Source of the DNA: Alphaproteobacteria bacterium
Lineage (GTDB): Bacteria; Pseudomonadota; Alphaproteobacteria; Micavibrionales; Micavibrionaceae
Assembly: GCA_021775955.1 (NCBI GenBank)
Contig: JAJFGU010000004.1
Coordinates: forward strand, 1 to 64,000
DNA length: 64,000 bases
Direction: 5' to 3'
Shown here: in pieces, positions 1 to 64,000 of the stretch
How the letters are laid out: the number at the start of each line of letters is the position of its first letter
Numbering within the stretch: position 1 is the stretch's first letter
The notes under the pieces: generated by a model
Told to the model about the DNA's origin: nothing
The model's database searches: none
Seen by the model: the letters and a program-made list of their open reading frames with translations, nothing else
Made by a program: the position numbers and the translations under genes

Positions 1-1
1 C

Positions 2-1630
2 GGCGACAACGCCAATTGCGCCTGGCGCACGACCAATGCCGCAACATTCCGCTCGCAGCAAAGTTTTACCATGGGCAACGGCACAGGCATGGCCGCCAAT
101 TATTTTGACGACGCGGTTGCTTTCACATTATCAAGCGGCGATGAAGACCAGTGGTGGCGCGCGACTGATCCAAGCGGCCTGCACATCACGAATAATAATG
201 ATGGCGGCAATGTCATCATGGGCCTGAATGGCGGCAGTGTCGGGATTGGGGTGAATAATCCTAGCAATAAGCTTCATATTCAGGAAATAGACTCACTATT
301 GAGTGTGCTCATGGAGAGTAATGTGCAGTCGCAGTTATATTTAAGTGCGCCTCAAAGTATGATTTATCTCGATGACAGTGATGCATCTGCTAATAATGGA
401 ATATCTCGGTTAAGAAATGATGGTGAAAAAACACATTTGGAAGTTCTGATTGATAACCTTAGTGCTCCAAACGCCATTAAATATGTGGGAATAGTTGTTG
501 ACCACAATTCGGGAAGAGTTGGTGTTGGGACCAAAACGCCGCAGGCGATGCTCGATGTCGCTGGAGCTATCAGACCGGGGAATCTTGCTGTCGTAGCAGA
601 GTCTGATTGTAACGACAATACGCTGGGCGCAACGCGCTATAATGATGGCGACGATGTGATGGAATATTGCGCGAAAGATGACGGCTCCGGCGCTTCACCG
701 GTTGTGCCGGGATGGATAGCCATGGGTGGTGGATTGGGGCCGTGGGAAGATATAACGACAGATACAAATCCATTCGATGATACTGGAGATTGTGAATATA
801 TGTGGATATATGCGGGGGCAACGCACCATGCAACCAAATTTCAGCCCGACGTGATTTCCTCATCCTTTGGCTCAAAGCCTTCAGGTAGTATAAGCGTAGC
901 AGCAACGAACAAAGCTCAAGTTACGCTATTTGTAGGAACGCAAGCCTCTGTAACTAGAGATCCGGCGCAAACATTCCGGCGGTGCAGTGGTGGTGGCACT
1001 GGTGGCGTGGCCAGTGGTGCCCCAATAGTTGTCAAAAATTCATGCGACGGCCCAGATGGTCCTGCTGTAGCCGGTACTGTCGGTCAAATCGGCGCGTTTT
1101 GCTTCGTATCCTGTCCTTCAGAAACAACCATAACAGGCGGTGGGTGTATGCTTCATAATGGTTGGGGAAGTTTACAAAACAATGGGCCCTTTTTATCTTC
1201 GTCCGTCCAACCCGCAGATATGCCGGAAAACGGTTGGGGTTGTTATTGGAATAGTGGTGATGCCGAAACTGTTGAGGCCTATGCCTGGTGTTCTGGGGCA
1301 GCGGGCGGAGGCAGTGGTGGGAGCAGCAGTGGTGGATCAAGCGGTGGCGTAACCACAAACCCGCTGGCCAACTTTAGTTGTTCTATTAATGAATCTGTCA
1401 TCGGTTTTGGTTCGAATGGTGAGCCGCTTTGTGCGCCTGTGAGTGGTGGTACGACGCCGACAACACCGCCTGCAGGTGGTGGAACGCCAGCACCGACACC
1501 CGCTCCGCAAAATCAGAATTGTAACTATAATGGCAATATTGTCGCAGATGGCTGGGGAACAGGCTGCGATAATGGCTCAGGGCTTATATGCAAAAACGGC
1601 AGTATGGTTACTGAAGATAGGTGTTATTAA
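2..1630 (+). CDS. Mosaic pseudopilin-like surface protein, 5' end outside window
   Basis: The reading frame is open from base 2, so the gene starts upstream and 542 codons are visible. The first visible stretch matches the inside of the prepilin-type protein at 3231-5420, so this is probably its paralogue and probably also begins with a prepilin signal; that end is not visible. It holds two VG(I/V)G...P...L motifs (about bases 239-280 and 521-563), which in other proteins are typical of phage tail fibres and trimeric adhesin shafts. A Gly/Ser-rich linker follows, then a conserved FSC.INESVIGFGS.GEPLC block, a Thr/Pro spacer and a Cys-rich tail ending in CY. No S74 chaperone domain is seen. 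A secreted or pilus-tip adhesin is inferred; the ligand is unknown. Confidence 0.75.
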   Translation, partial: GDNANCAWRTTNAATFRSQQSFTMGNGTGMAANYFDDAVAFTLSSGDEDQWWRATDPSGLHITNNNDGGNVIMGLNGGSVGIGVNNPSNKLHIQEIDSLLSVLMESNVQSQLYLSAPQSMIYLDDSDASANNGISRLRNDGEKTHLEVLIDNLSAPNAIKYVGIVVDHNSGRVGVGTKTPQAMLDVAGAIRPGNLAVVAESDCNDNTLGATRYNDGDDVMEYCAKDDGSGASPVVPGWIAMGGGLGPWEDITTDTNPFDDTGDCEYMWIYAGATHHATKFQPDVISSSFGSKPSGSISVAATNKAQVTLFVGTQASVTRDPAQTFRRCSGGGTGGVASGAPIVVKNSCDGPDGPAVAGTVGQIGAFCFVSCPSETTITGGGCMLHNGWGSLQNNGPFLSSSVQPADMPENGWGCYWNSGDAETVEAYAWCSGAAGGGSGGSSSGGSSGGVTTNPLANFSCSINESVIGFGSNGEPLCAPVSGGTTPTTPPAGGGTPAPTPAPQNQNCNYNGNIVADGWGTGCDNGSGLICKNGSMVTEDRCY

Positions 1631-1756
1631 TAAACCCAGGGAAAGGGATCGTTACTGACCCTAAAAAAGTAATTTAAAGATAGAAGAAGCTGGCCCTGAT
1701 AGGCACTGCGCGCATAGAAAACGAGGACACATTAGTTTAATATATAACCATTGCAT

Positions 1757-1800
1757 TAATACCCGTTTTGCTTCTGGAACGTCCGTGGGGCGTCGTCGAT
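1757..1800 (+). repeat. 3'-flank repeat, copy 1
   Basis: This copy starts TAATACC and ends with a 22-base run resembling AACGTCCGNGGGGCGTCNTCGA. The same arrangement occurs at 5492-5541 downstream of the second pseudopilin-like gene. Shared non-coding sequence downstream of both paralogues suggests that gene plus 3' flank was duplicated as one unit, or that this is a recombination or processing site. It does not fit an integron attC site. Confidence 0.6.
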
Positions 1801-1911
1801 AATTTCAATTTGCCCATTCTGGAATTCCAAAACAGCCAGGCATAATAATCCTTACAAATTAAATAAAATTTTAAGGATTTAGGCATTAAAATGAATTAGG
1901 GACAGCAATCT

Positions 1912-1950
1912 AGCCCTGCTTATGATAAAATCCATAGCAGGGCTGTTTTA
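1912..1950 (+). terminator. Probable rho-independent terminator
   Basis: A perfect 9-base stem, AGCCCTGCT (1912-1920) with AGCAGGGCT (1936-1944), has a 15-base loop and is followed by GTTTTA. It would end transcription of the upstream pseudopilin-like gene before the F-family gene at 1989. The T run is short, so an RNA-processing or regulatory hairpin is also possible. Confidence 0.6.
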
Positions 1951-1988
1951 TTGCAGACGGGGAAACAATCTTACCAAAAGAGGGCGCT

Positions 1989-3221
1989 ATGAGCCAGCAA
2001 GCACTGACACTTTTCAAATACAAAGCAATCAACAATAACGGGCGCGCCGTCAACGGCGCGATTTTTGCCATAGATGAAAATCATCTCTATTCGCAGCTTC
2101 TGGAAGCGGATATGACCCTGGTGAAGGCGTCGGCTGCCAAATCGCCACATGGATTTCTTGCGAACCTGCGGCCTAAAAAAGTTCCGCTCAGGGAATCGAT
2201 GCGTTTTTATATCCAGCTCAGCCGCATGCAAAAAGCAGGCATACCGCTTTTGGACGCGCTATTTCACAGCCGGCTGAGTACCGATAGCCAGATATTGCGT
2301 GATGCGGTTATTGAGCTGCACAGGCGTGTGTCGGAGGGTTTGACTCTGTCAAAGGCGATGGAAGAATTTCCTCATTGTTTTAACAACCTACAAGTTACAA
2401 TTGTCAGAGCCAGTGAACAAACCGGTGACATGGCTAGTGCTTATGAGTTCCTTATTGACTACCTGAAATCTTCCAGTGAGATGGAAAGGCGTATCAAAAA
2501 GGCAACGCGCTACCCTATGATTTTAACCACTGTCCTTGTTGGTGTTACTATCTTTTTGATGGGGTTTGTGGTCCCTCAAATTATTGGCTTTGTTGATGCT
2601 TTTGGTGAAGGAGAGCTACCCTTTGCAACCACGTCACTAATGGCAGTATCCTCTTTTTTCCAGACTTTTGGTGTGTTCCTGGTGATTGCCATTATACTTG
2701 GCATAGCGGGCGTTAAAACCTTAAGAAGAGTATCCCATAGTTTTCGTTATATGACTGATTCTATGATTTTAAAAATCCCTGCAGTGGGTACCGTTTTTAG
2801 GAAAATTGAAATTGCACGCTTTGCTTATGTTTTTAACGTGCTTCAATCTGCAAAAATTCCTTTGATCGAAAGTATAAAAGAGGCACTTGATGTTTCAAAC
2901 AATGTGGTCATCCGTGAAGCTCTCCAAGAGGTGCATAGGAATGTTCTGGATGGGGAGCCTATGTCCGAAGCGCTTTCAAAAACCGGTGAGTTTCCCAATA
3001 TCGTTATTCAGATGTTCAAGCTGGGTGAGGAATCCGGTGAGTTCTTGCACGCACTCAATCAGGTGTCTGAATTTTATAATGACGATATTGATGATGCCAT
3101 TGATGCTGTTGTTTCCATGATTGAGCCTTTGTTAACGGCTGTTATGGGTGGCATGATCACATGGATCGCTATTGCTGTCTTCGGCCCGATCTATGATTCA
3201 TTCGAGAATATAGACTTTTAG
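1989..3221 (+). CDS. Type II secretion/type IV pilus inner-membrane F family protein (GspF/PilC-like)
   Basis: This 410-residue protein has the duplicated T2SSF architecture: a first domain at about residues 70-190 beginning in a LRESMRFYIQLSRMQKAG segment, and a second at about 275-400 that ends in a hydrophobic segment and GPIYDSFENI. Hydrophobic segments near 170-200, 215-245 and 375-400 fit a polytopic inner-membrane platform protein. Members of the family couple the assembly ATPase to pseudopilin insertion. The start has a purine-rich ribosome site (AGAGGG). It lies between two pseudopilin-like genes, ten bases before the second, so it probably assembles them. No ATPase, secretin or prepilin peptidase gene is in view. 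Confidence 0.9.
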   Translation: MSQQALTLFKYKAINNNGRAVNGAIFAIDENHLYSQLLEADMTLVKASAAKSPHGFLANLRPKKVPLRESMRFYIQLSRMQKAGIPLLDALFHSRLSTDSQILRDAVIELHRRVSEGLTLSKAMEEFPHCFNNLQVTIVRASEQTGDMASAYEFLIDYLKSSSEMERRIKKATRYPMILTTVLVGVTIFLMGFVVPQIIGFVDAFGEGELPFATTSLMAVSSFFQTFGVFLVIAIILGIAGVKTLRRVSHSFRYMTDSMILKIPAVGTVFRKIEIARFAYVFNVLQSAKIPLIESIKEALDVSNNVVIREALQEVHRNVLDGEPMSEALSKTGEFPNIVIQMFKLGEESGEFLHALNQVSEFYNDDIDDAIDAVVSMIEPLLTAVMGGMITWIAIAVFGPIYDSFENIDF

Positions 3222-3230
3222 GGGGTTATT

Positions 3231-5420
3231 ATGACGCACTGCTCATCCTTAAAAAACGCTCGCGGTTCCCAATCCGGTTTCACCCTCATAGAACTCATGA
3301 TCGTGATTGTGATCATTGGTACATTTACGGCGGCGCTCGCCAATCTCGCCACACAATATTATCTTGAAAAACGCGACCGCGAGCTGGACAGCCGCCTCGA
3401 TGAAGTGCGCAGCGCGATGGGGCGTTTTATCGCCGATGATCCGAACGAAGCCGATCCGCTTTTGGATCCCGTTCGCTATCCGTGTCCGGCCGATCCGAGC
3501 GCCACGCCAGGCAGCGCAACATTCGGGCTTGAGCAATGTCCAACTCCGGCGGATCTGGTCGCCAATACGACCGCGAACGGCGTGCGCATTGTCCAGGGCA
3601 ATGGCGGGCTGGTTCTGGTGGGCTCCGTGCCGACTTCAACATTGCAGATTGGATCGCGCAATATGTTGGACCCTTACAAGAACCGTTTTACGTACGCGGT
3701 GAGCGCGGCTTATGTGGTCGAGGGCGCGCCGGCCAATGCGGCCACACCGCCGGGCGCAATTACCGTGATGGATGAAGTGGGCGCGCCGGACATCACCACC
3801 ACAGCGGAATTTATCATCGTCTCTCACGGCCGCGACGGCGCCGGAAGCTACACCTCGCAAGGGGTTGCCAACGGTACAGCCTGCGGCGCGGGCACCACCG
3901 GCGACAACGCCAATTGCGCCTGGCGCACGACCAATGCCGCAACATTCCGCTCGCAGCAAAGTTTTACCATGGGCAACGGCACAGGCATGGCCGCCAATTA
4001 TTTTGACGACGCGGTCGCCTTCACATTATCAAGCGGCGACGAAGACCAGTGGTGGCGCGCGACCGATGCATCGGGCCTGCATATCACGAATAATAACGAG
4101 GGCGGGAATGTCATCATGGGCCTGAATGGCGGCATGGTCGGGATTGGGACGGATGTGCCAACGGCGCCGCTGCATGTGCATGGCGCCACCGATGCCGGAC
4201 GGCTGGTCGTGACCGGGGTGGGCGATGCTTTGATTCAATCGTCGGTTTATTTAAGCGATGATCAGGGCACCGTGTTTGACAATGGCTGGGCGATGGCGCA
4301 GATGCGCAGCAATTTGGGTAATGGCCAGGAAAACGACCTTGTTATTGCACGCCTCAACAGCGCCGGACCACCAATAGATTTTCGTGCCGATATATCTATC
4401 GATTCCGTAACGGGTAATGTCGGGATTGGTACAGCAACACCGCAGGCGATGCTCGATGTCGTAGGCACCACACGCGCCGTCGATACCACAACCGATTGCA
4501 CCATCGATAATATCGGTGCGACGCGGTATCATTCGGATAAAAAAATTATGGAGTTCTGCTCGCCTGAAGGCGATGTCGATGCCAATGGAGTTCTGATCCC
4601 CGGATGGTTGCCCCTGGGTGGTGGTGGCACGATGGGTCCGTGGGAAGATATTAGCGAGGATATTGAGTTGTTCGATATCAATTGCGAATACATGATCCAG
4701 AAAGACGGGATGGCACATTATCCTGAGAAGGTTACAGCAAACACCATTGTTCTTCAGGAGAAGACTTATTTTCCAGGGGACGATTCAGGTTATGGAGGAG
4801 GGATTCCAGCCGATTATACCCGTTTTGATTATATTGGCGTGCATCGATCTTTCAAGGATAATTTTCCTTTTATTGCTCGTCCTCCTTATGACTTCAATGG
4901 TGGTCCGATTATTAATATCGATACAGGAGAGCAGGGCCTTTTATACGATAGTCATATCCAGACCCTGAGGAATGATAAAGCCTATCGCGGAATTACAAGC
5001 AACGCCAAAACCTTCCGCCGTTGCCCCGCCCCCGATGCGGGTGAAGACGGTGACGGCAGTGGGAGCGGTAGTGTCTCCACAAACCCGCTGGCCGGGTTTA
5101 GTTGTCCTATTAATGAATCCGTTATCGGTTTTGGCTCCAGCGGTGAGCCGCTTTGCGCGCCTGTAATTGCGGGTAGTTCAACGCCAACAACACCGCCTAC
5201 GGGTGGTGGGGCGGCGCCGACACCGGGGCCGCAGATGTATCAATGCCCAAGATATGCAGCCCCTAGCGACATGGGTGGTAATTGCCCAAGTAACTGTACT
5301 GGTCAGATTTCTCAATCATCAAGCTGTGGTTATGAGCCTGCCGATAACGGTGACAGCACCGGTTGTGCAGGGGGAGCGCAAGGGCGAATGACAGCCAGTA
5401 AAACTTGTTCACCTATTTAA
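3231..5420 (+). CDS. Giant prepilin-like protein with tail-fibre-type repeats
   Basis: This 729-residue protein begins with a basic 16-residue leader and a class III prepilin site, G16|FTLIELMIVIVII with Glu at +5, followed by a hydrophobic helix. Ordinary pseudopilins have 120-250 residues, so the roughly 500-residue extension is exceptional. The extension has VGIGT..P..PLHV (bases 4138-4179) and VGIGTATPQAMLDV (4419-4460) motifs, a conserved TRYHSDKK...PGWLPLGGG...GPWEDI block, a FRRCP motif, a Gly/Ser linker, the FSCPINESVIGFGSSGEPLC block and a Cys-rich tail. A strong AGGGGG site precedes the ATG, nine bases after the F-family gene, so the two are probably co-transcribed. A pilus-displayed adhesin or depolymerase is inferred. 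Confidence 0.8.
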   Translation: MTHCSSLKNARGSQSGFTLIELMIVIVIIGTFTAALANLATQYYLEKRDRELDSRLDEVRSAMGRFIADDPNEADPLLDPVRYPCPADPSATPGSATFGLEQCPTPADLVANTTANGVRIVQGNGGLVLVGSVPTSTLQIGSRNMLDPYKNRFTYAVSAAYVVEGAPANAATPPGAITVMDEVGAPDITTTAEFIIVSHGRDGAGSYTSQGVANGTACGAGTTGDNANCAWRTTNAATFRSQQSFTMGNGTGMAANYFDDAVAFTLSSGDEDQWWRATDASGLHITNNNEGGNVIMGLNGGMVGIGTDVPTAPLHVHGATDAGRLVVTGVGDALIQSSVYLSDDQGTVFDNGWAMAQMRSNLGNGQENDLVIARLNSAGPPIDFRADISIDSVTGNVGIGTATPQAMLDVVGTTRAVDTTTDCTIDNIGATRYHSDKKIMEFCSPEGDVDANGVLIPGWLPLGGGGTMGPWEDISEDIELFDINCEYMIQKDGMAHYPEKVTANTIVLQEKTYFPGDDSGYGGGIPADYTRFDYIGVHRSFKDNFPFIARPPYDFNGGPIINIDTGEQGLLYDSHIQTLRNDKAYRGITSNAKTFRRCPAPDAGEDGDGSGSGSVSTNPLAGFSCPINESVIGFGSSGEPLCAPVIAGSSTPTTPPTGGGAAPTPGPQMYQCPRYAAPSDMGGNCPSNCTGQISQSSSCGYEPADNGDSTGCAGGAQGRMTASKTCSPI
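3899..4134 (+). repeat. Direct repeat of bases 1-236
   Basis: Bases 3899-4015 are identical to bases 1-117, and similarity continues at roughly 90% or more to about 4134 (base 236), after which the genes diverge sharply. The 117-base identity includes wobble positions, so recent duplication or gene conversion between the paralogues is likely. Confidence 0.9.
5075..5164 (+). repeat. Conserved block shared with 1351-1440
   Basis: This 90-base block aligns without gaps to 1351-1440 and encodes the TNPLA.FSC.INESVIGFGS.GEPLCAPV segment in both paralogues. The sequence on either side is unrelated or much more diverged, which marks the block as a domain boundary or recombination anchor ahead of the variable Cys-rich tail. 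Confidence 0.8.
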
Positions 5421-5491
5421 ATTTACAGGTAAGAAGGTGAGTATGTTGGGCTTGTCTATGATGGGTCTTTACCTGCTTTAAAAAAGCAATC

Positions 5492-5541
5492 TAATACCGG
5501 CTGGTTTGTTGCCGCTGAAACGTCCGCGGGGCGTCTTCGAT
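5492..5541 (+). repeat. 3'-flank repeat, copy 2
   Basis: Second copy of the non-coding block at 1757-1800, beginning TAATACC and ending in AACGTCCGCGGGGCGTCTTCGA. It lies about 70 bases after the stop of the second pseudopilin-like gene, close to the equivalent position of copy 1. Confidence 0.6.
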
Positions 5542-5561
5542 GATAGGGTGTATAGTGCTCG

Positions 5562-6038
5562 CTAGGCCGCTTTCTTTTGCGCTGCTTTTTCTGGTGCTTT
5601 GGCTTCCGTCTTTTTCACCGAGTTTTTGATCTCGTTCATGCTGGCGCTGACGCGTTTGTTGATGATGTTGCCAGCTTCGGTATTTGACTTGCCGGCGATT
5701 TCTGATAGCTCCTGCATATTGGTGATGGTGCGCTCATAAACCTTTTTGAACAGATCAGCGTTTTTAGAGAATTTTTCTTCCGGCGTGCTTTCACCCATCA
5801 GTTCCTTGGCGATAGCTGAATTGTCTTCAACAATCTGGGACATGATCTCGCTTTGTCTTTGCGCGATCGCCTGAAACCCTTCGAGCGCAAGTTGCTGCGC
5901 TTCGGTCAGAGCCTGCATGTTTTTACGCTGTGTATCGAGAAGCGTATCCATGTTGAAAGGAAGGTTTTGATATTGCTCAAAAGCCTTAGCAAAATCATTC
6001 TGGGAAAAAAACTCAGCAAAAGGATTATTTTGTGCCAT
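5562..6038 (-). CDS. Phasin family protein
   Basis: This 158-residue protein has the features of phasins, the small amphipathic proteins that coat polyhydroxyalkanoate granules. It has an Asn/Phe-rich N-terminus, a long helical body with the typical NMDTLLDTQRKNMQALTEAQQLALEGFQAIAQRQ pattern in residues 29-62, and a Lys/Ala-rich tail. AGGGGG stands before the ATG, and a TATAAT-like box lies about 20 bases upstream. It is far from phaRCAB (21.9-25.7 kb) but probably serves the same granules, and PhaR would be the expected regulator. It converges on the pseudopilin-like gene. Confidence 0.85.
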   Translation of the reverse strand: MAQNNPFAEFFSQNDFAKAFEQYQNLPFNMDTLLDTQRKNMQALTEAQQLALEGFQAIAQRQSEIMSQIVEDNSAIAKELMGESTPEEKFSKNADLFKKVYERTITNMQELSEIAGKSNTEAGNIINKRVSASMNEIKNSVKKTEAKAPEKAAQKKAA

Positions 6039-6058
6039 AGCGGCCCCCTTTATTATTA

Positions 6059-6064
6059 ATTATA
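6059..6064 (-). promoter_or_regulatory. Candidate -10 box of the phasin gene
   Basis: A TATAAT on the minus strand lies about 20 bases before the phasin start codon, with the AGGGGG ribosome site between. No convincing -35 box is seen, so an activator or short leader would be needed. Confidence 0.35.
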
Positions 6065-6314
6065 CAACCAATGCTCTCCGATACACTGATTGGGCTATAG
6101 CTACGCCCAAAACGGATTCGTGTCAAGCTTGCAAGACCTTGATTTCCATGGTGTTTCCCGGGGTTGTTGCGCTGCAATAATGAGGGTTGTCTTTATGCCC
6201 TTGTTTTCAATGAAAATTTTATGGTTTTTGGCCCAGAGAAAAAATCAAAGTTTTTTGCCGAAATTAGCGATGTTTTAACTGCTTTCAGGCATTTTCACAT
6301 ATAGGAGTGCGTAT

Positions 6315-6413
6315 AGTCACTTGCTTTTATTTTTGCAGTGCGTTGCTGCGCTCCTAAAGTAGGCTTCTACTCGTCATCGCTTGCGCCTGCTGCAAAAATA
6401 AAATCAAGCGACT
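6315..6413. repeat. Long imperfect palindrome upstream of the histidine kinase
   Basis: The arms at 6315-6338 and 6390-6413 are 24 bases each and pair at 22 of 24 positions. The 51-base centre holds a further small inverted repeat, AGTAG-GCTT-CTACT. The transcript would fold into a long hairpin. Its length, sharp ends and GC-rich centre resemble a palindromic intergenic repeat or non-autonomous element. The surrounding gap, 6039-6469, shows no other gene. Confidence 0.75.
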
Positions 6414-6469
6414 GTAGCGGTAAATTTTGGGGCAATTTTTCTTTTTTCAAAAACACAAAAAACAGGACC

Positions 6470-9088
6470 ATGATAGGGAAGAATAAAAAAGCGAAAGCTG
6501 TTGAATATGAGGGTAAGGCAGGCGCATCGTCGACCGCGTCATATTCCATGCCTGTCATCGTTTTGGCAAGCGGGCTTGTTCTTACCTTTGCAGCGTTTTT
6601 GATCCTCAGTGTTTTCATCCACGGTCTGGCAAAGGACGAAAATGTTCGCGAAACCCAAAATACCGTTGACGTTTTGCTGGATGGTATGGCGGATGCCAAA
6701 CATACGATACAGACGGCCTCCGTGATCTTATCTCTGTCCAAGGATTCCGGTCAGAGTTATGATCGCAGCTATCTCTCGCAAAAAGTTCGCGACGCCACCC
6801 CCAATTTGAATATGTTTGACCAGGTTCTCTGGCTCTATGAAACGCGGCCCGGCATTTGGCAGTTTACTAATATTGTCCTGCGTGGCGGTAACAACCCCGA
6901 TAACGGTATCTACAAAATTTCTCCGGACCAGCAATTTATTTCACACATCGTAAAATCTCAATTCTTTGCCAATGACACAATGCGCACGGTGACAGATTTT
7001 CAGGGCATGGATGAGGTCGTGGAAAGCGAGCGTCCAAAGATCATGGCCCGGCCGTTTGCGATCGTAAAACCGATCAAGAAGGGAGATTCCAAAGCTGGCA
7101 TCATTATCGGCGTTAGTCGCGTGCAGTCAGTTCTGGGGCCGTCCTGGGAGGAAAGGGGCCGCAAGCTCTCGCATATGAGCGTTGTCGATAATGATCACAA
7201 TCGCCGTATTTATCACATGAGCCTGGACGGAGGCGAAACCAAGGTGACGATGGATAACAGCTACGGATTTATGATTGGAGAATCCAGTTGGAGTATGGCC
7301 CTTAAGTTCCTCAAGGAGAAAGAGGCCGGCGTGGTTGAGCGCGTCCCGTGGCTGGTGATGTTCTTCGGTCTGGTTCTTACAATTGTCGGGACCCTCTATG
7401 TGCACAACAATCAAAAGCAATCAGGGGCCCTTACAGCGATGAATCGCAAACTGGAGCAGAAGAACTTTGAGTTGAAAACGGAGGTGGATGAGCGCGAAAG
7501 GCTGAACAAAGCCTTGCTTAAGGAGGAAAAAGAAAACACGGCCATCATTAATTCGGTCACAGATATTATTTTTGAAACCAACACGGAAGGGAAGATTCTC
7601 TTTCTCAATGCCACCTGGCGTAAGATTACAGGCTTCGATCCGGAACAATCCATGGGCCATGATTTATTTGCCATGCTGCACCCGCAGGACCAGGAAGTAC
7701 AAAAACAGGATTTCCAGTTACTGGTTCAGGGGCAGAAGCAGGCTTACCGGTCTTTTACACGGCTGCGGATGTCGGACGGAACGTTTCGCTCGGTCGAGCT
7801 GGCGATGTCGATGATACGCCAGGATGAGAACAAGAACTTACGCGTGGTTGGAACCTTTACCGATGTTGAAGAGCGCAGGCGGGCAGAGCGCGCTTTGGGT
7901 GAAGCGGAGAAAAAATATAGAACCATCGTGGAAAATGCGGCTGGTGGGATTTATCAGCTGACTCCGGAGGGAATTTATTTATCGGCCAACCCGGCTATGG
8001 CGCGGATTCTAGGCTATGAATCCCGCGAGGAAGTTGTACGGGTCAACGCCAATGACTCTGTTTACCTCGATCTGGGGGAAAGGGCAGAGTTTCGGGAGCG
8101 TCTGGAAGAAAGAGGCATTGTCACGAATTACGAGACCCAGGCTCGCAAAAAAGATGGCAACACAATATGGGTTAATGAAAATGTCAGGCTGGTCCGTGAT
8201 GATAATGGCAATGTGCTCTATTACGAGGGCAGTATTGAGGACATTACCCAGCGTAAAGAGGCTGAGCTGGCATTGCTTGAAGCCAAGCACCACTCGGACA
8301 TAGCCAACCGCGCCAAGTCCGAATTTCTGGCGAATATGAGCCATGAATTGCGGACACCGCTCAATGCTATTATTGGCTTTTCAGAGATTATCAAGAACGA
8401 GGTCTTTGGTCCTGTTGGCCAAAAAGCCTATTGGGAATATGCCAGGGATATTTATGAAAGCGGTAAGGGATTGCTGCAGATTATCAATGAAATTCTGGAT
8501 ATCGCCAAAATTGAATCTGGTGATCGCCAGCTTAATGATTCTCTGGTTGATATGGATCAGGTGATTGAAGCGGCGCTTGATCTTTTGAAATCCAAGGCGG
8601 ATTCCGGCGGGATTAAAATCACCAACAGCATCCAGGGGATGCCGCAAGTGGTGGGCGAAGAACTGGCGCTGAAACAGGTGGCGCTGAACCTGCTCTCCAA
8701 TGCAATTAAATTTACCCCGTCCGGCGGCAGCGTAGTTCTGGCCTCGGAAGTGGACCGGGAGGGCAAGTTACGAATTTCCTTTACCGATAGCGGGATCGGC
8801 CTGGATCAAGCTGAGATTGAAAAGGCCCTTTCACCCTTCGGCCAGCTTGATAATTCTCTCAGCCGTGAAGGTTCGGGAACCGGACTCGGGCTGACGCTGG
8901 TGAATTCGATGATGCAGCTGCATGATGGCCGGATTGAGATTTTCTCGGAAAAAAGCGTTGGTACCACAGTGACCATCGTCTTCCCGGCTGCGCGTGTTAG
9001 TAAGAAGAAAGAGAAAAAAGTGGTGCAGGAGCCGGTTGAGCCAAATGACATGGATGACATCGACACTGAAGGTGCAGATGTCTTTTAG
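6470..9088 (+). CDS. Membrane PAS-domain sensor histidine kinase, PleC/DivJ-like core
   Basis: From ATG 6470 the protein has 872 residues. It has an N-terminal transmembrane segment (about 26-55), a periplasmic sensor region, a second segment near 290-310, a short coiled coil, two PAS domains (about 355-470 and 480-600), then HisKA with the H-box FLANMSHELRTPLNAIIGF (His625) and a HATPase domain with N, DSGIGL and GTGLGL boxes. No receiver domain is attached. The HisKA segment FGPVGQKAYWEYARDIYESG resembles PleC/DivJ-type cell-cycle kinases, so DivK-like partners are a reasonable guess. A start at 6338 would translate the palindrome 6315-6413; ATG 6470, with AGGA before it, is preferred. Confidence 0.9.
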   Translation: MIGKNKKAKAVEYEGKAGASSTASYSMPVIVLASGLVLTFAAFLILSVFIHGLAKDENVRETQNTVDVLLDGMADAKHTIQTASVILSLSKDSGQSYDRSYLSQKVRDATPNLNMFDQVLWLYETRPGIWQFTNIVLRGGNNPDNGIYKISPDQQFISHIVKSQFFANDTMRTVTDFQGMDEVVESERPKIMARPFAIVKPIKKGDSKAGIIIGVSRVQSVLGPSWEERGRKLSHMSVVDNDHNRRIYHMSLDGGETKVTMDNSYGFMIGESSWSMALKFLKEKEAGVVERVPWLVMFFGLVLTIVGTLYVHNNQKQSGALTAMNRKLEQKNFELKTEVDERERLNKALLKEEKENTAIINSVTDIIFETNTEGKILFLNATWRKITGFDPEQSMGHDLFAMLHPQDQEVQKQDFQLLVQGQKQAYRSFTRLRMSDGTFRSVELAMSMIRQDENKNLRVVGTFTDVEERRRAERALGEAEKKYRTIVENAAGGIYQLTPEGIYLSANPAMARILGYESREEVVRVNANDSVYLDLGERAEFRERLEERGIVTNYETQARKKDGNTIWVNENVRLVRDDNGNVLYYEGSIEDITQRKEAELALLEAKHHSDIANRAKSEFLANMSHELRTPLNAIIGFSEIIKNEVFGPVGQKAYWEYARDIYESGKGLLQIINEILDIAKIESGDRQLNDSLVDMDQVIEAALDLLKSKADSGGIKITNSIQGMPQVVGEELALKQVALNLLSNAIKFTPSGGSVVLASEVDREGKLRISFTDSGIGLDQAEIEKALSPFGQLDNSLSREGSGTGLGLTLVNSMMQLHDGRIEIFSEKSVGTTVTIVFPAARVSKKKEKKVVQEPVEPNDMDDIDTEGADVF

Positions 9089-9111
9089 AGCATTGCCGGG
9101 GTGTATACACG

Positions 9112-9729
9112 CTATGTGCCCGAGGCAATAAGAGCCTCGCTTGCCTCTCTATCTATATCTAAAACGAAACGTACCGTATCAAAGGAAAAACCCGCACGAG
9201 CAAGGGTTCCTGTGAATTGTTCTGGGGTTTTCTTGTCGTTCAGGGCAAAGGGACCGATGCGTTTGCGCCGGCAAAATATAAGCGCGGCGCGGCGCTCTGC
9301 TTCTTGCGCGTCAATTGCGAAGTCACGGTCATGCACCGCCAATGCACTTAAGGTTGCTGCCGGGGCAACGCTTTTGGCCTGGAGTTTGGCGATAATGGCT
9401 CTTTGCGACAGCCCGCGGCGGCGTAGGGATGTGACCATACCGCGTATATAGGTGTCATCGTCCAGAAGGCCCGTCTGTTCAAATTTATCGGCGGTTTGAT
9501 CGACCAGAACAGCGCAGGCGTCAAAATCCTGGTCTTCGTGCGCCATGCAGGAGCGCCGCACCTTACGCAGCATCACTGCACGAAAATGCGCTTTGCTGGC
9601 GGCGTAGCGTTGCAGATAATACAGCCCGGCATTGTGGAGGTAACTCTCCGTTATTTTTTTCGGCTGTTTTTTGGCCTTGCTCTGCTCTGGGCGCTTGCTA
9701 TTGCTTTGTGAAGCTTTATGTATGGTCAT
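9112..9729 (-). CDS. recX: Regulatory protein RecX
   Basis: This roughly 205-residue protein has the RecX helical repeat pattern: YLHNAGLYYLQRYAASKAHFR, then DDTYIRGMVTSLRRRGLSQRAIIAKL, then a C-terminal repeat. RecX binds RecA filaments and limits recombinase activity. The frame extends to 9777, but the ATG at 9729 has an AGAGAG site and avoids overlap with the divergent permease gene. It is not next to recA here. It ends 23 bases from the kinase gene, convergently. Confidence 0.85.
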   Translation of the reverse strand: MTIHKASQSNSKRPEQSKAKKQPKKITESYLHNAGLYYLQRYAASKAHFRAVMLRKVRRSCMAHEDQDFDACAVLVDQTADKFEQTGLLDDDTYIRGMVTSLRRRGLSQRAIIAKLQAKSVAPAATLSALAVHDRDFAIDAQEAERRAALIFCRRKRIGPFALNDKKTPEQFTGTLARAGFSFDTVRFVLDIDREASEALIASGT

Positions 9730-9761
9730 GCAAATAACTCTCTTATCGGGCCCATCGCAGT

Positions 9762-10577
9762 ATGTCAGAGATATCACAGCCGCATCAACCCCTGACGCCG
9801 CGCCGTATCGGCCGCATCAACTATATCGGGCTTTACACCCTGATCCGGCGCGAAATCGGGCGGTTTCTTTCGGTCTATACTCAGACCGTTTTAGCGCCAG
9901 TGATTACCACCTTGCTGTTTTATACGGTGTTTGCTCTGGCTTTTGGCGGGATTGAGCGCAGCATTGGCGACGTGCCGTTTATGGCGTTTCTGGCGCCCGG
10001 CCTGATTATGATGACGATGGTGCAAAACGCCTTTGCCAACACCTCGTCTTCGGTGGTGATTGCCAAGGTTCAGGGCAACATTGTTGACACGCTGATGCCG
10101 CCTTTATCGCCCGCAGAGATTTATACCGGCTATGTCATCGGCGGCATAGTGCGCGGCTTTGCGGTGGGGCTTGCGTCCGTTTTGGTGCTGGCTCTTTTTG
10201 TGCCTTTGACGCTGCACTCTGTCGGCGTTGTTTTGGTGTTCGCTTTTTTGGGCAATATGATGCTGTCGGTTCTCGGGCTGGCCGCTGGAATATGGTCGGA
10301 AAAATTCGATCATATTTCCGCCGTTAGCAATTTCGTCATTACGCCGCTGACCTTTTTATCAGGCACGTTTTACAGCATCGAACAGCTGCCCGGTATGTGG
10401 CAGGCGCTGGCGACTTACAATCCGTTTTTCTATATGATTGACGGGTTTCGCGGCGGTTTTATAGGCCAGGCTGATAGTAACCTTGCTGCGGGGATCTTCA
10501 TTCTTATTGCAGCAAATATCGTGCTGTCAGGGCTGTGTCTGTGGATGATTAAGACGGGCTATAAGATCAAGAGTTAG
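9762..10577 (+). CDS. ABC-2 type transporter permease
   Basis: This 271-residue membrane protein has six hydrophobic segments and the typical ABC-2 features: an N-terminal cytoplasmic helix with LYTLIRREIGRFL, a TLLFYTVFALAFGG segment, and a late NPFFYMIDGFRGGFIG motif. Members of this DrrB/YadH group pair with a separate ATPase to export lipids, polysaccharides or drugs. No ATPase gene adjoins it; recX is divergent upstream and hslO follows 33 bases downstream. The ribosome-binding site is weak. The substrate cannot be told. Confidence 0.87.
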   Translation: MSEISQPHQPLTPRRIGRINYIGLYTLIRREIGRFLSVYTQTVLAPVITTLLFYTVFALAFGGIERSIGDVPFMAFLAPGLIMMTMVQNAFANTSSSVVIAKVQGNIVDTLMPPLSPAEIYTGYVIGGIVRGFAVGLASVLVLALFVPLTLHSVGVVLVFAFLGNMMLSVLGLAAGIWSEKFDHISAVSNFVITPLTFLSGTFYSIEQLPGMWQALATYNPFFYMIDGFRGGFIGQADSNLAAGIFILIAANIVLSGLCLWMIKTGYKIKS

Positions 10578-10610
10578 AATTGCGCCGCTTTTTTGTGTTA
10601 AAATATAAGA

Positions 10611-11612
10611 ATGAATAAAGAGGACAAAAAGGGCCTGAAAGAGCCTGACTTTAAAACGGCAGACGATAACGTAATCCAGACATTTCAGTTGGAAAGTTCG
10701 GCCTTGCGCGGGCGCGCGGTGCGGTTCGGTGATGTGCTGGACGATATTCTCGGCGCCCATAATTACCCGCGCCCTGTGGCGCATCTGGTGGCCGAAAATT
10801 TGACGCTGTGCGCGCTGTTGTCCTCAATGCTTAAATACGATGGTATCTTTACGCTGCAGGCGCAAGGCGACGGCCCTATCAAGATGATTGTTGCCGATAT
10901 CACCACGGACGGTCAGATTCGCGGCTGCGCCCATTTCGATGAGGAACGTCTGGAGCATAGCTGGAAGCAGCTCTCGGCATTGGAGCGCACCGAAACATCA
11001 CAAAACCATTTCGCACAATTATTGGGCAAGGGCTATATCGCTTTTACCGTCGATCAGGGCGGCGAGGCAGAGCGCTATCAGGGCATTGTCGAGCTCAAGG
11101 GTCATTCGATGGTCGATTGCGTGCAGCATTATTTCACCCAGTCCGAACAGATAGGCACCGGAATTAAAATGGCGGTCGGCAAACGCGGGGAGCGCTGGCG
11201 CGCCGGCGGGATTATGCTGCAGCATATGCCGGAGGAGGGAATCAATTCCGAGGCCGGGGCCGGCAACATCAATGAAGATGACTGGCGGCGTGCGATGATT
11301 TTACTCGATACCTGCAGCGAAGATGAGTTTTTAGACCCGGATCTGCATTCCAACATATTGCTACACCGATTGTTCCACGAAGAAGGTGTGCGGGTTTTTG
11401 AGCCGCACGACGTCGAAAAAAGCTGCCGCTGCAATCAGGACAAGGTCGAAAATGTTCTGGCGATGATGCCGAAGGAAGACCGCGACTATATGGCGGTGGA
11501 CGGCAAAATCACCATGCATTGCGAGTTCTGCAGCCGTGATTTCGTCTTTCAAGCCGCCGAGATTGAACGCTCCCTTAAGAAAAATCGAGAAAAGACCAAA
11601 GAGACGGTTTAA
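10611..11612 (+). CDS. hslO: Redox-regulated chaperone Hsp33
   Basis: This 333-residue protein matches Hsp33: an N-terminal substrate-binding fold and a C-terminal redox switch with the zinc cysteines C272-x-C274 (SCRCNQ) and C304-x2-C307 (HCEFCSRDF). When oxidised, zinc is released and the protein holds unfolding clients. The first roughly 25 residues are charged and poorly conserved. Its stop codon overlaps that of the convergent trkH by three bases. Confidence 0.93.
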   Translation: MNKEDKKGLKEPDFKTADDNVIQTFQLESSALRGRAVRFGDVLDDILGAHNYPRPVAHLVAENLTLCALLSSMLKYDGIFTLQAQGDGPIKMIVADITTDGQIRGCAHFDEERLEHSWKQLSALERTETSQNHFAQLLGKGYIAFTVDQGGEAERYQGIVELKGHSMVDCVQHYFTQSEQIGTGIKMAVGKRGERWRAGGIMLQHMPEEGINSEAGAGNINEDDWRRAMILLDTCSEDEFLDPDLHSNILLHRLFHEEGVRVFEPHDVEKSCRCNQDKVENVLAMMPKEDRDYMAVDGKITMHCEFCSRDFVFQAAEIERSLKKNREKTKETV

Positions 11613-13051
11613 TGCCGCCAGAAATGCGGGGAGAGCAGGACGAGCACTGTAAACAGCTCGAGCCGTCCCAGCAGCATCCCGGCGCTTAGTATCCATTTGG
11701 CGCTATCGGGCAAAGGCTGGAAGGTGCCGCTGGGCCCGATAATATCGCCCAGCCCCGGCCCGACATTGGAAATCGACGTCACCGCTCCCGACATCGCGGT
11801 AAGAAAATCTAGCCCAACATAAGACAGCGAAATAGCCAGCACGGAAAAGCACAAAGCATAGAGAAAGAAAAAGCTCATCACCGAGATGGGCACATCTTTG
11901 GGGATCGGCTTGCCGTTATAATGCGGAATAAACACGCCGTGGGGGTGCAGCAATTTTTTGACCTGGACGCTGGAAATTTCATACAAAACCTGGAAACGGA
12001 ATATTTTAATGCCGCAGGTCGTCGAGCCGGCGCAGCCGCCCACCACCATCAGGAAGAAGAAAATGCTGACCGCGAAGCCACCCCAGAGGTTGTAATCGCC
12101 ATTGCTGTAGCCGGTTCCGGTAATGATCGAAACAACATTGAATGAGGCGCGCCGCAAGGCTTCTAGAAAAGTGATGTGTTCGCGCAGCACAAGATAAGAT
12201 ACGGTAATGAAGATGGCACTGGCAACGATGCACAGGAACCAGCGTATTTGGGAATCGCGTAGGAAGGGCTTTAAGTTGCCGCGCACTGCTTTCAGATACA
12301 GCACGAAAGGCAGGCTGCCCAAGATCATGAAAACAATGGCCACGAGTTCCGTCCAGGCGCGGTCATGATTGGCAAAAGAGGTGTCAAAGGTCGAAAACCC
12401 GCCAGTGGCAATGGTGGTCATCGCATGGGCCAGTGCATCGAAGGTGCCAAGGCCGGTAAACATATAGGCCACGGCGCATAATATGGTCAGACCAAGATAA
12501 ATCAGGCCAATCGAGCTGGCGAGCTGCGCCGCGCGTGGTAGTGCTTTTTCATTTTCGGAAGATTCTGTGCGAAAAAGCTGCATCCCGCCGACTTTCAGGA
12601 ACGGCAAAACCGACAGAGCCATGACGATAATACCAATGCCACCCAGCCATTGCAGAATGGCGCGCCAGAGTAAAATGCCGCGCGGCGCGTCGTCAAGGCC
12701 GACTATGACCGTAGAGCCTGTGGTGGTAATGCCGGACATGGCTTCAAAAAATGCATCCGTATAGCTCATATTCAGTTCGGAAAAACGAAAAGGTAGCGCG
12801 GCAAAAGCGGCCATGGAAAGCCAACTGAGCACGGTTAGCAGGAAGGCCTGGCGCACCGATAGGCTAAATTTCTGACCGGCATTGCTGAGCACAAGCGAGC
12901 CGCCGAAAAAGGCCGTAACGATAATGCAGATAAAGAAAACATGCCAGTTCTCATCGCCGGTATACATATCGGCCAACATCGGTAGCACCATGCTGATAGA
13001 CATGATGGAAAGAAAAATACCAATAACGTAAAAGACGGGGCGTAAATCCAA
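11609..13051 (-). CDS. TrkH-family potassium uptake protein
   Basis: This 480-residue polytopic protein has the four pore-loop repeats of TrkH/KtrB channels, for example MSGITTTGSTVIVGLDD, MTTIATGGFSTFD, GTGYSNGDYNLWG and MSGAVTSISNVGPGLG, and the segment GGCAGSTTCGIKIFR. It moves K+ across the inner membrane with a TrkA/KtrA-type gating partner, which is not nearby. It is downstream of apaG on the same strand (146-base gap) and overlaps hslO at the 3' end. Confidence 0.93.
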   Translation of the reverse strand: MDLRPVFYVIGIFLSIMSISMVLPMLADMYTGDENWHVFFICIIVTAFFGGSLVLSNAGQKFSLSVRQAFLLTVLSWLSMAAFAALPFRFSELNMSYTDAFFEAMSGITTTGSTVIVGLDDAPRGILLWRAILQWLGGIGIIVMALSVLPFLKVGGMQLFRTESSENEKALPRAAQLASSIGLIYLGLTILCAVAYMFTGLGTFDALAHAMTTIATGGFSTFDTSFANHDRAWTELVAIVFMILGSLPFVLYLKAVRGNLKPFLRDSQIRWFLCIVASAIFITVSYLVLREHITFLEALRRASFNVVSIITGTGYSNGDYNLWGGFAVSIFFFLMVVGGCAGSTTCGIKIFRFQVLYEISSVQVKKLLHPHGVFIPHYNGKPIPKDVPISVMSFFFLYALCFSVLAISLSYVGLDFLTAMSGAVTSISNVGPGLGDIIGPSGTFQPLPDSAKWILSAGMLLGRLELFTVLVLLSPHFWRH

Positions 13052-13197
13052 GGGTGGAGCCTCTTTTTGTTCTAGTGAGATAGTACCATATGAGGTTTTC
13101 AGGGGGGATATAAAATAGCAATTTTACATAGGGCGTGAGCGCTTGCAGCAGCGTGCTTTATAAGTGTTTCTGTAGGAAAACGGACTCGTTTGTCTGA

Positions 13198-13590
13198 TTA
13201 GTGAACGATGACGTTCTGGTGGGGGCTGTCGAGGGAAAAGGCAGGAATGTCGACTGTGAAAACCTTGCCGTCCTCGTCGCGCATTGTGTATTGCCCCACC
13301 ATGATACCGCCGGGTGTGGTGAGGGGCGCACCGCTGGTATAGGCATAGGTCTGACCGGGCTCGACAACCGGCTGCTCTCCAATTACACCATCGCCTTGCA
13401 CTTCCTGGGTATTACCCTGGGAATCTGTGATCTGCCAGGAGCGCTGGCGCAGCTGTACGGTATCCCCGCCATTGTTTTTAATGACAATATGATAGGCCCA
13501 AAAGTAGCGATTGTTTTGCGGTGAAGATTCTTCTTCAAGATACACTGGCTTGACGCTGACGGTAATATTCTTGGTGGTTTGTCTGTACAC
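13198..13590 (-). CDS. apaG: ApaG family protein
   Basis: The protein has the ApaG beta-sandwich pattern: YLEEESSP, FWAYHIVIKN, RSWQITDSQG, VQGDGVIGEQPVVEPG, YTSGAPLTTPGGIMVGQY. The function is not settled; in enterobacteria it is linked to Co2+ resistance and Mg2+ efflux. The frame opens at TTG 13629, but GTG 13590 has a GGGAGA site seven bases upstream and gives 130 residues, close to the usual length. A terminator upstream (13679-13714) separates it from the OmpA-like gene. Confidence 0.88.
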   Translation of the reverse strand: MYRQTTKNITVSVKPVYLEEESSPQNNRYFWAYHIVIKNNGGDTVQLRQRSWQITDSQGNTQEVQGDGVIGEQPVVEPGQTYAYTSGAPLTTPGGIMVGQYTMRDEDGKVFTVDIPAFSLDSPHQNVIVH

Positions 13591-13678
13591 GCGTGATTCT
13601 CCCGGGCGGTTGTTGATAAGCGATTCCAAGCTTAATTATACTTTCGCCACAAATTTTTGTCAGCAAAATGCGGATAAA

Positions 13679-13714
13679 AAAACGGAGCACGTGGATATCT
13701 TCGTGCTCCGTTTT
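13679..13714. terminator. Bidirectional rho-independent terminator
   Basis: A perfect 12-base stem, AAAACGGAGCAC (13679-13690) with GTGCTCCGTTTT (13703-13714), has a 12-base loop and runs of A on one side and T on the other. On the minus strand it ends transcription of the OmpA-like lipoprotein gene 20 bases after its stop. Confidence 0.9.
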
Positions 13715-13733
13715 AAAAATTTATGATGTGTTC

Positions 13734-14639
13734 CTATTTAAAGGAAATATTCGCCCGTCTGTTGGCAGGCTCACGGATATCATCCGGTGTCGGAACCAGC
13801 AATTCATGCTCGCCGCGTCCATCGATAGAGATAATACCTTCGGCTACGCCACGGCTCACCAATGCTTCACGAACGACTGTCGCACGCTTGAAGGCAAGGC
13901 GGTCATTATACTGGGTTGGACCTGATGTATCAGCATGACCCACGACACTGATTTGCGACGGCGGATTCTTGCGAACCTCTTCTGCGACAGCGTCAAGAAC
14001 GTTCATGGCACTGGAGCCCAGCACAATCGAGTCCCAGTCAAAGAAGACAAGGTAAACAGCATCTTCGGGGGCCATTGGCTCTTCTGGTTCCATCGCGATT
14101 GGTTCAACAGGTGGCATGAACACTTCTGGTTCAGGGGCTGGTGCACGTTGAACCATGCTTTCCAATTGGTTCATGGCATCGAGGAAAGCAGTTTTACATT
14201 CGCTATTGTCTGTTTCCCAGTTTTCTTCCTGGAATTCGATCCAACAATCAAATTTTGCTTGCGCCCGTGCGGACAAAGCGGGAGCAACTTCCCTTGCGCC
14301 AAGATCATAGGCAACAACAAGGCGACCGCGCGCGGCGCTCAGTTCCTGAAGGTGCTTTTCATTTAGGTTCCAGTCACTCACCGGTTCCGGCATTACCATT
14401 TCACCGGAAGCAGCTGCCAACCCTTTGCGTGCAAAATGCAGCGCATCCGGGTAGTCCAGCATGCCCTTGAGCTCCTGGTTCGAGAATTCTCTATATTCGC
14501 CGGCAAGTGCCTGTGTGAACGGGCTGCCGACGGCTTCGGCGTTGTTCAGTGCCTGAACTTCGCTAAAACTTGTAAAAGCGTTACAGCCAGCCAATGTGAC
14601 CATACCGAGTGTTAAAATAAGGTTGCGCAGCGTTTTCAT
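13734..14639 (-). CDS. OmpA-family outer-membrane lipoprotein
   Basis: This 301-residue protein starts with a lipoprotein signal (LVxxLAGC type, VTLAGC, Cys19). A roughly 150-residue helical domain follows with cysteines near 130 and 147, then a Pro/Glu-rich linker (about residues 170-195) and a C-terminal OmpA domain. The peptidoglycan-binding signature is VVGHADTSGPTQYNDRLAFKRA. It probably anchors the outer membrane to the wall. An AGGGAG site precedes the ATG. It stands alone, with a terminator after it. The N-terminal domain is not a family I recognise. Confidence 0.88.
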   Translation of the reverse strand: MKTLRNLILTLGMVTLAGCNAFTSFSEVQALNNAEAVGSPFTQALAGEYREFSNQELKGMLDYPDALHFARKGLAAASGEMVMPEPVSDWNLNEKHLQELSAARGRLVVAYDLGAREVAPALSARAQAKFDCWIEFQEENWETDNSECKTAFLDAMNQLESMVQRAPAPEPEVFMPPVEPIAMEPEEPMAPEDAVYLVFFDWDSIVLGSSAMNVLDAVAEEVRKNPPSQISVVGHADTSGPTQYNDRLAFKRATVVREALVSRGVAEGIISIDGRGEHELLVPTPDDIREPANRRANISFK

Positions 14640-14869
14640 GTGGTGCTCCCTAAAAATACTTAAAAACCATGCTGTTAATTACATATCAGTTTTGCTTTCT
14701 ATAACGATATCAAGGGAATGTAAAGACAAGTTCATCATTTTTACTAAAAAAAATTCATCAAAACCACCGATACTTACGGAAACCCTTTATTTTCCAGCCC
14801 TTTTGGCCCCTTGAATAAAAAATAGTTTCAGCTTATGTCTTTGTCTTTTGAAGGAATATGGGGATTTCA

Positions 14870-15986
14870 ATGCGCGCTGAAACCGAAAAACTGGTTGATG
14901 ACATTCAGGCGGCTCTCAAGCTGCTGAGGAGGCATCTTTGACTGGAATAATGCGCTGAAAAGACTGGAAGAGTTAAATGCCCTCAGCGAGGACCCTGATC
15001 TGTGGTCCGATCCCGATAAAGCCCAGAGCCTGATGAAAGAGCGCACGCGTTTGGACCAGAAAATTCAATCTGTGCGCGAGATTGAGCAGAGTTTACAGGA
15101 TAATAGCGAGTTGATTGCACTTGGTGAGGCCGAAAACGACCAGGGTGTCGTGTCGGAAGCCGAAGCCATGCTTCAGGAGATGAAGGTCAAGGTAGAACGT
15201 CGGCAGCTCGAAAGCCTGCTTTCCGGTGAGGTTGACGGTAATGACGCCTATTTTCAGGTCAATGCCGGGGCCGGTGGCACCGAAGCGCAGGACTGGGCCA
15301 ATATGCTGCTTCGCATGTATACACGTTGGGCGGAACAACATGGCTATAAGGTCGGGGTTTTGGAGCGCAGTGACGGCGAAGAGGCAGGGGTGAAGTCGGC
15401 AACGCTGAAAATAGAGGGTGATGATGCCTATGGTTGGCTCAAGACCGAAACCGGAGTGCACCGGCTGGTGCGGATTTCACCTTTTGATTCCAATGCCCGC
15501 CGTCATACCAGTTTTGCTTCTGTATCCGTATCGCCGGTGATTGACGATTCCATAGAGATTGATATTGATGAAAAGGACTTACGAATCGATACGTATCGTA
15601 GCAGTGGTGCAGGCGGCCAGCACGTTAATACAACGGATAGTGCGGTGCGCATTACACATGTGCCGACAGGCATCGTAGTGGCCTGCCAGAATGAGCGTTC
15701 GCAGCATCAAAACCGTGATCAGGCCATGGCTCTTTTGAAGGCCAAAATGTATGAAGAGGAATTGCGCAGGCGAGAGGAAAAACAGGCCGAAGAACACGGC
15801 GAAAAGTCCGATATCGGCTGGGGCCATCAGATACGCTCTTACGTTCTACATCCTTACCAAATGATCAAGGATTTACGGACCAGTGTTGAAAACAGCAATA
15901 CACAAGCTGTGCTGGATGGGGATCTGGATGGGTTTTTGGAGGCATCTTTGGCGCATAAATTAGCCCCGGAGGAGGAAACCGGCTAA
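14870..15986 (+). CDS. prfB: Peptide chain release factor 2 with programmed +1 frameshift
   Basis: Translation starts at ATG 14870 and runs 23 codons to CTT (14936-14938), followed by in-frame TGA (14939-14941). Shifting +1 continues as GAC TGG AAT and gives a 371-residue RF2. It carries GGQ at about residues 248-250 (SSGAGGQHVN) and the SPF stop-recognition motif in RISPFDSNARR. RF2 reads UGA and UAA stops and releases the peptide. The shift site makes its own synthesis depend on RF2 level. The in-frame ORF alone appears as two pieces. Confidence 0.95.
14926..14942 (+). promoter_or_regulatory. prfB recoding site
   Basis: AGGAGG followed by CAT and the slippery CTT TGA C matches the known RF2 frameshift element: an internal Shine-Dalgarno-like hexamer, three spacer bases, then CUU UGA C. 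Low RF2 lets the ribosome pause at UGA and slip from CUU to UUU. Confidence 0.95.
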
Positions 15987-16146
15987 TCCGGGGAGTCTTT
16001 ACACAGACTTATCCACAATCCCCTGCTTTTATTCGGTTTTTCGGGAAATATACTTTTGTTTCGCCGACCTACATTGTACCGTCAAAGCGGCAGGACATGC
16101 GAATCGAAAGTTTTGTCGCAAACTTGAGTTTTGGAGATTTCTTCTT

Positions 16147-19100
16147 ATGCGCATCCTTCTTACATCAGCAACAGCGGTCGCCCTTCTTATGGCGTCGAGT
16201 GCGCTTGTGCCCGATGCGTTGGCGCAAAAGGGAAGCGTGCTTGCGCCGCAAAGTGGCTGGGCCGTCACCGCTGTGGACCAGGACAAGGGGACCGGTGCCT
16301 ACTGCGCTATGGCCAGACGGTTTCAGGACGATCTGATTTTGACCTTTGCCAAGAACCGGCGTCAGGAATCTTCTTTTGCTTTTGAATTCACCAAAGGTAA
16401 ATTCGATACGTATCAACATTTTGCTATCACGCTTGATCCCGGTGCCGGGCAGCTTCGTAGCTATGAGTTACGGCCAGCGTCGAGTAAAGCCTTCGTCATT
16501 CGTATTGGCAAGGACGAATCTTTCCTGACAGCTTTGCAAAAGACCGGTCATTTGCGCGCCGAAATTGGCGGCAAGGCCTATAATTTTAATCTTGCCGATA
16601 TCGATAAGGGACAAAAGGAGCTAGATGCTTGTCTTGCTGCCTCGGTCTATCCGGCCGCTGGCGGTGGCGATCCAATGACCCCATTCCCTGCGCCCCGCGG
16701 CGTAGATGCGCAGGAACTTGCGTTCCTCAAAAGCCAGATTGATGCGCTGCAGATTCAAAATTCAAAGCTAAATCAACAGGTCACCCAGACGCGGTCTGCA
16801 CAAAGTAGCGCAGGACAAAACAATACCGATGTCAGCGGGCTGCGCTTGGATATACAAACTTTGCGGCAAAATAATGCGGCCTTAAAAGCGCAGGTTGAAT
16901 CCTTAAGGACTGCGCAGCAAACCGGCGGTATGCTGCAACAAAATATTAGTGCTTTGCGCCAGGAAAATGAGCAGCTGAAAGATATTGTTTCGGCCAAGGG
17001 TGCAGCTGGTAGTGCTGCGTCGCTGGCACTTAAAAAACTTCAGCTGGAAAACAAATCTTTGCAGGCTGCGCTTGCCACAAAAGGGATAGAGCCTTCAGGG
17101 AAAATGCAGACCCTGAGTGCGCGGCTGCGGGAGCTGGAACAGGAGAACAGGAAACTTAGCGCAGGTGTTGAGATGGCGCGCGCGCAGCAAGGTCAGGCAC
17201 CTGCCCAGCCGACAGATGTAACCATTCAGGAACTGGTAAAGGAAAACAGTAGATTAAAGGCAGGAATTGTAGCAAGTTCGGCCAATCAGGGGGCTGTGAG
17301 TGAGTTGCAGCAAAGTCTGCAAAGTCTTGAAGCGGAAAAAAGCAGTTTAAATAAAGAGGTCGCGTCACTGAAGGCGGCCCTTGATCAGAATGGTACGGCA
17401 AAGGCCCCTGTAGAAAGCCTCAAAAAACAAATCGATAATCTGGAGATGGAAAACAGGCATTTGCTTGAGGCACTTTCGCAGACAAGGCCTGAAGCTGGTG
17501 ATGAGGCTGAAAGCGCCGCACTATTACAATTGGTGTCTGGCAGCGAAAATGCGCAGACGGCAGAAGCCAGCCGGGAAGAGGCAGAGAAGCTTGGGGCTGA
17601 GTTGTCTGGGATCAAGGAAAAGAACGAGAGCTTGGAAACCCGGATAGCAAGCCTGCAGGAAGAGGCGGATAGGCTCAAAGAAACGAATGCGCGTTTGCAG
17701 GAAGGTGCCGGGGATATTGCTGGCGGGCCGGAGAAAAGAATAATCTCGCTGGAAGGCAAGCTGGCGATTTTAGAGACGGAAAATGCCAAGTTGAGATCTT
17801 CGCTGGATGTGGTGCAAGCCGATGCAGGGGCGGGTCATGTCATGGAAGAAGAGATTTTTTTCCTCAAGGATGAGAACCAGCGTCTCCAGGAGAAGGTTGC
17901 GATGGCGTCCCAGGAGGCTCCCGGGCAGCTGGAAATGGTAGGCGCCGAGCTTGAAAATTTAAGGGTAAAAAATGAAGCCCTGAGGACACAAATTGCTGCA
18001 GCTGGAGAGAGTGATGGAGCGCAGCAATTAGCAACAAAGCTGGAAGAAGTCATGGCCGAAAATCTTCGTCTTCGTACGGAGAGCAGGGATGAGGCCGGGC
18101 AGGCGGCAACAATAACCAGCCTGGGCGAAACCATTCAAAGCCTTGAGCAGGACAATAGGAGGCTGAATGAAGCCTTGGAAGTGGCGCGCGCCGAAAGCGG
18201 CATTGAAAGCCAGGACCTTGCGCTACAGAGCCTGCAGGAGGAAAATCAACGTCTGCGTGAAAGCTTGGAAAAACAGGTAGCCGGCCTTGATGAAAATGTG
18301 CCTGCTGTTCAGGAAAAATTGGGCAGGTTACAGGAAGAAAATATTACGCTGGCGGCTCAGATTGATTCACTCACCGCAGAAATTGGCGCGTATCAGGAGA
18401 TTATTGCCCGCCAGAACGATGAAATTGTTGTACTGAAGAGTGAGAATAAACAGCTGAAGCAACAGCTTGGGGGCTATACACAGGAAGCAAGTATAGGCAA
18501 ATATGAGGCTTTGCAGGGTCTGGCACAGGAGAATTTGCGTCTCAAGAAGGAAATTGAGGTTATAAAAGGTGGTAGTGCTTCTATATCGACAGTCTCCTAT
18601 GAGAGGCCGGTTGAGGCTCCTGTAATCCAAAAAGCAAGCATAGAAGCGGATATAGAAGAGCAATTTTTGGCCGAGCAGCTTTTGCAAATAAGCGCGGAAA
18701 GAAAACCGGAAGAAGAAAGAGTGTTGGAGCAAATTGCCCCAATGGCCGGTGATGAAATGGAAGAGAAAATTATTGTCCAGGAAGTGGCAATGCAGGAGGC
18801 ACCGGTTGTTGAAGAGGTGATTGTAGAAAAGAAGGCGGAAAAATCTCTGTCGTCGGAAGAGATAAAGGCAAGAAAAACCGCCGAGGAAGATGCTGCTGTT
18901 ATCGCCGTTAACAGGCGCAATGCCGGACGTCATCTGAACAAGACATCCTATGACCCTAATGCAGAGATGACCGAAGCGCAGAAACAAGAAGCCGCTATGA
19001 CCAGCGCTATCAGTACCCGGCAGCCGGAAATGCTTGAGTTGGAGCTTTTAGAGGAAATAGCAAGCGTCGTAGAATCTCCTGAGCAGGAAGAGCCTGAAAC

Positions 19101-20331
19101 GGTTGTCAGTGAGGCACCTGCCGAGGAGTTTTCTTTTCCGGAGCCTATGAAGAAGGAGCCTTTGAAAAAAGAAGAGGTCGAGGCCGTTGAAATTGTAGAG
19201 CAGTTTGTGCAGCAAAAAGAGCCTAAACCAAAGCTGGTTAACAAGGTGGTTGAGGTTCCAACGGTGCCCATGGAAGAAATTACAGCGTTGCCAACAATTG
19301 CTGTGAAGGTTGAAGAAAAGAATGCAGCGCAACAGGCCGAGGAAATTCTAAGCGAAGCGCTCCTGGCGCAGGAGCCGAAGCAAGCTGAAATTCCAGTCAT
19401 GCCGAAGGCCCAGGAAAAACCTGCCTCCTCGCCCTGGCCTGTCGTTTCAGCCGTTGAGGAGGTGCCATCCGATGTTCTGATGCCATCTCCTGCATCGCTT
19501 AATAAACCGCTTTCTGCTCCCCCTGTGCTCGCCCCTGCTGTTGCGGATAGCCAGCCAAGGGCTTTAAGGCCCGCAATAGAGGAAAGAATGGCACGCAAGG
19601 CAAGCCAGGCTGTTTCCAGCCGCCCGATGCCGTATAAGTCTTTGGCAGAGCGTATCAACGAGGATGCAGTGGAGACGGTCCCAACGGTTGCAATAGCCAC
19701 CATGGCGCCAGTGGCGCCCGTAGTGCAGGAAGTACAAACAATCAGCAGGCCGCCTCAAAAGGTGGTTCAGGAGCCTGTTCAAAGGATTGAGCCGGTGAGC
19801 ATTGAGCCTGTTAGCGCTGTGCCAGTGCGTCAAGCCACGTTTCAGCCTGTCCCGCCACCGGTAGAGCGACTACCCAGAAATACAGGGGCAGGGATACGCA
19901 CAATGTTAAAAAATGCTGGCATCCCTTTGAACAACGAAGTTAGGGTCGTTAAAGAGGTATCAAAAAGCGGCGTTGGTGTTTATCAGTGGAAGTCAGCAGA
20001 TTTGTTCGGCTCTGCGGAGCAACATACTCTGAGGAATGAAGCCCAGTTTGATACATTGGTGCAGCAATATATTGAGCGTACTGAAGCGCGCTGCCCCGGT
20101 GATTTTGCCGTTTTGCCGGATTACACTGTGGCCCAGCCGGAAAGCATGCGCATTGATAGCTATGAAATTGCCTGTGTCGGAGGCGATATCAGTTCTTCGG
20201 CGACAGTCGTATTCTTTAGCGCCAACGGGCAATTTACAATCGTTGCCCACGAGGCCGATACGGCTCATATGTCTACAGCCATGGATATCAGAGATCGTCT
20301 GGTGAAGGCGATAGCAGAAGCCTCTAGCTAG
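16147..20331 (+). CDS. Very long exported coiled-coil protein of unknown function
   Basis: This 1394-residue protein has a signal peptide (residues 1-26, cleavage after ALA) and a folded N-terminal domain (about 28-165, with Cys near 59 and 159). Residues 185-820 form a coiled coil built on recurring L..EN..L heptads. A Glu/Pro/Val-rich, low-complexity region follows (about 820-1240), then a globular C-terminal domain (about 1245-1394) with two cysteines (ARCPGDF, IACVGGD) that may pair. A GGAG site precedes the ATG. The layout suggests a periplasm-spanning or surface scaffold. The N-terminal domain faintly recalls IalB-type folds. No family is assigned. Confidence 0.85.
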   Translation: MRILLTSATAVALLMASSALVPDALAQKGSVLAPQSGWAVTAVDQDKGTGAYCAMARRFQDDLILTFAKNRRQESSFAFEFTKGKFDTYQHFAITLDPGAGQLRSYELRPASSKAFVIRIGKDESFLTALQKTGHLRAEIGGKAYNFNLADIDKGQKELDACLAASVYPAAGGGDPMTPFPAPRGVDAQELAFLKSQIDALQIQNSKLNQQVTQTRSAQSSAGQNNTDVSGLRLDIQTLRQNNAALKAQVESLRTAQQTGGMLQQNISALRQENEQLKDIVSAKGAAGSAASLALKKLQLENKSLQAALATKGIEPSGKMQTLSARLRELEQENRKLSAGVEMARAQQGQAPAQPTDVTIQELVKENSRLKAGIVASSANQGAVSELQQSLQSLEAEKSSLNKEVASLKAALDQNGTAKAPVESLKKQIDNLEMENRHLLEALSQTRPEAGDEAESAALLQLVSGSENAQTAEASREEAEKLGAELSGIKEKNESLETRIASLQEEADRLKETNARLQEGAGDIAGGPEKRIISLEGKLAILETENAKLRSSLDVVQADAGAGHVMEEEIFFLKDENQRLQEKVAMASQEAPGQLEMVGAELENLRVKNEALRTQIAAAGESDGAQQLATKLEEVMAENLRLRTESRDEAGQAATITSLGETIQSLEQDNRRLNEALEVARAESGIESQDLALQSLQEENQRLRESLEKQVAGLDENVPAVQEKLGRLQEENITLAAQIDSLTAEIGAYQEIIARQNDEIVVLKSENKQLKQQLGGYTQEASIGKYEALQGLAQENLRLKKEIEVIKGGSASISTVSYERPVEAPVIQKASIEADIEEQFLAEQLLQISAERKPEEERVLEQIAPMAGDEMEEKIIVQEVAMQEAPVVEEVIVEKKAEKSLSSEEIKARKTAEEDAAVIAVNRRNAGRHLNKTSYDPNAEMTEAQKQEAAMTSAISTRQPEMLELELLEEIASVVESPEQEEPETVVSEAPAEEFSFPEPMKKEPLKKEEVEAVEIVEQFVQQKEPKPKLVNKVVEVPTVPMEEITALPTIAVKVEEKNAAQQAEEILSEALLAQEPKQAEIPVMPKAQEKPASSPWPVVSAVEEVPSDVLMPSPASLNKPLSAPPVLAPAVADSQPRALRPAIEERMARKASQAVSSRPMPYKSLAERINEDAVETVPTVAIATMAPVAPVVQEVQTISRPPQKVVQEPVQRIEPVSIEPVSAVPVRQATFQPVPPPVERLPRNTGAGIRTMLKNAGIPLNNEVRVVKEVSKSGVGVYQWKSADLFGSAEQHTLRNEAQFDTLVQQYIERTEARCPGDFAVLPDYTVAQPESMRIDSYEIACVGGDISSSATVVFFSANGQFTIVAHEADTAHMSTAMDIRDRLVKAIAEASS

Positions 20332-20528
20332 TCAAATTAGTAGATTTTCATAAAAATAGACGCTTCCCCGACTTTCGTTGCTGCATAGCAACAAAGAGAG
20401 TGTTTCTTTTTTCTTCAAGAGCTTAAGGCTGGCTATATCAGTTTTATCATAAATTTATCTAAAATTTTATGAAAATTGTAAAGGTCTTGGTAACCCTTTG
20501 CGTTGTACTATGAAAATTGCGAGGGCCA
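20332..20528. other. Intergenic region
   Basis: This 197-base AT-rich gap contains a small hairpin, GTTGCT-GCAT-AGCAAC (about 20379-20394), followed loosely by T-rich sequence, which may act as a weak terminator for the coiled-coil gene. No other feature is seen. Confidence 0.4.
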
Positions 20529-21911
20529 ATGAGTACAGACAAAAAAGAACAATTTAATCATCACAAGATGATTTCCTACGACGGCAGCGATCACAGCGGT
20601 CGCCACCAGATGTATCAACATTTACAAAAATGGCTGGATGAGCAGGGCAGCAAGATCGAAGCTGGCTATTTTATCGTGGTTGGTATCGACAGACTGTCTT
20701 TGTTTAACGAGGCCTTTGGCACGGAATATGCGGATGCCCTGATTGAAGAAACAGGCCATCATCTTAAGAAAATTCTGGGTAGAACGGCTCGTATTTCTCG
20801 TATTGGCGGCGATGTTTACGGTGCCCTTATTCACGGGACCGAACGCGAGATGCCGTCTATGGCGCAACATATTCTCAACAGCTTTTATGAGATGCCGCTG
20901 CATACTGAAATGGGCCCCATTCGTATTGGCGTTTCCATTGGCGGCATCATGCTGGATAATAAAGGTATAACACCGGCCACGATACTAGCCAGGGCGGAGC
21001 TTGCTCTGCGTGCAGCAAAAGATCAGGGCCGGGGGCGGTTTATATCCTATTTGGAGACAGCGGAGCAAAGTAGAAATTACCTTTCGATGATTATGACCGG
21101 CGATTCCTTTCTGCGGGCGATGAGGGAAGGCCGGGTGCGGCTAGCCTTTCAGCCGGTCATGGATTCTAGAACCGATGAGGTGTCGTTTTATGAATGTCTG
21201 GTGCGTATTATTGGCGAAGACGGGGCCGTTGTGAACGCGGCGCAGTTTATTCCGGCAGTTGAAGAGCTGGGTCTGGCAAGGGTTTTGGATAAATTTACTC
21301 TCAATATGGCGATTAAAGAGCTTGCAATGTTTCCGCAGCTGAAGCTCTCGGTCAATGTGTCGAACTGGTCTCTGACGGATTTGAGCTGGCTGGAGGATAT
21401 TGTTGAAACCCTGCATCAGGTTCCCGATGTTGCCAGTCGCCTTATCATCGAGATCACCGAAAGCGTGGCCATTCAGGATATGCAAAAAACCGAGTATTTC
21501 GTTGAAATCCTTAAAGGTCTGGGCTGCCGCATTGCGCTGGATGATTTTGGCTCCGGCTATACGGCTTTTTCCCAGCTTAAAACGCTCGATATCGATATTG
21601 TCAAAATTGACCAGTCTTTCATTCGTGATATCAGCGAAGAAAGAAATCACCTGTTTGTGCGGGCTTTGCAGTCTCTGGCTGAAGGAATCAATCTTGAAAC
21701 TGTTGGAGAAGGTGCAGAAACTCAGGGTGAGGCTGATATTTTGGTGCAAGACGGGATTGACCACATTCAGGGTTTTATCTACGGCAAGCCAAGCATAGAG
21801 CGACTATGGCTTTCGGAAGATCATATCTACAGGAAATTTCCAGCCGATGCCGGTTTGCTGGATAAAGCACTGGTATCAGAGCGCGAAGAAGACTTTGCCG
21901 GTGCGTCCTAG
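20529..21911 (+). CDS. EAL phosphodiesterase with degenerate GGDEF domain
   Basis: From ATG 20529 (GAGGG before it) this is a 460-residue cytoplasmic protein. The N-terminal GGDEF-like domain (about 40-180) has RIGGDVYGAL in place of GGDEF, so cyclase activity is unlikely. The C-terminal EAL domain (about 190-440) keeps the catalytic set: the Glu of YECLVRI, the Asn of VNVSNW, the Glu of IEITES, DDFGSGYT, the Lys of DIVKID, the Glu of EGAE and the Gln of QGFIYGKP. It should hydrolyse cyclic-di-GMP, possibly with GTP sensing by the GGDVY domain. There is no transmembrane segment. Confidence 0.92.
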   Translation: MSTDKKEQFNHHKMISYDGSDHSGRHQMYQHLQKWLDEQGSKIEAGYFIVVGIDRLSLFNEAFGTEYADALIEETGHHLKKILGRTARISRIGGDVYGALIHGTEREMPSMAQHILNSFYEMPLHTEMGPIRIGVSIGGIMLDNKGITPATILARAELALRAAKDQGRGRFISYLETAEQSRNYLSMIMTGDSFLRAMREGRVRLAFQPVMDSRTDEVSFYECLVRIIGEDGAVVNAAQFIPAVEELGLARVLDKFTLNMAIKELAMFPQLKLSVNVSNWSLTDLSWLEDIVETLHQVPDVASRLIIEITESVAIQDMQKTEYFVEILKGLGCRIALDDFGSGYTAFSQLKTLDIDIVKIDQSFIRDISEERNHLFVRALQSLAEGINLETVGEGAETQGEADILVQDGIDHIQGFIYGKPSIERLWLSEDHIYRKFPADAGLLDKALVSEREEDFAGAS

Positions 21912-21915
21912 ACGT

Positions 21916-22446
21916 TTATGGCTCGCCGGATTTATCTTTCTCATCGTTGTCGTATTGCACGGCAAAGGGCGTAAACATCTTCATGGTGCGCTCAAACATC
22001 GCCATATTCTGTTTGCTCATCTCTTCAAGCGCGGAAGAGCCGGGAAACATATTTTGCATGCCGCCCATACCTTCGAATGATTTATTTATTTGTTCGCGCA
22101 TTTGCTCCTGGTTGTTGACGAATAAATTCAGCGTCTGATCCAGGTAATTGGGCACAAGACCTTGCATATTATCACCGTAAAAGCCGATGAGATTGCGCAG
22201 GAAGCTGATCGGCAGCAAATTTTGTTCGCCGCGTGATTCCTGCTCAACAATGATCTGGGTTAAAACCGGGCGGGTAATGTCTTCGCCTGTCTTGGCATCA
22301 TTAACCACAAAGTCATGGCCTTCTTTGACCATCTCGCACAAATCATCAAGGGTTACGTAACTGCTGCGCCCCGTGTCATAGAGACGACGGTTCGCGTATT
22401 TTTTGATGATTGTCGGCTCGCCTTCTTTGCGCTTTGTTCTGGCCAT
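21916..22446 (-). CDS. phaR: Polyhydroxyalkanoate synthesis repressor PhaR
   Basis: This 176-residue protein starts with the PHB/PHA accumulation regulator domain, IIKKYANRRLYDTGRSSYVTLDDL, followed by a second conserved segment (ISFLRNLIGFYGDNMQ) and a Met-rich tail. PhaR binds DNA and nascent polymer granules and represses phasin genes when polymer is absent. It converges on the EAL gene (four-base gap) and is divergent from phaC, with 159 bases between. Confidence 0.93.
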   Translation of the reverse strand: MARTKRKEGEPTIIKKYANRRLYDTGRSSYVTLDDLCEMVKEGHDFVVNDAKTGEDITRPVLTQIIVEQESRGEQNLLPISFLRNLIGFYGDNMQGLVPNYLDQTLNLFVNNQEQMREQINKSFEGMGGMQNMFPGSSALEEMSKQNMAMFERTMKMFTPFAVQYDNDEKDKSGEP

Positions 22447-22605
22447 ATTGCACCTGCCTTATATTTTGCTGCGTTTGATTTCTTCCGCATTATGCACAAA
22501 ATGCAGCGGAATAAAAGTCTCTTCTAGCGTTGTTGCCATAAAGAGGTTATAGTAACACATATTTGTGCAGCAGGAAAATTTTGTGCAGTCAGAGAGATTT
22601 TAGAA

Positions 22606-23703
22606 ATGCGAACAGGACCTCATCCTCTCCCTATTCATATCGGTATGGCGACATCGGCATGGCCGGTGATGTCGCAGGCGGAAGGGGTAAGTTTGTCGCA
22701 GGAAATGGCCGGCGGCATGGAAAAAATGCTGCGTGGTATTCGTAAATATCAGGAGCACCCCTATAAGCCGGAACAAGAGGCTCTGCCTTTGGTTTGGGAG
22801 AGTGGAACCGTTACTGTTGGGAAGTGCGAGGCGGTAGAACAAACGGGCGCCCTCGTGATTGTGCCATCATTGATTAATCGCTCCTCTATCCTGGATTTGT
22901 GCGAAGAACGCTCTTTCACAAGATGGATGGCCGGGCAGGGAATTACGGTTTACCTGCTCGACTGGGGGGACGTCTCGCAAGACCCGGAACAGAACGATAT
23001 TGATGCCCTGGTGCTGCAGCGTCTTGTGCCGGCCTTGGAGGTTGTCTCGGAGATGGAAGGAGGCCCGGTAGCCGCTTTGGGTTATTGTATGGGCGGCACT
23101 TTGCTTTTAAGTGCGGCGGTTCATGTGCCGGATAGTGTGGCGCGTCTGGTGATGCTGGCGGCGCCATGGGATTTTCATGCCGGGCAGCAGGATTTGTTGA
23201 ACCGGATCAAATTCTGGGCGCCATCGACAACTTCTTATATCGACGCTGGAGTGCCCTTACCGGTGGAAGGGATTCAGACCCTGTTTGCCAGTCTGAACCC
23301 AATTATGGGAGCCCGGAAATTCGCCTCTTTTGATGATATGGAGCCGGATTCGGCTGCTGCAAGGCTGTTTGTTGCTGTGGAGGACTGGCTCAATGAAGGG
23401 GTGGCACTGCCGGCGCAGGTGGCGAAGCATTGCCTGGAGCGTTGGTTCTCTGCCAACGAGCCAGGGCAGGGGCAGTGGGGCGTCGGTGAAAAAGTGATTG
23501 ATCCGGCTTCTGTCAAAGCGCCAACGCTTATTGTGACCTCAAAAAAGGACCGTCTGGTCGAATATGAACAGGCGGCCTGTTTGAAGGGTTTGATGCCTGA
23601 CGCAACAATCCTCAACCCGGAATGCGGCCATATAGGCATGATCGCCGGGGCGCAAAGCATCAAAAAGGTCTGGCAGCCCATTGCAGATTTTCTAAAGGAA
23701 TAA
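22606..23703 (+). CDS. phaC: Polyhydroxyalkanoate synthase, short class III-like PhaC
   Basis: This 365-residue alpha/beta hydrolase has the synthase lipase-like box GYCMGG (Cys161), with Asp315 (KKDRLV) and His342 (CGHIGM) completing the triad. The segment VYLLDWGD is characteristic of PhaC. It joins 3-hydroxyacyl-CoA units into polyester. The length fits class III PhaC, which normally needs PhaE; no phaE-like gene is present. phaA and phaB follow on the same strand. A GAGAG site precedes the ATG. Confidence 0.9.
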   Translation: MRTGPHPLPIHIGMATSAWPVMSQAEGVSLSQEMAGGMEKMLRGIRKYQEHPYKPEQEALPLVWESGTVTVGKCEAVEQTGALVIVPSLINRSSILDLCEERSFTRWMAGQGITVYLLDWGDVSQDPEQNDIDALVLQRLVPALEVVSEMEGGPVAALGYCMGGTLLLSAAVHVPDSVARLVMLAAPWDFHAGQQDLLNRIKFWAPSTTSYIDAGVPLPVEGIQTLFASLNPIMGARKFASFDDMEPDSAAARLFVAVEDWLNEGVALPAQVAKHCLERWFSANEPGQGQWGVGEKVIDPASVKAPTLIVTSKKDRLVEYEQAACLKGLMPDATILNPECGHIGMIAGAQSIKKVWQPIADFLKE

Positions 23704-23772
23704 ACAGACTTTGAAAATCTCTGCGCAGTTGATATGCTGCGCCAGCGCAAAATTCAGGTGAGGATTTATCAA

Positions 23773-24981
23773 ATGAGTATGGACGACCCTATCGTTATTG
23801 CAGCCGCAAAAAGAACAGCCATTGGCAATCTGGCCGGTGGGCTGAGCACATTGGAAGCCTACGAGCTGGGCAAAATAGCTATTCAGAGCGCTCTCGAAGA
23901 TGCAGGCGTTCCGGCCAATGATATTGATGAAGTGATTATGGGCCAGGTTCTAACCGCCGGAGTGGGCCAAAACCCGGCACGTCAGGCCGCGATGGCGGCG
24001 GGCGTTCCCGAAGAAAAAACCGCCTTTACCATCAATCAGGTTTGCGGCTCGGGTCTGCGCTCTATGGCGCTGGGGATGCAATCGATCATGACTGGCGATA
24101 GTGATGTTGTCGTGGCCGGTGGTCAGGAAAGTATGAGCCGCAGCCCGCATTGCATGCATATGCGTGACGGGGTTAAATTCGGCCACACGCAGATGGCCGA
24201 TACCATGATCAAGGACGGCTTGTGGGATATTTTCAATGACTACCACATGGGCATCACAGCCGAGAATATTGCCGAGAAATACCAGATTACACGCGGTGAT
24301 CAGGATAATTATGCTGCAATATCCCAGAATAAAGCAGAAGCGGCCATCAAAGACGGGAAGTTTGAAGCAGAGATTACCCCGGTGAGCGTAAAGCACCGCA
24401 AAGAGGAGGTGATTGTCGATAAGGATGAGTTCCCTCGCGCCGGAGTCACGTCAGAAGGACTTAGCAAATTGCGCCCGGCCTTTAAGCCTGACGGAACGGT
24501 GACGGCGGCCAATGCCTCCGGGATTAATGACGGTGCCGCGGCGAGCGTTTTGATGCGCGCCAGTGAGGCGCAAAAGCGTGGCATTGTACCATTTGCCCGG
24601 ATTGTGTCATGGGCCACAGCCGGCGTTGACCCGTCAATCATGGGTACCGGCCCGATCCCGGCATCCCGAAAAGCGCTAGAAAAAGCGGGTTGGAGCGTTT
24701 CTGACCTCGATCTGATTGAAGCCAATGAAGCGTTTGCGGCGCAAAGCTGCTGTGTCATGAAGGAAATGGGATTTGACCCGGAAAAAACCAATGTCAATGG
24801 CGGCGCGATTGCTCTGGGTCATCCGATCGGCGCTTCCGGAGCGCGGGTGATAGTTACTTTGCTGCACGAAATGGCGCGCAGGGGCGCACAAAAAGGGCTG
24901 GCAACATTATGCATCGGCGGCGGCATGGGGATTGCCATGTGCGTTGAGCGAAGCGAAGACACGGAATGGAGAAAATTATGA
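23773..24981 (+). CDS. phaA: Acetyl-CoA acetyltransferase (beta-ketothiolase)
   Basis: From ATG 23773 (AGGTGAGGA upstream) this is a 402-residue thiolase. The acyl-binding Cys lies in NQVCGSGLRSM, the His in NVNGGAIALGHPIGASGAR, and the proton-donor Cys in ATLCIGGGMG. It condenses two acetyl-CoA to acetoacetyl-CoA, the first step to polyhydroxybutyrate. The stop overlaps the phaB start (ATGA), so the two are translationally coupled. Confidence 0.95.
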   Translation: MSMDDPIVIAAAKRTAIGNLAGGLSTLEAYELGKIAIQSALEDAGVPANDIDEVIMGQVLTAGVGQNPARQAAMAAGVPEEKTAFTINQVCGSGLRSMALGMQSIMTGDSDVVVAGGQESMSRSPHCMHMRDGVKFGHTQMADTMIKDGLWDIFNDYHMGITAENIAEKYQITRGDQDNYAAISQNKAEAAIKDGKFEAEITPVSVKHRKEEVIVDKDEFPRAGVTSEGLSKLRPAFKPDGTVTAANASGINDGAAASVLMRASEAQKRGIVPFARIVSWATAGVDPSIMGTGPIPASRKALEKAGWSVSDLDLIEANEAFAAQSCCVMKEMGFDPEKTNVNGGAIALGHPIGASGARVIVTLLHEMARRGAQKGLATLCIGGGMGIAMCVERSEDTEWRKL

Positions 24982-25700
24982 GTGGCGTTGCCATCGTAAC
25001 CGGCGGAACCAGAGGGATCGGCCGCGCTATATCCGAGGCGCTGATTGCCGATGGTATGAAGGTGGCGGCGATTTATCGCGGCAATGAAGAGACGGCGCAG
25101 AGCTTCCGTGATGAAACCGGCCATGAGACGTTTAAGTTTGATATTACTGATCTCGATGCCTGTATGAGCGGCGTGTCGGAAATTGAAGAAAAGCTCGGGC
25201 CGGTGAGCGTTTTGGTGAATAATGCAGGCATTACCAGAGATGGCGTGTTGCACAAAATGAGTGCTGAAAACTGGCATAAGGTGATCGAGGCCAATCTTGG
25301 CTCCTGTTTTAATATGTGCCGGGCGGTGATCCCCGGTATGCGCGAGCGTAGCTACGGGCGGGTGATCAATAACAGTTCGATCAACGGTCAGAAGGGCCAG
25401 TTCGGCCAGACCAATTATTGCGCCTCCAAATCCGGCATTATTGGTTTTTCCAGGGCTCTGGCGCAGGAAAGCGCAGCAAAAGGCATTACCGTCAATGTTG
25501 TTTGCCCCGGCTATATCGATACCGAAATGACGGCGGCTGTTGACCCGGACATTCTGGCGGGTGTGATCAAGCAGATACCGGTCGGGCGTTTGGGCAAGCC
25601 GGAAGAAATCGGCAATATTGTTTCGATGCTGGCGTCCGAAAAAGCGTCCTTTATTACCGGAGCCACGATTGCCGTAAACGGTGGTCAACACATGGCTTGA
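24978..25700 (+). CDS. phaB: Acetoacetyl-CoA reductase
   Basis: From ATG 24978 this is a 240-residue short-chain dehydrogenase with TGGTRGIGRA for NADPH binding, NNAGITRDG, a catalytic Ser in NNSSINGQKG and Tyr/Lys in NYCASKSG. The segment INGQKGQFGQTNY is characteristic of PhaB. It makes (R)-3-hydroxybutyryl-CoA for PhaC. It overlaps the thiolase gene by four bases. Confidence 0.95.
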   Translation: MSGVAIVTGGTRGIGRAISEALIADGMKVAAIYRGNEETAQSFRDETGHETFKFDITDLDACMSGVSEIEEKLGPVSVLVNNAGITRDGVLHKMSAENWHKVIEANLGSCFNMCRAVIPGMRERSYGRVINNSSINGQKGQFGQTNYCASKSGIIGFSRALAQESAAKGITVNVVCPGYIDTEMTAAVDPDILAGVIKQIPVGRLGKPEEIGNIVSMLASEKASFITGATIAVNGGQHMA

Positions 25701-25716
25701 TTGCTATAGTATTTCC

Positions 25717-26247
25717 ATGAGCAAAGATTCTGTCATTCTAGAAAGACGATTTGTCCCTGAAGGCACCATGGTGATGAAACAGGGCGATCGCGGCAATTGC
25801 GCCTATCTTATCCAGTCGGGTAGCGTTCTGGTCTATACTGAGCATAAGGGTAAGCATGTTGAGCTGGCCACGCTTGAGCTTGGCGAAATATTCGGCGAGA
25901 TGGCCCTTATCTTTGATGAGCCGCGTACGGCTTCGGTCAAAGCGAAGGAGGATAGCAACCTGATTATCCTGACCCGCGACACCCTGAAGCAGAAAATGGA
26001 CCGCACCGATCCAACCATCAAGGCGATCATGACCATGCTCACAAGGCGTATTGTCAGCGCCAATAACAGCCTGATGAACAAGGGAAGCGACTTGCAGGAT
26101 ATGACGGAGACGTCGCGTATTATTTACCAAAATGTTCTCAAAAGCTTACCAAAAAGCCAGCAAAGGACATTCCAAAATGCCGTTTTGCCCAAGCTGGATG
26201 AGTTTCTCGACACCGTGCGGGCCTTCAAAGAAAAAATTGAAAAATAA
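25717..26247 (+). CDS. Cyclic nucleotide-binding domain protein
   Basis: From ATG 25717 this is a 176-residue protein. Residues 5-120 form a cNMP-binding beta-roll with GDRGNCAYLIQSGSVLVY and the phosphate-binding cassette GEIFGEMALIFDEPRTASV, in which Arg and Glu are kept. A helical tail follows, without a recognisable DNA-binding winged helix. It may sense cAMP or a related ligand and act through a partner. It lies 16 bases after phaB on the same strand and may be co-transcribed. Confidence 0.85.
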   Translation: MSKDSVILERRFVPEGTMVMKQGDRGNCAYLIQSGSVLVYTEHKGKHVELATLELGEIFGEMALIFDEPRTASVKAKEDSNLIILTRDTLKQKMDRTDPTIKAIMTMLTRRIVSANNSLMNKGSDLQDMTETSRIIYQNVLKSLPKSQQRTFQNAVLPKLDEFLDTVRAFKEKIEK

Positions 26248-26340
26248 CGGATAAGGCTTACATGCATCTTGTGCATAGCCGCAATTTCCCTGTATAACTG
26301 CGGCCATAACCGGCCCTGACCCTAGATATGGAATTTTACC

Positions 26341-29300
26341 ATGAAGCGTATACTGATCGTTGTCCCTTCAATCTTTGCCGTTTTACTGGTTTTGCTGCTC
26401 GTTGGGCCCAGCTTTGTTGACTGGAGCCGTTATAAGGAGCCGGCACTGGAGCAGATCAAAAAGGCTACAGGTTATGAGGCGGAGCTGACAGGGGAGCTTG
26501 AGCTGGCTTTGCTGCCCTCTCCGCACGTTGTGGTGGAAGGGCTGCAGATAAAAGCGCCGGAAGGCTCCACCAGTGATTATATAGCCAGTTTAAAGCGTCT
26601 GGATATCAATGTTTCCTTTATGCCTTTGCTGCGCGGTGAAATTGCCGTGAATTCGGTGCGTCTGATTGAGCCGGAGCTTTATCTTGAGGTGCTAAAATCA
26701 GGCCGCCCCAACTGGATGAGCAAGGAAATTCAAAAGAAGACTGCGGCCAAAAAAGAAGAGAAGGCTGGAGTTCCTTCCGAAAACAAGCTTGCCAGGGCCG
26801 TGTCGCTGCAAAAAGTCATGATTGAAGGCGGTGCTTTTCACTTTCAGGATCATAAAAAAGGCAGCTCCATATCTATAAGCGGTATTGATACTTCTCTTCG
26901 GGCGGAAACGCTGGAAGGGCCATATAAGCTTGACGGCAAGCTATCCTATGGCGATTACAATATCGAATTTGAAGGCGGTGCAGGCCGCTATAGCGCCGAC
27001 ACCAAATCAATTGTTCCCAAGGTTAAGGCGTCGATAAGCCCGGGTGATGTTGTGTTTGAGTATAGCGGGGTGCTGAGCTTTGATGACGGATTTGAAATTC
27101 AGGGTGAAACCGGCATAAGCATGGTCAGCCTGGCTGAAACTCTGGCCGACTTTGGAGTGAAAGCTTCTGATACGCTCGATGTGCCCCTTAGCAGTAAAGG
27201 CCTGCTCACAGCTTCGCAGGAAAGGTTTAGCTATAAGGATTTGAATTTGAAGCTGGGTCAGGGTGAATATTCCGGTGAAATAACATCGTCTTTTGCGCCC
27301 CTTAATATCAAGACCAAATTATCGGCTGAGACACAGCCAGAGCTTGGTATATGGCTGCCTTCGACGCTGGAGGCCGATATCAATTTGTTAAGCCAGCCGA
27401 ACAAAATCACGTTGAATAGCAGCACAATAGAGCTTGATAGCACGGGTTTTATTGTCTCCGGTTCTTATGCGCAAGGGGCGCGGCCAAAGGCAGAGTTGGC
27501 TCTGTCTACGAAAAAACTCGACTGGGGCTCCTGGCAAAATAAAATAGCACCCAAAACGCAGCAAAGTAATGGCCAGAGCGCAGCAGAAAACTCATCCGAT
27601 GATGGTAGTGCTGTGGCAGGTATTGGTCGTGGACTCACCCTTCCTTTTGACCTGGATTTTGATTTCGATATCCAGAATGTCAGGGCGCAGGGTAAGGATA
27701 TAAGCGGTCTTCGGGCAAAAGGGGCCTTGCATAAAAATTCTCTGGTGCTGGACCGCCTGGCCGTAAATGATTTTGCAGGCTCCAGCTTTTTTGTGAAGGG
27801 GCAGGTTGCCGATCTGCAGCAATTATCGGGTATTGACCTTAACTTTACCGGCAAATCCAGTGACATAAAGGCTTTGGCCAAAACACTGGGTTTTGAGGAG
27901 CTAAACCTGCCTCCTAAATTAAATAAAGCCGAAGCCTTGGCGGCGTTTAAAGGCAGCAGCAAAAAGCTGGATATGACCAGTAATATTAAGGCTTTAAATG
28001 GAGAATTCATCACGCAGGGAAGCTTGCAGGACCCCATGGGTTCGCTCAGGCTTGATAATATGAGCTTTCAGGTTAAGCACCGCAATATGGCCGAGTTCAT
28101 CCAGGCATTTAATCCCGGTTATAAGCGCAGCAAATCCTTTGAAAAACCGCTCGATTTCTATGCGGCAATGAGCCGGGACGGTAGCTTGTATAAGTTCAAA
28201 GATGTTATTGGAAATTTTGCAGGAACGGCGCTGGCCGGCGGCTTTGATGTTGAAACTGGCAAGGAAAAGCCCGTGATTAAGGGCAATTTGCAGCTCGGTG
28301 ATCTGGTGATTGATGCACCCGCCAAGAAGGCTGCCAGCAAAAGCACAAGCGTTTCAGCTCCATCATCAGCTGGTAAGAGTGACAGCAATGCTGATATCCG
28401 CTGGTCGCGTGAGGCGATCAACACGGAATGGATGCATATGGTGGGTGGCGAGCTTGATGTGGTAGCAAAATCTATAACTTACGGTAAGTGGGGCTTAAAA
28501 AGCCCTGTTTTGAAGGTTAGTCTCAATGACGGAGCGCTTGAGGTCAGCAAACTGGATGCCGGGTTGTTTGACGGGCAATTAACGATGAGCGCCAGCATTA
28601 AGTCCTCGGAAAATCCGCGTCAGCCGATCCATCTGGAGACAAGCTCACAGCTCAGAAATGTGTCTCTGGAGCCGCTGGTGCTCGCGTTGGTTGGTAACAA
28701 GGTCGTGAAGGGCAAGGGCCGGGTCAGCATGGACGCAGATTTGCGTGCCGCCGGCATTAGTCCGGCTGCTCTCATTTACGATATGCAGGGCAAGGGCAGC
28801 GCCACAGGACAAAACCTGGTACTGGAAGGGTTTGATTTGACGCGCTTTGCCGAGGCTTTGTCCGATGACGCCAAACTGGGTCATAGCGCCGAGCAGATAT
28901 GGGGCGGCACGACAAAAGGCGGCAGCACGGCATTTGATGCGCTGGAAGGCAATTTTACGATGAATGAAGGCATTATCCAGGTTTCAAAGCTCAACCTCGA
29001 TGGGCCGTCGGCTTTTGTTGCAGCAAAAGGGAGCATTAATCTGCCGCGCTGGTGGGTCGATATGCCTGCGGAGATTACCATGAAGCCGCCCTATGATGTG
29101 CCGCCTTATACTATCCCGATTAAAGGGCCGCTGGACAATCCGAAGGGGATTACCAGCAATATATTACAGGATTTCTTTGCACGTAAGATTGAGCGCAAGG
29201 CAACGAAGGAGCTGAGCAAAATATTGGGTAAAGTGCTCGATATTCCACAGGAACAGCCGCAACAGCCCGAACAGGTTAGCCCGAGTGGCGGTGAGCCGGA

Positions 29301-29382
29301 AGCCCCGGCCCAGCAGCCGCAGCAACAAGAGCCAAAACCCGAGGATATCCTACGCGGTGTGCTGGAAGGCCTTATTCAGTAA
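26341..29382 (+). CDS. AsmA family protein
   Basis: This 1013-residue protein has an N-terminal membrane anchor (about 4-24), the AsmA start motif DWSRYKEPALEQIKKATGYEAELTG, a long beta-rich middle and the C-terminal AsmA_2 region with MDADLRAAGISP and FTMNEGIIQVSKLNLDGPSA. A Gln/Pro-rich tail ends it. AsmA-like proteins bridge the envelope and are implicated in lipid transport to the outer membrane. It overlaps the convergent RHH gene by 11 bases. Confidence 0.92.
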   Translation: MKRILIVVPSIFAVLLVLLLVGPSFVDWSRYKEPALEQIKKATGYEAELTGELELALLPSPHVVVEGLQIKAPEGSTSDYIASLKRLDINVSFMPLLRGEIAVNSVRLIEPELYLEVLKSGRPNWMSKEIQKKTAAKKEEKAGVPSENKLARAVSLQKVMIEGGAFHFQDHKKGSSISISGIDTSLRAETLEGPYKLDGKLSYGDYNIEFEGGAGRYSADTKSIVPKVKASISPGDVVFEYSGVLSFDDGFEIQGETGISMVSLAETLADFGVKASDTLDVPLSSKGLLTASQERFSYKDLNLKLGQGEYSGEITSSFAPLNIKTKLSAETQPELGIWLPSTLEADINLLSQPNKITLNSSTIELDSTGFIVSGSYAQGARPKAELALSTKKLDWGSWQNKIAPKTQQSNGQSAAENSSDDGSAVAGIGRGLTLPFDLDFDFDIQNVRAQGKDISGLRAKGALHKNSLVLDRLAVNDFAGSSFFVKGQVADLQQLSGIDLNFTGKSSDIKALAKTLGFEELNLPPKLNKAEALAAFKGSSKKLDMTSNIKALNGEFITQGSLQDPMGSLRLDNMSFQVKHRNMAEFIQAFNPGYKRSKSFEKPLDFYAAMSRDGSLYKFKDVIGNFAGTALAGGFDVETGKEKPVIKGNLQLGDLVIDAPAKKAASKSTSVSAPSSAGKSDSNADIRWSREAINTEWMHMVGGELDVVAKSITYGKWGLKSPVLKVSLNDGALEVSKLDAGLFDGQLTMSASIKSSENPRQPIHLETSSQLRNVSLEPLVLALVGNKVVKGKGRVSMDADLRAAGISPAALIYDMQGKGSATGQNLVLEGFDLTRFAEALSDDAKLGHSAEQIWGGTTKGGSTAFDALEGNFTMNEGIIQVSKLNLDGPSAFVAAKGSINLPRWWVDMPAEITMKPPYDVPPYTIPIKGPLDNPKGITSNILQDFFARKIERKATKELSKILGKVLDIPQEQPQQPEQVSPSGGEPEAPAQQPQQQEPKPEDILRGVLEGLIQ

Positions 29383-29587
29383 CTTTCTCTTTGAGGTGTT
29401 GCAGCAAATAGATGCGCACGGCGCTGGACAGGTTCATGTCTTGGGTGCGAGTCTTATCAATCTCGGATACCAGTTGGTTCACGGACAGGCCCTTTTCAGA
29501 GGCGCAATGCTGCAATTCTTCCCAGAATGGCTCTTCCAATGTGATGCTGGTGGCGTGACCCGAGATCTTAACAGAGCGCTTCTTCAT
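29372..29587 (-). CDS. Ribbon-helix-helix domain protein
   Basis: This 71-residue protein matches the RHH_4 pattern of alphaproteobacteria: KRSVKISGHATSITLEEPFWEEL, then a helical GLSVNQLVSEIDKTR segment and AVRIYLLQHL. It probably binds DNA as a dimer. ATG 29587 overlaps the stop of the upstream gene (TAATG), giving translational coupling. A TTG at 29593 is possible. The target is unknown. Confidence 0.85.
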   Translation of the reverse strand: MKKRSVKISGHATSITLEEPFWEELQHCASEKGLSVNQLVSEIDKTRTQDMNLSSAVRIYLLQHLKEKVTE

Positions 29588-29880
29588 TACCAAAAGTCTG
29601 GTTCACGAACGGGAAGTTTATGTTTTTGATTGTCAGTTGAGGTGTGTTCTGTTGATGGCAGTGGAATTCCCGCACGCTTATGTAATCGGTCATAACCTTT
29701 GGGTGGGATTCTGATATCTGTTTCGGGATTTCTTTCTGTTCTGGGTTCATCAAACAGGAAACCCGCTCTTCTAAGTAGGCCTTTATAGCCTTTGGGTGGA
29801 ATGGGTAGGTCTTCTAGCTCTTTTTTCTTATCACCATGTGTCATTTGAGAACCATACTGTTTCTGTCTTAGGTTAAGCAT
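29587..29880 (-). CDS. Small hypothetical protein with tandem IPPKGY repeat
   Basis: The frame has 97 codons; translation may instead start at the inner ATG at 29844. The protein is very basic and carries two copies of a roughly 25-residue unit: IPPKGYKGLLRRAGFLFDEP and IPPKGYDRLHKRAGIPLPST. No family is recognised. The TAATG overlap with the RHH gene downstream supports it as a real gene and suggests a joint role. No clear ribosome site is seen for either start. Base composition is more AT-rich than fumC upstream. Confidence 0.55.
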   Translation of the reverse strand: MLNLRQKQYGSQMTHGDKKKELEDLPIPPKGYKGLLRRAGFLFDEPRTERNPETDIRIPPKGYDRLHKRAGIPLPSTEHTSTDNQKHKLPVREPDFW

Positions 29881-29927
29881 ATAAACATAATCAGAATATA
29901 TTACTTTAATGTGTCCTCATTATCAAA

Positions 29928-31346
29928 TTACTCACTGGGTTTCGTCATGCTGACCGGGTCGATCCATGCGTCGAATTGCTCTTCTGTGAGCAGGCCCAGC
30001 GCCACCCCGGCTTCTTTCAGGGACGTCCCATCCACGTGGGCCTTCTTGGCGATCTTCGCTGACGCGTCATAACCAATATGCGGATTGAGCGCAGTGACCA
30101 GCATCAGGCTCTCATTCATTAAAGTTTCGATACGTTGCGTATTGGCTTCTATCCCTTGTACACAGTTGTCTGTAAAGCTATTCGATGCGTCTGCTATCAG
30201 TCTGATGGATTGCAGGACGTTATAAATGATCACCGGCTTGAAGACATTGAGCTCAAAATGACCCTGACTTCCGGCAAAGGTCACACTCATATGGTTGCCG
30301 ACCACCTGGGTGCACACCATGGTCATTGCCTCGCACTGTGTGGGGTTCACTTTGCCCGGCATAATCGACGATCCGGGTTCATTGGCGGGCAGGCTGAGCT
30401 CCCCGATACCGCAGCGTGGCCCTGACCCAAGCAGGCGAATGTCATTGGCAATCTTCATCAGAGACGCCGCAACCGTGTTAAGCTCGCCTGACATGGATAC
30501 CAAGGCATCATGCGCAGCAAGCGCTTCAAATTTATTGGCCGCTGACATGAAGGGGATCTCGGTGATTTTGGATACATTAGCCGCAAACTTCTCGGCAAAC
30601 CCGGCTTTGGTGTTAATGCCTGTACCAACCGCTGTGCCGCCCTGAGCCAGTTCCTGTAGCCAGGGGAGCGAGTTTTGAATGCGCGATATGCCGTTTTCAA
30701 TCTGCTGGGCGTAGCCGGAAAATTCCTGGCCCAATGTCAGCGGCGTTGCATCCTGTAAATGGGTGCGGCCTATCTTGACGATATCACTGAACTCTTCTGA
30801 CTTTGCGCTTAAAGCTTTGTTTAAATGCTGCAGTGCTGGGATTAATTCGTGGCTAATTTGTTCAACGGCGGCGATATGCATGGCGGTCGGAAAGGTGTCA
30901 TTTGACGACTGGCCCATATTCACGTGGTCATTCGGGTGCACGGGGTCTTTGCTCCCGATTGCACCGCCCAGCATTTCGATGGCGCGGTTGGCGATGACCT
31001 CATTTGCGTTCATGTTGCTCTGGGTGCCCGAGCCTGTTTGCCAGACCACCAAAGGAAATTCATCCGCCAGCGTGCCGTCAATCACTTCATCGGCTGCCTT
31101 GGTGATGGCCTCGCCAATCTTCTGGTCGAGCGAGCCGAGCTCTATATTGGTCAGGGCAGCAGCCTTTTTCTGAATGCCCAGCGCCCTTACTAGAGGAGCC
31201 GGCATGGTTTCACCGCCGATTTTGAAGTTTTGCAAGCTGCGCTGGGTTTGCGCGCCCCAGTATTTATCAGCCGGAACCTCAATCTCACCAATGGAATCTG
31301 TTTCTATGCGTGTGTTGTCTGTGGCCATGGCTGCTGCGCTTGTCAT
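29928..31346 (-). CDS. fumC: Fumarate hydratase, class II
   Basis: This 472-residue protein has the fumarase/aspartase signature [13 protein letters not shown], the [19 protein letters not shown] segment and [19 protein letters not shown]. It interconverts fumarate and malate in the TCA cycle with no iron-sulfur cluster. ATG 31346 has GGAAGGA upstream; a shorter start at 31328 is possible. It begins six bases after the purE stop, so the two are co-transcribed. Confidence 0.96.
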
Positions 31347-31352
31347 TCTTGG

Positions 31353-31850
31353 TTATCCTTCCGGATGTTCGGGGACGCTCTCTGTTTGTTTTTGTCTGAA
31401 ATTATCGAGCTTTGCGGCAATGTCTTCATCTGATCCTGCAAGAATGGCTGCAGCAAAAAGTCCGGCATTTTTGGCGCCAGCCTTACCGATTGCAAAAGTC
31501 GCAACCGGAATGCCGCCGGGCATTTGCGCGGTGGAAAGAAGACTGTCCAGGCCCTTAATGCTGGGCCCCTCCAAGGGCACGCCCAAGACGGGAAGCGGTG
31601 TCAGCGCGGCCATAACCCCGGCCAGATGCGCCGCCATACCGGCTCCGGCTATAATCGCCCTCAGGCCTCGGTCTTTAGCGGTTTTGCCGTATTCAATGGC
31701 CCTGTCCGGCGTGCGGTGGGCGGAACAAACTTTTACTTCATGAGGTATGCCAAAATCATGGAGAATCTCATGCGCGGCCTTCATGGCGTCCCAATCATTT
31801 TTGGAGCCCATAATAATACCGACTTGCGGGTTTGGATCTGAGTGAGTCAT
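31353..31850 (-). CDS. purE: N5-carboxyaminoimidazole ribonucleotide mutase
   Basis: This 165-residue protein has class I PurE motifs: [37 protein letters not shown] and PVLGVPLEG. It moves the carboxyl group of N5-CAIR to make CAIR in purine synthesis. purK, its usual partner, is not adjacent; fumC follows instead. Confidence 0.95.
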
Positions 31851-31891
31851 GGGTGGAGGTTATAAAGGAACAAAAAGCCTAAGGCAATAAT

Positions 31892-32095
31892 CTACGCGAT
31901 GATATCGTCGATTAAATCGCTTTCAATTTTCTGGATCACATCTTTGAGCCAAAGTTTCTTCTTTTTCAGTTGTTGCATATGAAAAAGATTGACCGGCTGG
32001 TCGCTGGCCATCGAGCGTTCGATCATCTCATCAAGCGCTTTATGCTCACCTTGGTATTCAACGAGCTTTAAGCGTAATTCTTCTTGATCTTCCAT
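31892..32095 (-). CDS. YdcH-like (DUF465) small protein
   Basis: From ATG 32095 this is a 67-residue, highly charged helical protein with the DUF465 pattern EYQGEHKALDEMIERSM...FHMQQLKKKKLWLKDVI. The role is not established. Upstream codons to 32185 are AT-rich and unlike coding sequence, so the short form is preferred. It lies upstream of purE. Confidence 0.8.
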   Translation of the reverse strand: MEDQEELRLKLVEYQGEHKALDEMIERSMASDQPVNLFHMQQLKKKKLWLKDVIQKIESDLIDDIIA

Positions 32096-32262
32096 ATAAG
32101 AAAAGTCGTACAAGTTTTTCAATCCTAAAAAATAATAATACCACATAATCCGTTGTTTGCTAAGATAAAAATGCAACAAAATCAAAAAGAATACAGATTT
32201 TATTCTTTATCTTTTCAAGTAATGCTTTAAGATGGAAGTCACTGAACTAAAACATAAAAAAC

Positions 32263-33342
32263 ATGTCCAAAAAGATTGCTATCCTTACAAGTGGTGGAGA
32301 TTGTGCCGGTCTGAACGCAGTGATCAGGGCGATTACCCATCGTGCGCATAAGCTGGGCTGGGAGGCGATCGGGCTGGAAAACGGTACGGCTGGTATTTTA
32401 GAGGACCCACCGCGCGTCAGAGCCCTGAAACCCGGCGATTTTGGCGGTACCTTGATGCGCCAGGGCGGCACGATTTTGGGCACCACCAACTCCAAAAACC
32501 CGTTCCAATATGAAATGCCCAATGGTGAGATCAAAGATCGCTCGGATGAAATTATCGCCGCATTCAAGGCGCTTGAGATTGATGCCATTATCGGCATTGG
32601 CGGTGACGGCAGCTTTGCGATCCTGAATAAGCTGGCGGAGCAGGGCGGGTTGAACCTGGTGGGAATTCCTAAAACCATTGATAACGACCTCGACATGACC
32701 GATTTTTCCGTTGGCTTCGATACGGCTGTGGCCGTGGCGACAGAGGCACTGGACCGGCTGCAGCCCACGGCGGCCAGCCATGACCGGGTGATGCTCCTTG
32801 AGGTGATGGGCCGCGATGCAGGGCATATAGCGCTCACAGCCGGGATTGCCGGCGGGGTGGATATAATTTTGATCCCGGAAATCCCTTATAATGTTGAAAG
32901 CATTGCCAAAAAGATTGCAGCCGTAAAGGAATCCGGGCGTAATTTCGCGCTTGTGATTGTTTCCGAAGCGGTCAAAACTCCCGGCGGCGAAAAGCTGGAG
33001 GTTGTCTACCATGGCGGCGAAAAGCGCTATGGCGGGATTGCCGAGTATTTGGGGCCGAAAGTCGCTGAAGCCACGGGGTTTGAGACGCGTGTGACGGTGC
33101 TGGGCCATGTACAGCGTGGTGGCTCGCCAACTTATAATGACCGTCTTCTGGCCTCTGCGTTTGGCGTCAAGGCGGTGGAGCTGGTCAATGAAGGCAAATT
33201 CGGCCGTATGGTAGCCTGGCAGGATCACAATGTGGTCGATGTGCCGATTGAGGATGCCATTAAACGCTGCCGCACGGTGGGGCCGGATGACATGTTAATG
33301 CACACGGCGCGCTCGCTGGGTATTTCCTTTGGTGACGAATAA
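32263..33342 (+). CDS. pfkA: 6-phosphofructokinase
   Basis: This 359-residue protein has PFK motifs: ILTSGGDCAGLNAV, GGDGS, PKTIDNDLD, the MGRDAG region and a hexose-phosphate-binding HVQRGGSP. The Gly in GGDGS usually marks ATP use, while the Lys in PKTIDND is typical of PPi-linked enzymes, so the phosphoryl donor is uncertain; group III enzymes show this mix. An H+-pyrophosphatase gene lies later in the window, so PPi economy is relevant. Confidence 0.93.
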   Translation: MSKKIAILTSGGDCAGLNAVIRAITHRAHKLGWEAIGLENGTAGILEDPPRVRALKPGDFGGTLMRQGGTILGTTNSKNPFQYEMPNGEIKDRSDEIIAAFKALEIDAIIGIGGDGSFAILNKLAEQGGLNLVGIPKTIDNDLDMTDFSVGFDTAVAVATEALDRLQPTAASHDRVMLLEVMGRDAGHIALTAGIAGGVDIILIPEIPYNVESIAKKIAAVKESGRNFALVIVSEAVKTPGGEKLEVVYHGGEKRYGGIAEYLGPKVAEATGFETRVTVLGHVQRGGSPTYNDRLLASAFGVKAVELVNEGKFGRMVAWQDHNVVDVPIEDAIKRCRTVGPDDMLMHTARSLGISFGDE

Positions 33343-33386
33343 GTGTAACAAAGTCTCTAATGTAATGATTTAAAGGCCATTCTTTC

Positions 33387-33917
33387 ATGCTCTACGTACA
33401 ACAATCTCTCGGACCGGATGAAGAGCTGGTGCATATGGGTGCATTTCACTGGATGTACACCGTCCAGTCCTTTATGGCCATTTTCTGGGGGTTTTTGTTC
33501 AGTATCGTGATCCTTGTTGGCTCTGTCATGATGTATGTGCAGCTGGGTAAGTTTCCACCCCAGACCAGCTGGCTTGAAGGGCTGCACTATATTCATCCCG
33601 GTTTGCGCGCCCTTGCTTTCCTGAGCTTCGTTTTCGGATTGCTGAGCTTTGCCCAGATGATGGTGGCCAAGGCTACAACCGAAATCGCGATCACCAATAA
33701 CCGCCTCATCTACAAGCGTGGCCTTGTTGCCCGCCAGGTCGGAGAAATCAGCATAGACAGGGTTGAAGGCGTCAACGTCGTCCAATCTATTTTGGGGCGC
33801 ATATTCGACTATGGGCGTGTGCGTGTGCGCGGCATGGGGGTTGGCGAGATTACACTGCCTGTCATCGAGGATCCTATTGCTTTCAGGAAGGCAATTGAGA
33901 AGGCCAGGTCGTTATGA
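33387..33917 (+). CDS. bPH2-domain membrane protein 1
   Basis: This 176-residue protein has two transmembrane segments (about 27-55 and 65-95) followed by a bacterial PH-like domain with TTEIAITNNRLIYKRGLVARQVGEISIDRVEGVNV and a YGRVRVRG strand. The role of such proteins is not settled; envelope stress or vesicle-related functions have been proposed. The stop overlaps the start of a related gene (ATGA). It lies 44 bases after pfk. Confidence 0.85.
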   Translation: MLYVQQSLGPDEELVHMGAFHWMYTVQSFMAIFWGFLFSIVILVGSVMMYVQLGKFPPQTSWLEGLHYIHPGLRALAFLSFVFGLLSFAQMMVAKATTEIAITNNRLIYKRGLVARQVGEISIDRVEGVNVVQSILGRIFDYGRVRVRGMGVGEITLPVIEDPIAFRKAIEKARSL

Positions 33918-34414
33918 GCGAGGATACGAATGATAAAGGGACATCTGTTGGTTATGCGGGCAAGGATGCGGCCACAAGCGCGATCCTGGTCAAAGGCGAA
34001 GAACTGCTCTTACAAGCGCAGATTCATCCAGCCATTTACTGGAAGCCCGTGGCGGTTTTGATTTTCGCTCTTTTACTGGCCTTAAAGGTGCCCACTTTGG
34101 GTGCTCTTTTGGGCGTTGCCGGTCTTATGATGCTGGCCACAGCGACGCTGACCAAGCATTTCCTGCTGCTGGCGCTGACCAATAAGCGGGTGCTCTCGCG
34201 CTACGGCATTCTGCAGGTCGATGTGGTCGGGATTGCTTTCAGCAAGATTGAAAGCATCGAAACCGAGCGCATGCTGCCCGGTCAGATATTTAACTATGCT
34301 ACCGTTGTGATTATGGGCACCGGCAATCGTATGATCCGTATTCCCTTCATCGGCAATGCCACTGAATTCCGCAGGGCCTATGACGAAGTCACCTTGAAAT
34401 CTGAAGAAAATTAA
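33914..34414 (+). CDS. bPH2-domain membrane protein 2
   Basis: This 166-residue protein has the same plan as its upstream neighbour: a short cytoplasmic start, two closely spaced hydrophobic segments (about 42-80) and a PH-like domain with [30 protein letters not shown]. Sequence similarity to the first copy is low outside the PH motif, so the duplication is old. The four-base overlap implies equal production and perhaps a heteromer. Confidence 0.85.
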
Positions 34415-34428
34415 GCGAAGGTTCGGCT

Positions 34429-36150
34429 ATGTCCAAGAAATGGGATAAATCAAAGCTGGTGAGCCGTTATGTGACGGAAGGGGCCAAGAGCGCGCCCCAC
34501 CGCTCCTATTACTACGCTATGGGCATGAGCGAAGAGGAAATCCACCAGCCATTGGTGGGAGTGGCGACGTGCTGGAATGAGGCCGCGCCGTGTAATATTG
34601 CGCTCTCGCGCCAGGCCCAGGCGGTCAAAAAGGGTGTTAATGAAGCCGGCGCGACGCCGCGCGAATTTACCACCATTACCGTCACCGACGGCATTGCCAT
34701 GGGCCATGAAGGCATGCGGTCTTCGTTGGTGTCACGCGAGGTCATTGCGGACTCTGTGGAGCTCACCATGCGGGGTCATTGTTATGACGCTTTGGTCGGG
34801 CTGGCGGGGTGCGATAAGTCTCTGCCCGGTATGATGATGGCCATGATCCGGCTGAATGTGCCGTCTGTGTTCATGTATGGCGGCACGATTTTGCCGGGAA
34901 AATTCCGTGGAAAAGATGTGGATGTCGTCAATGTCTTTGAAGCAGTGGGTCAGCATGCGTCGGGTCAGATGAGCGACGAAGATTTGCATGAGCTGGAATG
35001 TGTGGCCTGTCCGTCTGCCGGAGCTTGTGGTGGTCAATTTACCGCCAACACCATGGCGTGCGTGTCCGAGGCAATCGGGCTGGCGTTGCCCAATTCGGCG
35101 GGTGCTCCTGCGCCCTATGAATCGCGCGATGAATATGCTGATGCTTCCGGCCGTGCAGTGGTGGAATTGATTAAAAACGGGCCGCGCCCGCGCGACATTG
35201 TGACCCTTAGAAGCCTCGAAAATGCGGCAGCGATCGTGGCGGCAACCGGTGGTTCAACCAATGCAGCTTTGCATTTGCCGGCAATGGCGCATGAAGCGGG
35301 TCTTGAGTTCAATTTGTTCGATGTCGCCGAGATTTTCAAGAAAACGCCTTATCTCGCCAATTTACGCCCTGGTGGGAAGTATGTCGCCAAGGATTTATAT
35401 GATGTTGGTGGGGTTGGTATCGTGTTGAAAGAGCTGTTGGATAATGGCTTTATCCATGGTGATTGTATTACGGTCACGGGCAAAACAATCGCCGATAATC
35501 TTGAGGGGGTTAAATTCCCCGGCGATCAGGATGTGGTTTATCCGGTGAAAGCGCCGATCCATCCGACGGGTGGCGTGGTTGGCTTGCGTGGTAATTTGGC
35601 GCCGGAAGGGGCGATTGTAAAGATTGCAGGGCTGGAAGAGCTTGTTTTTGAAGGTCCGGCGCGTTGCTTTGACGGCGAGGATGCCTGTTTCGAGGCCGTG
35701 CAGAACAAGGAATACGAGGAGGGCGATGTGATCGTCCTGCGCTATGAAGGCCCGAGAGGCGGCCCCGGCATGAAGGAAATGCTGTCGACCACGGCCGCGC
35801 TCTACGGCCAGGGTATGGGCGGCAAGGTGGCGCTTATTACCGATGGCCGTTTTAGTGGCGGCACACGTGGCTTTTGTATCGGCCATGTTGGACCGGAAGC
35901 AGGGGTCGGCGGGCCGATTGGATTATTGAAAGATGGAGATATCATCAGCATCGACGCCGAAAAGGGAACCCTGGATGTGAAGGTCACAGACGAAGAGCTT
36001 GAAAAACGGAAGAAAAATTGGGTTTCACGTGAAACGAATTATCGCTCTGGTGCACTCTGGAAATTCGCCCAGCAAGTTGGCCCGGCCAGAGATGGTGCGG
36101 TTACCCATCCCGGCGCCAAAGCCGAGACGCATACATTCGTGGATCTGTAA
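34429..36150 (+). CDS. ilvD: Dihydroxy-acid dehydratase
   Basis: This 573-residue protein has IlvD/Edd signatures [10 protein letters not shown] and [16 protein letters not shown], which include iron-sulfur ligands, and [10 protein letters not shown]-like [20 protein letters not shown]. It dehydrates dihydroxy acids in valine and isoleucine synthesis. A GAAGG ribosome site precedes the ATG, 14 bases after the bPH2 gene. Confidence 0.96.
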
Positions 36151-36157
36151 TTTTTTA

Positions 36158-36187
36158 ACCGCGAAGACACAAAAACACGAAGAGTTT
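36158..36187 (+). repeat. AACCGCGAAGACAC-type intergenic motif
   Basis: AACCGCGAAGACACAAAAAC and the next bases (CACGAAGAG) resemble a simple Gly/Ala-rich motif seen between genes of many bacteria and like the AACCACGGAGGCAC arm at 50515. It directly follows the ilvD stop. Confidence 0.45.
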
Positions 36188-36198
36188 AACCCCATTTC

Positions 36199-36272
36199 GT
36201 CATTCCGAGCGCATGCGAGGAATCTTATCAAATTTCAACCGGCTCAGATCCCTCGACTTCGCTCAGGATGAT
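36199..36272. repeat. Imperfect palindromic intergenic repeat
   Basis: Arms 36199-36225 and 36246-36272 pair at 20 of 27 positions around a 20-base loop. The arm sequence GTCATTCCGAGCG / CGCTCAGGATGAT is a pattern common in proteobacterial intergenic repeats. It would form a hairpin after ilvD and may stop or stabilise the transcript. Confidence 0.65.
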
Positions 36273-36377
36273 GCCCCATTGTTTTTCATAGCCTGCTAAA
36301 CCTCTCTTAATTGTTTTCATGGATAATTGGTGTTGGTAGTTCACAAAACCAGATCAATTAAGGTCCAGTATAGGCTC

Positions 36378-38147
36378 ATGAGAAGTAAAGACATATATTT
36401 CAGCTCTTTGAGGGTGGTAGCGGTAGTACTCACAGTGTTATCCACAGCCATTTTCGGGTTTTCTGCACCTTCTACGGGTCAGTATATCGACCCTGTCGGG
36501 GACGCTCAGAACGAAGCCAGGCCCGGATTTTTGATGAATATATCGATGGGCAACGCCCTGAAGACCGGCCGCGTCGGCAGTAAGAAATTCGCCGATCGCC
36601 AGGCAATGCAGGTTTATTATGAACAACGTGAAAACAGGCCTTACTGGCTGAGCAATACCGGCCGTGCCAGCCGGGCAGAGGAATTTTTAGAGATTCTTGA
36701 AAATTCCTGGACCCATGGTCTCAACCCCAATCACTATCATATCGATGAGATTAGAAAGATCATTGAAAAGGGTGACAGGTTTAAAAAGGCCGAGCTTGAG
36801 CTGCTCCTGACCGATGCTTTTGTGCGCTATGCCCGCGACCTCAGCGGCATTCGGGTTGATCCCAAGGCTATCAAGCTGGACCCGGAAGATTGGCGCAAAC
36901 CAATGTCCATTTCAGAAGGGTTTGACCTTCTTGCTGAAAATAGTCGTTTTGGCCAAATTCTTCGAAATATAGAGCCGCGCAGCGCAACCTATAAGAAGCT
37001 GCAACAGGAGTTAATCCGCCTGTCTCAGGAAGATGAAGGCGATTACGAACAATATCTTCCGGTTGTCTTTGGCGGGCTGATGAAGCCAGGCTGGGGCCAT
37101 AAAGGAATTCCCAAGCTGCGCGCCCGTATGGGGTTGCCGCAGCCCAGCCGCCTTAAAGGCAAGTATGATGATGAATTGGCGGCAGCAATTATGAAATTTC
37201 AGCGTAAAAATGACCTTGAGCCCGACGGCATTATCGGTGCAAAAACGCTTCAACTGCTGAACCGTACCAAGCATGATAAAATGCTGCAACTCGTGGCCAA
37301 TATGGAACGCCTGCGCTGGGTCGAAGAAGAAAAGCCGGACCGCTTTATTGTCGTAAACATACCGTCAGCAATGCTTTGGGCTATTGACGGTGGGCGTGTT
37401 GATCTGGAAATGCCGGTGATTGTCGGCAGTCCGTGGCGGCGTACAAGAGTATTCCAAACCGACGTCACTGGGGTTCGTTTGAACCCTACATGGACCATCC
37501 CTGCGACCATTAAACGCTATGACATCCTGCCCAAGGTGAAAGAAGACCCGAATTACCTGTTTGATAAAGGGATAGAGCTGATCCGCGGCTATGGCAGCGC
37601 GGCAGAAACGCTGGATCCGGCTTCGATTGACTGGGAGACTATCTCGATCCGCGATCTGCATGATATCCGTTTCGTGCAAATACCCGGTGAGCATAATCCG
37701 CTGGGCCGTGTGCGCATTTTGATGCCCAATGCTTATAATATGTATCTGCATGACACCAATCACCCCGAATACTTCCTAAAGCCCGAAAGACAGGTGTCTT
37801 CGGGTTGCATACGTATGAAATATCCAGAAAAAGTGGCTGATTTTGTCATGAAAGGCCAGCGTGGCTGGGGTTCAGAGCTCAAAGAAGAGGTCTTTGAATC
37901 CATGCAAAAGACGGATTTTGATATAAGAGAGAGAATTCCGGTTTATGTGCTTTATTACACTGCCTGGATTGGCGATAAAGGCCGGGTTGTCTATGGAACT
38001 GATGTTTATAATTACGACGAAAAGCTCATAGAATTGCTTCAAAAAATTGACGGATTTGTCCTTCCCGGGCACAATACCGAAGTTAAAGGCGAAAGTCCCA
38101 CGAGCCGCTCCAGGCTTGCTTCCGCCCGTCCAGGTCACAACAACTAA
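36378..38147 (+). CDS. L,D-transpeptidase with peptidoglycan-binding domain (YcbB-like)
   Basis: From ATG 36378 this is a 589-residue protein. It has an N-terminal membrane anchor or signal (about 8-30), a scaffold region, a PG_binding_1 domain (KYDDELAAAIMKFQRKNDLEPDGIIG) and a YkuD domain. The catalytic site is HDT (His458) and SSGCIRM (Cys477). It forms 3-3 crosslinks in peptidoglycan. The LdtR-like regulator at 48733 may control it, by analogy with Liberibacter. A DUF882 gene follows on the same strand. Confidence 0.92.
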   Translation: MRSKDIYFSSLRVVAVVLTVLSTAIFGFSAPSTGQYIDPVGDAQNEARPGFLMNISMGNALKTGRVGSKKFADRQAMQVYYEQRENRPYWLSNTGRASRAEEFLEILENSWTHGLNPNHYHIDEIRKIIEKGDRFKKAELELLLTDAFVRYARDLSGIRVDPKAIKLDPEDWRKPMSISEGFDLLAENSRFGQILRNIEPRSATYKKLQQELIRLSQEDEGDYEQYLPVVFGGLMKPGWGHKGIPKLRARMGLPQPSRLKGKYDDELAAAIMKFQRKNDLEPDGIIGAKTLQLLNRTKHDKMLQLVANMERLRWVEEEKPDRFIVVNIPSAMLWAIDGGRVDLEMPVIVGSPWRRTRVFQTDVTGVRLNPTWTIPATIKRYDILPKVKEDPNYLFDKGIELIRGYGSAAETLDPASIDWETISIRDLHDIRFVQIPGEHNPLGRVRILMPNAYNMYLHDTNHPEYFLKPERQVSSGCIRMKYPEKVADFVMKGQRGWGSELKEEVFESMQKTDFDIRERIPVYVLYYTAWIGDKGRVVYGTDVYNYDEKLIELLQKIDGFVLPGHNTEVKGESPTSRSRLASARPGHNN

Positions 38148-38254
38148 TCACTCAACAGCAATTCTTTTCTTTACTTGGAGAACAAATCTGTATAGAAATC
38201 GCTCTCGCGTGAAATAATGCGCTGTTTACTCGAGTATTAGATAAAGGTTTGTCG

Positions 38255-38839
38255 ATGTTATTAGAAGAATTAAACACCCAGAAAATTTTAGAAGCGCCAA
38301 AACTGGAGCGCCGTGACCTGCTTAAAATGGGTCTGGCCGGGATTTTGGCTTCCATCGTGCCGCTTGGTGCAGGCAGCGCGCAGGCCGCAGGCTTTTCTCA
38401 GCGCCGCATTTCTTTCCGACACGCCCATACGGGCGAAAGCTTTTCCGGGGTTTACCGGGTGGGTGACAAGTATTTGCCTGAAGCGTTTGAGCGTCTGAAC
38501 TATGTTTTGCGTGATTTTCGCACTGGCGATGTATTTCCGATGGATCCGCGGGTTTTGGATGTTATCAGCATCCTTCAAAACAAGGCCGGCAACGGGGAGC
38601 CGTTTGAGGTGCTCTCAGGTTACCGCAGCCCCAAGACCAATGCGATGCTAAGGCGCGTCAGCACAGGCGTGGCCAAGAATTCCTTCCATATGTACGGTCA
38701 GGCGATTGATATCCGTATGCCCGGCTTTAGCACCCGCAAATTGCGTGATGTGGCCAAAACGATGCATACTGGCGGGGTCGGCTATTATCCGCGCAGTAAC
38801 TTCGTACATCTGGATACCGGCCAAGTCCGCAGCTGGTAA
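38255..38839 (+). CDS. DUF882 (YcbK-like) peptidase M15 family protein with Tat signal
   Basis: From ATG 38255 this is a 194-residue protein. It has an ERRDLLKMG twin-arginine motif and a hydrophobic stretch ending AQAA, so export of a folded protein is likely. The domain has LSGYRSPKTNAMLR, NSFHMYGQAIDIR and FVHLDTGQVRSW, the zinc-ligand pattern of M15-type peptidases. It may trim peptidoglycan peptides, with the L,D-transpeptidase upstream. Confidence 0.9.
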   Translation: MLLEELNTQKILEAPKLERRDLLKMGLAGILASIVPLGAGSAQAAGFSQRRISFRHAHTGESFSGVYRVGDKYLPEAFERLNYVLRDFRTGDVFPMDPRVLDVISILQNKAGNGEPFEVLSGYRSPKTNAMLRRVSTGVAKNSFHMYGQAIDIRMPGFSTRKLRDVAKTMHTGGVGYYPRSNFVHLDTGQVRSW

Positions 38840-38905
38840 GCTCTCTTTCTATTTTCCCAGAAGAAGGATATAAGGTCATAACTCTGATTTAATGAGGATG
38901 AGCTT

Positions 38906-39406
38906 ATGATCCTGATCGCCCTTGGTGCCAATCTGCCTAGCCGTCACGGCCCGCCGGAAAAGACTCTGGAGGCGGCGAAAACGGCGCTGGATAAGGCCGG
39001 GCTTAGCATTCTTTCCTCTTCACGGAGTTGGCGCAGTGCGCCGGTTCCGGTATCAAGTGATCCCTGGTATTGCAACGCCGTGGTGTCGGTGGAAACATTG
39101 CTACCGCCGCTGCAGGTGTTGCAGCGCCTCCAGCGCATCGAGAAGGAATTTGGCCGCAAGACCGGCGCCCGTAATGCGCCAAGAGCGCTGGATCTGGATC
39201 TAATTGCCTATCATGAGGAGGTGGTTGATAAGACAAGTCTGCAGGTTCCGCATCCGCGTGCCCATCAGCGCGGCTTTGTTTTGGTACCAATTAAAGAGCT
39301 GGCGCCGAGCTGGATTCATCCCAGCTTGGGCCTGACAATCGATGAAATGATCGCAGATTTGCCATCTGATCAGCTTCTTTATCCCGTCAAAAAAGAGGCG
39401 GCGTGA
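38906..39406 (+). CDS. folK: 2-amino-4-hydroxy-6-hydroxymethyldihydropteridine pyrophosphokinase
   Basis: This 166-residue protein has HPPK motifs: LIALGANLPS, SRSWRSAPVPVSSDPWYCNAVV, RALDLDLI and VPHPRAHQRGFVLVPI. It pyrophosphorylates the pterin before DHPS in folate synthesis. The stop overlaps the folP start (TGATG). Confidence 0.94.
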   Translation: MILIALGANLPSRHGPPEKTLEAAKTALDKAGLSILSSSRSWRSAPVPVSSDPWYCNAVVSVETLLPPLQVLQRLQRIEKEFGRKTGARNAPRALDLDLIAYHEEVVDKTSLQVPHPRAHQRGFVLVPIKELAPSWIHPSLGLTIDEMIADLPSDQLLYPVKKEAA

Positions 39407-40245
39407 TGTCATTTGAGGATCACGCTCTTGCGTCATTATGGGCGCAAAAACCGGCCCTTATGGGGGTGGTAAACGTGACCCCCGACAGTTTCTCTGATGG
39501 CGGCAAATATACCAACCCAGACAAGGCGATAGAGCATGCTCTGGGCCTGATCCATGAAGGCGCAGACATTATTGATATCGGTGGAGAGTCAACGAGACCC
39601 GGCGCACAAGAGATTGACTCAAAAGAAGAAATTGCCCGTGTGGTGCCGGTAATTGAAGGCCTGAAGGGTAAGGTAAAGTGGCTGTCTATCGATACGCGCC
39701 ACAGCCAAACAATGGAAGCGGCGCTTAAGGCCGGGGTAAGTATTATCAATGATATTAGCGCTTTAGAAGGCGATACAAGGAGCCTGGACGTGGCCGCTGA
39801 GGCGCAAGTGCCTGTCATCCTTATGCACAAGCAAGGCAGCCCTGAAACCATGCAAAAAAGTCCAAATTATAACAATGTAGTAGAAGAAATATTTGAGTAT
39901 TTACAACAGCGTATAAATAATTGCGAAACGCATTGTATCGAAAATACTATGGTAGTCGCTGACCCAGGAATCGGGTTCGGCAAAACACTAGAAGATAACT
40001 TGTTAATCCTCAGAAATATAAGACGATTTCAGGATCTTGGAGTGCCTATGATGGTTGGTGTTTCCAGAAAAAGTTTTGTTGGAAAATTGTCAAAGAATGA
40101 ACCGCCGAATGAGCGGATTCCGGGTTCGTTATCGGCGGCGTTATGGTGCCTCTCGCAGGGCGTCCAAATTTACAGAGTCCATGACGTTGCACAGACGCGG
40201 CAGGCGTTCAAAATTTTTCAGGAGATATCTTCGATCGCTTCGTGA
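39406..40245 (+). CDS. folP: Dihydropteroate synthase
   Basis: This 279-residue protein has DHPS signatures MGVVNVTPDSFSDGGKY and IIDIGGESTRPGA, and downstream DPGIGFGKT and VGVSRKSFVG. It joins the pterin with p-aminobenzoate and is the sulfonamide target. ATG 39406 overlaps folK. The 3' end overlaps the convergent histidine phosphatase gene by 28 bases, an unusually long overlap. Confidence 0.95.
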   Translation: MSFEDHALASLWAQKPALMGVVNVTPDSFSDGGKYTNPDKAIEHALGLIHEGADIIDIGGESTRPGAQEIDSKEEIARVVPVIEGLKGKVKWLSIDTRHSQTMEAALKAGVSIINDISALEGDTRSLDVAAEAQVPVILMHKQGSPETMQKSPNYNNVVEEIFEYLQQRINNCETHCIENTMVVADPGIGFGKTLEDNLLILRNIRRFQDLGVPMMVGVSRKSFVGKLSKNEPPNERIPGSLSAALWCLSQGVQIYRVHDVAQTRQAFKIFQEISSIAS

Positions 40246-40847
40246 AACAGCGCCGCTGTTTTTCGTATTATTTCTTCTTCGTCATCATACTGCCAGACCT
40301 GCCAGGGAAATTTTTCTTTTACCATATCCGGCTCAAATTCATAAAGATGACAATTTTCGAAAAGATAGCGCGGCCGGATATTGTATAATTTCCCTAAGGC
40401 GGCCAAAACACCGCCATGACACACGACCAAAATGCTGTGATCGTGCTTTTCCAGTGCATTTGAGAGCCCTCTACGTATGCGAAAGCTAAATTCATCATGG
40501 GTTTCGCCGCCTGTCGGGTCATGACCCTGTTCAAATATGGGTCCGCAATCCTCGTAAGTGGCGCCTTCAAATTCGCCGACATGCATTTCGGCCAAGTCCG
40601 CGTCTTCATAGATATGCGTGTCCAAAACTTCGTTGAGGATATGGGCGGTATCGCGGGCGCGCGATAGATGCGAGTGAACAATGGTTTGCGGCTTGATATG
40701 CAGGCTATCGAGTACTTTATGAACGGATTCCGCCTGCTGGCGGCCCATATCGGTGAGCGGAGAGTCGGTGCTGCCGGCCATAACACGCGCGGCATTGGCT
40801 TCGGTTTGGCCGTGCCGGATCATGTAAAAATGTTTGGCTGGAAGCAT
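40218..40847 (-). CDS. Histidine phosphatase family protein
   Basis: This 209-residue protein has the phosphohistidine motif YMIRHGQTEAN, LTDMGRQQAESV, SHLSRARDTAHIL and the second His in VVCHGG. It is a cofactor-independent phosphomutase-like phosphatase; the substrate is not evident, though alpha-ribazole phosphatase or phosphoglycerate-type roles are possible. It starts two bases after the nadX stop, so it is in that operon. Confidence 0.9.
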   Translation of the reverse strand: MLPAKHFYMIRHGQTEANAARVMAGSTDSPLTDMGRQQAESVHKVLDSLHIKPQTIVHSHLSRARDTAHILNEVLDTHIYEDADLAEMHVGEFEGATYEDCGPIFEQGHDPTGGETHDEFSFRIRRGLSNALEKHDHSILVVCHGGVLAALGKLYNIRPRYLFENCHLYEFEPDMVKEKFPWQVWQYDDEEEIIRKTAALFHEAIEDIS

Positions 40848-40849
40848 GT

Positions 40850-41629
40850 CTATAACACCGCCAAAGGCGCCTTCATATTGGTTAGAACTGAAATTATACT
40901 CTGCGCCGCCAAAATCGAGGTCTTGGGATTGGCGGGATCGGGTAAGTTATCCACAGACACTTTGATGGTAGAGAGGGTACCTTTTACAATAATTTCATGG
41001 GTATTGGTTTCCGTATCAGGATCAGCCCAAATCTCAACTTCGGTTCGCTCCGGACCGATTCCGGCAAAAGACAACGTTGCTGCAACATTCACATTGGCTG
41101 GAAACCCTTGTGCAGCCTCTAAAGCATTGCCCTTAAACAAACGGGTCTTTTTGGTGATGCATGTAAGGTCAATGCACTCTTGCTGCACGTAAGGTGCGCC
41201 GGAAAAGCCTGTGGGTTGTTTTGTGGATAAGATACGAGATTTTTTGATACCGCTGTGCATAAGTGCGCAGACCCCATCCAGACCCGCCAGAGCACCAGAT
41301 GGTATGATAATGCGGCTCCCGGCGTTTTTACGCTGTTCTAATATGTCAGGGTAGATAAGGAGTGCCGCGCTGCTGATCAGGATAATGTCTTTGCCGCGCG
41401 CAAACGCCTCACCAGTCACAGAGGGAACAACATCCGGCGGCAGGCATTCGATGATGAGATCGCATTGCTCCGCCAGCTGCATAAAATCAACATAAGGGAT
41501 ATCAAATTCATCGGGTGGATTGATATCGGCAGCGCAGATGAGCTCAAAGCCCTCAATACCTTTTAAAAGCGCGCGCGCCACTGTGCTGCCTATGGCGCCC
41601 ACGCCTGCTATCCCGATTTTTGTACTCAT
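40850..41629 (-). CDS. nadX: L-aspartate dehydrogenase
   Basis: This 259-residue protein has an N-terminal NAD-binding motif GIAGVGAIGSTVARAL, LISSAALL, PSGALAGLDG and the family segment FPANVNVAATLSFAGIGPERTEVEIWADP. It oxidises aspartate to iminoaspartate for NAD synthesis, or works in aspartate catabolism. nadA and nadC are not adjacent. The histidine phosphatase is downstream, two bases away. Confidence 0.88.
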   Translation of the reverse strand: MSTKIGIAGVGAIGSTVARALLKGIEGFELICAADINPPDEFDIPYVDFMQLAEQCDLIIECLPPDVVPSVTGEAFARGKDIILISSAALLIYPDILEQRKNAGSRIIIPSGALAGLDGVCALMHSGIKKSRILSTKQPTGFSGAPYVQQECIDLTCITKKTRLFKGNALEAAQGFPANVNVAATLSFAGIGPERTEVEIWADPDTETNTHEIIVKGTLSTIKVSVDNLPDPANPKTSILAAQSIISVLTNMKAPLAVL

Positions 41630-41692
41630 CTTATATTAAAATCCTTTGCAGCCGTATTGTCAGGGCTTCCCGAAGGTGCCTATTCTAGTGCC

Positions 41693-42442
41693 ATGGAACA
41701 ATGGCAGGATCAAGGGATTGTATTGGCGGTGCGCCGCCATGGTGAAAGCGGGGCGGTGGTATCCTTGCTGACGGAAAACAATGGTCGCCACGCCGGTTAT
41801 GTGCGCGGGGCGCATTCTTCGAAGATGCGCGGGACATTAGAGGTAGGCAATCTGGTCGATGCGCGCTGGCAATCGCGGGTTGAAGGCAATCTCGGCTCTC
41901 TGACGCTTGAGTTGTCCCAAAGTTTTGCCCCGCGCTTTATGCAAGATCCGGTGCGGCTGGCGGCGCTGCAATCGGCCGTCGCGCTGTGTGATGCGGCGCT
42001 GCCCGAACGTGAAGGCCATCCCGGCCTGTTTCACGGGTTGAATGTTTTGCTGGAAACGCTGGAGAGCGATATCTGGGCCCCGGCTTACGTGATGTGGGAA
42101 CTGGCGCTGCTACGAGAGCTCGGTTTTTCGCTGGATTTTTCTCGGTGCGCAGGCGGCGGTGATGCGGGTAATCTAGCCTATATGAGCCCGAAAACCGGGC
42201 GGGCGGTGAGCGCGGAAGCGGCGGCACCCTATAAGGAAAAACTATTGCCGCTGCCGGATTTTTTAAAACCCGGTGGTCGTAATAGTGAACCGGAGGAGGT
42301 TCTCACCGGTTTGGAACTGACGGGATATTTTTTGACGCACTGGGTTTTTGCCCATCATAGCCATGGCGTTCCCGAAGCGCGTCTTCGGTTTCAGGAACGG
42401 TTTGAAAAGAGTTTGAGTGAGGATATGCGCGAAGCGGTGTAA
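41693..42442 (+). CDS. recO: DNA repair protein RecO
   Basis: From ATG 41693 this is a 249-residue protein with the RecO OB fold (WQDQGIVLAVRRHGESGAVVSLLTENNGRHAGYVRGAHSS), a helical domain and a C-terminal region with cysteine only near SRCAGGG. It loads RecA onto SSB-coated DNA in the RecFOR pathway. parC follows 44 bases downstream, an arrangement seen in related genomes. Confidence 0.92.
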   Translation: MEQWQDQGIVLAVRRHGESGAVVSLLTENNGRHAGYVRGAHSSKMRGTLEVGNLVDARWQSRVEGNLGSLTLELSQSFAPRFMQDPVRLAALQSAVALCDAALPEREGHPGLFHGLNVLLETLESDIWAPAYVMWELALLRELGFSLDFSRCAGGGDAGNLAYMSPKTGRAVSAEAAAPYKEKLLPLPDFLKPGGRNSEPEEVLTGLELTGYFLTHWVFAHHSHGVPEARLRFQERFEKSLSEDMREAV

Positions 42443-42486
42443 AAAAGCCCTTGGCTTTACCACTGTCTTGGCGGTAAAGAGAGTGC

Positions 42487-44724
42487 ATGGCTAAAAACGA
42501 ATCCACAGCTGAGCACCAAGTCGTCGACCAGCCGTTTAACGAGATATTGTCCGATAAATATCTCGCTTATGCGCTCTCGACCATTATGAGCCGCTCGTTG
42601 CCTGATGTGCGCGACGGACTGAAGCCTGTGCATCGGCGTTTGATGTATGCGATGTATCAGCTCAAATTAAGCCCGGATTTAAGCCCGAAAAAATCAGCGC
42701 GCGTGGTTGGCGATGTCATCGGTAAGTTCCATCCACATGGCGATACGGCCGTTTATGATGCGATGGTGCGGCTGGCGCAGGATTTTGCCCAGCGCTATCC
42801 GCTGGTCGACGGGCAGGGTAATTTCGGCAATATCGACGGCGATAACGCGGCGGCGATGCGCTATACCGAGGCGCGGCTGACGGCGGTTGCACTTCTTTTG
42901 CTCGACGGTATCAACGAAGACGCCGTTGATTTTCGTCCGACTTATGATGGCTCAGAAAACGAGCCGGTTGTGCTGCCCGGCGGTTTCCCGAACTTGCTGG
43001 CCAATGGTTCAAGCGGAATCGCGGTCGGGATGGCCACGAATATCCCACCGCATAACATTGTCGAGCTTTGCGAAGCGATGGAGCTGATGCTCGATAAGGA
43101 CCCGTCTATTGCCGAGCTGACCAAAATTATCAAAGGTCCTGATTTTCCGACCGGCGGCGTGTTGATGGCCGACAAAAGGGAAATTACCAAAGCCTATGAA
43201 GACGGCAAAGGTTCTTTCCGCGTGCGGGCGCAGTGGAAGAAAGAAGAACTTTCTCGCGGCAAGTACCAGATTGTCGTCACCGAAATTCCCTATCAGGTGC
43301 AAAAATCTAAGATGATCGAGAAAATGGCCGATCTGATCAATGCGCGCAAGCTGCCGATGCTAGATGATGTGCGTGATGAAAGCGCCGAGGATATCAGGCT
43401 CATTCTGGTGCCAAAGAGCCAGAATGTCGAGCCGGAGCTGTTGATGGAAGCGCTGTTCCGTGCGACCGACCTAGAGACGCGTTTTGGGCTCAATATGAAC
43501 GTTCTCGATGGTGGTATTGTTCCTAAGGTCATGAATATCAAGGAAGTTTTACGGGCCTGGATGGAGCATCAAAAAGAGGTCCTGGTGCGCCGGGCCAATC
43601 ACCGCCTGGAAAAGGTGCTGCACCGGATCGAGGTGCTGGAAGGCTATCTGATCGTTTATCTCAATATTGATAAGGTTATCAAGATTGTCCGTGAAAAGGA
43701 CGAGCCGAAAAAGGAGCTGATCAAGGCGTTTAAGCTGAGCGAAGTGCAGGCGGAAGCAGTTTTGAACATGCGTTTGCGTTCTTTGCGTAAATTGGAAGAA
43801 ATCGAGATTAAGACCGAGCATGATAATTTGTCTGACGAGCGCGATGAGCTTAATAAGCTGATCAAATCGGAGGCGCGGCAATGGACGAGAGTGAAAAAGC
43901 AGATTGCAGCGCTCAAAGAACAATTCGGGCCGAAAACTGCGCTCGGCAAGCGCCGCACCAAAATCGGCAAGATGATGGAGGTGGTGGATGCCGACCAGCT
44001 CGATGAAGCGCTGATCGAAAAAGAACCGGTGAGCGTGATTTGCTCGTCCAAGGGCTGGATCCGGGCGATGAAGGGCCACGGCCACGATCCGAAGGATTTT
44101 AAATATAAGGATGGCGATCGCGGGCGGTTCGCGATTGAGGTGCAAACCACCGATAAGTTGCTGGTTTTCGGCACCAATGGCCGGTTTTATACGCTGGGTT
44201 GTGACCGTTTGCCGCCGGGCAGGGGTTTTGGTGAGCCGTTGCGGCTATCGATTGATCTGCCCAATGACGCCGATATTGCTGAAATCATGGTTTATCAGCC
44301 GGGACAGAGAATTCTGGTGGCATCAACCAGCGGGCATGGCTTTGCGGTCAGGGCCGAAGATGTGCTGGCCCAGACCAAAAACGGCAAGCAGATTTTGAAT
44401 GTCTCCGGCAAGGTCGAGGCCAAGCTTTGCACCTATATTGAACCGGATCATGACCATATCGCCGTGATTGGCAAAAACCGCAAAATGCTGGTCTTTGCGC
44501 TGGGCGACGTGCCGGAGATGAGCCGCGGCAAGGGGGTCATCTTACAAAAATACAAGGACGGCGGCTTATCGGATGCCAAGACGTTTAACTGGGCCGAAGG
44601 GCTGATGTATAAATACGCCTCAGGCGAAACGATGGTCGATGACCTCAATCCCTGGCTCGGCGTACGCGCTCAGGCCGGGCGTTTGCCACCGAATGGCTTT
44701 CCCAAGAGCAATAAATTCAGGTAA
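42487..44724 (+). CDS. parC: DNA topoisomerase IV subunit A
   Basis: This 745-residue type IIA topoisomerase A subunit has [40 protein letters not shown], the catalytic Tyr126 in AMRYTEARL and ParC-type C-terminal blades without a GyrA box. It decatenates chromosomes with ParE. The residue at the quinolone-sensitive Ser position of GyrA appears to be Thr here (HGDTAVYD). It lies after recO. Confidence 0.95.
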
Positions 44725-44728
44725 TTTA

Positions 44729-45340
44729 TTATCCGTCAATACGGACGGCAAGCTCGTCATGCGTCATGCCGCTGGTTTCACACATATAAATTTTAGGGTC
44801 TGGTAAGGTTGAATAAAGCTTGCCCTCAAATAGAGGAACATCTTCAGGGCGTAATACGTATTCCACTACAATTGCTTCAACTGCTTCCCCCATGCGCTCC
44901 ATGTCGTTCCAACCAAAGGGAATAGGAAGGCATGTTTCTTTTCTGTATCCTGCTTTTCCGACCTGCGCTGCTTTTTTTGTTTCAACCGAATGAGAAATTA
45001 TAAAACATTCTTCAAAATTAGCTTTTGGATCATGTGAGACTGTTATGACGTGGTCTAACTCTGCTTTTCCGCCAGATATAGAAGTTACATGGTAACATAG
45101 TCTACACAGAGGGGTTGTTTTCTTATCGCCTTGTTCGATTAATTCAGGAGCTCCGTGAAGTAGTGGAAATACCCAGATTCTTTCATCATCTTGTCTGTTG
45201 CCGCCTATAGAGAATCTTTTGTCCCTTGAAAGCCATTTCATGGCATCGAATACCTCTTCTATGCCGGATCGCTCACGAAAATCTTGTGTTGTGATAGTTC
45301 TTATAGCGTCGTTTGCTGTAAGTGTGAGCTTTTCTTCCAT
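44729..45340 (-). CDS. Hypothetical protein, unrecognised
   Basis: This 203-residue protein is soluble by composition. Visible features are a WLSRDKRFSIGGNRQDDERIWVFPL segment, CRLCYHVTS, an acidic VIVEYVLRPEDVPLFEGKL-type stretch and scattered cysteines. No signal, membrane segment or known motif is seen. The gene is AT-richer than its neighbours and stands alone between parC (four bases, convergent) and motB, so it may be acquired. The start is ATG 45340, and its ribosome site is weak. Confidence 0.6.
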   Translation of the reverse strand: MEEKLTLTANDAIRTITTQDFRERSGIEEVFDAMKWLSRDKRFSIGGNRQDDERIWVFPLLHGAPELIEQGDKKTTPLCRLCYHVTSISGGKAELDHVITVSHDPKANFEECFIISHSVETKKAAQVGKAGYRKETCLPIPFGWNDMERMGEAVEAIVVEYVLRPEDVPLFEGKLYSTLPDPKIYMCETSGMTHDELAVRIDG

Positions 45341-45418
45341 AACCTTAAACCTTTGCTACTGACTTCTGTATGAATTCAGCGTTTATATACAAAAATTTTT
45401 AGAATACGTCAAGTAATA

Positions 45419-46444
45419 TTAAGGAAACTCAACCGCGCCGGGGGTTTTGCGGAAGGTCCCAATCGGCGGCGGTTGTGACGGGCCGGGCAGGGATGAGCCG
45501 CTGCTTCCTGAGCCTTCGCCTTCGCCGCCTTCACCGGAAACGCCCATGCCCTCTTCGCCTTCGGGCAGTGGGTTCACGATTTCATCGCGCAGCAGGATAA
45601 TCGAGATACGACGATTTTGGGAATCTGTCGGGTCATCGGGGTTCAGATGCTCCCGGTCTGCCTTTCCCACCACATTGTTAATACGCTCGGGCGGGAAGCC
45701 AAAATCTTCCAGCCCCTTGCGGCTGGCATTGGCACGGTCGGCGGAAAGCTCCCAGTTGGTATATTCGGCGCCGGGGGCGTAGCCGCTGCTATCCGTGTGG
45801 CCACGTACCGAAATATCATTGGGAAGCGGTTCAATAATCCCGGCGATGGTGCCCAGCAGCAGCCTGGTTTTTTGGAACATCTGGGCGCTGCCGCTGGCAA
45901 ACATCGGTTCTTCATCATCGTCAATGATCTGAATACGCAGGCCCTCGGGCGTCATATCAATGATCAGGCTTTCAGCCAGTGCAGCAAGCTCCGGCACCTC
46001 CAATATGGCTTGCTCCAATGCATTTTTGGCTTCTTCCAGCTTTTTCTCTTCTGCTTTGCGTTTTTCTTCCGCTTCACCGTCGGTTTGGCCTTTGCCTTGT
46101 TTTTGGATCGTGGCGCGTGAGGGTTGTTGTGGTGTAAGGGGCTGTACGGTTGTCACCATCGCGCCTTCGGGTGCTACACTGAGCCCGCCAAGGACACCGC
46201 CGGCGCCGCTGGTGCTGTCGGAGACTTTCGGATGGGTGGGATCAAAATAATTGGAAATGGCGTTGAGCTGTTCATCCGTCGACACATTCAAAAGCCAAAG
46301 CAGCAAAAAGAAGGCCATCATCGCCGTCACGAAATCGGCATAGGCCACTTTCCAGGCACCGCCGTGATGGCCGCCGCCTTTCTTAATCTTTTTGATGATA
46401 TAGGTGTCGCCTTCGCCCTCTTTTTTGGCATCATCATCGGCCAT
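45419..46444 (-). CDS. motB: Flagellar motor stator protein MotB
   Basis: This 341-residue protein has a short charged N-terminus, one transmembrane helix with the proton-carrying Asp37 (YADFVTAMMAFF), a Lys/Glu-rich linker and an OmpA/MotB domain (VRGHTDSSGYAPGAEYTNWELSADRA), which binds peptidoglycan. The tail is Gly/Ser/Pro-rich. It lies 17 bases after motA. Confidence 0.94.
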   Translation of the reverse strand: MADDDAKKEGEGDTYIIKKIKKGGGHHGGAWKVAYADFVTAMMAFFLLLWLLNVSTDEQLNAISNYFDPTHPKVSDSTSGAGGVLGGLSVAPEGAMVTTVQPLTPQQPSRATIQKQGKGQTDGEAEEKRKAEEKKLEEAKNALEQAILEVPELAALAESLIIDMTPEGLRIQIIDDDEEPMFASGSAQMFQKTRLLLGTIAGIIEPLPNDISVRGHTDSSGYAPGAEYTNWELSADRANASRKGLEDFGFPPERINNVVGKADREHLNPDDPTDSQNRRISIILLRDEIVNPLPEGEEGMGVSGEGGEGEGSGSSGSSLPGPSQPPPIGTFRKTPGAVEFP

Positions 46445-46461
46445 CTAGTGTCTCCTGATAA

Positions 46462-47352
46462 TTAGGCTGGGCTTGGAAGTTCATTGAGAATTTCTTCAAG
46501 CTCCAGGAATGAAGGCTGCAGGTGATGAGGCAGCAGCTTGCGTGCAAACTCGATAGAAACCTGCGGTGCGGCCCCGTTCAAAAAGGCAATAATACAAACC
46601 TTCATGCATTTATAATATAATACTTCTGTCTCGGCTTTGGTGCTCATAGCAGCAGCAATGGGTGAGACCATACCGTAAGACACCCACACACCAAGGAACG
46701 TTCCCACCAGCGCACCACCGATCATTTTACCCAGCACTTCCGGCGGTTCACTGATCGAGGCCATGGTTTTAATCACACCAAGCACAGCAGCAACAATACC
46801 TAGCGCCGGAATACCGTCCGCCATGGTTTGCATGGCATGACCGGGATGGCCTTCGTGATGTTCAATCCCTTCAATTTCCTGGTCCATCAGGGCCTCAATT
46901 TCAAAGGCATTGTCATTTCCGAGAGAAATGATTCTTAAGTAGTCGCAGACAAATACAATGGCGTGGTGATTGTGCTGGAATTTCGGGAACTGGGCAAAAA
47001 GTTCACTCTCGTCAGGGTTCTCAATATGTTGCTCCAGCGCCAGCCAACCTTTGGTTTTCGCCAGTTTTAAAACAGTAAAGAGTGTGCTTAGCATTTCGAT
47101 ATAGTCTTCTTTGCTGTAAGCCTCCGGCTTAGAGAGGGCACCAAAATATTTCATCGTGCCTTTGATTGTTTCACCGGTATTGGCGACCAAAAAGGCAGCG
47201 ATAGCGCAGCCCATAATAATTACAATCTCACCGGGCAGTGCGCCGATAATAACCGTCATCAAACCCATAAATTTGGGCATATCGAAATGCATGGCGACCA
47301 GAAGGCCGCCAAAGGTGCAGACGAAGACGAGGGCAAGTCCTATGAATTTCAT
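46462..47352 (-). CDS. motA: Flagellar motor stator protein MotA
   Basis: This 296-residue protein has four membrane segments and MotA features such as GLALVFVCTFGGLLV, MQTMADGIPALGIVAAVLGVIKTM and GGALVGTFLGVWVSYGMV. It forms the proton-driven stator with MotB. The AGGAC ribosome site lies in the loop of a small AT hairpin (47358-47376). Other flagellar genes are absent here apart from fliL at 56132. Confidence 0.95.
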   Translation of the reverse strand: MKFIGLALVFVCTFGGLLVAMHFDMPKFMGLMTVIIGALPGEIVIIMGCAIAAFLVANTGETIKGTMKYFGALSKPEAYSKEDYIEMLSTLFTVLKLAKTKGWLALEQHIENPDESELFAQFPKFQHNHHAIVFVCDYLRIISLGNDNAFEIEALMDQEIEGIEHHEGHPGHAMQTMADGIPALGIVAAVLGVIKTMASISEPPEVLGKMIGGALVGTFLGVWVSYGMVSPIAAAMSTKAETEVLYYKCMKVCIIAFLNGAAPQVSIEFARKLLPHHLQPSFLELEEILNELPSPA

Positions 47353-47535
47353 AGCTTAAAAGAAGTCCTTTCTTTTAGAAGCTTTGGCTTTACTGAGAGT
47401 CCTACGATGCATGATTCGCCGTTAAAAAGAGCTTAAACAGGAAGAAAATAAACGCGGGTTTAGAGAATTGGTGACAGCAACACAACTCTAGGGATTGTTA
47501 TATTTTTTGAGCAAGATGGCAAGAATAGGAAGGTT

Positions 47536-48591
47536 TTAGGCTGCTTTTTCCTGTAGAAGTTTTGCAATGTCTGTGGCGGCATACGTCAGGATGGCATCAG
47601 CGCCGGCCCGTTTGAAAGCCATCATGGTTTCAGCTAGCGCCTGTTCGTAGTTCAGAGCGCCTGAGCTTGCCGCGGCTTTGAGCATGGCGTATTCGCCGCT
47701 GACATGATAGGCGAAGGTTGGAATTTTGAACGTTTCCTTGACCCGGTGAATGACGTCAAGGTAAGGCAGACCGGGCTTGACCATGACCATATCCGCGCCT
47801 TCCTGGATATCGAGCGCAACCTCGCGCAGGGCTTCATCTGTACCCGCCGGATTCATCTGATAGGTTTTCTTGTCACCTTTGAGAAAATCGCCGGAGCCAA
47901 CCGCGTCACGAAACGGGCCGTAAAAAGAGGATGCATATTTGGCGGCATAGGACAGAATAAGCGTGTCGGTGTGGTTTGCTTCTTCCAGCGCGTCTCTGAT
48001 ACGGCCAATACGGCCGTCCATCATGTCAGAGGGGGCAATTACATCGGCCCCGGATTCGGCTTGCACCAAAGCTTGCTGGCAAAGTATTTCAACCGTTTCG
48101 TCGTTGAGGATTTTACCGTCCTGAACCAGCCCGTCATGACCGTGCGTGGTGTAAGGGTCAAGAGCGACATCCGTTATGATTCCCATTTCCGGCAGGGCGT
48201 TTTTAATCTCAGCAATGGCGCGGCACATCAGGTTGTCAGGATTCACGGCCTCGCGTCCATCCATGGTTTTGTTTTCTTCCGGCACCACCGGGAACAGCGC
48301 CGTGGCCAAAATACCAGTGTCATGGGCTTGCCTCAGAGCTTCAATCGTCAGGTCGATGGAGCGTCTTTCGACGCCGGGCATGGACTTTATGCTCTCGCGC
48401 TGATTTTTACCTTCCGTGACAAAGACCGGCCAGATAAGATCGGCGGCGCTGAGGCTGTGCTCGGCGACCATATCGCGGATCCATCCTTGGGAGCGAAGAC
48501 GGCGCATTCTGGTGCGCGGATAGGCGGCAGATGCCGATAGCGAGCCTTGCCGATTGTCCTCAAGATTTTTAATAATCCGGTGTTTTAACAT
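47536..48591 (-). CDS. hemB: Delta-aminolevulinic acid dehydratase (porphobilinogen synthase)
   Basis: This 351-residue protein has the two active-site lysines (AAKYASSFYGPFRDA and MVMVKPGLPYLD). The zinc cysteine triad is replaced by Asp-type ligands (DVALDPYTTHGHDG), which marks the Mg/K-dependent class. It condenses two aminolevulinates for haem synthesis. The N-terminal extension (about 25 residues) is basic. It stands alone. Confidence 0.95.
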   Translation of the reverse strand: MLKHRIIKNLEDNRQGSLSASAAYPRTRMRRLRSQGWIRDMVAEHSLSAADLIWPVFVTEGKNQRESIKSMPGVERRSIDLTIEALRQAHDTGILATALFPVVPEENKTMDGREAVNPDNLMCRAIAEIKNALPEMGIITDVALDPYTTHGHDGLVQDGKILNDETVEILCQQALVQAESGADVIAPSDMMDGRIGRIRDALEEANHTDTLILSYAAKYASSFYGPFRDAVGSGDFLKGDKKTYQMNPAGTDEALREVALDIQEGADMVMVKPGLPYLDVIHRVKETFKIPTFAYHVSGEYAMLKAAASSGALNYEQALAETMMAFKRAGADAILTYAATDIAKLLQEKAA

Positions 48592-48732
48592 TTGAGCCTG
48601 TATTTAAAAAATTTATCTTTGCGTTTATTGTGATCTCTATTATGATTCAAAGGCTAATAGAGGTTATTAATATGTATTCACGTCCTCTAAGACAATCTAA
48701 TAATGTATAAAGACTTTTTTGGAGCTTAAACA

Positions 48733-49191
48733 GTGACAACACCGTATTACGAATCCATACAACTGATTGAACGCCTGCACCGCCACTTTCTGGATGTTTT
48801 GAAGGTCGAGCTTGATAAGCAGGGTATTCAGGACATCAACAACGTGCAAAGCATGATTTTGTTCAATATCGGCGATGAGGAAATGACCGTCGGTGAGTTG
48901 ACCATTCGTGGTTATTATCTCGGCTCGAATGTTTCTTATAACGTGAAGAAGATGGTGGAGAACGATTATCTTATTCAGGAGCGTTCCGTTCACGACAAAC
49001 GCTCAATCCGGGTGAAATTGTCGGAAAAGGGGACAAAGCTTCGGGATCTGATATCCGATATGTTCCGCCGCCATGAAGAAACCATCAAGGGCAGCGAGTT
49101 GACGGAGGACCATCTGGACGGTTTGAACAAAGCCCTGCAAATGCTGGAGCGCTTTTGGGCGCAACAGACGAATTTCTCCGGCGGCTTCTAG
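48733..49191 (+). CDS. MarR-type winged-helix regulator, LdtR-like
   Basis: This 152-residue protein starts at GTG 48733 with GGAG nine bases upstream. It has a helical N-terminus YYESIQLIERLHRHFLDVLKVELDK and a winged helix (MTVGELTIRGYYLGSNVSYNVKKMVENDYLIQERSVHDKRSIRV) with the MarR wing Asp/Arg. It resembles LdtR, which controls an L,D-transpeptidase in Liberibacter. The possible target at 36378 lies 12 kb away; the link is inference. A palindrome starts at its stop codon. Confidence 0.85.
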   Translation: MTTPYYESIQLIERLHRHFLDVLKVELDKQGIQDINNVQSMILFNIGDEEMTVGELTIRGYYLGSNVSYNVKKMVENDYLIQERSVHDKRSIRVKLSEKGTKLRDLISDMFRRHEETIKGSELTEDHLDGLNKALQMLERFWAQQTNFSGGF

Positions 49192-49312
49192 AGCTTCCTA
49201 CATTAACCCATGGACATCGTTATTCTTCGGTCTTGGCGTGCGCACGTAGTAAGGCTACGCTTACGCGTGCCTCGCCTCGAATGCCTTGCCATGAATTAAT
49301 GTAGTTTGCTCT
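49190..49312. repeat. Long imperfect palindrome after the MarR gene
   Basis: Arms 49190-49213 and 49289-49312 pair at 19 of 24 positions (core CTACATTAA...CATGG). The 75-base centre holds a GC-rich inverted repeat with CGTAGTAAGGCTACG. Its general plan resembles the element at 6315-6413, with a similar centre (AGTAGGCTTCTACT there). It starts on the regulator's stop codon and ends 15 bases before the stop of the convergent gcdH. Confidence 0.7.
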
Positions 49313-49326
49313 GAGTGCGGTGCTTT

Positions 49327-50502
49327 TTATCCGAAAGCCTGAAGTCCTGTCTGGGCTTTTCCAAGGATGAGGGCGTGAATGTCATGCGTGCCCTCATAAG
49401 TATTGACGGCCTCGAGATTCATCATATGGCGGATGACATGATATTCATCGGAAATGCCGTTGCCGCCCAGCATATCGCGGGCCTGGCGGGCGATATCGAG
49501 GGCTTTACCGCAATTGTTACGCTTGAGCAATGAAATGGCTTCCGGCGCGGCGCGTTTTTCGTCCTGTAGTCTCCCCAGCCGCCAGCAGGCAGTTAATCCC
49601 AGCGTAATTTCCGTTTGCATATCGGCGAGTTTCTTTTGGATGAGTTGCTGACCCGCAAGCGGTTTGCCGAATAATTCACGCTCTAATGTGTATTCGCGCG
49701 CGCGGTGCCAGCAATCCTCCGCAGCGCCCATCGCGCCCCAGGCAATACCAAAGCGGGCGGAATTCAAACACATCAGCGCCGATTTAATCCCGTCCGTACC
49801 CGGCATACGGTGTTCTTCCGAAACAGCGACTTCATCCATCATGATGCCGCCGGTGATAGAGGCGCGCAGGGCCATCTTGCCCTCGATCTTCGGGGCCTCT
49901 AACCCCTTCATCCCTTTTTCAAGAATGAAGCCCTGTATTGTGCCGTCATCATCCTTGGCCCAGACGATAAAGACATCGGCAATCGGGGAATTGGTAATCC
50001 ATTGCTTGGCACCGGAGATTTTATAACCATCTCCATCCTTTTTCGCGCGGGTTTTCATCGCTGTGGGGTCTGAGCCGCCATCGGGCTCGGTCAGGCCAAA
50101 ACAGCCGATGGATTCGCCGCTGGCAAGCTTTGGCAGATATTTTTCTTTTTGCGCATCCGAGCCGAACAAATAAATCGGCACCATCACCAGAGACGATTGC
50201 ACCGAATAACAGGAGCGATAGGCCGAATCGACACGCTCGAGCTCCCGCGCAATCAGACCGGCGGCAACATAACTGGCCCCGGCGCAGCCATAACCCTCAA
50301 TCATAGGCCCCAAAAGGCCGAGCGCGCCCATTTCCTGCATGATCTCCGGCTCAAACGTTTCGTGGCGGTTGGCCTCGAGAATGCGCGGCTGGAGCTTGTC
50401 CGCGGCGTAATCACGTGCGGTTTTTTCAATGATGCGCTCCTCATCCGTGAGGAGCTCATCCAAAAGCAGGGGGTCTTGCCAATTAAAGTCGGGTTTTTTC
50501 AT
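49327..50502 (-). CDS. gcdH: Glutaryl-CoA dehydrogenase
   Basis: From ATG 50502 this is a 391-residue acyl-CoA dehydrogenase with [12 protein letters not shown] and [18 protein letters not shown] for FAD binding. The catalytic Glu is in [20 protein letters not shown], a form typical of GcdH. It oxidises and decarboxylates glutaryl-CoA to crotonyl-CoA in lysine and tryptophan breakdown, a source of PHB precursors. The longer start at 50520 falls in the inverted repeat 50515-50591. Confidence 0.93.
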
Positions 50503-50514
50503 TTTATTATTATG

Positions 50515-50591
50515 AACCACGGAGGCACGGAGACACAGAGAAAATTATGAATTCAAATAAAAAAACTCTGTGCCTCTGTGTCTCTGTGGTT
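50515..50591. repeat. GGAGACACAGAG inverted repeat
   Basis: Arms 50515-50540 and 50566-50591 (AACCACGGAGGCACGGAGAC...) pair at 22 of 26 positions with a 25-base AT-rich loop. It sits between divergent gcdH and the small DUF6898-like gene, so it covers both 5' leaders. This sequence type recurs between genes in many bacteria. Confidence 0.75.
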
Positions 50592-50602
50592 AAATATTTT
50601 TT

Positions 50603-50806
50603 ATGAGCAAGGATTCACTAAAGGGCCGTGAGGTCATTATCGAATATTTTCCCGTCGGGAAGCTGGTCAAGGTGTCGGCGATGGATACGCAAAGCCTGAC
50701 CGAAATATCGATTCACGGTCCAGCCAAGGCGGGCGAGGAGACACTCAAGCGCAATGCGCTCAAACGCCTCGAATACGTCCTGAAAAAGAAGGGATTGATT
50801 TCTTAG
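50603..50806 (+). CDS. DUF6898-like small protein
   Basis: This 67-residue protein has the pattern EVIIEYFPVGKLVKVSAMDTQSLTEISIHGPAKAGEETLKRNALKRLEYVLKKK, seen in a small alphaproteobacterial family next to rpiB. The function is unknown. It is the first gene of the rpiB-glyA-nrdR-rib run, 24 bases before rpiB. Confidence 0.75.
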   Translation: MSKDSLKGREVIIEYFPVGKLVKVSAMDTQSLTEISIHGPAKAGEETLKRNALKRLEYVLKKKGLIS

Positions 50807-50830
50807 GGCCTCACCTACTATATATTGTGC

Positions 50831-51265
50831 ATGAAAGACAAGCTCGCCATAGCCAGCGATCACGCCGGATATAACCTCAAACAAGCGATCAAAGCCCGTT
50901 TTAGCGATATTGAATGGGTCGATCTCGGCACAGACTCAGAAGAATCGGTGGATTATCCCGATTTTGGTCAGGCGCTGGGCAAAGCGATCGCCGATGATCA
51001 AGCGGAGCGCGGCATTGTGGTTTGCGGCTCTGGTATTGGCATTTCGATTGCCGCCAACCGCTATCCGGCTGTGCGGGCGGCGCTGTGTACCAGCCCGGAA
51101 ATGGCCAAGCTGGCGCGGCAACATAATGACGCCAATGTGCTGGCACTGGGGGAGCGGGTTATTGATGAGGCCACGGCGCTGGCTTGCGTTGAGGCGTTTT
51201 TAACAACAGAATTTGAAGGGGGCCGTCATCAGGGCCGCGTCAGTAAACTAGGAAAGGCAGTATAA
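50831..51265 (+). CDS. rpiB: Ribose-5-phosphate isomerase B
   Basis: From ATG 50831 this is a 144-residue protein with ASDHAGYNLK, DYPDFGQALGKAI, the catalytic Cys in VCGSGIGISIAANR and HNDANVLALGERVI. It interconverts ribulose- and ribose-5-phosphate. glyA begins immediately after its stop, with no gap. Confidence 0.94.
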   Translation: MKDKLAIASDHAGYNLKQAIKARFSDIEWVDLGTDSEESVDYPDFGQALGKAIADDQAERGIVVCGSGIGISIAANRYPAVRAALCTSPEMAKLARQHNDANVLALGERVIDEATALACVEAFLTTEFEGGRHQGRVSKLGKAV

Positions 51266-52573
51266 ATGAGCAATGCAGCAAGGAGCGAGGAACAAGTGAG
51301 CGGATTTTTTACAGATAATTTAGAAAGCGGTGATGCTGATGTTTATGCAGCCGTACAGGAAGAGCTGCACCGTCAGCAAAGCCAAATTGAATTGATTGCC
51401 TCGGAAAATATCGTATCAAAGGCGGTTCTGGAAGCGCAGGGCACGGTTCTGACCAATAAATACGCCGAAGGCTATCCCGGGCGCAGATATTACGGCGGCT
51501 GTGAGTTCGTTGACAAAGTTGAGGATCTTGCCCGTGATCGCGCCAAGCAGCTTTTCGGAGCCAAATATGCCAATGTCCAGCCCAATTCCGGCTCGCAGGC
51601 CAATCAGGGTGTGATGATGGCGCTGCTCCAGCCGGGCGATACGGTGCTGGGGATGAGCCTGGCCGCCGGAGGTCATTTGACCCATGGCGCGGCGCCCAAT
51701 CAGTCGGGCAAATGGTTTAACGCCATTCAATACGGGGTACGCGAGGACGATGCGCTGATCGATTATGATGAGGTTGAAGCGCTTGCCAGGGAACACAAAC
51801 CAAAAATGATTATTGCCGGGGCGTCGGCCTATCCGCGCGCCATTGATTTTAAGCGCTTTCGTGAGATTGCCGATAGCGTTGATGCTTATTTGTTTGTCGA
51901 TATGGCGCATTATGCCGGGCTAATTGCCGGTGGGGTGTATCCGTCACCCGTGCCGCATGCGCATGTGACGAGCACGACGACGCATAAGACGCTTCGTGGT
52001 CCTCGTGGAGGCATGATTTTAACCAATGATCTTGATATCTTCAAAAAGCTGAACTCGGCAATTTTCCCGGGTATTCAGGGCGGGCCGCTGATGCATGTGA
52101 TTGCAGCCAAAGCCGTGTCCTATGGTGAGGCTCTCAAGCCTGAATTTAAGTTATATGCCAAGGCTGTAGCCGATAATGCTAAGATTCTGGCTGAAACCCT
52201 GAAGCAAGGCGGGTTCGATATCGTGTCAGGTGGAACGGATTCGCATATCGTGCTGCTCGATTTACGGCCAAAGAAACTGACCGGAAACGTTACCGAGGCT
52301 GCGTTAGAGCGCGCGGCGATGACCTGTAACAAGAACGCAATTCCGTTTGATCCTGAACCGCCAATGGTAACCTCGGGTGTGCGTCTGGGGACTCCGGCGG
52401 CGACCAGTCGTGGTTTTGGTCCGGCGGAATGGAAGCTGGTTGGCGAGTATATGGTTGAGGTGCTTGATGGTCTGGCCGCCAATGGCGAGGACGGCAATGA
52501 GGCTGTTGAGCAGGCCGTAAAAGAGAAGGTGGAGGCGCTGTGCGCGCGTTTTCCCATCTATGAGGATTTGTAA
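51266..52573 (+). CDS. glyA: Serine hydroxymethyltransferase
   Basis: This 435-residue PLP enzyme has the catalytic lysine K241 in [14 protein letters not shown] and the LIASENIVS and [16 protein letters not shown] segments. It converts serine and tetrahydrofolate to glycine and methylene-THF, and uses the folate made by FolK and FolP. nrdR follows nine bases later. Confidence 0.96.
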
Positions 52574-52582
52574 GGAGAAAGA

Positions 52583-53059
52583 ATGCGCTGTCCGTTTTGT
52601 GCAAGTGAAGAAACGCAAGTGAAGGATTCGCGTCCGACAGAGGACGCGGCGGCCATTCGCAGGCGCCGGTCCTGCCCGGATTGCGAGGAGCGCTTCACCA
52701 CGTTTGAGCGGGTGCAGTTGCGGGAAATGACGGTTCTGAAATCCGGTGGTCGCAAACAGCCCTTTGATGCCGATAAAATCATCAAATCCATGCAGATCGC
52801 CTTGCAAAAAAGGCCGGTCGAGCTGCCTGATATTGAAAAGGCTGCCGCGGCGATTGTTCGCCAGCTGGAATCGCAGGGCGAGGCGGAAGTGAATTCCAAA
52901 AGAATTGGTGAAGCGGTGATGAAGGCTCTGATTGACCTTGATGTTGTTGGCTATATTCGCTTTGCTTCGGTTTACAAAGATTTCCGCGAGCCTGAGGACT
53001 TCAATGACTTCCTCGATGATGTGAAGGGTCTTCAGTCCAAAAGGAAGAAAGCGGGTTAA
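52583..53059 (+). CDS. nrdR: Transcriptional repressor NrdR
   Basis: This 158-residue protein has the zinc ribbon CPFC...CPDC ([17 protein letters not shown]) and an ATP-cone ([16 protein letters not shown]). It represses ribonucleotide reductase genes when dATP is high. AAGGAG precedes the ATG. Confidence 0.96.
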
Positions 53060-53065
53060 GCGCCC

Positions 53066-54154
53066 ATGGCTTCCCAAAAAAATAGTGAGCATATGCGCAG
53101 CGCTTTGGCGATCGCAAGACGTGGGCTGGGGCGTAGCTGGCCTAATCCGTCCGTGGGCTGTGTTGTTCTGGATAAAGATGAACGTGTTGTCGGCAGGGCC
53201 CGCACCGGAGATGGTGGCCGCCCGCATGCGGAAACGCAAGCGCTGGAGCAAGCCGGAATGATGGCCAAAGGCGGGAGCGTTTACGTGTCACTTGAACCCT
53301 GCGCGCACCAAGGTAAGGCACCACCTTGCGCGGAAAGCCTGATCGCGGCCGGTGTAAGGCGTGTGGTTGTGGCCTGTGAAGACCCGGACCCGCGTGTATC
53401 GGGCAAGGGTATTCAGACATTGCAAGAGGCAGGCATTGAAGTCGAAATAGGCGTGCTGGAACGCGAGGCGCTGACGCTGAACCATGGTTTCATTTTGCGG
53501 GTCACGCAAGACAGGCCGCTGGTAACGATGAAAGCGGCGACCAGCAGTGACGGTAAGATTGCCGCGGCAAAAGGCGAGCGCACGCAAATCTCTGGAGAAC
53601 AGGCGATGCGGCGCGCTCATCTGGAGCGTAGTCGCCACGATGCGGTACTGGTGGGGATTGGCACCGTGCTGGCCGATGACCCGCAATTGACGACGCATCT
53701 GCCGGGGCTGGAGCATAGTAGCATCCGCGTTGTTCTTGATTCTGATCTGCGCACTCCCGAAGATAGCCAGCTTATAATGACGGCAGCCCGCCACCCTTTG
53801 TGGATTTTTCATCATTCAAAAGAAGAGGCAAAGATTTCTGCTTTTGAAGGCAAGGGTGTAAAGCTTTTTCAGGTGGGAACCAATGATCCCGCCGATGTTC
53901 TTAAGGCGTTGGCCGGGGAAGGGATTACCCGGTTACTGATTGAAGGCGGCGGGCAGGTCAATACCATCTTTCTTGAGGCCGGTCTGTGTGATCAATTTCT
54001 GCATTTCAAGGCTCCGAAGACGCTTGGCGAAGGAGGGGTGGATGCGTTGCACGGTCACGATCTCGCCAGTCTTGAAAATAAATTCGGCCTGAAGAAGGCG
54101 GCGGTTGCGGCTTTGGACGAAGATTTACTGGAAATCTATGAAAAAGAAGCATAA
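53066..54154 (+). CDS. ribD: Bifunctional riboflavin deaminase/reductase RibD
   Basis: This 362-residue protein has an N-terminal cytidine-deaminase-like zinc domain (PHAETQALEQAG, LEPCAHQGKAPPC) and a C-terminal reductase domain (MKAATSSDGKIAAAKGERTQISGEQAMRRAHLERSRHDAVLVGIGT, LLIEGGGQVNTIFLEAGL). It performs the second and third steps of riboflavin synthesis. It starts six bases after nrdR. Confidence 0.95.
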   Translation: MASQKNSEHMRSALAIARRGLGRSWPNPSVGCVVLDKDERVVGRARTGDGGRPHAETQALEQAGMMAKGGSVYVSLEPCAHQGKAPPCAESLIAAGVRRVVVACEDPDPRVSGKGIQTLQEAGIEVEIGVLEREALTLNHGFILRVTQDRPLVTMKAATSSDGKIAAAKGERTQISGEQAMRRAHLERSRHDAVLVGIGTVLADDPQLTTHLPGLEHSSIRVVLDSDLRTPEDSQLIMTAARHPLWIFHHSKEEAKISAFEGKGVKLFQVGTNDPADVLKALAGEGITRLLIEGGGQVNTIFLEAGLCDQFLHFKAPKTLGEGGVDALHGHDLASLENKFGLKKAAVAALDEDLLEIYEKEA

Positions 54155-54165
54155 AGTGCATCTCC

Positions 54166-54756
54166 ATGTTTACAGGACTTATACAGGATATTGGAACCAT
54201 TCGTTCTGTCGAAGACAGGGGCGATGACGTACGGCTTGAAATTGAAACCGGTCTTGATCTTAAGAACGTGTCAGTTGGCGCGTCAATTGCCTGTTCCGGG
54301 GTTTGTTTGACGGTTACCGATAAATCAGAAAATTCATTTTTTACAGATGTTTCCAGCGAAACTTTAACAAAGACGCTTATCAAAAACTGGAGCACCGGAG
54401 ACAGGGTCAATATTGAACCGTCTTTGCGCCTTGGCGACGAACTTGGCGGTCATTTTGTGTTCGGCCATGTCGATGGTGTGGCGGAGCTGCTTGAAATCAC
54501 GCAAGACGGTGAATCGTACCGCTTCAAAATCCGCCCGCCAAAGGAGCTTGCACAGTATATCGCATCGAAGGGCTCTCTCTCTCTCGATGGAATTTCTTTG
54601 ACGGTTAACGAGGTTGAGGGCGATATATTCGGGGTCAACATCATTCCCCATACATGGGAGAACACAACGCTTGGCTCGAAAAAAACTGGCGATTTTATCA
54701 ATATTGAGATAGATATGCTGGCACGTTATGTCGCTAGAATACTAAAGGCCGCTTAG
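54166..54756 (+). CDS. ribE: Riboflavin synthase alpha subunit
   Basis: This 196-residue protein has two lumazine-binding repeats, the first starting MFTGLIQDIGTI with CSGVCLTVT, the second with HFVFGHVDGVAEL and SLDGISLTVNEV. It dismutates two lumazine molecules to riboflavin. The stop codon TAG touches the left arm of the 54757-55027 inverted repeat. Confidence 0.95.
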   Translation: MFTGLIQDIGTIRSVEDRGDDVRLEIETGLDLKNVSVGASIACSGVCLTVTDKSENSFFTDVSSETLTKTLIKNWSTGDRVNIEPSLRLGDELGGHFVFGHVDGVAELLEITQDGESYRFKIRPPKELAQYIASKGSLSLDGISLTVNEVEGDIFGVNIIPHTWENTTLGSKKTGDFINIEIDMLARYVARILKAA

Positions 54757-55027
54757 AGGGTCTATATTCACAATCTTTATACAATTCTGTGGCGTAATAA
54801 GAAGAAAGGAACAAGTTTTGACAATGATGGACATGCCAAAGCATATTCGAATTGGCAAAACGCTGCTAATTTCTTCTTATTACGCCACCCGCGGGGCGCC
54901 GCAAATTTTTGTATCTGGACTTTCAAACTGCTTGACCGTAGCTTTGGCTATGCTCTGCGCAGTTTTCAAGCCCATCTATCAAAAATTTTCTGGCGCAGAA
55001 TGGATAAAGATTGTGAATATAGACCCT
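54757..55027. repeat. Nested inverted-repeat element in the ribE-ribH gap
   Basis: Outer arms 54757-54789 and 54996-55027 match over 32 positions, with the first 24 bases (AGGGTCTATATTCACAATCT plus TTAT) perfect and one indel after. A second, perfect 18-base pair, TGGCGTAATAAGAAGAAA, lies at 54790-54807 and 54870-54887. A third pair, GCGCC..AAATTTTTG, lies at about 54896-54914 and 54978-54996. Together they predict a three-way or cruciform RNA fold. It begins right after the ribE stop and ends right before the ribH AAGGAG site. No FMN-riboswitch core is present. Confidence 0.85.
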
Positions 55028-55041
55028 AAAGGAGAAAGCTT

Positions 55042-55494
55042 ATGACACAAAAGATTGCAGTGATTTGCGCCGGGTGGAACGAAGACATTGTCGCCTCGGC
55101 CGAAAATTCTTTTAAAGCCGAAATGCAAAACAAAGGTTTTCCGGCAGAAAACATTCATGTGTTCAAAGTGCCTGGCAGCCTTGAAATTCCGTTGGCCGGT
55201 AAGAAGTTGCTTGAAGAAGGCTACGATATCGCGGTCGGCATTGGCTTTGTCGTCAATGGCGCGATTTATCGTCATGAATTTGTCGGCCAGGCGGTTGTCA
55301 GCGGTATCGTTGATGTCCAGCTACAAACCGGAAAGCCTTTTCTGTCCGTGGTTTTGACGCCGATTACCTTCAATGAGCATGTCGAAGAAAACAGAAAATA
55401 TTTCATCGACCATATGGTGCTTAAGGGCCAGGAAGCAGCCCATGCCTGTGCCGGCATGCTGGACTTTACCAGTGAGCTGAAACAAGCCGCATGA
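55042..55494 (+). CDS. ribH: 6,7-dimethyl-8-ribityllumazine synthase, RibH2 type
   Basis: This 150-residue protein has PGSLEIPLAGKKL and GAIYRHEFVGQAVVSGIVDVQLQTGKPFLSVVLTPITFNEH. The HEFV segment and VQL.T..P..SVVLTP match the decameric type II enzymes of Brucella-like alphaproteobacteria rather than the icosahedral form. AAGGAG precedes the ATG. It overlaps nusB by four bases. Confidence 0.93.
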   Translation: MTQKIAVICAGWNEDIVASAENSFKAEMQNKGFPAENIHVFKVPGSLEIPLAGKKLLEEGYDIAVGIGFVVNGAIYRHEFVGQAVVSGIVDVQLQTGKPFLSVVLTPITFNEHVEENRKYFIDHMVLKGQEAAHACAGMLDFTSELKQAA

Positions 55495-55985
55495 GCGCTC
55501 AGGAGCAATCAGAGCGAAAGCCTTCTGCCAAGGCAAAGGTGCTTTCGGCGCGTCTTCTGGCCGTTCAGGCCCTGTATCAGCATCAACAAAACAACAAGCC
55601 GATCGATTCGCTGATCAACGAATATATGCATCACAGGACAGGAATGGAAATCGACGGCGAATCTATGGTTGAGCCGGATGGGGTCTTACTCAAAAAAATC
55701 ATAAACGGCGTTCATGATGAGCATGAAAAGCTCTCTGATATTATAGCAGCCAATATTAACAAGCCTAAAAAAGAGCCGGAAGAAAATGATGAAAACAGGG
55801 ATTTAGAGCCGCTTTTAAAGGCGATTTTGCTCTGTGCCACCTATGAATTGCTGGCCCACCAAGATATTGATTTTCCTGTGATTATTAACGATTATATCAA
55901 TGTAACTCACGCATTTTATGATAAAATGGAGGCTGGACTGGTCAACGGGGTGCTCGATCCCATCGCCCGTCAATTAAGGTCTTAA
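55491..55985 (+). CDS. nusB: Transcription antitermination factor NusB
   Basis: This 164-residue protein has SARLLAVQALYQHQQNNKP at its N-terminus, and AILLCATYELL and INDYINVTHAFYD further on. NusB and NusE bind boxA RNA in rRNA antitermination. A roughly 20-residue acidic insert (KKEPEENDENRD) sits in the middle. It ends the rpiB-nusB run; the ATGA overlap couples it to ribH. Confidence 0.93.
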   Translation: MSAQEQSERKPSAKAKVLSARLLAVQALYQHQQNNKPIDSLINEYMHHRTGMEIDGESMVEPDGVLLKKIINGVHDEHEKLSDIIAANINKPKKEPEENDENRDLEPLLKAILLCATYELLAHQDIDFPVIINDYINVTHAFYDKMEAGLVNGVLDPIARQLRS

Positions 55986-56131
55986 TCCATAAACTGTGGA
56001 TAAGTTCTGCGTACCCCCTCCAAATCGGATAACTGGCATTTGTCTTGCTTTTTATCTATCAGTAACCCAGCGTTAATGGTTTCCATATACTATTAATAAT
56101 ATTGGGTTTAGTCTCTAATCCGGGGATTTTT

Positions 56132-56623
56132 ATGCGGTTAGTAATTATTGCAGTGGTTGCACTATTGGTGCTCGGCGGCGGCGGCGCGGCCGCGTATTTC
56201 ATGTTTCTACAGCCGGCAGAGGCTTCTGTTGGCGAAGAGGCTGACGACGGCCATGGCAAAGAAGCCAAAAAAGGCAAAGATGATGGCCATGGCGAAGGTC
56301 ACGGCACCGAATTTGTCGAGCTCGATCCGCTTATCCTTCCGATCGTTGATAATGAAGGCGTCAATCAGGTGGTCAGCCTGGTGATCGCGCTGGAGGTATC
56401 GAACGCAGAGGATGCAGCCAACGTCAAACACATGGCGCCGAAACTAAAGGATGCTTATATCCAGGATATGTATGGTGTGCTGAACAGGCATGCGGCTTTA
56501 AAAGGTGGCGTCATTCAGGTCAGCACGATTAAGAAGAGGCTCAACAAAATCAGTGCCGAGATTATGGGCGAAGATGTTGTCCAGGACGTTCTTCTACAGG
56601 TTGTTCAGCAGCGCCCGATTTAA
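56132..56623 (+). CDS. fliL: Flagellar basal-body protein FliL
   Basis: From ATG 56132 (GGGGA before it) this is a 163-residue protein with one transmembrane helix (about 3-25), a His/Asp/Lys-rich linker and a FliL domain (FVELDPLILPIVDNEGVNQVVSLVIALEV, ending VLLQVVQQRPI). FliL is a periplasmic stator-associated protein. It is isolated from other flagellar genes; motAB lie 9 kb upstream on the other strand. Confidence 0.88.
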   Translation: MRLVIIAVVALLVLGGGGAAAYFMFLQPAEASVGEEADDGHGKEAKKGKDDGHGEGHGTEFVELDPLILPIVDNEGVNQVVSLVIALEVSNAEDAANVKHMAPKLKDAYIQDMYGVLNRHAALKGGVIQVSTIKKRLNKISAEIMGEDVVQDVLLQVVQQRPI

Positions 56624-57019
56624 GTTCCCGCATTATGTCTAGTCCTTCAGTTTGAATTGCAGGAAATATGCTTTTCCCGCGTGTTTTGGGTTGTGTAAGG
56701 TATTGTTTTTGTTGAGTCCAGTTTTGTTAAGTAAAATATTTCGCATTTTTTTTTGAAACATTTCTCTTCCTGGAGGCAAGAGCAATCCAGAAAGCATAAC
56801 AGTGCTTTCCCCGCGCAAGCGGGGATCTAAAAAGATTCCTGCTTTCGCAGGAAATACAAAAAACTGGATTGCTTCCTCCTTCGCCAAGGCTTCGGAGGAC
56901 AGGTCGCTAGCGCTCGCAATGACAATAGGGGTTACTTTATTACTTCAGGCGCAATAGCTCATGTTGACCTACACAGTATAGGAAAATATTCATGGTTTGT
57001 CAAGCTTTAAGCGGAAGGT
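56624..57019. other. Repeat-rich intergenic region
   Basis: This 396-base gap holds the palindrome 56772-56879 and, after it, a GGACAGGTCGCTAGCGCTCG fragment followed by CAATGACAA, which is typical of dispersed intergenic repeats. The rest is AT-rich. No real gene is seen; a minus-strand frame that translates to FPAKAGIFLDPRLRGE reflects the repeat, not a protein. Confidence 0.65.
56772..56879. repeat. Compound palindromic repeat
   Basis: Outer arms GGAGGCAAGAGCAATCCAG (56772-56790) and CTGGATTGCTTCCTCC (56864-56879) pair with a few gaps. Inside are two perfect hairpins, CCCCGCGCAAGCGGGG and TTCCTGCTTTCGCAGGAA. The same core occurs as a dispersed repeat in many proteobacteria. Confidence 0.75.
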
Positions 57020-57340
57020 CTAGCTATTGATAAGATGTCTTTCTAACGCCTCAACTTGTTTGTTTTCAAATTCGTGAAGTGGAGACAAAAGCTCTCTGGC
57101 TGTATAAACTTTTGAAACCTTATCGCGGTGTTCATGGGATAGTTTAGACAGATGTGGTGCAAGTGATTTGGTAACGGGTTTTTCGCCTGATTTAAGCTTG
57201 TGAACGTATGAAGTGCTGATTTTTAACCTGCTTGCTACAGCATTAGGGCTCAGACCTGCTTTATGAAAAAGCTCACACAAAATTGCTCCCGTTTCAAATC
57301 TGTGGACTTCGGCACTGGCCTTCTTCTTTGCTTTTGTCAT
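57020..57340 (-). CDS. XRE-like helix-turn-helix regulator
   Basis: This 106-residue protein has an HTH at about residues 18-60 (FETGAILCELFHKAGLSPNAVASRLKISTSYVHKLKSGEKPV) and a helical tail with EFENKQVEALERHL. The regulon is unknown. It has a good promoter (57377-57405) with an inverted repeat over the -10 box, so autorepression is likely. It is divergent from hppA, 223 bases away. Confidence 0.8.
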   Translation of the reverse strand: MTKAKKKASAEVHRFETGAILCELFHKAGLSPNAVASRLKISTSYVHKLKSGEKPVTKSLAPHLSKLSHEHRDKVSKVYTARELLSPLHEFENKQVEALERHLINS

Positions 57341-57362
57341 TTCACTTCTTTGAATTGAATAT

Positions 57363-57396
57363 TTAATACCATAGGAGTTATACGCATTTGTATTAA
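57363..57396. promoter_or_regulatory. Candidate operator of the HTH gene
   Basis: A 7-base perfect inverted repeat, TTAATAC (57363-57369) with GTATTAA (57390-57396), is centred on the -10 box of the minus-strand promoter. An HTH dimer bound there would block polymerase. This is inference from position and symmetry. Confidence 0.4.
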
Positions 57397-57405
57397 TTAT
57401 GTCAA
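57377..57405 (-). promoter_or_regulatory. Sigma70-like promoter of the HTH gene
   Basis: On the minus strand, TTGACA (57405-57400) and TATAAC (57382-57377) are separated by 17 bases, close to the sigma70 consensus. The start codon is at 57340. Confidence 0.65.
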
Positions 57406-57465
57406 TAAAAATATCGCTCTTTTGCCCCCAGAAAACCTGCCCTCAAAATCCTTTTCTGCTTCACA

Positions 57466-57494
57466 TTGACATAGTAGTATCGGATGTTTAAAAG
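57466..57494 (+). promoter_or_regulatory. Candidate promoter of hppA
   Basis: TTGACA (57466-57471) is followed by TAAAAG/TTAAAA 16-17 bases later (57488-57494), about 70 bases before the hppA start. The -10 box is imperfect. Confidence 0.4.
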
Positions 57495-57563
57495 CTGATC
57501 CTGGTTCACAGGGTCGGTTTATTCCTGAGACATTATGAAACAACGATATGAGGTTAAGAGTCC

Positions 57564-59711
57564 ATGACATCCATCTTTCTAGTAATTGCAGGCTGTGGCT
57601 TGCTGGCTTTGGTTTACGCGGCTGTCGCGGCGCGTAGTGTTTTATCGGCAGACGCAGGCTCCAAACGTATGCAGGAAATTGCAGGCGCTATTCAGGAAGG
57701 CGCCAGCGCCTATCTCAAACGACAATATAAGGCGATTGCGATTGTCGGTGTGGTTGTTGCGGTGGCGCTCTTATTTTTGCTGGGATGTCATGTCGCCGCC
57801 GGTTTTACCATCGGCGCGGTGCTCTCGGGCTTTGCCGGATATGCCGGGATGTTAGTATCCGTGCGTGCCAATGTCAGAACAACGCAGGCGGCGACCAAAA
57901 GCATGGGTGGCGCTTTGAATATTGCCTTTAAAGCGGGCGCGATTACCGGGATGCTGGTGGTCGGTCTGGGCTTGCTCGGTGTGGCCGGGTATTATTACGG
58001 CTTGCAGGAATATTTTGGACTGGAGGCTGCTGAAGGTGAGGAGCGCCTTCATGTCTTAAGACAGATTCTGGAAGGTCTGATCGGTCTTGGTTTTGGAGCG
58101 TCTCTGATTTCCATCTTTGCCCGTCTGGGCGGCGGTATCTTTACCAAGGGCGCTGATGTTGGCGCCGATCTCGTCGGTAAAGTGGAAGCCGGTATTCCCG
58201 AAGACGATCCACGCAACCCGGCCGTGATTGCCGATAATGTTGGCGACAATGTTGGTGACTGCGCCGGAATGGCAGCCGATTTGTTTGAGACTTATGCGGT
58301 GACGGTTGTAGCAACGATGCTGATTGCGTTCTCTACTTTTGCTGCCGGTACCATCGAGCAAATGATGATCCTGCCGCTTTTGATTGGTGCGGTTTGTATT
58401 ATTGGCTCTGTCGTTGGGACGTTCTTCGTCAGGCTGGATAAAAGCCAGAGCATCATGCGCGCGCTTTATAAGGGCTTCGTTGCCAGTGCGGTTTTCTCGG
58501 CTCTGATCATTGCGGGTCTGCCGACTTTGTTTGAGCTTGTTCCGCAACTGCCTGCTTTGCCCGAAACATTCGAGCTGATCGGTGGTGACACGCTGTCGCA
58601 AAAGGATATCTTCTACTGCATTTTGACAGGTCTTGGTGTGACGGGTCTTCTGATCTGGGTGACGGAATATTACACGTCGACTGAATACCGCCCTGTGCGG
58701 GTCATTGCCAAAGCCTCGGAAACGGGTCATGGAACCAATGTGATCCAAGGGTTGGCGATCTCTCTTGAGGCCACGGCTCTGCCGGTTATTATTATCTGTG
58801 GCGGTATCTGGATTGCCTTCACTGTGGCCGGTTTATTCGGGATTGCAGTGGCGGCAACGGCGATGCTTTCGCTGGCCGGAATGGTTGTGGCGCTTGATGC
58901 GTATGGTCCTGTGACTGACAATGCCGGTGGTATTGCCGAAATGGCCGAGCTTCCTGCCAAGGTGCGCAAGACGACCGATGCACTGGATGCGGTTGGCAAT
59001 ACGACCAAGGCTGTGACCAAAGGCTATGCGATTGGCTCTGCCGGTCTGGCGGCGCTGGTACTTTTTGCCGGGTATACGGAAGAGATCAAGCATTATTTGC
59101 CGGATTTGAAAGATATCGAATTCCATCTGCAGGACCCTTACGTGGTGATCGGTCTGTTTATCGGTGGATTGCTCCCTTATCTGTTCAGCGCTTTGTCGAT
59201 GACGGCTGTGGGCCGTGCAGCGGCCAGCGTTGTGATTGAGGTGCGCAGACAGTTCAAAGAAATCAAGGGCATCATGACCGGCAAAGGCAAGCCGGAATAC
59301 GGTAAGCTTGTGGATCTTCTGACCAAGGCCGCGATCAAGGAAATGATTGTTCCGTCCTTGCTGCCCGTTGTTGCGCCGGTGGCTTTGTTCGGCGTCATCT
59401 ACAAGCTGGGCGGGCTGGAAGCGGCGTTCCAGTCTCTGGGCGGCATGCTTTTGGGAACGATTGTGACCGGTATCTTTGTTGCGATTTCGATGACCGCCGG
59501 TGGCGGTGCCTGGGATAATGCCAAGAAATATATCGAAGACGGCCATCATGGCGGCAAGGGCTCTGATGCCCATCATGCGGCTATCACAGGCGATACCGTT
59601 GGTGACCCGTATAAGGATACGGCTGGACCGGCTGTGAACCCGCTGATCAAGATCACGAACATTGTTGCGATCTTGCTGGTGGCGGTTGTCGCGAAGTTTA
59701 TGGTTGGTTAA
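57564..59711 (+). CDS. hppA: K+-independent H+-translocating membrane pyrophosphatase
   Basis: This 715-residue polytopic protein (about 16 segments) has the catalytic [20 protein letters not shown] and [29 protein letters not shown] region. The lysine in GNTTKA, where K+-dependent enzymes have Ala, indicates the K+-independent type. It hydrolyses cytosolic PPi and pumps protons. It lies downstream of its own candidate promoter. Confidence 0.96.
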
Positions 59712-59744
59712 GCTTGTAAACAGAGGAAGTTTTTCTGAGTTGTC

Positions 59745-59993
59745 ATGAAAGGTAATGTAGTGAATACAGAGCCTAGTATTTCAGATATTGTGCAAGAGAT
59801 GCGCACTAGCTGGGAAGCTAGGCACCGTGAGTTTAATCGCATTGCCAACCGAGAAATGGTCAATAGTGCGGGAATATCACTTCTTTGTTTTTCGTTAATG
59901 ATATGTGGAATTGTTGAGCTCGTGAATCGACCAGAAAGCCCTGCACAAACGTCACAAGAAAGTGCTGTTTTCCTTCCGCACCCTGCGGGTTGA
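59745..59993 (+). CDS. Small hypothetical membrane protein
   Basis: This 82-residue frame has a charged helical N-terminus and one hydrophobic segment (about 43-62, SAGISLLCFSLMICGIVELV). The last roughly ten residues come from repeat-like DNA, so the natural end may have been altered. A weak GAG site precedes the ATG, 33 bases after hppA. No family is recognised. Confidence 0.4.
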   Translation: MKGNVVNTEPSISDIVQEMRTSWEARHREFNRIANREMVNSAGISLLCFSLMICGIVELVNRPESPAQTSQESAVFLPHPAG

Positions 59994-60050
59994 AGGATAT
60001 CATTCCCTCAAGCTAGGAGATCCTTCAGCGCAAGCGCTTCAGGATGACAG
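59992..60050. repeat. Palindromic intergenic repeat
   Basis: GAAGGAT and ATCCTTC form one stem and AGCGCAAGCGCT a second small one. The AGATCC.TC...TCAGGATGA string also occurs in the element at 36246-36272, so both belong to one repeat type. Confidence 0.5.
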
Positions 60051-60055
60051 TAAAG

Positions 60056-60084
60056 AAAACCCCGCTTCAACGGCGGGGTTTTTT
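60056..60084. terminator. Bidirectional rho-independent terminator
   Basis: AAAACCCCGC (60056-60065) pairs with GCGGGGTTTT (60073-60082), loop of 7, followed by TT. It lies one base before the bamE stop on the minus strand and would end both the hppA-side and bamE transcripts. Confidence 0.88.
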
Positions 60085-60540
60085 CTATTCGCCGCTTTCT
60101 ACTTGCGGATTAAAGCGGCCGATATTGCCCAGAAGCTGCTGCATGATGGTCAGCTCATTGCCGTGGGTCGGTGTGGAATCGCTTGAGATCGGCACAGCAA
60201 ATTTTTCACCGTCGACTTTTGAGATATATTCGACCGTGCCTTCTTCATCGAAGGTGACGACAACAATCTTTTCATCAACGACTTCAGGATCAAACACGCC
60301 GTGTTTCTCTGTGGTCTGGCCAATGTAATACCAGATGTTTTCATCAAAGGTCGATTGTGTCGTCGGAGAGCCAAGCAGGCGCAGCACGTCGGAGCGGGTA
60401 TGCACACCAGGGGCAATTTCGCCGATCTGGTATTCCTCTAAAATATTGCCACGCTTGGCCACGCTCGGTGTGCAGGCGGTAATGGCCAGGCACGAGGCGG
60501 CGCAGGCAATCAGAAGAGATTTTTTTGTGAATTTAGACAT
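60085..60540 (-). CDS. bamE: Outer membrane assembly lipoprotein BamE (SmpA/OmlA)
   Basis: This 151-residue protein has a lipoprotein signal (LAITAC, Cys23) and the SmpA/OmlA domain with IAPGVHTRSDVLRLLGSPTTQSTFDENIWYYIG. It is a part of the BAM complex that inserts beta-barrels. It is divergent from the CBP3-like gene with 62 bases between. Confidence 0.9.
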   Translation of the reverse strand: MSKFTKKSLLIACAASCLAITACTPSVAKRGNILEEYQIGEIAPGVHTRSDVLRLLGSPTTQSTFDENIWYYIGQTTEKHGVFDPEVVDEKIVVVTFDEEGTVEYISKVDGEKFAVPISSDSTPTHGNELTIMQQLLGNIGRFNPQVESGE

Positions 60541-60602
60541 GGTCCTCTATACGTATCATGATATATCCATTACTGGTTATAGCTTTTGACGGATGGAAAT
60601 CA

Positions 60603-61151
60603 ATGTTTGGATTGTTTAGGCGCAAAAATCCCTATGAACAACCCGCGCGGGACTTATACGCGGCGGCTTTTCAGCGTGCGCGCGAGGCTGTATTTTATAG
60701 TGAATTCCAGGTGCCCGATACGCTGGACGGGCGCTTTGACATGCTGCTTGTGCATTTATTTTTGATTACGAACCGGGCGGCTGCCGAAGGGCTGCAGGGG
60801 CGGCAGCTATCACAGGCTCTGTTTGACGTGACCTTTGCCGATATGGATCAGGGTTTGCGGGAAAACGGTATTGGCGATATGGGTCTGCCCAAACATATGC
60901 GCCGGATGATGCTGGCGTTTAATGGCCGTATGCATGTTTATAGCGCGGCGGTGGAAAAGGATCATCTGGTGGAGGCTCTGGAGCGCAATTTATATGGCAG
61001 CATTGAAAATATCGACAGGGCGATTTTGGCCGGGATGAGGGGTTATATGCTGGATAATATGGAGTTTCTCAAAGCGCAGAAATCTTCGAAGCTATTGGAA
61101 GGGCAGGTCAGTTTTGCCCCCCTTGAGCAGGCCAGGCAGTATGGGACGTAG
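60603..61151 (+). CDS. Ubiquinol-cytochrome c chaperone family protein (CBP3-like)
   Basis: From ATG 60603 this is a 182-residue protein with FRRKNPYEQPARDLYAAAFQRARE, VPDTLDGRFDMLLVHLFLI and ADMDQGLRENGIGDMGLPKHM, the pattern of UPF0174/CBP3 proteins. It helps build the bc1 complex. It is the first gene of a run with DUF177, rpmF, plsX and fabH, a layout common in alphaproteobacteria. Confidence 0.9.
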   Translation: MFGLFRRKNPYEQPARDLYAAAFQRAREAVFYSEFQVPDTLDGRFDMLLVHLFLITNRAAAEGLQGRQLSQALFDVTFADMDQGLRENGIGDMGLPKHMRRMMLAFNGRMHVYSAAVEKDHLVEALERNLYGSIENIDRAILAGMRGYMLDNMEFLKAQKSSKLLEGQVSFAPLEQARQYGT

Positions 61152-61154
61152 ACA

Positions 61155-61766
61155 ATGTCAAAAAAGAAGAAAAACAAAGTTATGCCTTCGGAATGGTCGT
61201 ATTTGTTTGATACGGAGGAGCTGGACGAAAACCCTGTAAAGCTCAGCATTGCTCCGGGTGATGAGGAAAACGCTCTGCTCACCAAGCGTCTGGACATTCT
61301 TTCTCTGGACGCTCTTTCCGCCGATCTGACCATTTCACGCGACAAAGGCAGCATGATTGTGCGTGTGCAGGGGTCCTTTGCAGCGTCAGTGACCCAAAAC
61401 TGCGTCGTTACCACCGACCCTGTTCGAAGCGAGATTAAGGAAGAGTTTAAAGCCTGGTATGCGGACTCGGAGCAGGCAGTTTCGCTTGCCAAGGTCAAGC
61501 GGGATAAGCTGGTCGAGGCCGGGCAGGGGGAGCTGCCGGTTTTAAATGAAAAGGACGACCCGGAAGCCATTATCGAAGGCAAAATCGATTTGGGAGAGCT
61601 GGTGACCCAATATTTATCGCTTTCGATCAATCCTTATCCCCATGCCGAAGGGGCGGAATTTGAAGTCGGCGATGACGAAAAGTCAGATCCGCCGTCCGAT
61701 ATACGCAAAAACCCCTTTGCCGCGCTCAAGGACTGGAAAGAGAAGCAAGGCGGCGGGGAGACATAA
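61155..61766 (+). CDS. YceD/DUF177 family protein
   Basis: This 203-residue protein has the DUF177 pattern: a central VRVQGSFAASVTQNCVVTTDPVRSEIKEEF and a C-terminal IDLGELVTQYLSLSINPYPHAEGAEF, ending in NPFAALKDWK. It is linked to 23S rRNA or ribosome maturation and sits upstream of rpmF as usual. The start follows four bases after the chaperone gene. Confidence 0.9.
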   Translation: MSKKKKNKVMPSEWSYLFDTEELDENPVKLSIAPGDEENALLTKRLDILSLDALSADLTISRDKGSMIVRVQGSFAASVTQNCVVTTDPVRSEIKEEFKAWYADSEQAVSLAKVKRDKLVEAGQGELPVLNEKDDPEAIIEGKIDLGELVTQYLSLSINPYPHAEGAEFEVGDDEKSDPPSDIRKNPFAALKDWKEKQGGGET

Positions 61767-61832
61767 TTTCCTTGCGTTTGGAGGCAATTTTCGCTATTTA
61801 CCCTGTTCGAACCCGGAAAAAGGATAAGAGAT

Positions 61833-62012
61833 ATGGCCGTACCAAAGAGAAAAACAAGCAAATCCAAGCGCAATATGCGCCGGGGTCACGATGCGCTGAA
61901 AGTCTTTAACTGGGTAGAAGATGCCAATACGGGCGAGCCGGTGCGTCGTCACCACATCGACCTGAAAACAGGTATGTATAAGGGTCAGCAGGTCATTGAG
62001 GGTAGAGAGTAA
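61833..62012 (+). CDS. rpmF: Ribosomal protein L32
   Basis: This 59-residue protein starts [20 protein letters not shown], the L32 signature, and ends [20 protein letters not shown] precedes the ATG. It is too short for many gene searches. It lies between the DUF177 gene and plsX, the conserved order. Confidence 0.97.
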
Positions 62013-62098
62013 AACTCTCGAATAACGCTGGCCTAGCCATTTTCAAATGATATAATCCACGTTTTGTTAGAGCCAACCGCAGGAAAGGCAGCCCTTCC

Positions 62099-63160
62099 TT
62101 GTCAGCAGAATCCAAATCAAGAACGATTGCACTGGATGCCATGGGCGGGGACCATGCGCCTGATAGCGTTATTGCGGGTGCTGCGCAGGTGCTGAAGAAA
62201 TACCCCAACACACGATTTATCATTTTTGGCGATGAAAACAGGGTGCGCCCTGTTTTATCACGTCACAAGTCTCTGGAGAAAGCCTCTGCGGTGCATCACA
62301 CGGATAAAGCGGTGCGCGATGATGATAAGCCGTCTGCGGCTTTGCGCGGTGGAAAGGGCTCCAGCATGCGTCTTGCCATCGAGGCGGTGCAAAAAGGCGA
62401 GGCCGATGCGGTCGTCTCGGGCGGCAATACCGGGGCGCTGATGGCGATGGCCAAGATTATTCTTAAAACGCTTCCGGGCATTCACCGCCCGGCGATTGCC
62501 AGTGTTTTTCCGGCGATTAAAAATGAAACGATTATGCTGGACCTTGGTGCCAATGTTTTGGTTGATGCGGAGAATCTGGTGCAGTTTGCAGTGTTGGGCG
62601 CCGTTTTTGCCAAGGCGCACAGAAAAATAGCCATGCCCAATGTCGGTTTGCTCAATGTCGGTTCAGAAGAAAATAAGGGGCCGGATCATGTGCGCGGTGC
62701 GGCGGCGATTTTGTCTCATGTCGATTTCCCCGGCCATTACCACGGTTTTGTCGAGGGCGACGACATTACGAAAGGCACGGTTGATGTGGTGGTAAGCGAT
62801 GGCTATGCCGGTAATATTGCATTGAAGGCCGCCGAGGGCGTTGGTGCGATGACCGGGTATTTTTTTAAAAAGGCTGTGCGCTCCGATCCTTTATCGTTGC
62901 TGGGCAGTGCACTTTCTTTTATGGCGTTTCGTCGCTTCAAGAAAAGAATGGACCCGCGGCTTTATAATGGCGGGGTGTTTCTCGGCCTCAATGGGATTTG
63001 TGTCAAAAGCCATGGCTGTACAGATGCGGTTGGCTTTGCCAGCGCTTTGACTTTGGCGGTTGAGCTGGTTAAGCACGGCTACATCGAACAAGTCGCCCAA
63101 GATATTGGCCATCTGATGAGTCAGGAGACATTTTTATCAGAAGGCTCTTATGGCGACTAA
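62099..63160 (+). CDS. plsX: Phosphate acyltransferase PlsX
   Basis: This 353-residue protein has ALDAMGGDHAPDSVIAGA, GNTGALMAMAKIILKTLPGI, a GNIALKAAEGVG segment and NGGVFLGLNGICVKSHG. It makes acyl-phosphate for phospholipid synthesis. The start is TTG 62099, with AGGAAAGG about a dozen bases upstream. The stop overlaps the fabH start. Confidence 0.94.
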   Translation: MSAESKSRTIALDAMGGDHAPDSVIAGAAQVLKKYPNTRFIIFGDENRVRPVLSRHKSLEKASAVHHTDKAVRDDDKPSAALRGGKGSSMRLAIEAVQKGEADAVVSGGNTGALMAMAKIILKTLPGIHRPAIASVFPAIKNETIMLDLGANVLVDAENLVQFAVLGAVFAKAHRKIAMPNVGLLNVGSEENKGPDHVRGAAAILSHVDFPGHYHGFVEGDDITKGTVDVVVSDGYAGNIALKAAEGVGAMTGYFFKKAVRSDPLSLLGSALSFMAFRRFKKRMDPRLYNGGVFLGLNGICVKSHGCTDAVGFASALTLAVELVKHGYIEQVAQDIGHLMSQETFLSEGSYGD

Positions 63161-64000
63161 CATGCGTTCAATTATTGCGGCGACCGGCAGCTATCTGCCT
63201 GAAAAAATCCTAACCAATAAGGATTTGGAAGCAAAGGTAGACACCACTGATGAATGGATATTTCAGCGCAGCGGCATCAAAGAGCGCCGTATTGCCGCCG
63301 AGGATGAAACCACCGGTGATATGGCGATTGCGGCAGCCAAAAGAGCGCTGGCGGCGGCGGGGCTGACGGGCTCCGATATTGACGGGATCATCGTGGCCAC
63401 TACAACGCCGGATCGGACCTTTCCGGCTGTGGCGGTAAAGGTGCAGGCGGCGCTGGACATTCCGGTGGGGCTGGCCTTTGACATTCAGGCCGTGTGCACA
63501 GGTTTTGTTTATGCTATGAGTGTGGCCAATAATTTTATCGCTCTGGGGCAGGCCAAAAGAATTCTGGTGATCGGGGCTGAGAAAATGTCTTCGATTTTAA
63601 ACTGGGAGGACCGCACCACCTGTGTTCTTTTCGGTGACGGCGCGGGCGCGGTTATTCTCGAAGCCGAAGAGGGCGGTGCAGGTGATATAACTGACCGCGG
63701 CATTCACTCCACCCATCTTTACGCCAATGGCAAGCTGCGTGATTTGCTTTATACCGATGGCGGCACCGCGATGACCGGGACAAGTGGTCAGATCGTCATG
63801 GAAGGCCGCGAGGTTTTCAAGTATGCGGTCAAATATATGGCCGATGTGGTGGAAGAGGCGCTGGCGGAAAACAATATAACCGCGGATGATGTTGACTGGC
63901 TGGTGCCGCATCAGGCCAATATTCGTATTATCGAGGCCACGGCAAAAAAACTTGGCCTATCGATGGATAAGGTGATCGTGACGGTCGAAAAGCACGGCAA
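63150..64000 (+). CDS. fabH: Beta-ketoacyl-ACP synthase III, 3' end outside window
   Basis: The gene is cut by the window edge after 283 codons. It has the catalytic Cys116 in IQAVCTGFVYAM, the DGAGAVILE loop and His254 in VPHQANIRI. It starts fatty-acid synthesis from acetyl-CoA and malonyl-ACP. ATG 63150 has AGAAGG upstream and overlaps plsX by 11 bases; ATG 63162 is an alternative. Confidence 0.95.
   Translation, partial: MATNMRSIIAATGSYLPEKILTNKDLEAKVDTTDEWIFQRSGIKERRIAAEDETTGDMAIAAAKRALAAAGLTGSDIDGIIVATTTPDRTFPAVAVKVQAALDIPVGLAFDIQAVCTGFVYAMSVANNFIALGQAKRILVIGAEKMSSILNWEDRTTCVLFGDGAGAVILEAEEGGAGDITDRGIHSTHLYANGKLRDLLYTDGGTAMTGTSGQIVMEGREVFKYAVKYMADVVEEALAENNITADDVDWLVPHQANIRIIEATAKKLGLSMDKVIVTVEKHG

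Follow-up and report, generated by a model that had tools for sequence, protein, structure and literature searches.

A candidate mobile palindrome family of Micavibrio-related Alphaproteobacteria, represented by a branched element between ribE and ribH

Results

The window, that is, the whole 64,000-nucleotide stretch of DNA analysed here (contig JAJFGU010000004.1 of the Micavibrionaceae assembly GCA_021775955.1), contains the genes ribE and ribH separated by a palindromic element at 54757-55027, a 271-nt nested inverted repeat lying on the + strand in sense to ribH. Both neighbours are real genes, the upstream one encoding a lumazine-binding domain and the downstream one a DMRL synthase domain. 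The element directly follows the ribE stop codon TAG (54754-54756, +), which forms the left side of the target, and is itself followed by AAAGGAGAAAGCTT, so placed that the native ribH ribosome-binding site AAAGGAG and start codon (55028-55044, +; ATG at 55042) lie outside it. The initial annotation had described a nested repeat exactly filling the gap between this stop and this ribosome site, with three sets of arms predicting a branched fold and with neither a gene nor an FMN-riboswitch core inside, and on each of these points it agrees with our analysis. There is no open reading frame of at least 80 aa within 54757-55027, and Rfam, including the FMN riboswitch RF00050, gave no match in the element or elsewhere in the window and nothing meaningful at a relaxed threshold.

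The predicted minimum free energy of 54757-55027 is -121.5 kcal/mol, as compared with -61.7 +/- 4.5 in dinucleotide shuffles (z = -13.4), and none of 200 shuffles was as stable. The fold is a four-way junction. Its outer arms (54757-54783 and 55001-55027; 27 nt, 96% complementary) include the closing stem P1, in which the 24-nt 5' arm beginning with AGGG (54757-54780, +) and the 24-nt 3' arm ending with CCCT (55004-55027, +) are paired at 24/24 positions in the window copy. The conserved junction motif ATTCTGT (54784-54790, +) follows, with its ATTCTG pairing with CAGAAT at 54996-55001. The long left hairpin P2 (54789-54888, +) has a perfect 19-bp base (54789-54807 with 54870-54888, 100% complementary) continued by an interrupted stem, and the right hairpin P4 (about 54895-54996, +; GGCGCNGCAAATTTTTG...CAAAAATTT..GCGC) is the part with the best sequence conservation, as judged by covariance model match and alignment. 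The fourth arm, which the initial annotation had not listed, is P3, a tiny CC-loop-GG hairpin near 54889-54895 (+). The window copy belongs to type A, without an expanded P3. In a subtype found in the same genome (L003, L005, L006/L011, L007/L008, L009, L010), P3 is expanded by approximately 30-65 nt and gains either one additional hairpin or two (GCGAAGCAAGGC..., AAACAAACCCTTTGGGTTTG).

A BLAST search of the whole source genome recovered copies of the element on several contigs, and a covariance model of P4 gave 26 matches there, which reduce to 17 copies whose right arm is intact once the weak echoes on the other strand of each palindrome are excluded; the search for further copies that the initial annotation had proposed thus found them dispersed. 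Three source contigs (C3, C16, C17) end within or beside copies (L002, L005, L012, L013) and two copies have identical left 49 bases, so that copies at contig ends are assembly-ambiguous. According to the P4 model, the family is carried by 23 of 142 genomes of the order and 14 of 54 genera, with at most 21 matches per genome, the carriers other than the source genome being mostly draft metagenome assemblies. For broader comparisons a set of 61 copies was used, representing the filtered output of a loose-anchor extractor that had given many false palindromes. Most full copies measure 270-276 bp, typically about 273 bp. In a pattern scan of named genomes, the full architecture occurred solely in alphaproteobacterial records, including Micavibrio sp. 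and one MAG labelled Emcibacter; pattern matches outside the Alphaproteobacteria fall in unrelated sequence, do not show the architecture and were discarded as chance. The element had no match among plasmids, phages or viral contigs (IMG/VR). The limited set of open-licence literature that was searched contained no description of the family.

In the three other genomes of the genus (G001, G002, G003) the ribE-ribH gap is short and the element absent, which is the empty site that the initial annotation had suggested looking for in relatives. Judged by sequence comparison, the ribE-ribH element is therefore an insertion in the source lineage only. Alignment of flanks with one of these relatives (G003) identified further empty sites, and the three that resolve best (L016, L010, L004) display no duplication longer than TA. 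Across the 61 copies the target reads YT|AR, with T at -1 in 41/61, Y at -2 in 50/60, A at +1 in 39/61 and R at +2 in 54/61. In such flanks a TA duplication is indistinguishable from a T|A join, as AGGG...CCCT entering between T and A yields the same product as GGG...CCC flanked by a TA duplication.

Two carriers (G118 and G096; L330-L369) also have shorter elements with these ends, of for example 182, 82, 38, 33 and 27 bp, and loss of whole hairpins is common among these derivatives. Solo ends are also present, and in G118 many solo AGGRTCARRMYTCA ends, approximately 14-35 bp in length, lie before genes, as do shortened elements (81 pattern matches versus 1 in a control reading). An interpretation of these solo ends as 5'-truncated retrotransposition copies was considered and not retained, since fragments this short with palindromic ends do not reveal which end was kept.

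The initial annotation had left two options, namely a miniature element inserted cleanly or a new cis-acting RNA setting RibH and NusB levels. The former is borne out by the dispersed copies, the empty sites in relatives, the constant target context and the internal-deletion derivatives. A cis-acting RNA regulating ribH (and nusB) would fit a strong covarying fold that lies in sense immediately before the ribosome-binding site of ribH, and an FMN riboswitch does occupy the same place upstream of ribH in two more distant relatives (L118, L119). However, the remaining copies precede unrelated genes, the site is empty within the same genus, and there is no match to the FMN riboswitch or any other Rfam family. 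The only regulator seen at the ribH leader, in those more distant relatives, is the ordinary FMN riboswitch (RFN element, RF00050), which shares the position of the element and has no sequence or structural match to it. A dedicated ribH regulator is very improbable.

Covariation, another check proposed in the initial annotation, is present and very strong. An alignment of 36 diverse copies (A2) yielded 87 consensus pairs, 73 of them with at least one two-sided change. Paired cells amount to 94.6%, where shuffles reach 69.6% and slid controls no more than 46.8%, and the covariation score is 0.649 versus 0.182 in shuffles. Conservation of sequence is confined to the junction (ATTCTGT, CC..GGCGC, GCGCAGAAT) and parts of P4; within ATTCTGT, the TGT is invariant and the ATT nearly so across the 36 copies. 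The sequence of P1 drifts almost freely beyond AGG...CCT, to the point that ends differ even between copies of one genome, and its 24 bp are nevertheless about 95% Watson-Crick. P1 cells comprise 237 two-sided changes, 12 one-sided changes and 33 unpaired cells, counted over related copies and hence not independent.

Strong as it is, this covariation does not tell whether the palindrome functions as RNA or is homogenised at the DNA level. Two-sided changes nearly without intermediates and an inverted core are both predicted by template switching between inverted repeats (PMC8794818, PMC8604942). The P2 hairpin core of L033/L254 (G003) has the opposite orientation to that of other copies, which is the outcome that loop inversion, through template switching or recombination between the P2 arms, would produce. 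Because intermediates are nearly absent in P1 and the P2 core is inverted in one copy, template switching is suggested, and the covariation of the arms may reflect this DNA process rather than RNA function. Hairpin-primed synthesis during transposition may explain the P1 pattern equally well. Separately, a divergent copy (G025; L318 3044-3313) gives an additional hit of the P4 model, on the opposite strand of its P2 region (G025:C30:4273-4373), a hint that the two large arms may have a common origin.

The placement of the copies relative to genes is far from symmetrical. With neighbours defined as the longest open reading frames, part of them confirmed by Pfam, the left/right orientations are -+ in 24 cases, ++ in 22, +- in 4 and -- in 3. 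In co-directional gaps, 22 copies are thus in sense and 3 in antisense, where equality is expected at random (p = 1.6e-4), and in 19 of the 24 divergent gaps it is the 3' end of the element that lies nearer to its gene start. At the left end, a T|AG stop of the preceding gene is completed by the first bases of the element, AG, in 11 of the 29 copies that follow a sense gene. At the right end, seven copies split a gene after its first codons: the joined flanks contain an earlier start a few codons upstream and in frame, and a new in-frame ATG or GTG lies 15 nt (14 in one copy) before the element end. The genes so affected include an aconitase family (leuC-like) gene (L032), argininosuccinate lyase (L037), a miaB-like gene (L268) and dxr (L305), the other three copies being L131, L194 and L267. 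Additionally, anti-Shine-Dalgarno pairing is stronger at the sense 3' end than at the flipped end (mean -5.8 versus -4.7 kcal/mol, p = 2e-4). Promoter-like scores at the 3' end are no higher than at the flipped end, and the single promoter-like site in the region equals the number in shuffles. The window copy needs no start replacement because ribH keeps its own AAAGGAG and ATG.

These features raise the alternative of a mobile element domesticated as a general 5'-leader RNA, in which selection would preserve the + strand fold itself because it serves many genes as a module for translation or stability. The sense orientation at gene starts, the constant length and conserved junction, the in-frame supply of starts and the better anti-Shine-Dalgarno pairing in sense all speak in its favour. 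On the other hand, both strands fold equally well, with the sense strand more stable in 30 of 61 copies, and G-T/A-C mismatches carry no consistent strand signature (P1 26/23, P2 54/15, apical P4 3/17), the helices disagreeing with each other and the cells not being independent. Further, the copies are mostly not at the same gene across genomes, and the lack of G-U intermediates among the two-sided changes favours a process acting on DNA. We therefore regard a general leader RNA as unlikely.

As for what might move the element, the target and the ends fit an IS630/Tc1-mariner-derived MITE mobilised in trans by an IS630 transposase, since insertion lies at a TA inside YTAR (with the T|A ambiguity described above), the ends are palindromic, internal deletions occur, and RUP offers a reported precedent (PMC2229807). 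Against this origin, the IS630 domain DDE_3 occurs neither in the source genome nor in the carriers with the most copies (G118, G098, G096), end sequences vary among copies of one genome, and over the 142 genomes IS630 is not associated with carriage (4/23 carriers versus 18/119 non-carriers, p = 0.76), a comparison among draft genomes in which later loss is possible. An IS630 derivation consequently has a rather low probability, similar to that of the leader RNA. Lower still is that of a single-stranded-DNA element recognised as a hairpin by an HUH, Y1 or REP-associated transposase, which would explain why pairing and not terminal sequence is conserved and why no long target duplication is seen; the Y1 transposase PF01797, though, is missing from the source genome and from the carriers G001, G003, G013 and G030, matching ends were found at none of the Y1 loci checked, and the target is symmetric. 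A retro-mobile RNA was likewise rejected, as reverse transcriptase (PF00078) is missing from the source genome and four other genomes (G003, G013, G021, G023). Y1 transposase, reverse transcriptase and IS630 were thus each set aside as mobiliser, being absent or showing no association with carriage, and no autonomous transposon sharing the element ends was found among the Y1 loci checked or the same-end loci in G118.

Discussion

Considering the comparative sequence data together, the window element is very probably one copy of a dispersed, non-autonomous and MITE-like mobile palindrome of Micavibrio-related Alphaproteobacteria. Comparison of copies and genomes shows the family, its insertion and its orientation bias, and the family, previously unnamed, behaves like a bacterial MITE: it is short and non-coding, it occurs in dispersed copies with empty sites in relatives, and it has terminal inverted repeats in the form of the 24-bp P1, the sequence of which, unlike in a usual MITE family, is variable beyond AGG...CCT.

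Among known repeats, RUP of Streptococcus pneumoniae is short, non-coding, palindromic and dispersed between genes, with TA termini and transcripts predicted to fold strongly (PMC2229807), and Correia elements are reported to lie for the most part just upstream of genes and to be capable of inversion (PMC10969869). The present family resembles RUP and other TA-target MITEs (Correia/NEMIS, ERIC/IRU) in consisting of short, non-coding, dispersed palindromes with TA at the termini. It differs from RUP, Correia and ERIC in being longer (about 273 bp) and nearly constant in length, in folding as a four-way junction where those form a single long stem loop, in its sense orientation, in lacking a fixed terminal sequence and in having no matching IS found. 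The Rickettsia palindromic elements (RPE) are alphaproteobacterial too, and like the present family they are selfish palindromes that come to lie in frame with genes of the host (PMC2229807, PMC10969869); they measure 105-146 bp according to the cited review and are located within open reading frames as an added peptide, whereas the present family sits at gene boundaries, where it supplies stop completion or a start. The CIR repeats of Caulobacter and Brucella, the mobiliser of which is not known, are also alphaproteobacterial and have two long hairpin arms (PMC2229807). Membership in CIR was rejected: those repeats are approximately 110 bp long, lack an end-to-end stem and contain GANTC, in contrast to the closing P1 stem and the 45 of 61 copies without GANTC in our family. 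Elsewhere in the window, an open reading frame at 56639-56887 (- strand), downstream of a fliL-like gene, has a translation containing FPAKAGIFLDPRLRGE and looks like read-through of a short palindromic REP-like repeat; CGTC-type REPs have been reported from Micavibrio aeruginosavorus (PMC3733652).

Insertion falls between the T and A of a YTAR target, with the same product as a TA duplication. In the mechanism that we propose, selection would filter the surviving copies towards gene boundaries and sense orientation, because the AG can complete a TAG stop and the 3' end may permit or provide initiation. One arm would be recopied from the opposite arm, by template switching in hairpins or by hairpin-primed synthesis during transposition, and selection would also maintain a structure recognised by a putative enzyme, so that the arms could stay complementary despite the drift of their sequence. 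The insertion between ribE and ribH is probably near-neutral for ribH, since the native ribosome-binding site is kept.

We tentatively extend this mechanism to a more specific proposal, for which the odds are clearly unfavourable: a putative enzyme would move the element by recognising the branched hairpins and not the terminal sequence, and the element would be adapted to operon junctions, its first bases re-creating the upstream stop and its last bases providing the downstream gene with a ribosome-binding region and a start, so that an essential gene could survive even an insertion within its first codons. Unusual features of the family are a branched architecture that hardly varies in length, arms that drift in concert, and a placement matching stop/start junctions. 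Overwhelming covariation is usually taken as proof of a functional RNA and may here stem from DNA template switching in a mobile palindrome, which would have consequences for all covariation-based searches for non-coding RNA. The family also illustrates how a selfish palindrome can persist when genomes are very compact, namely by inserting where stop meets start and by carrying replacements for both.
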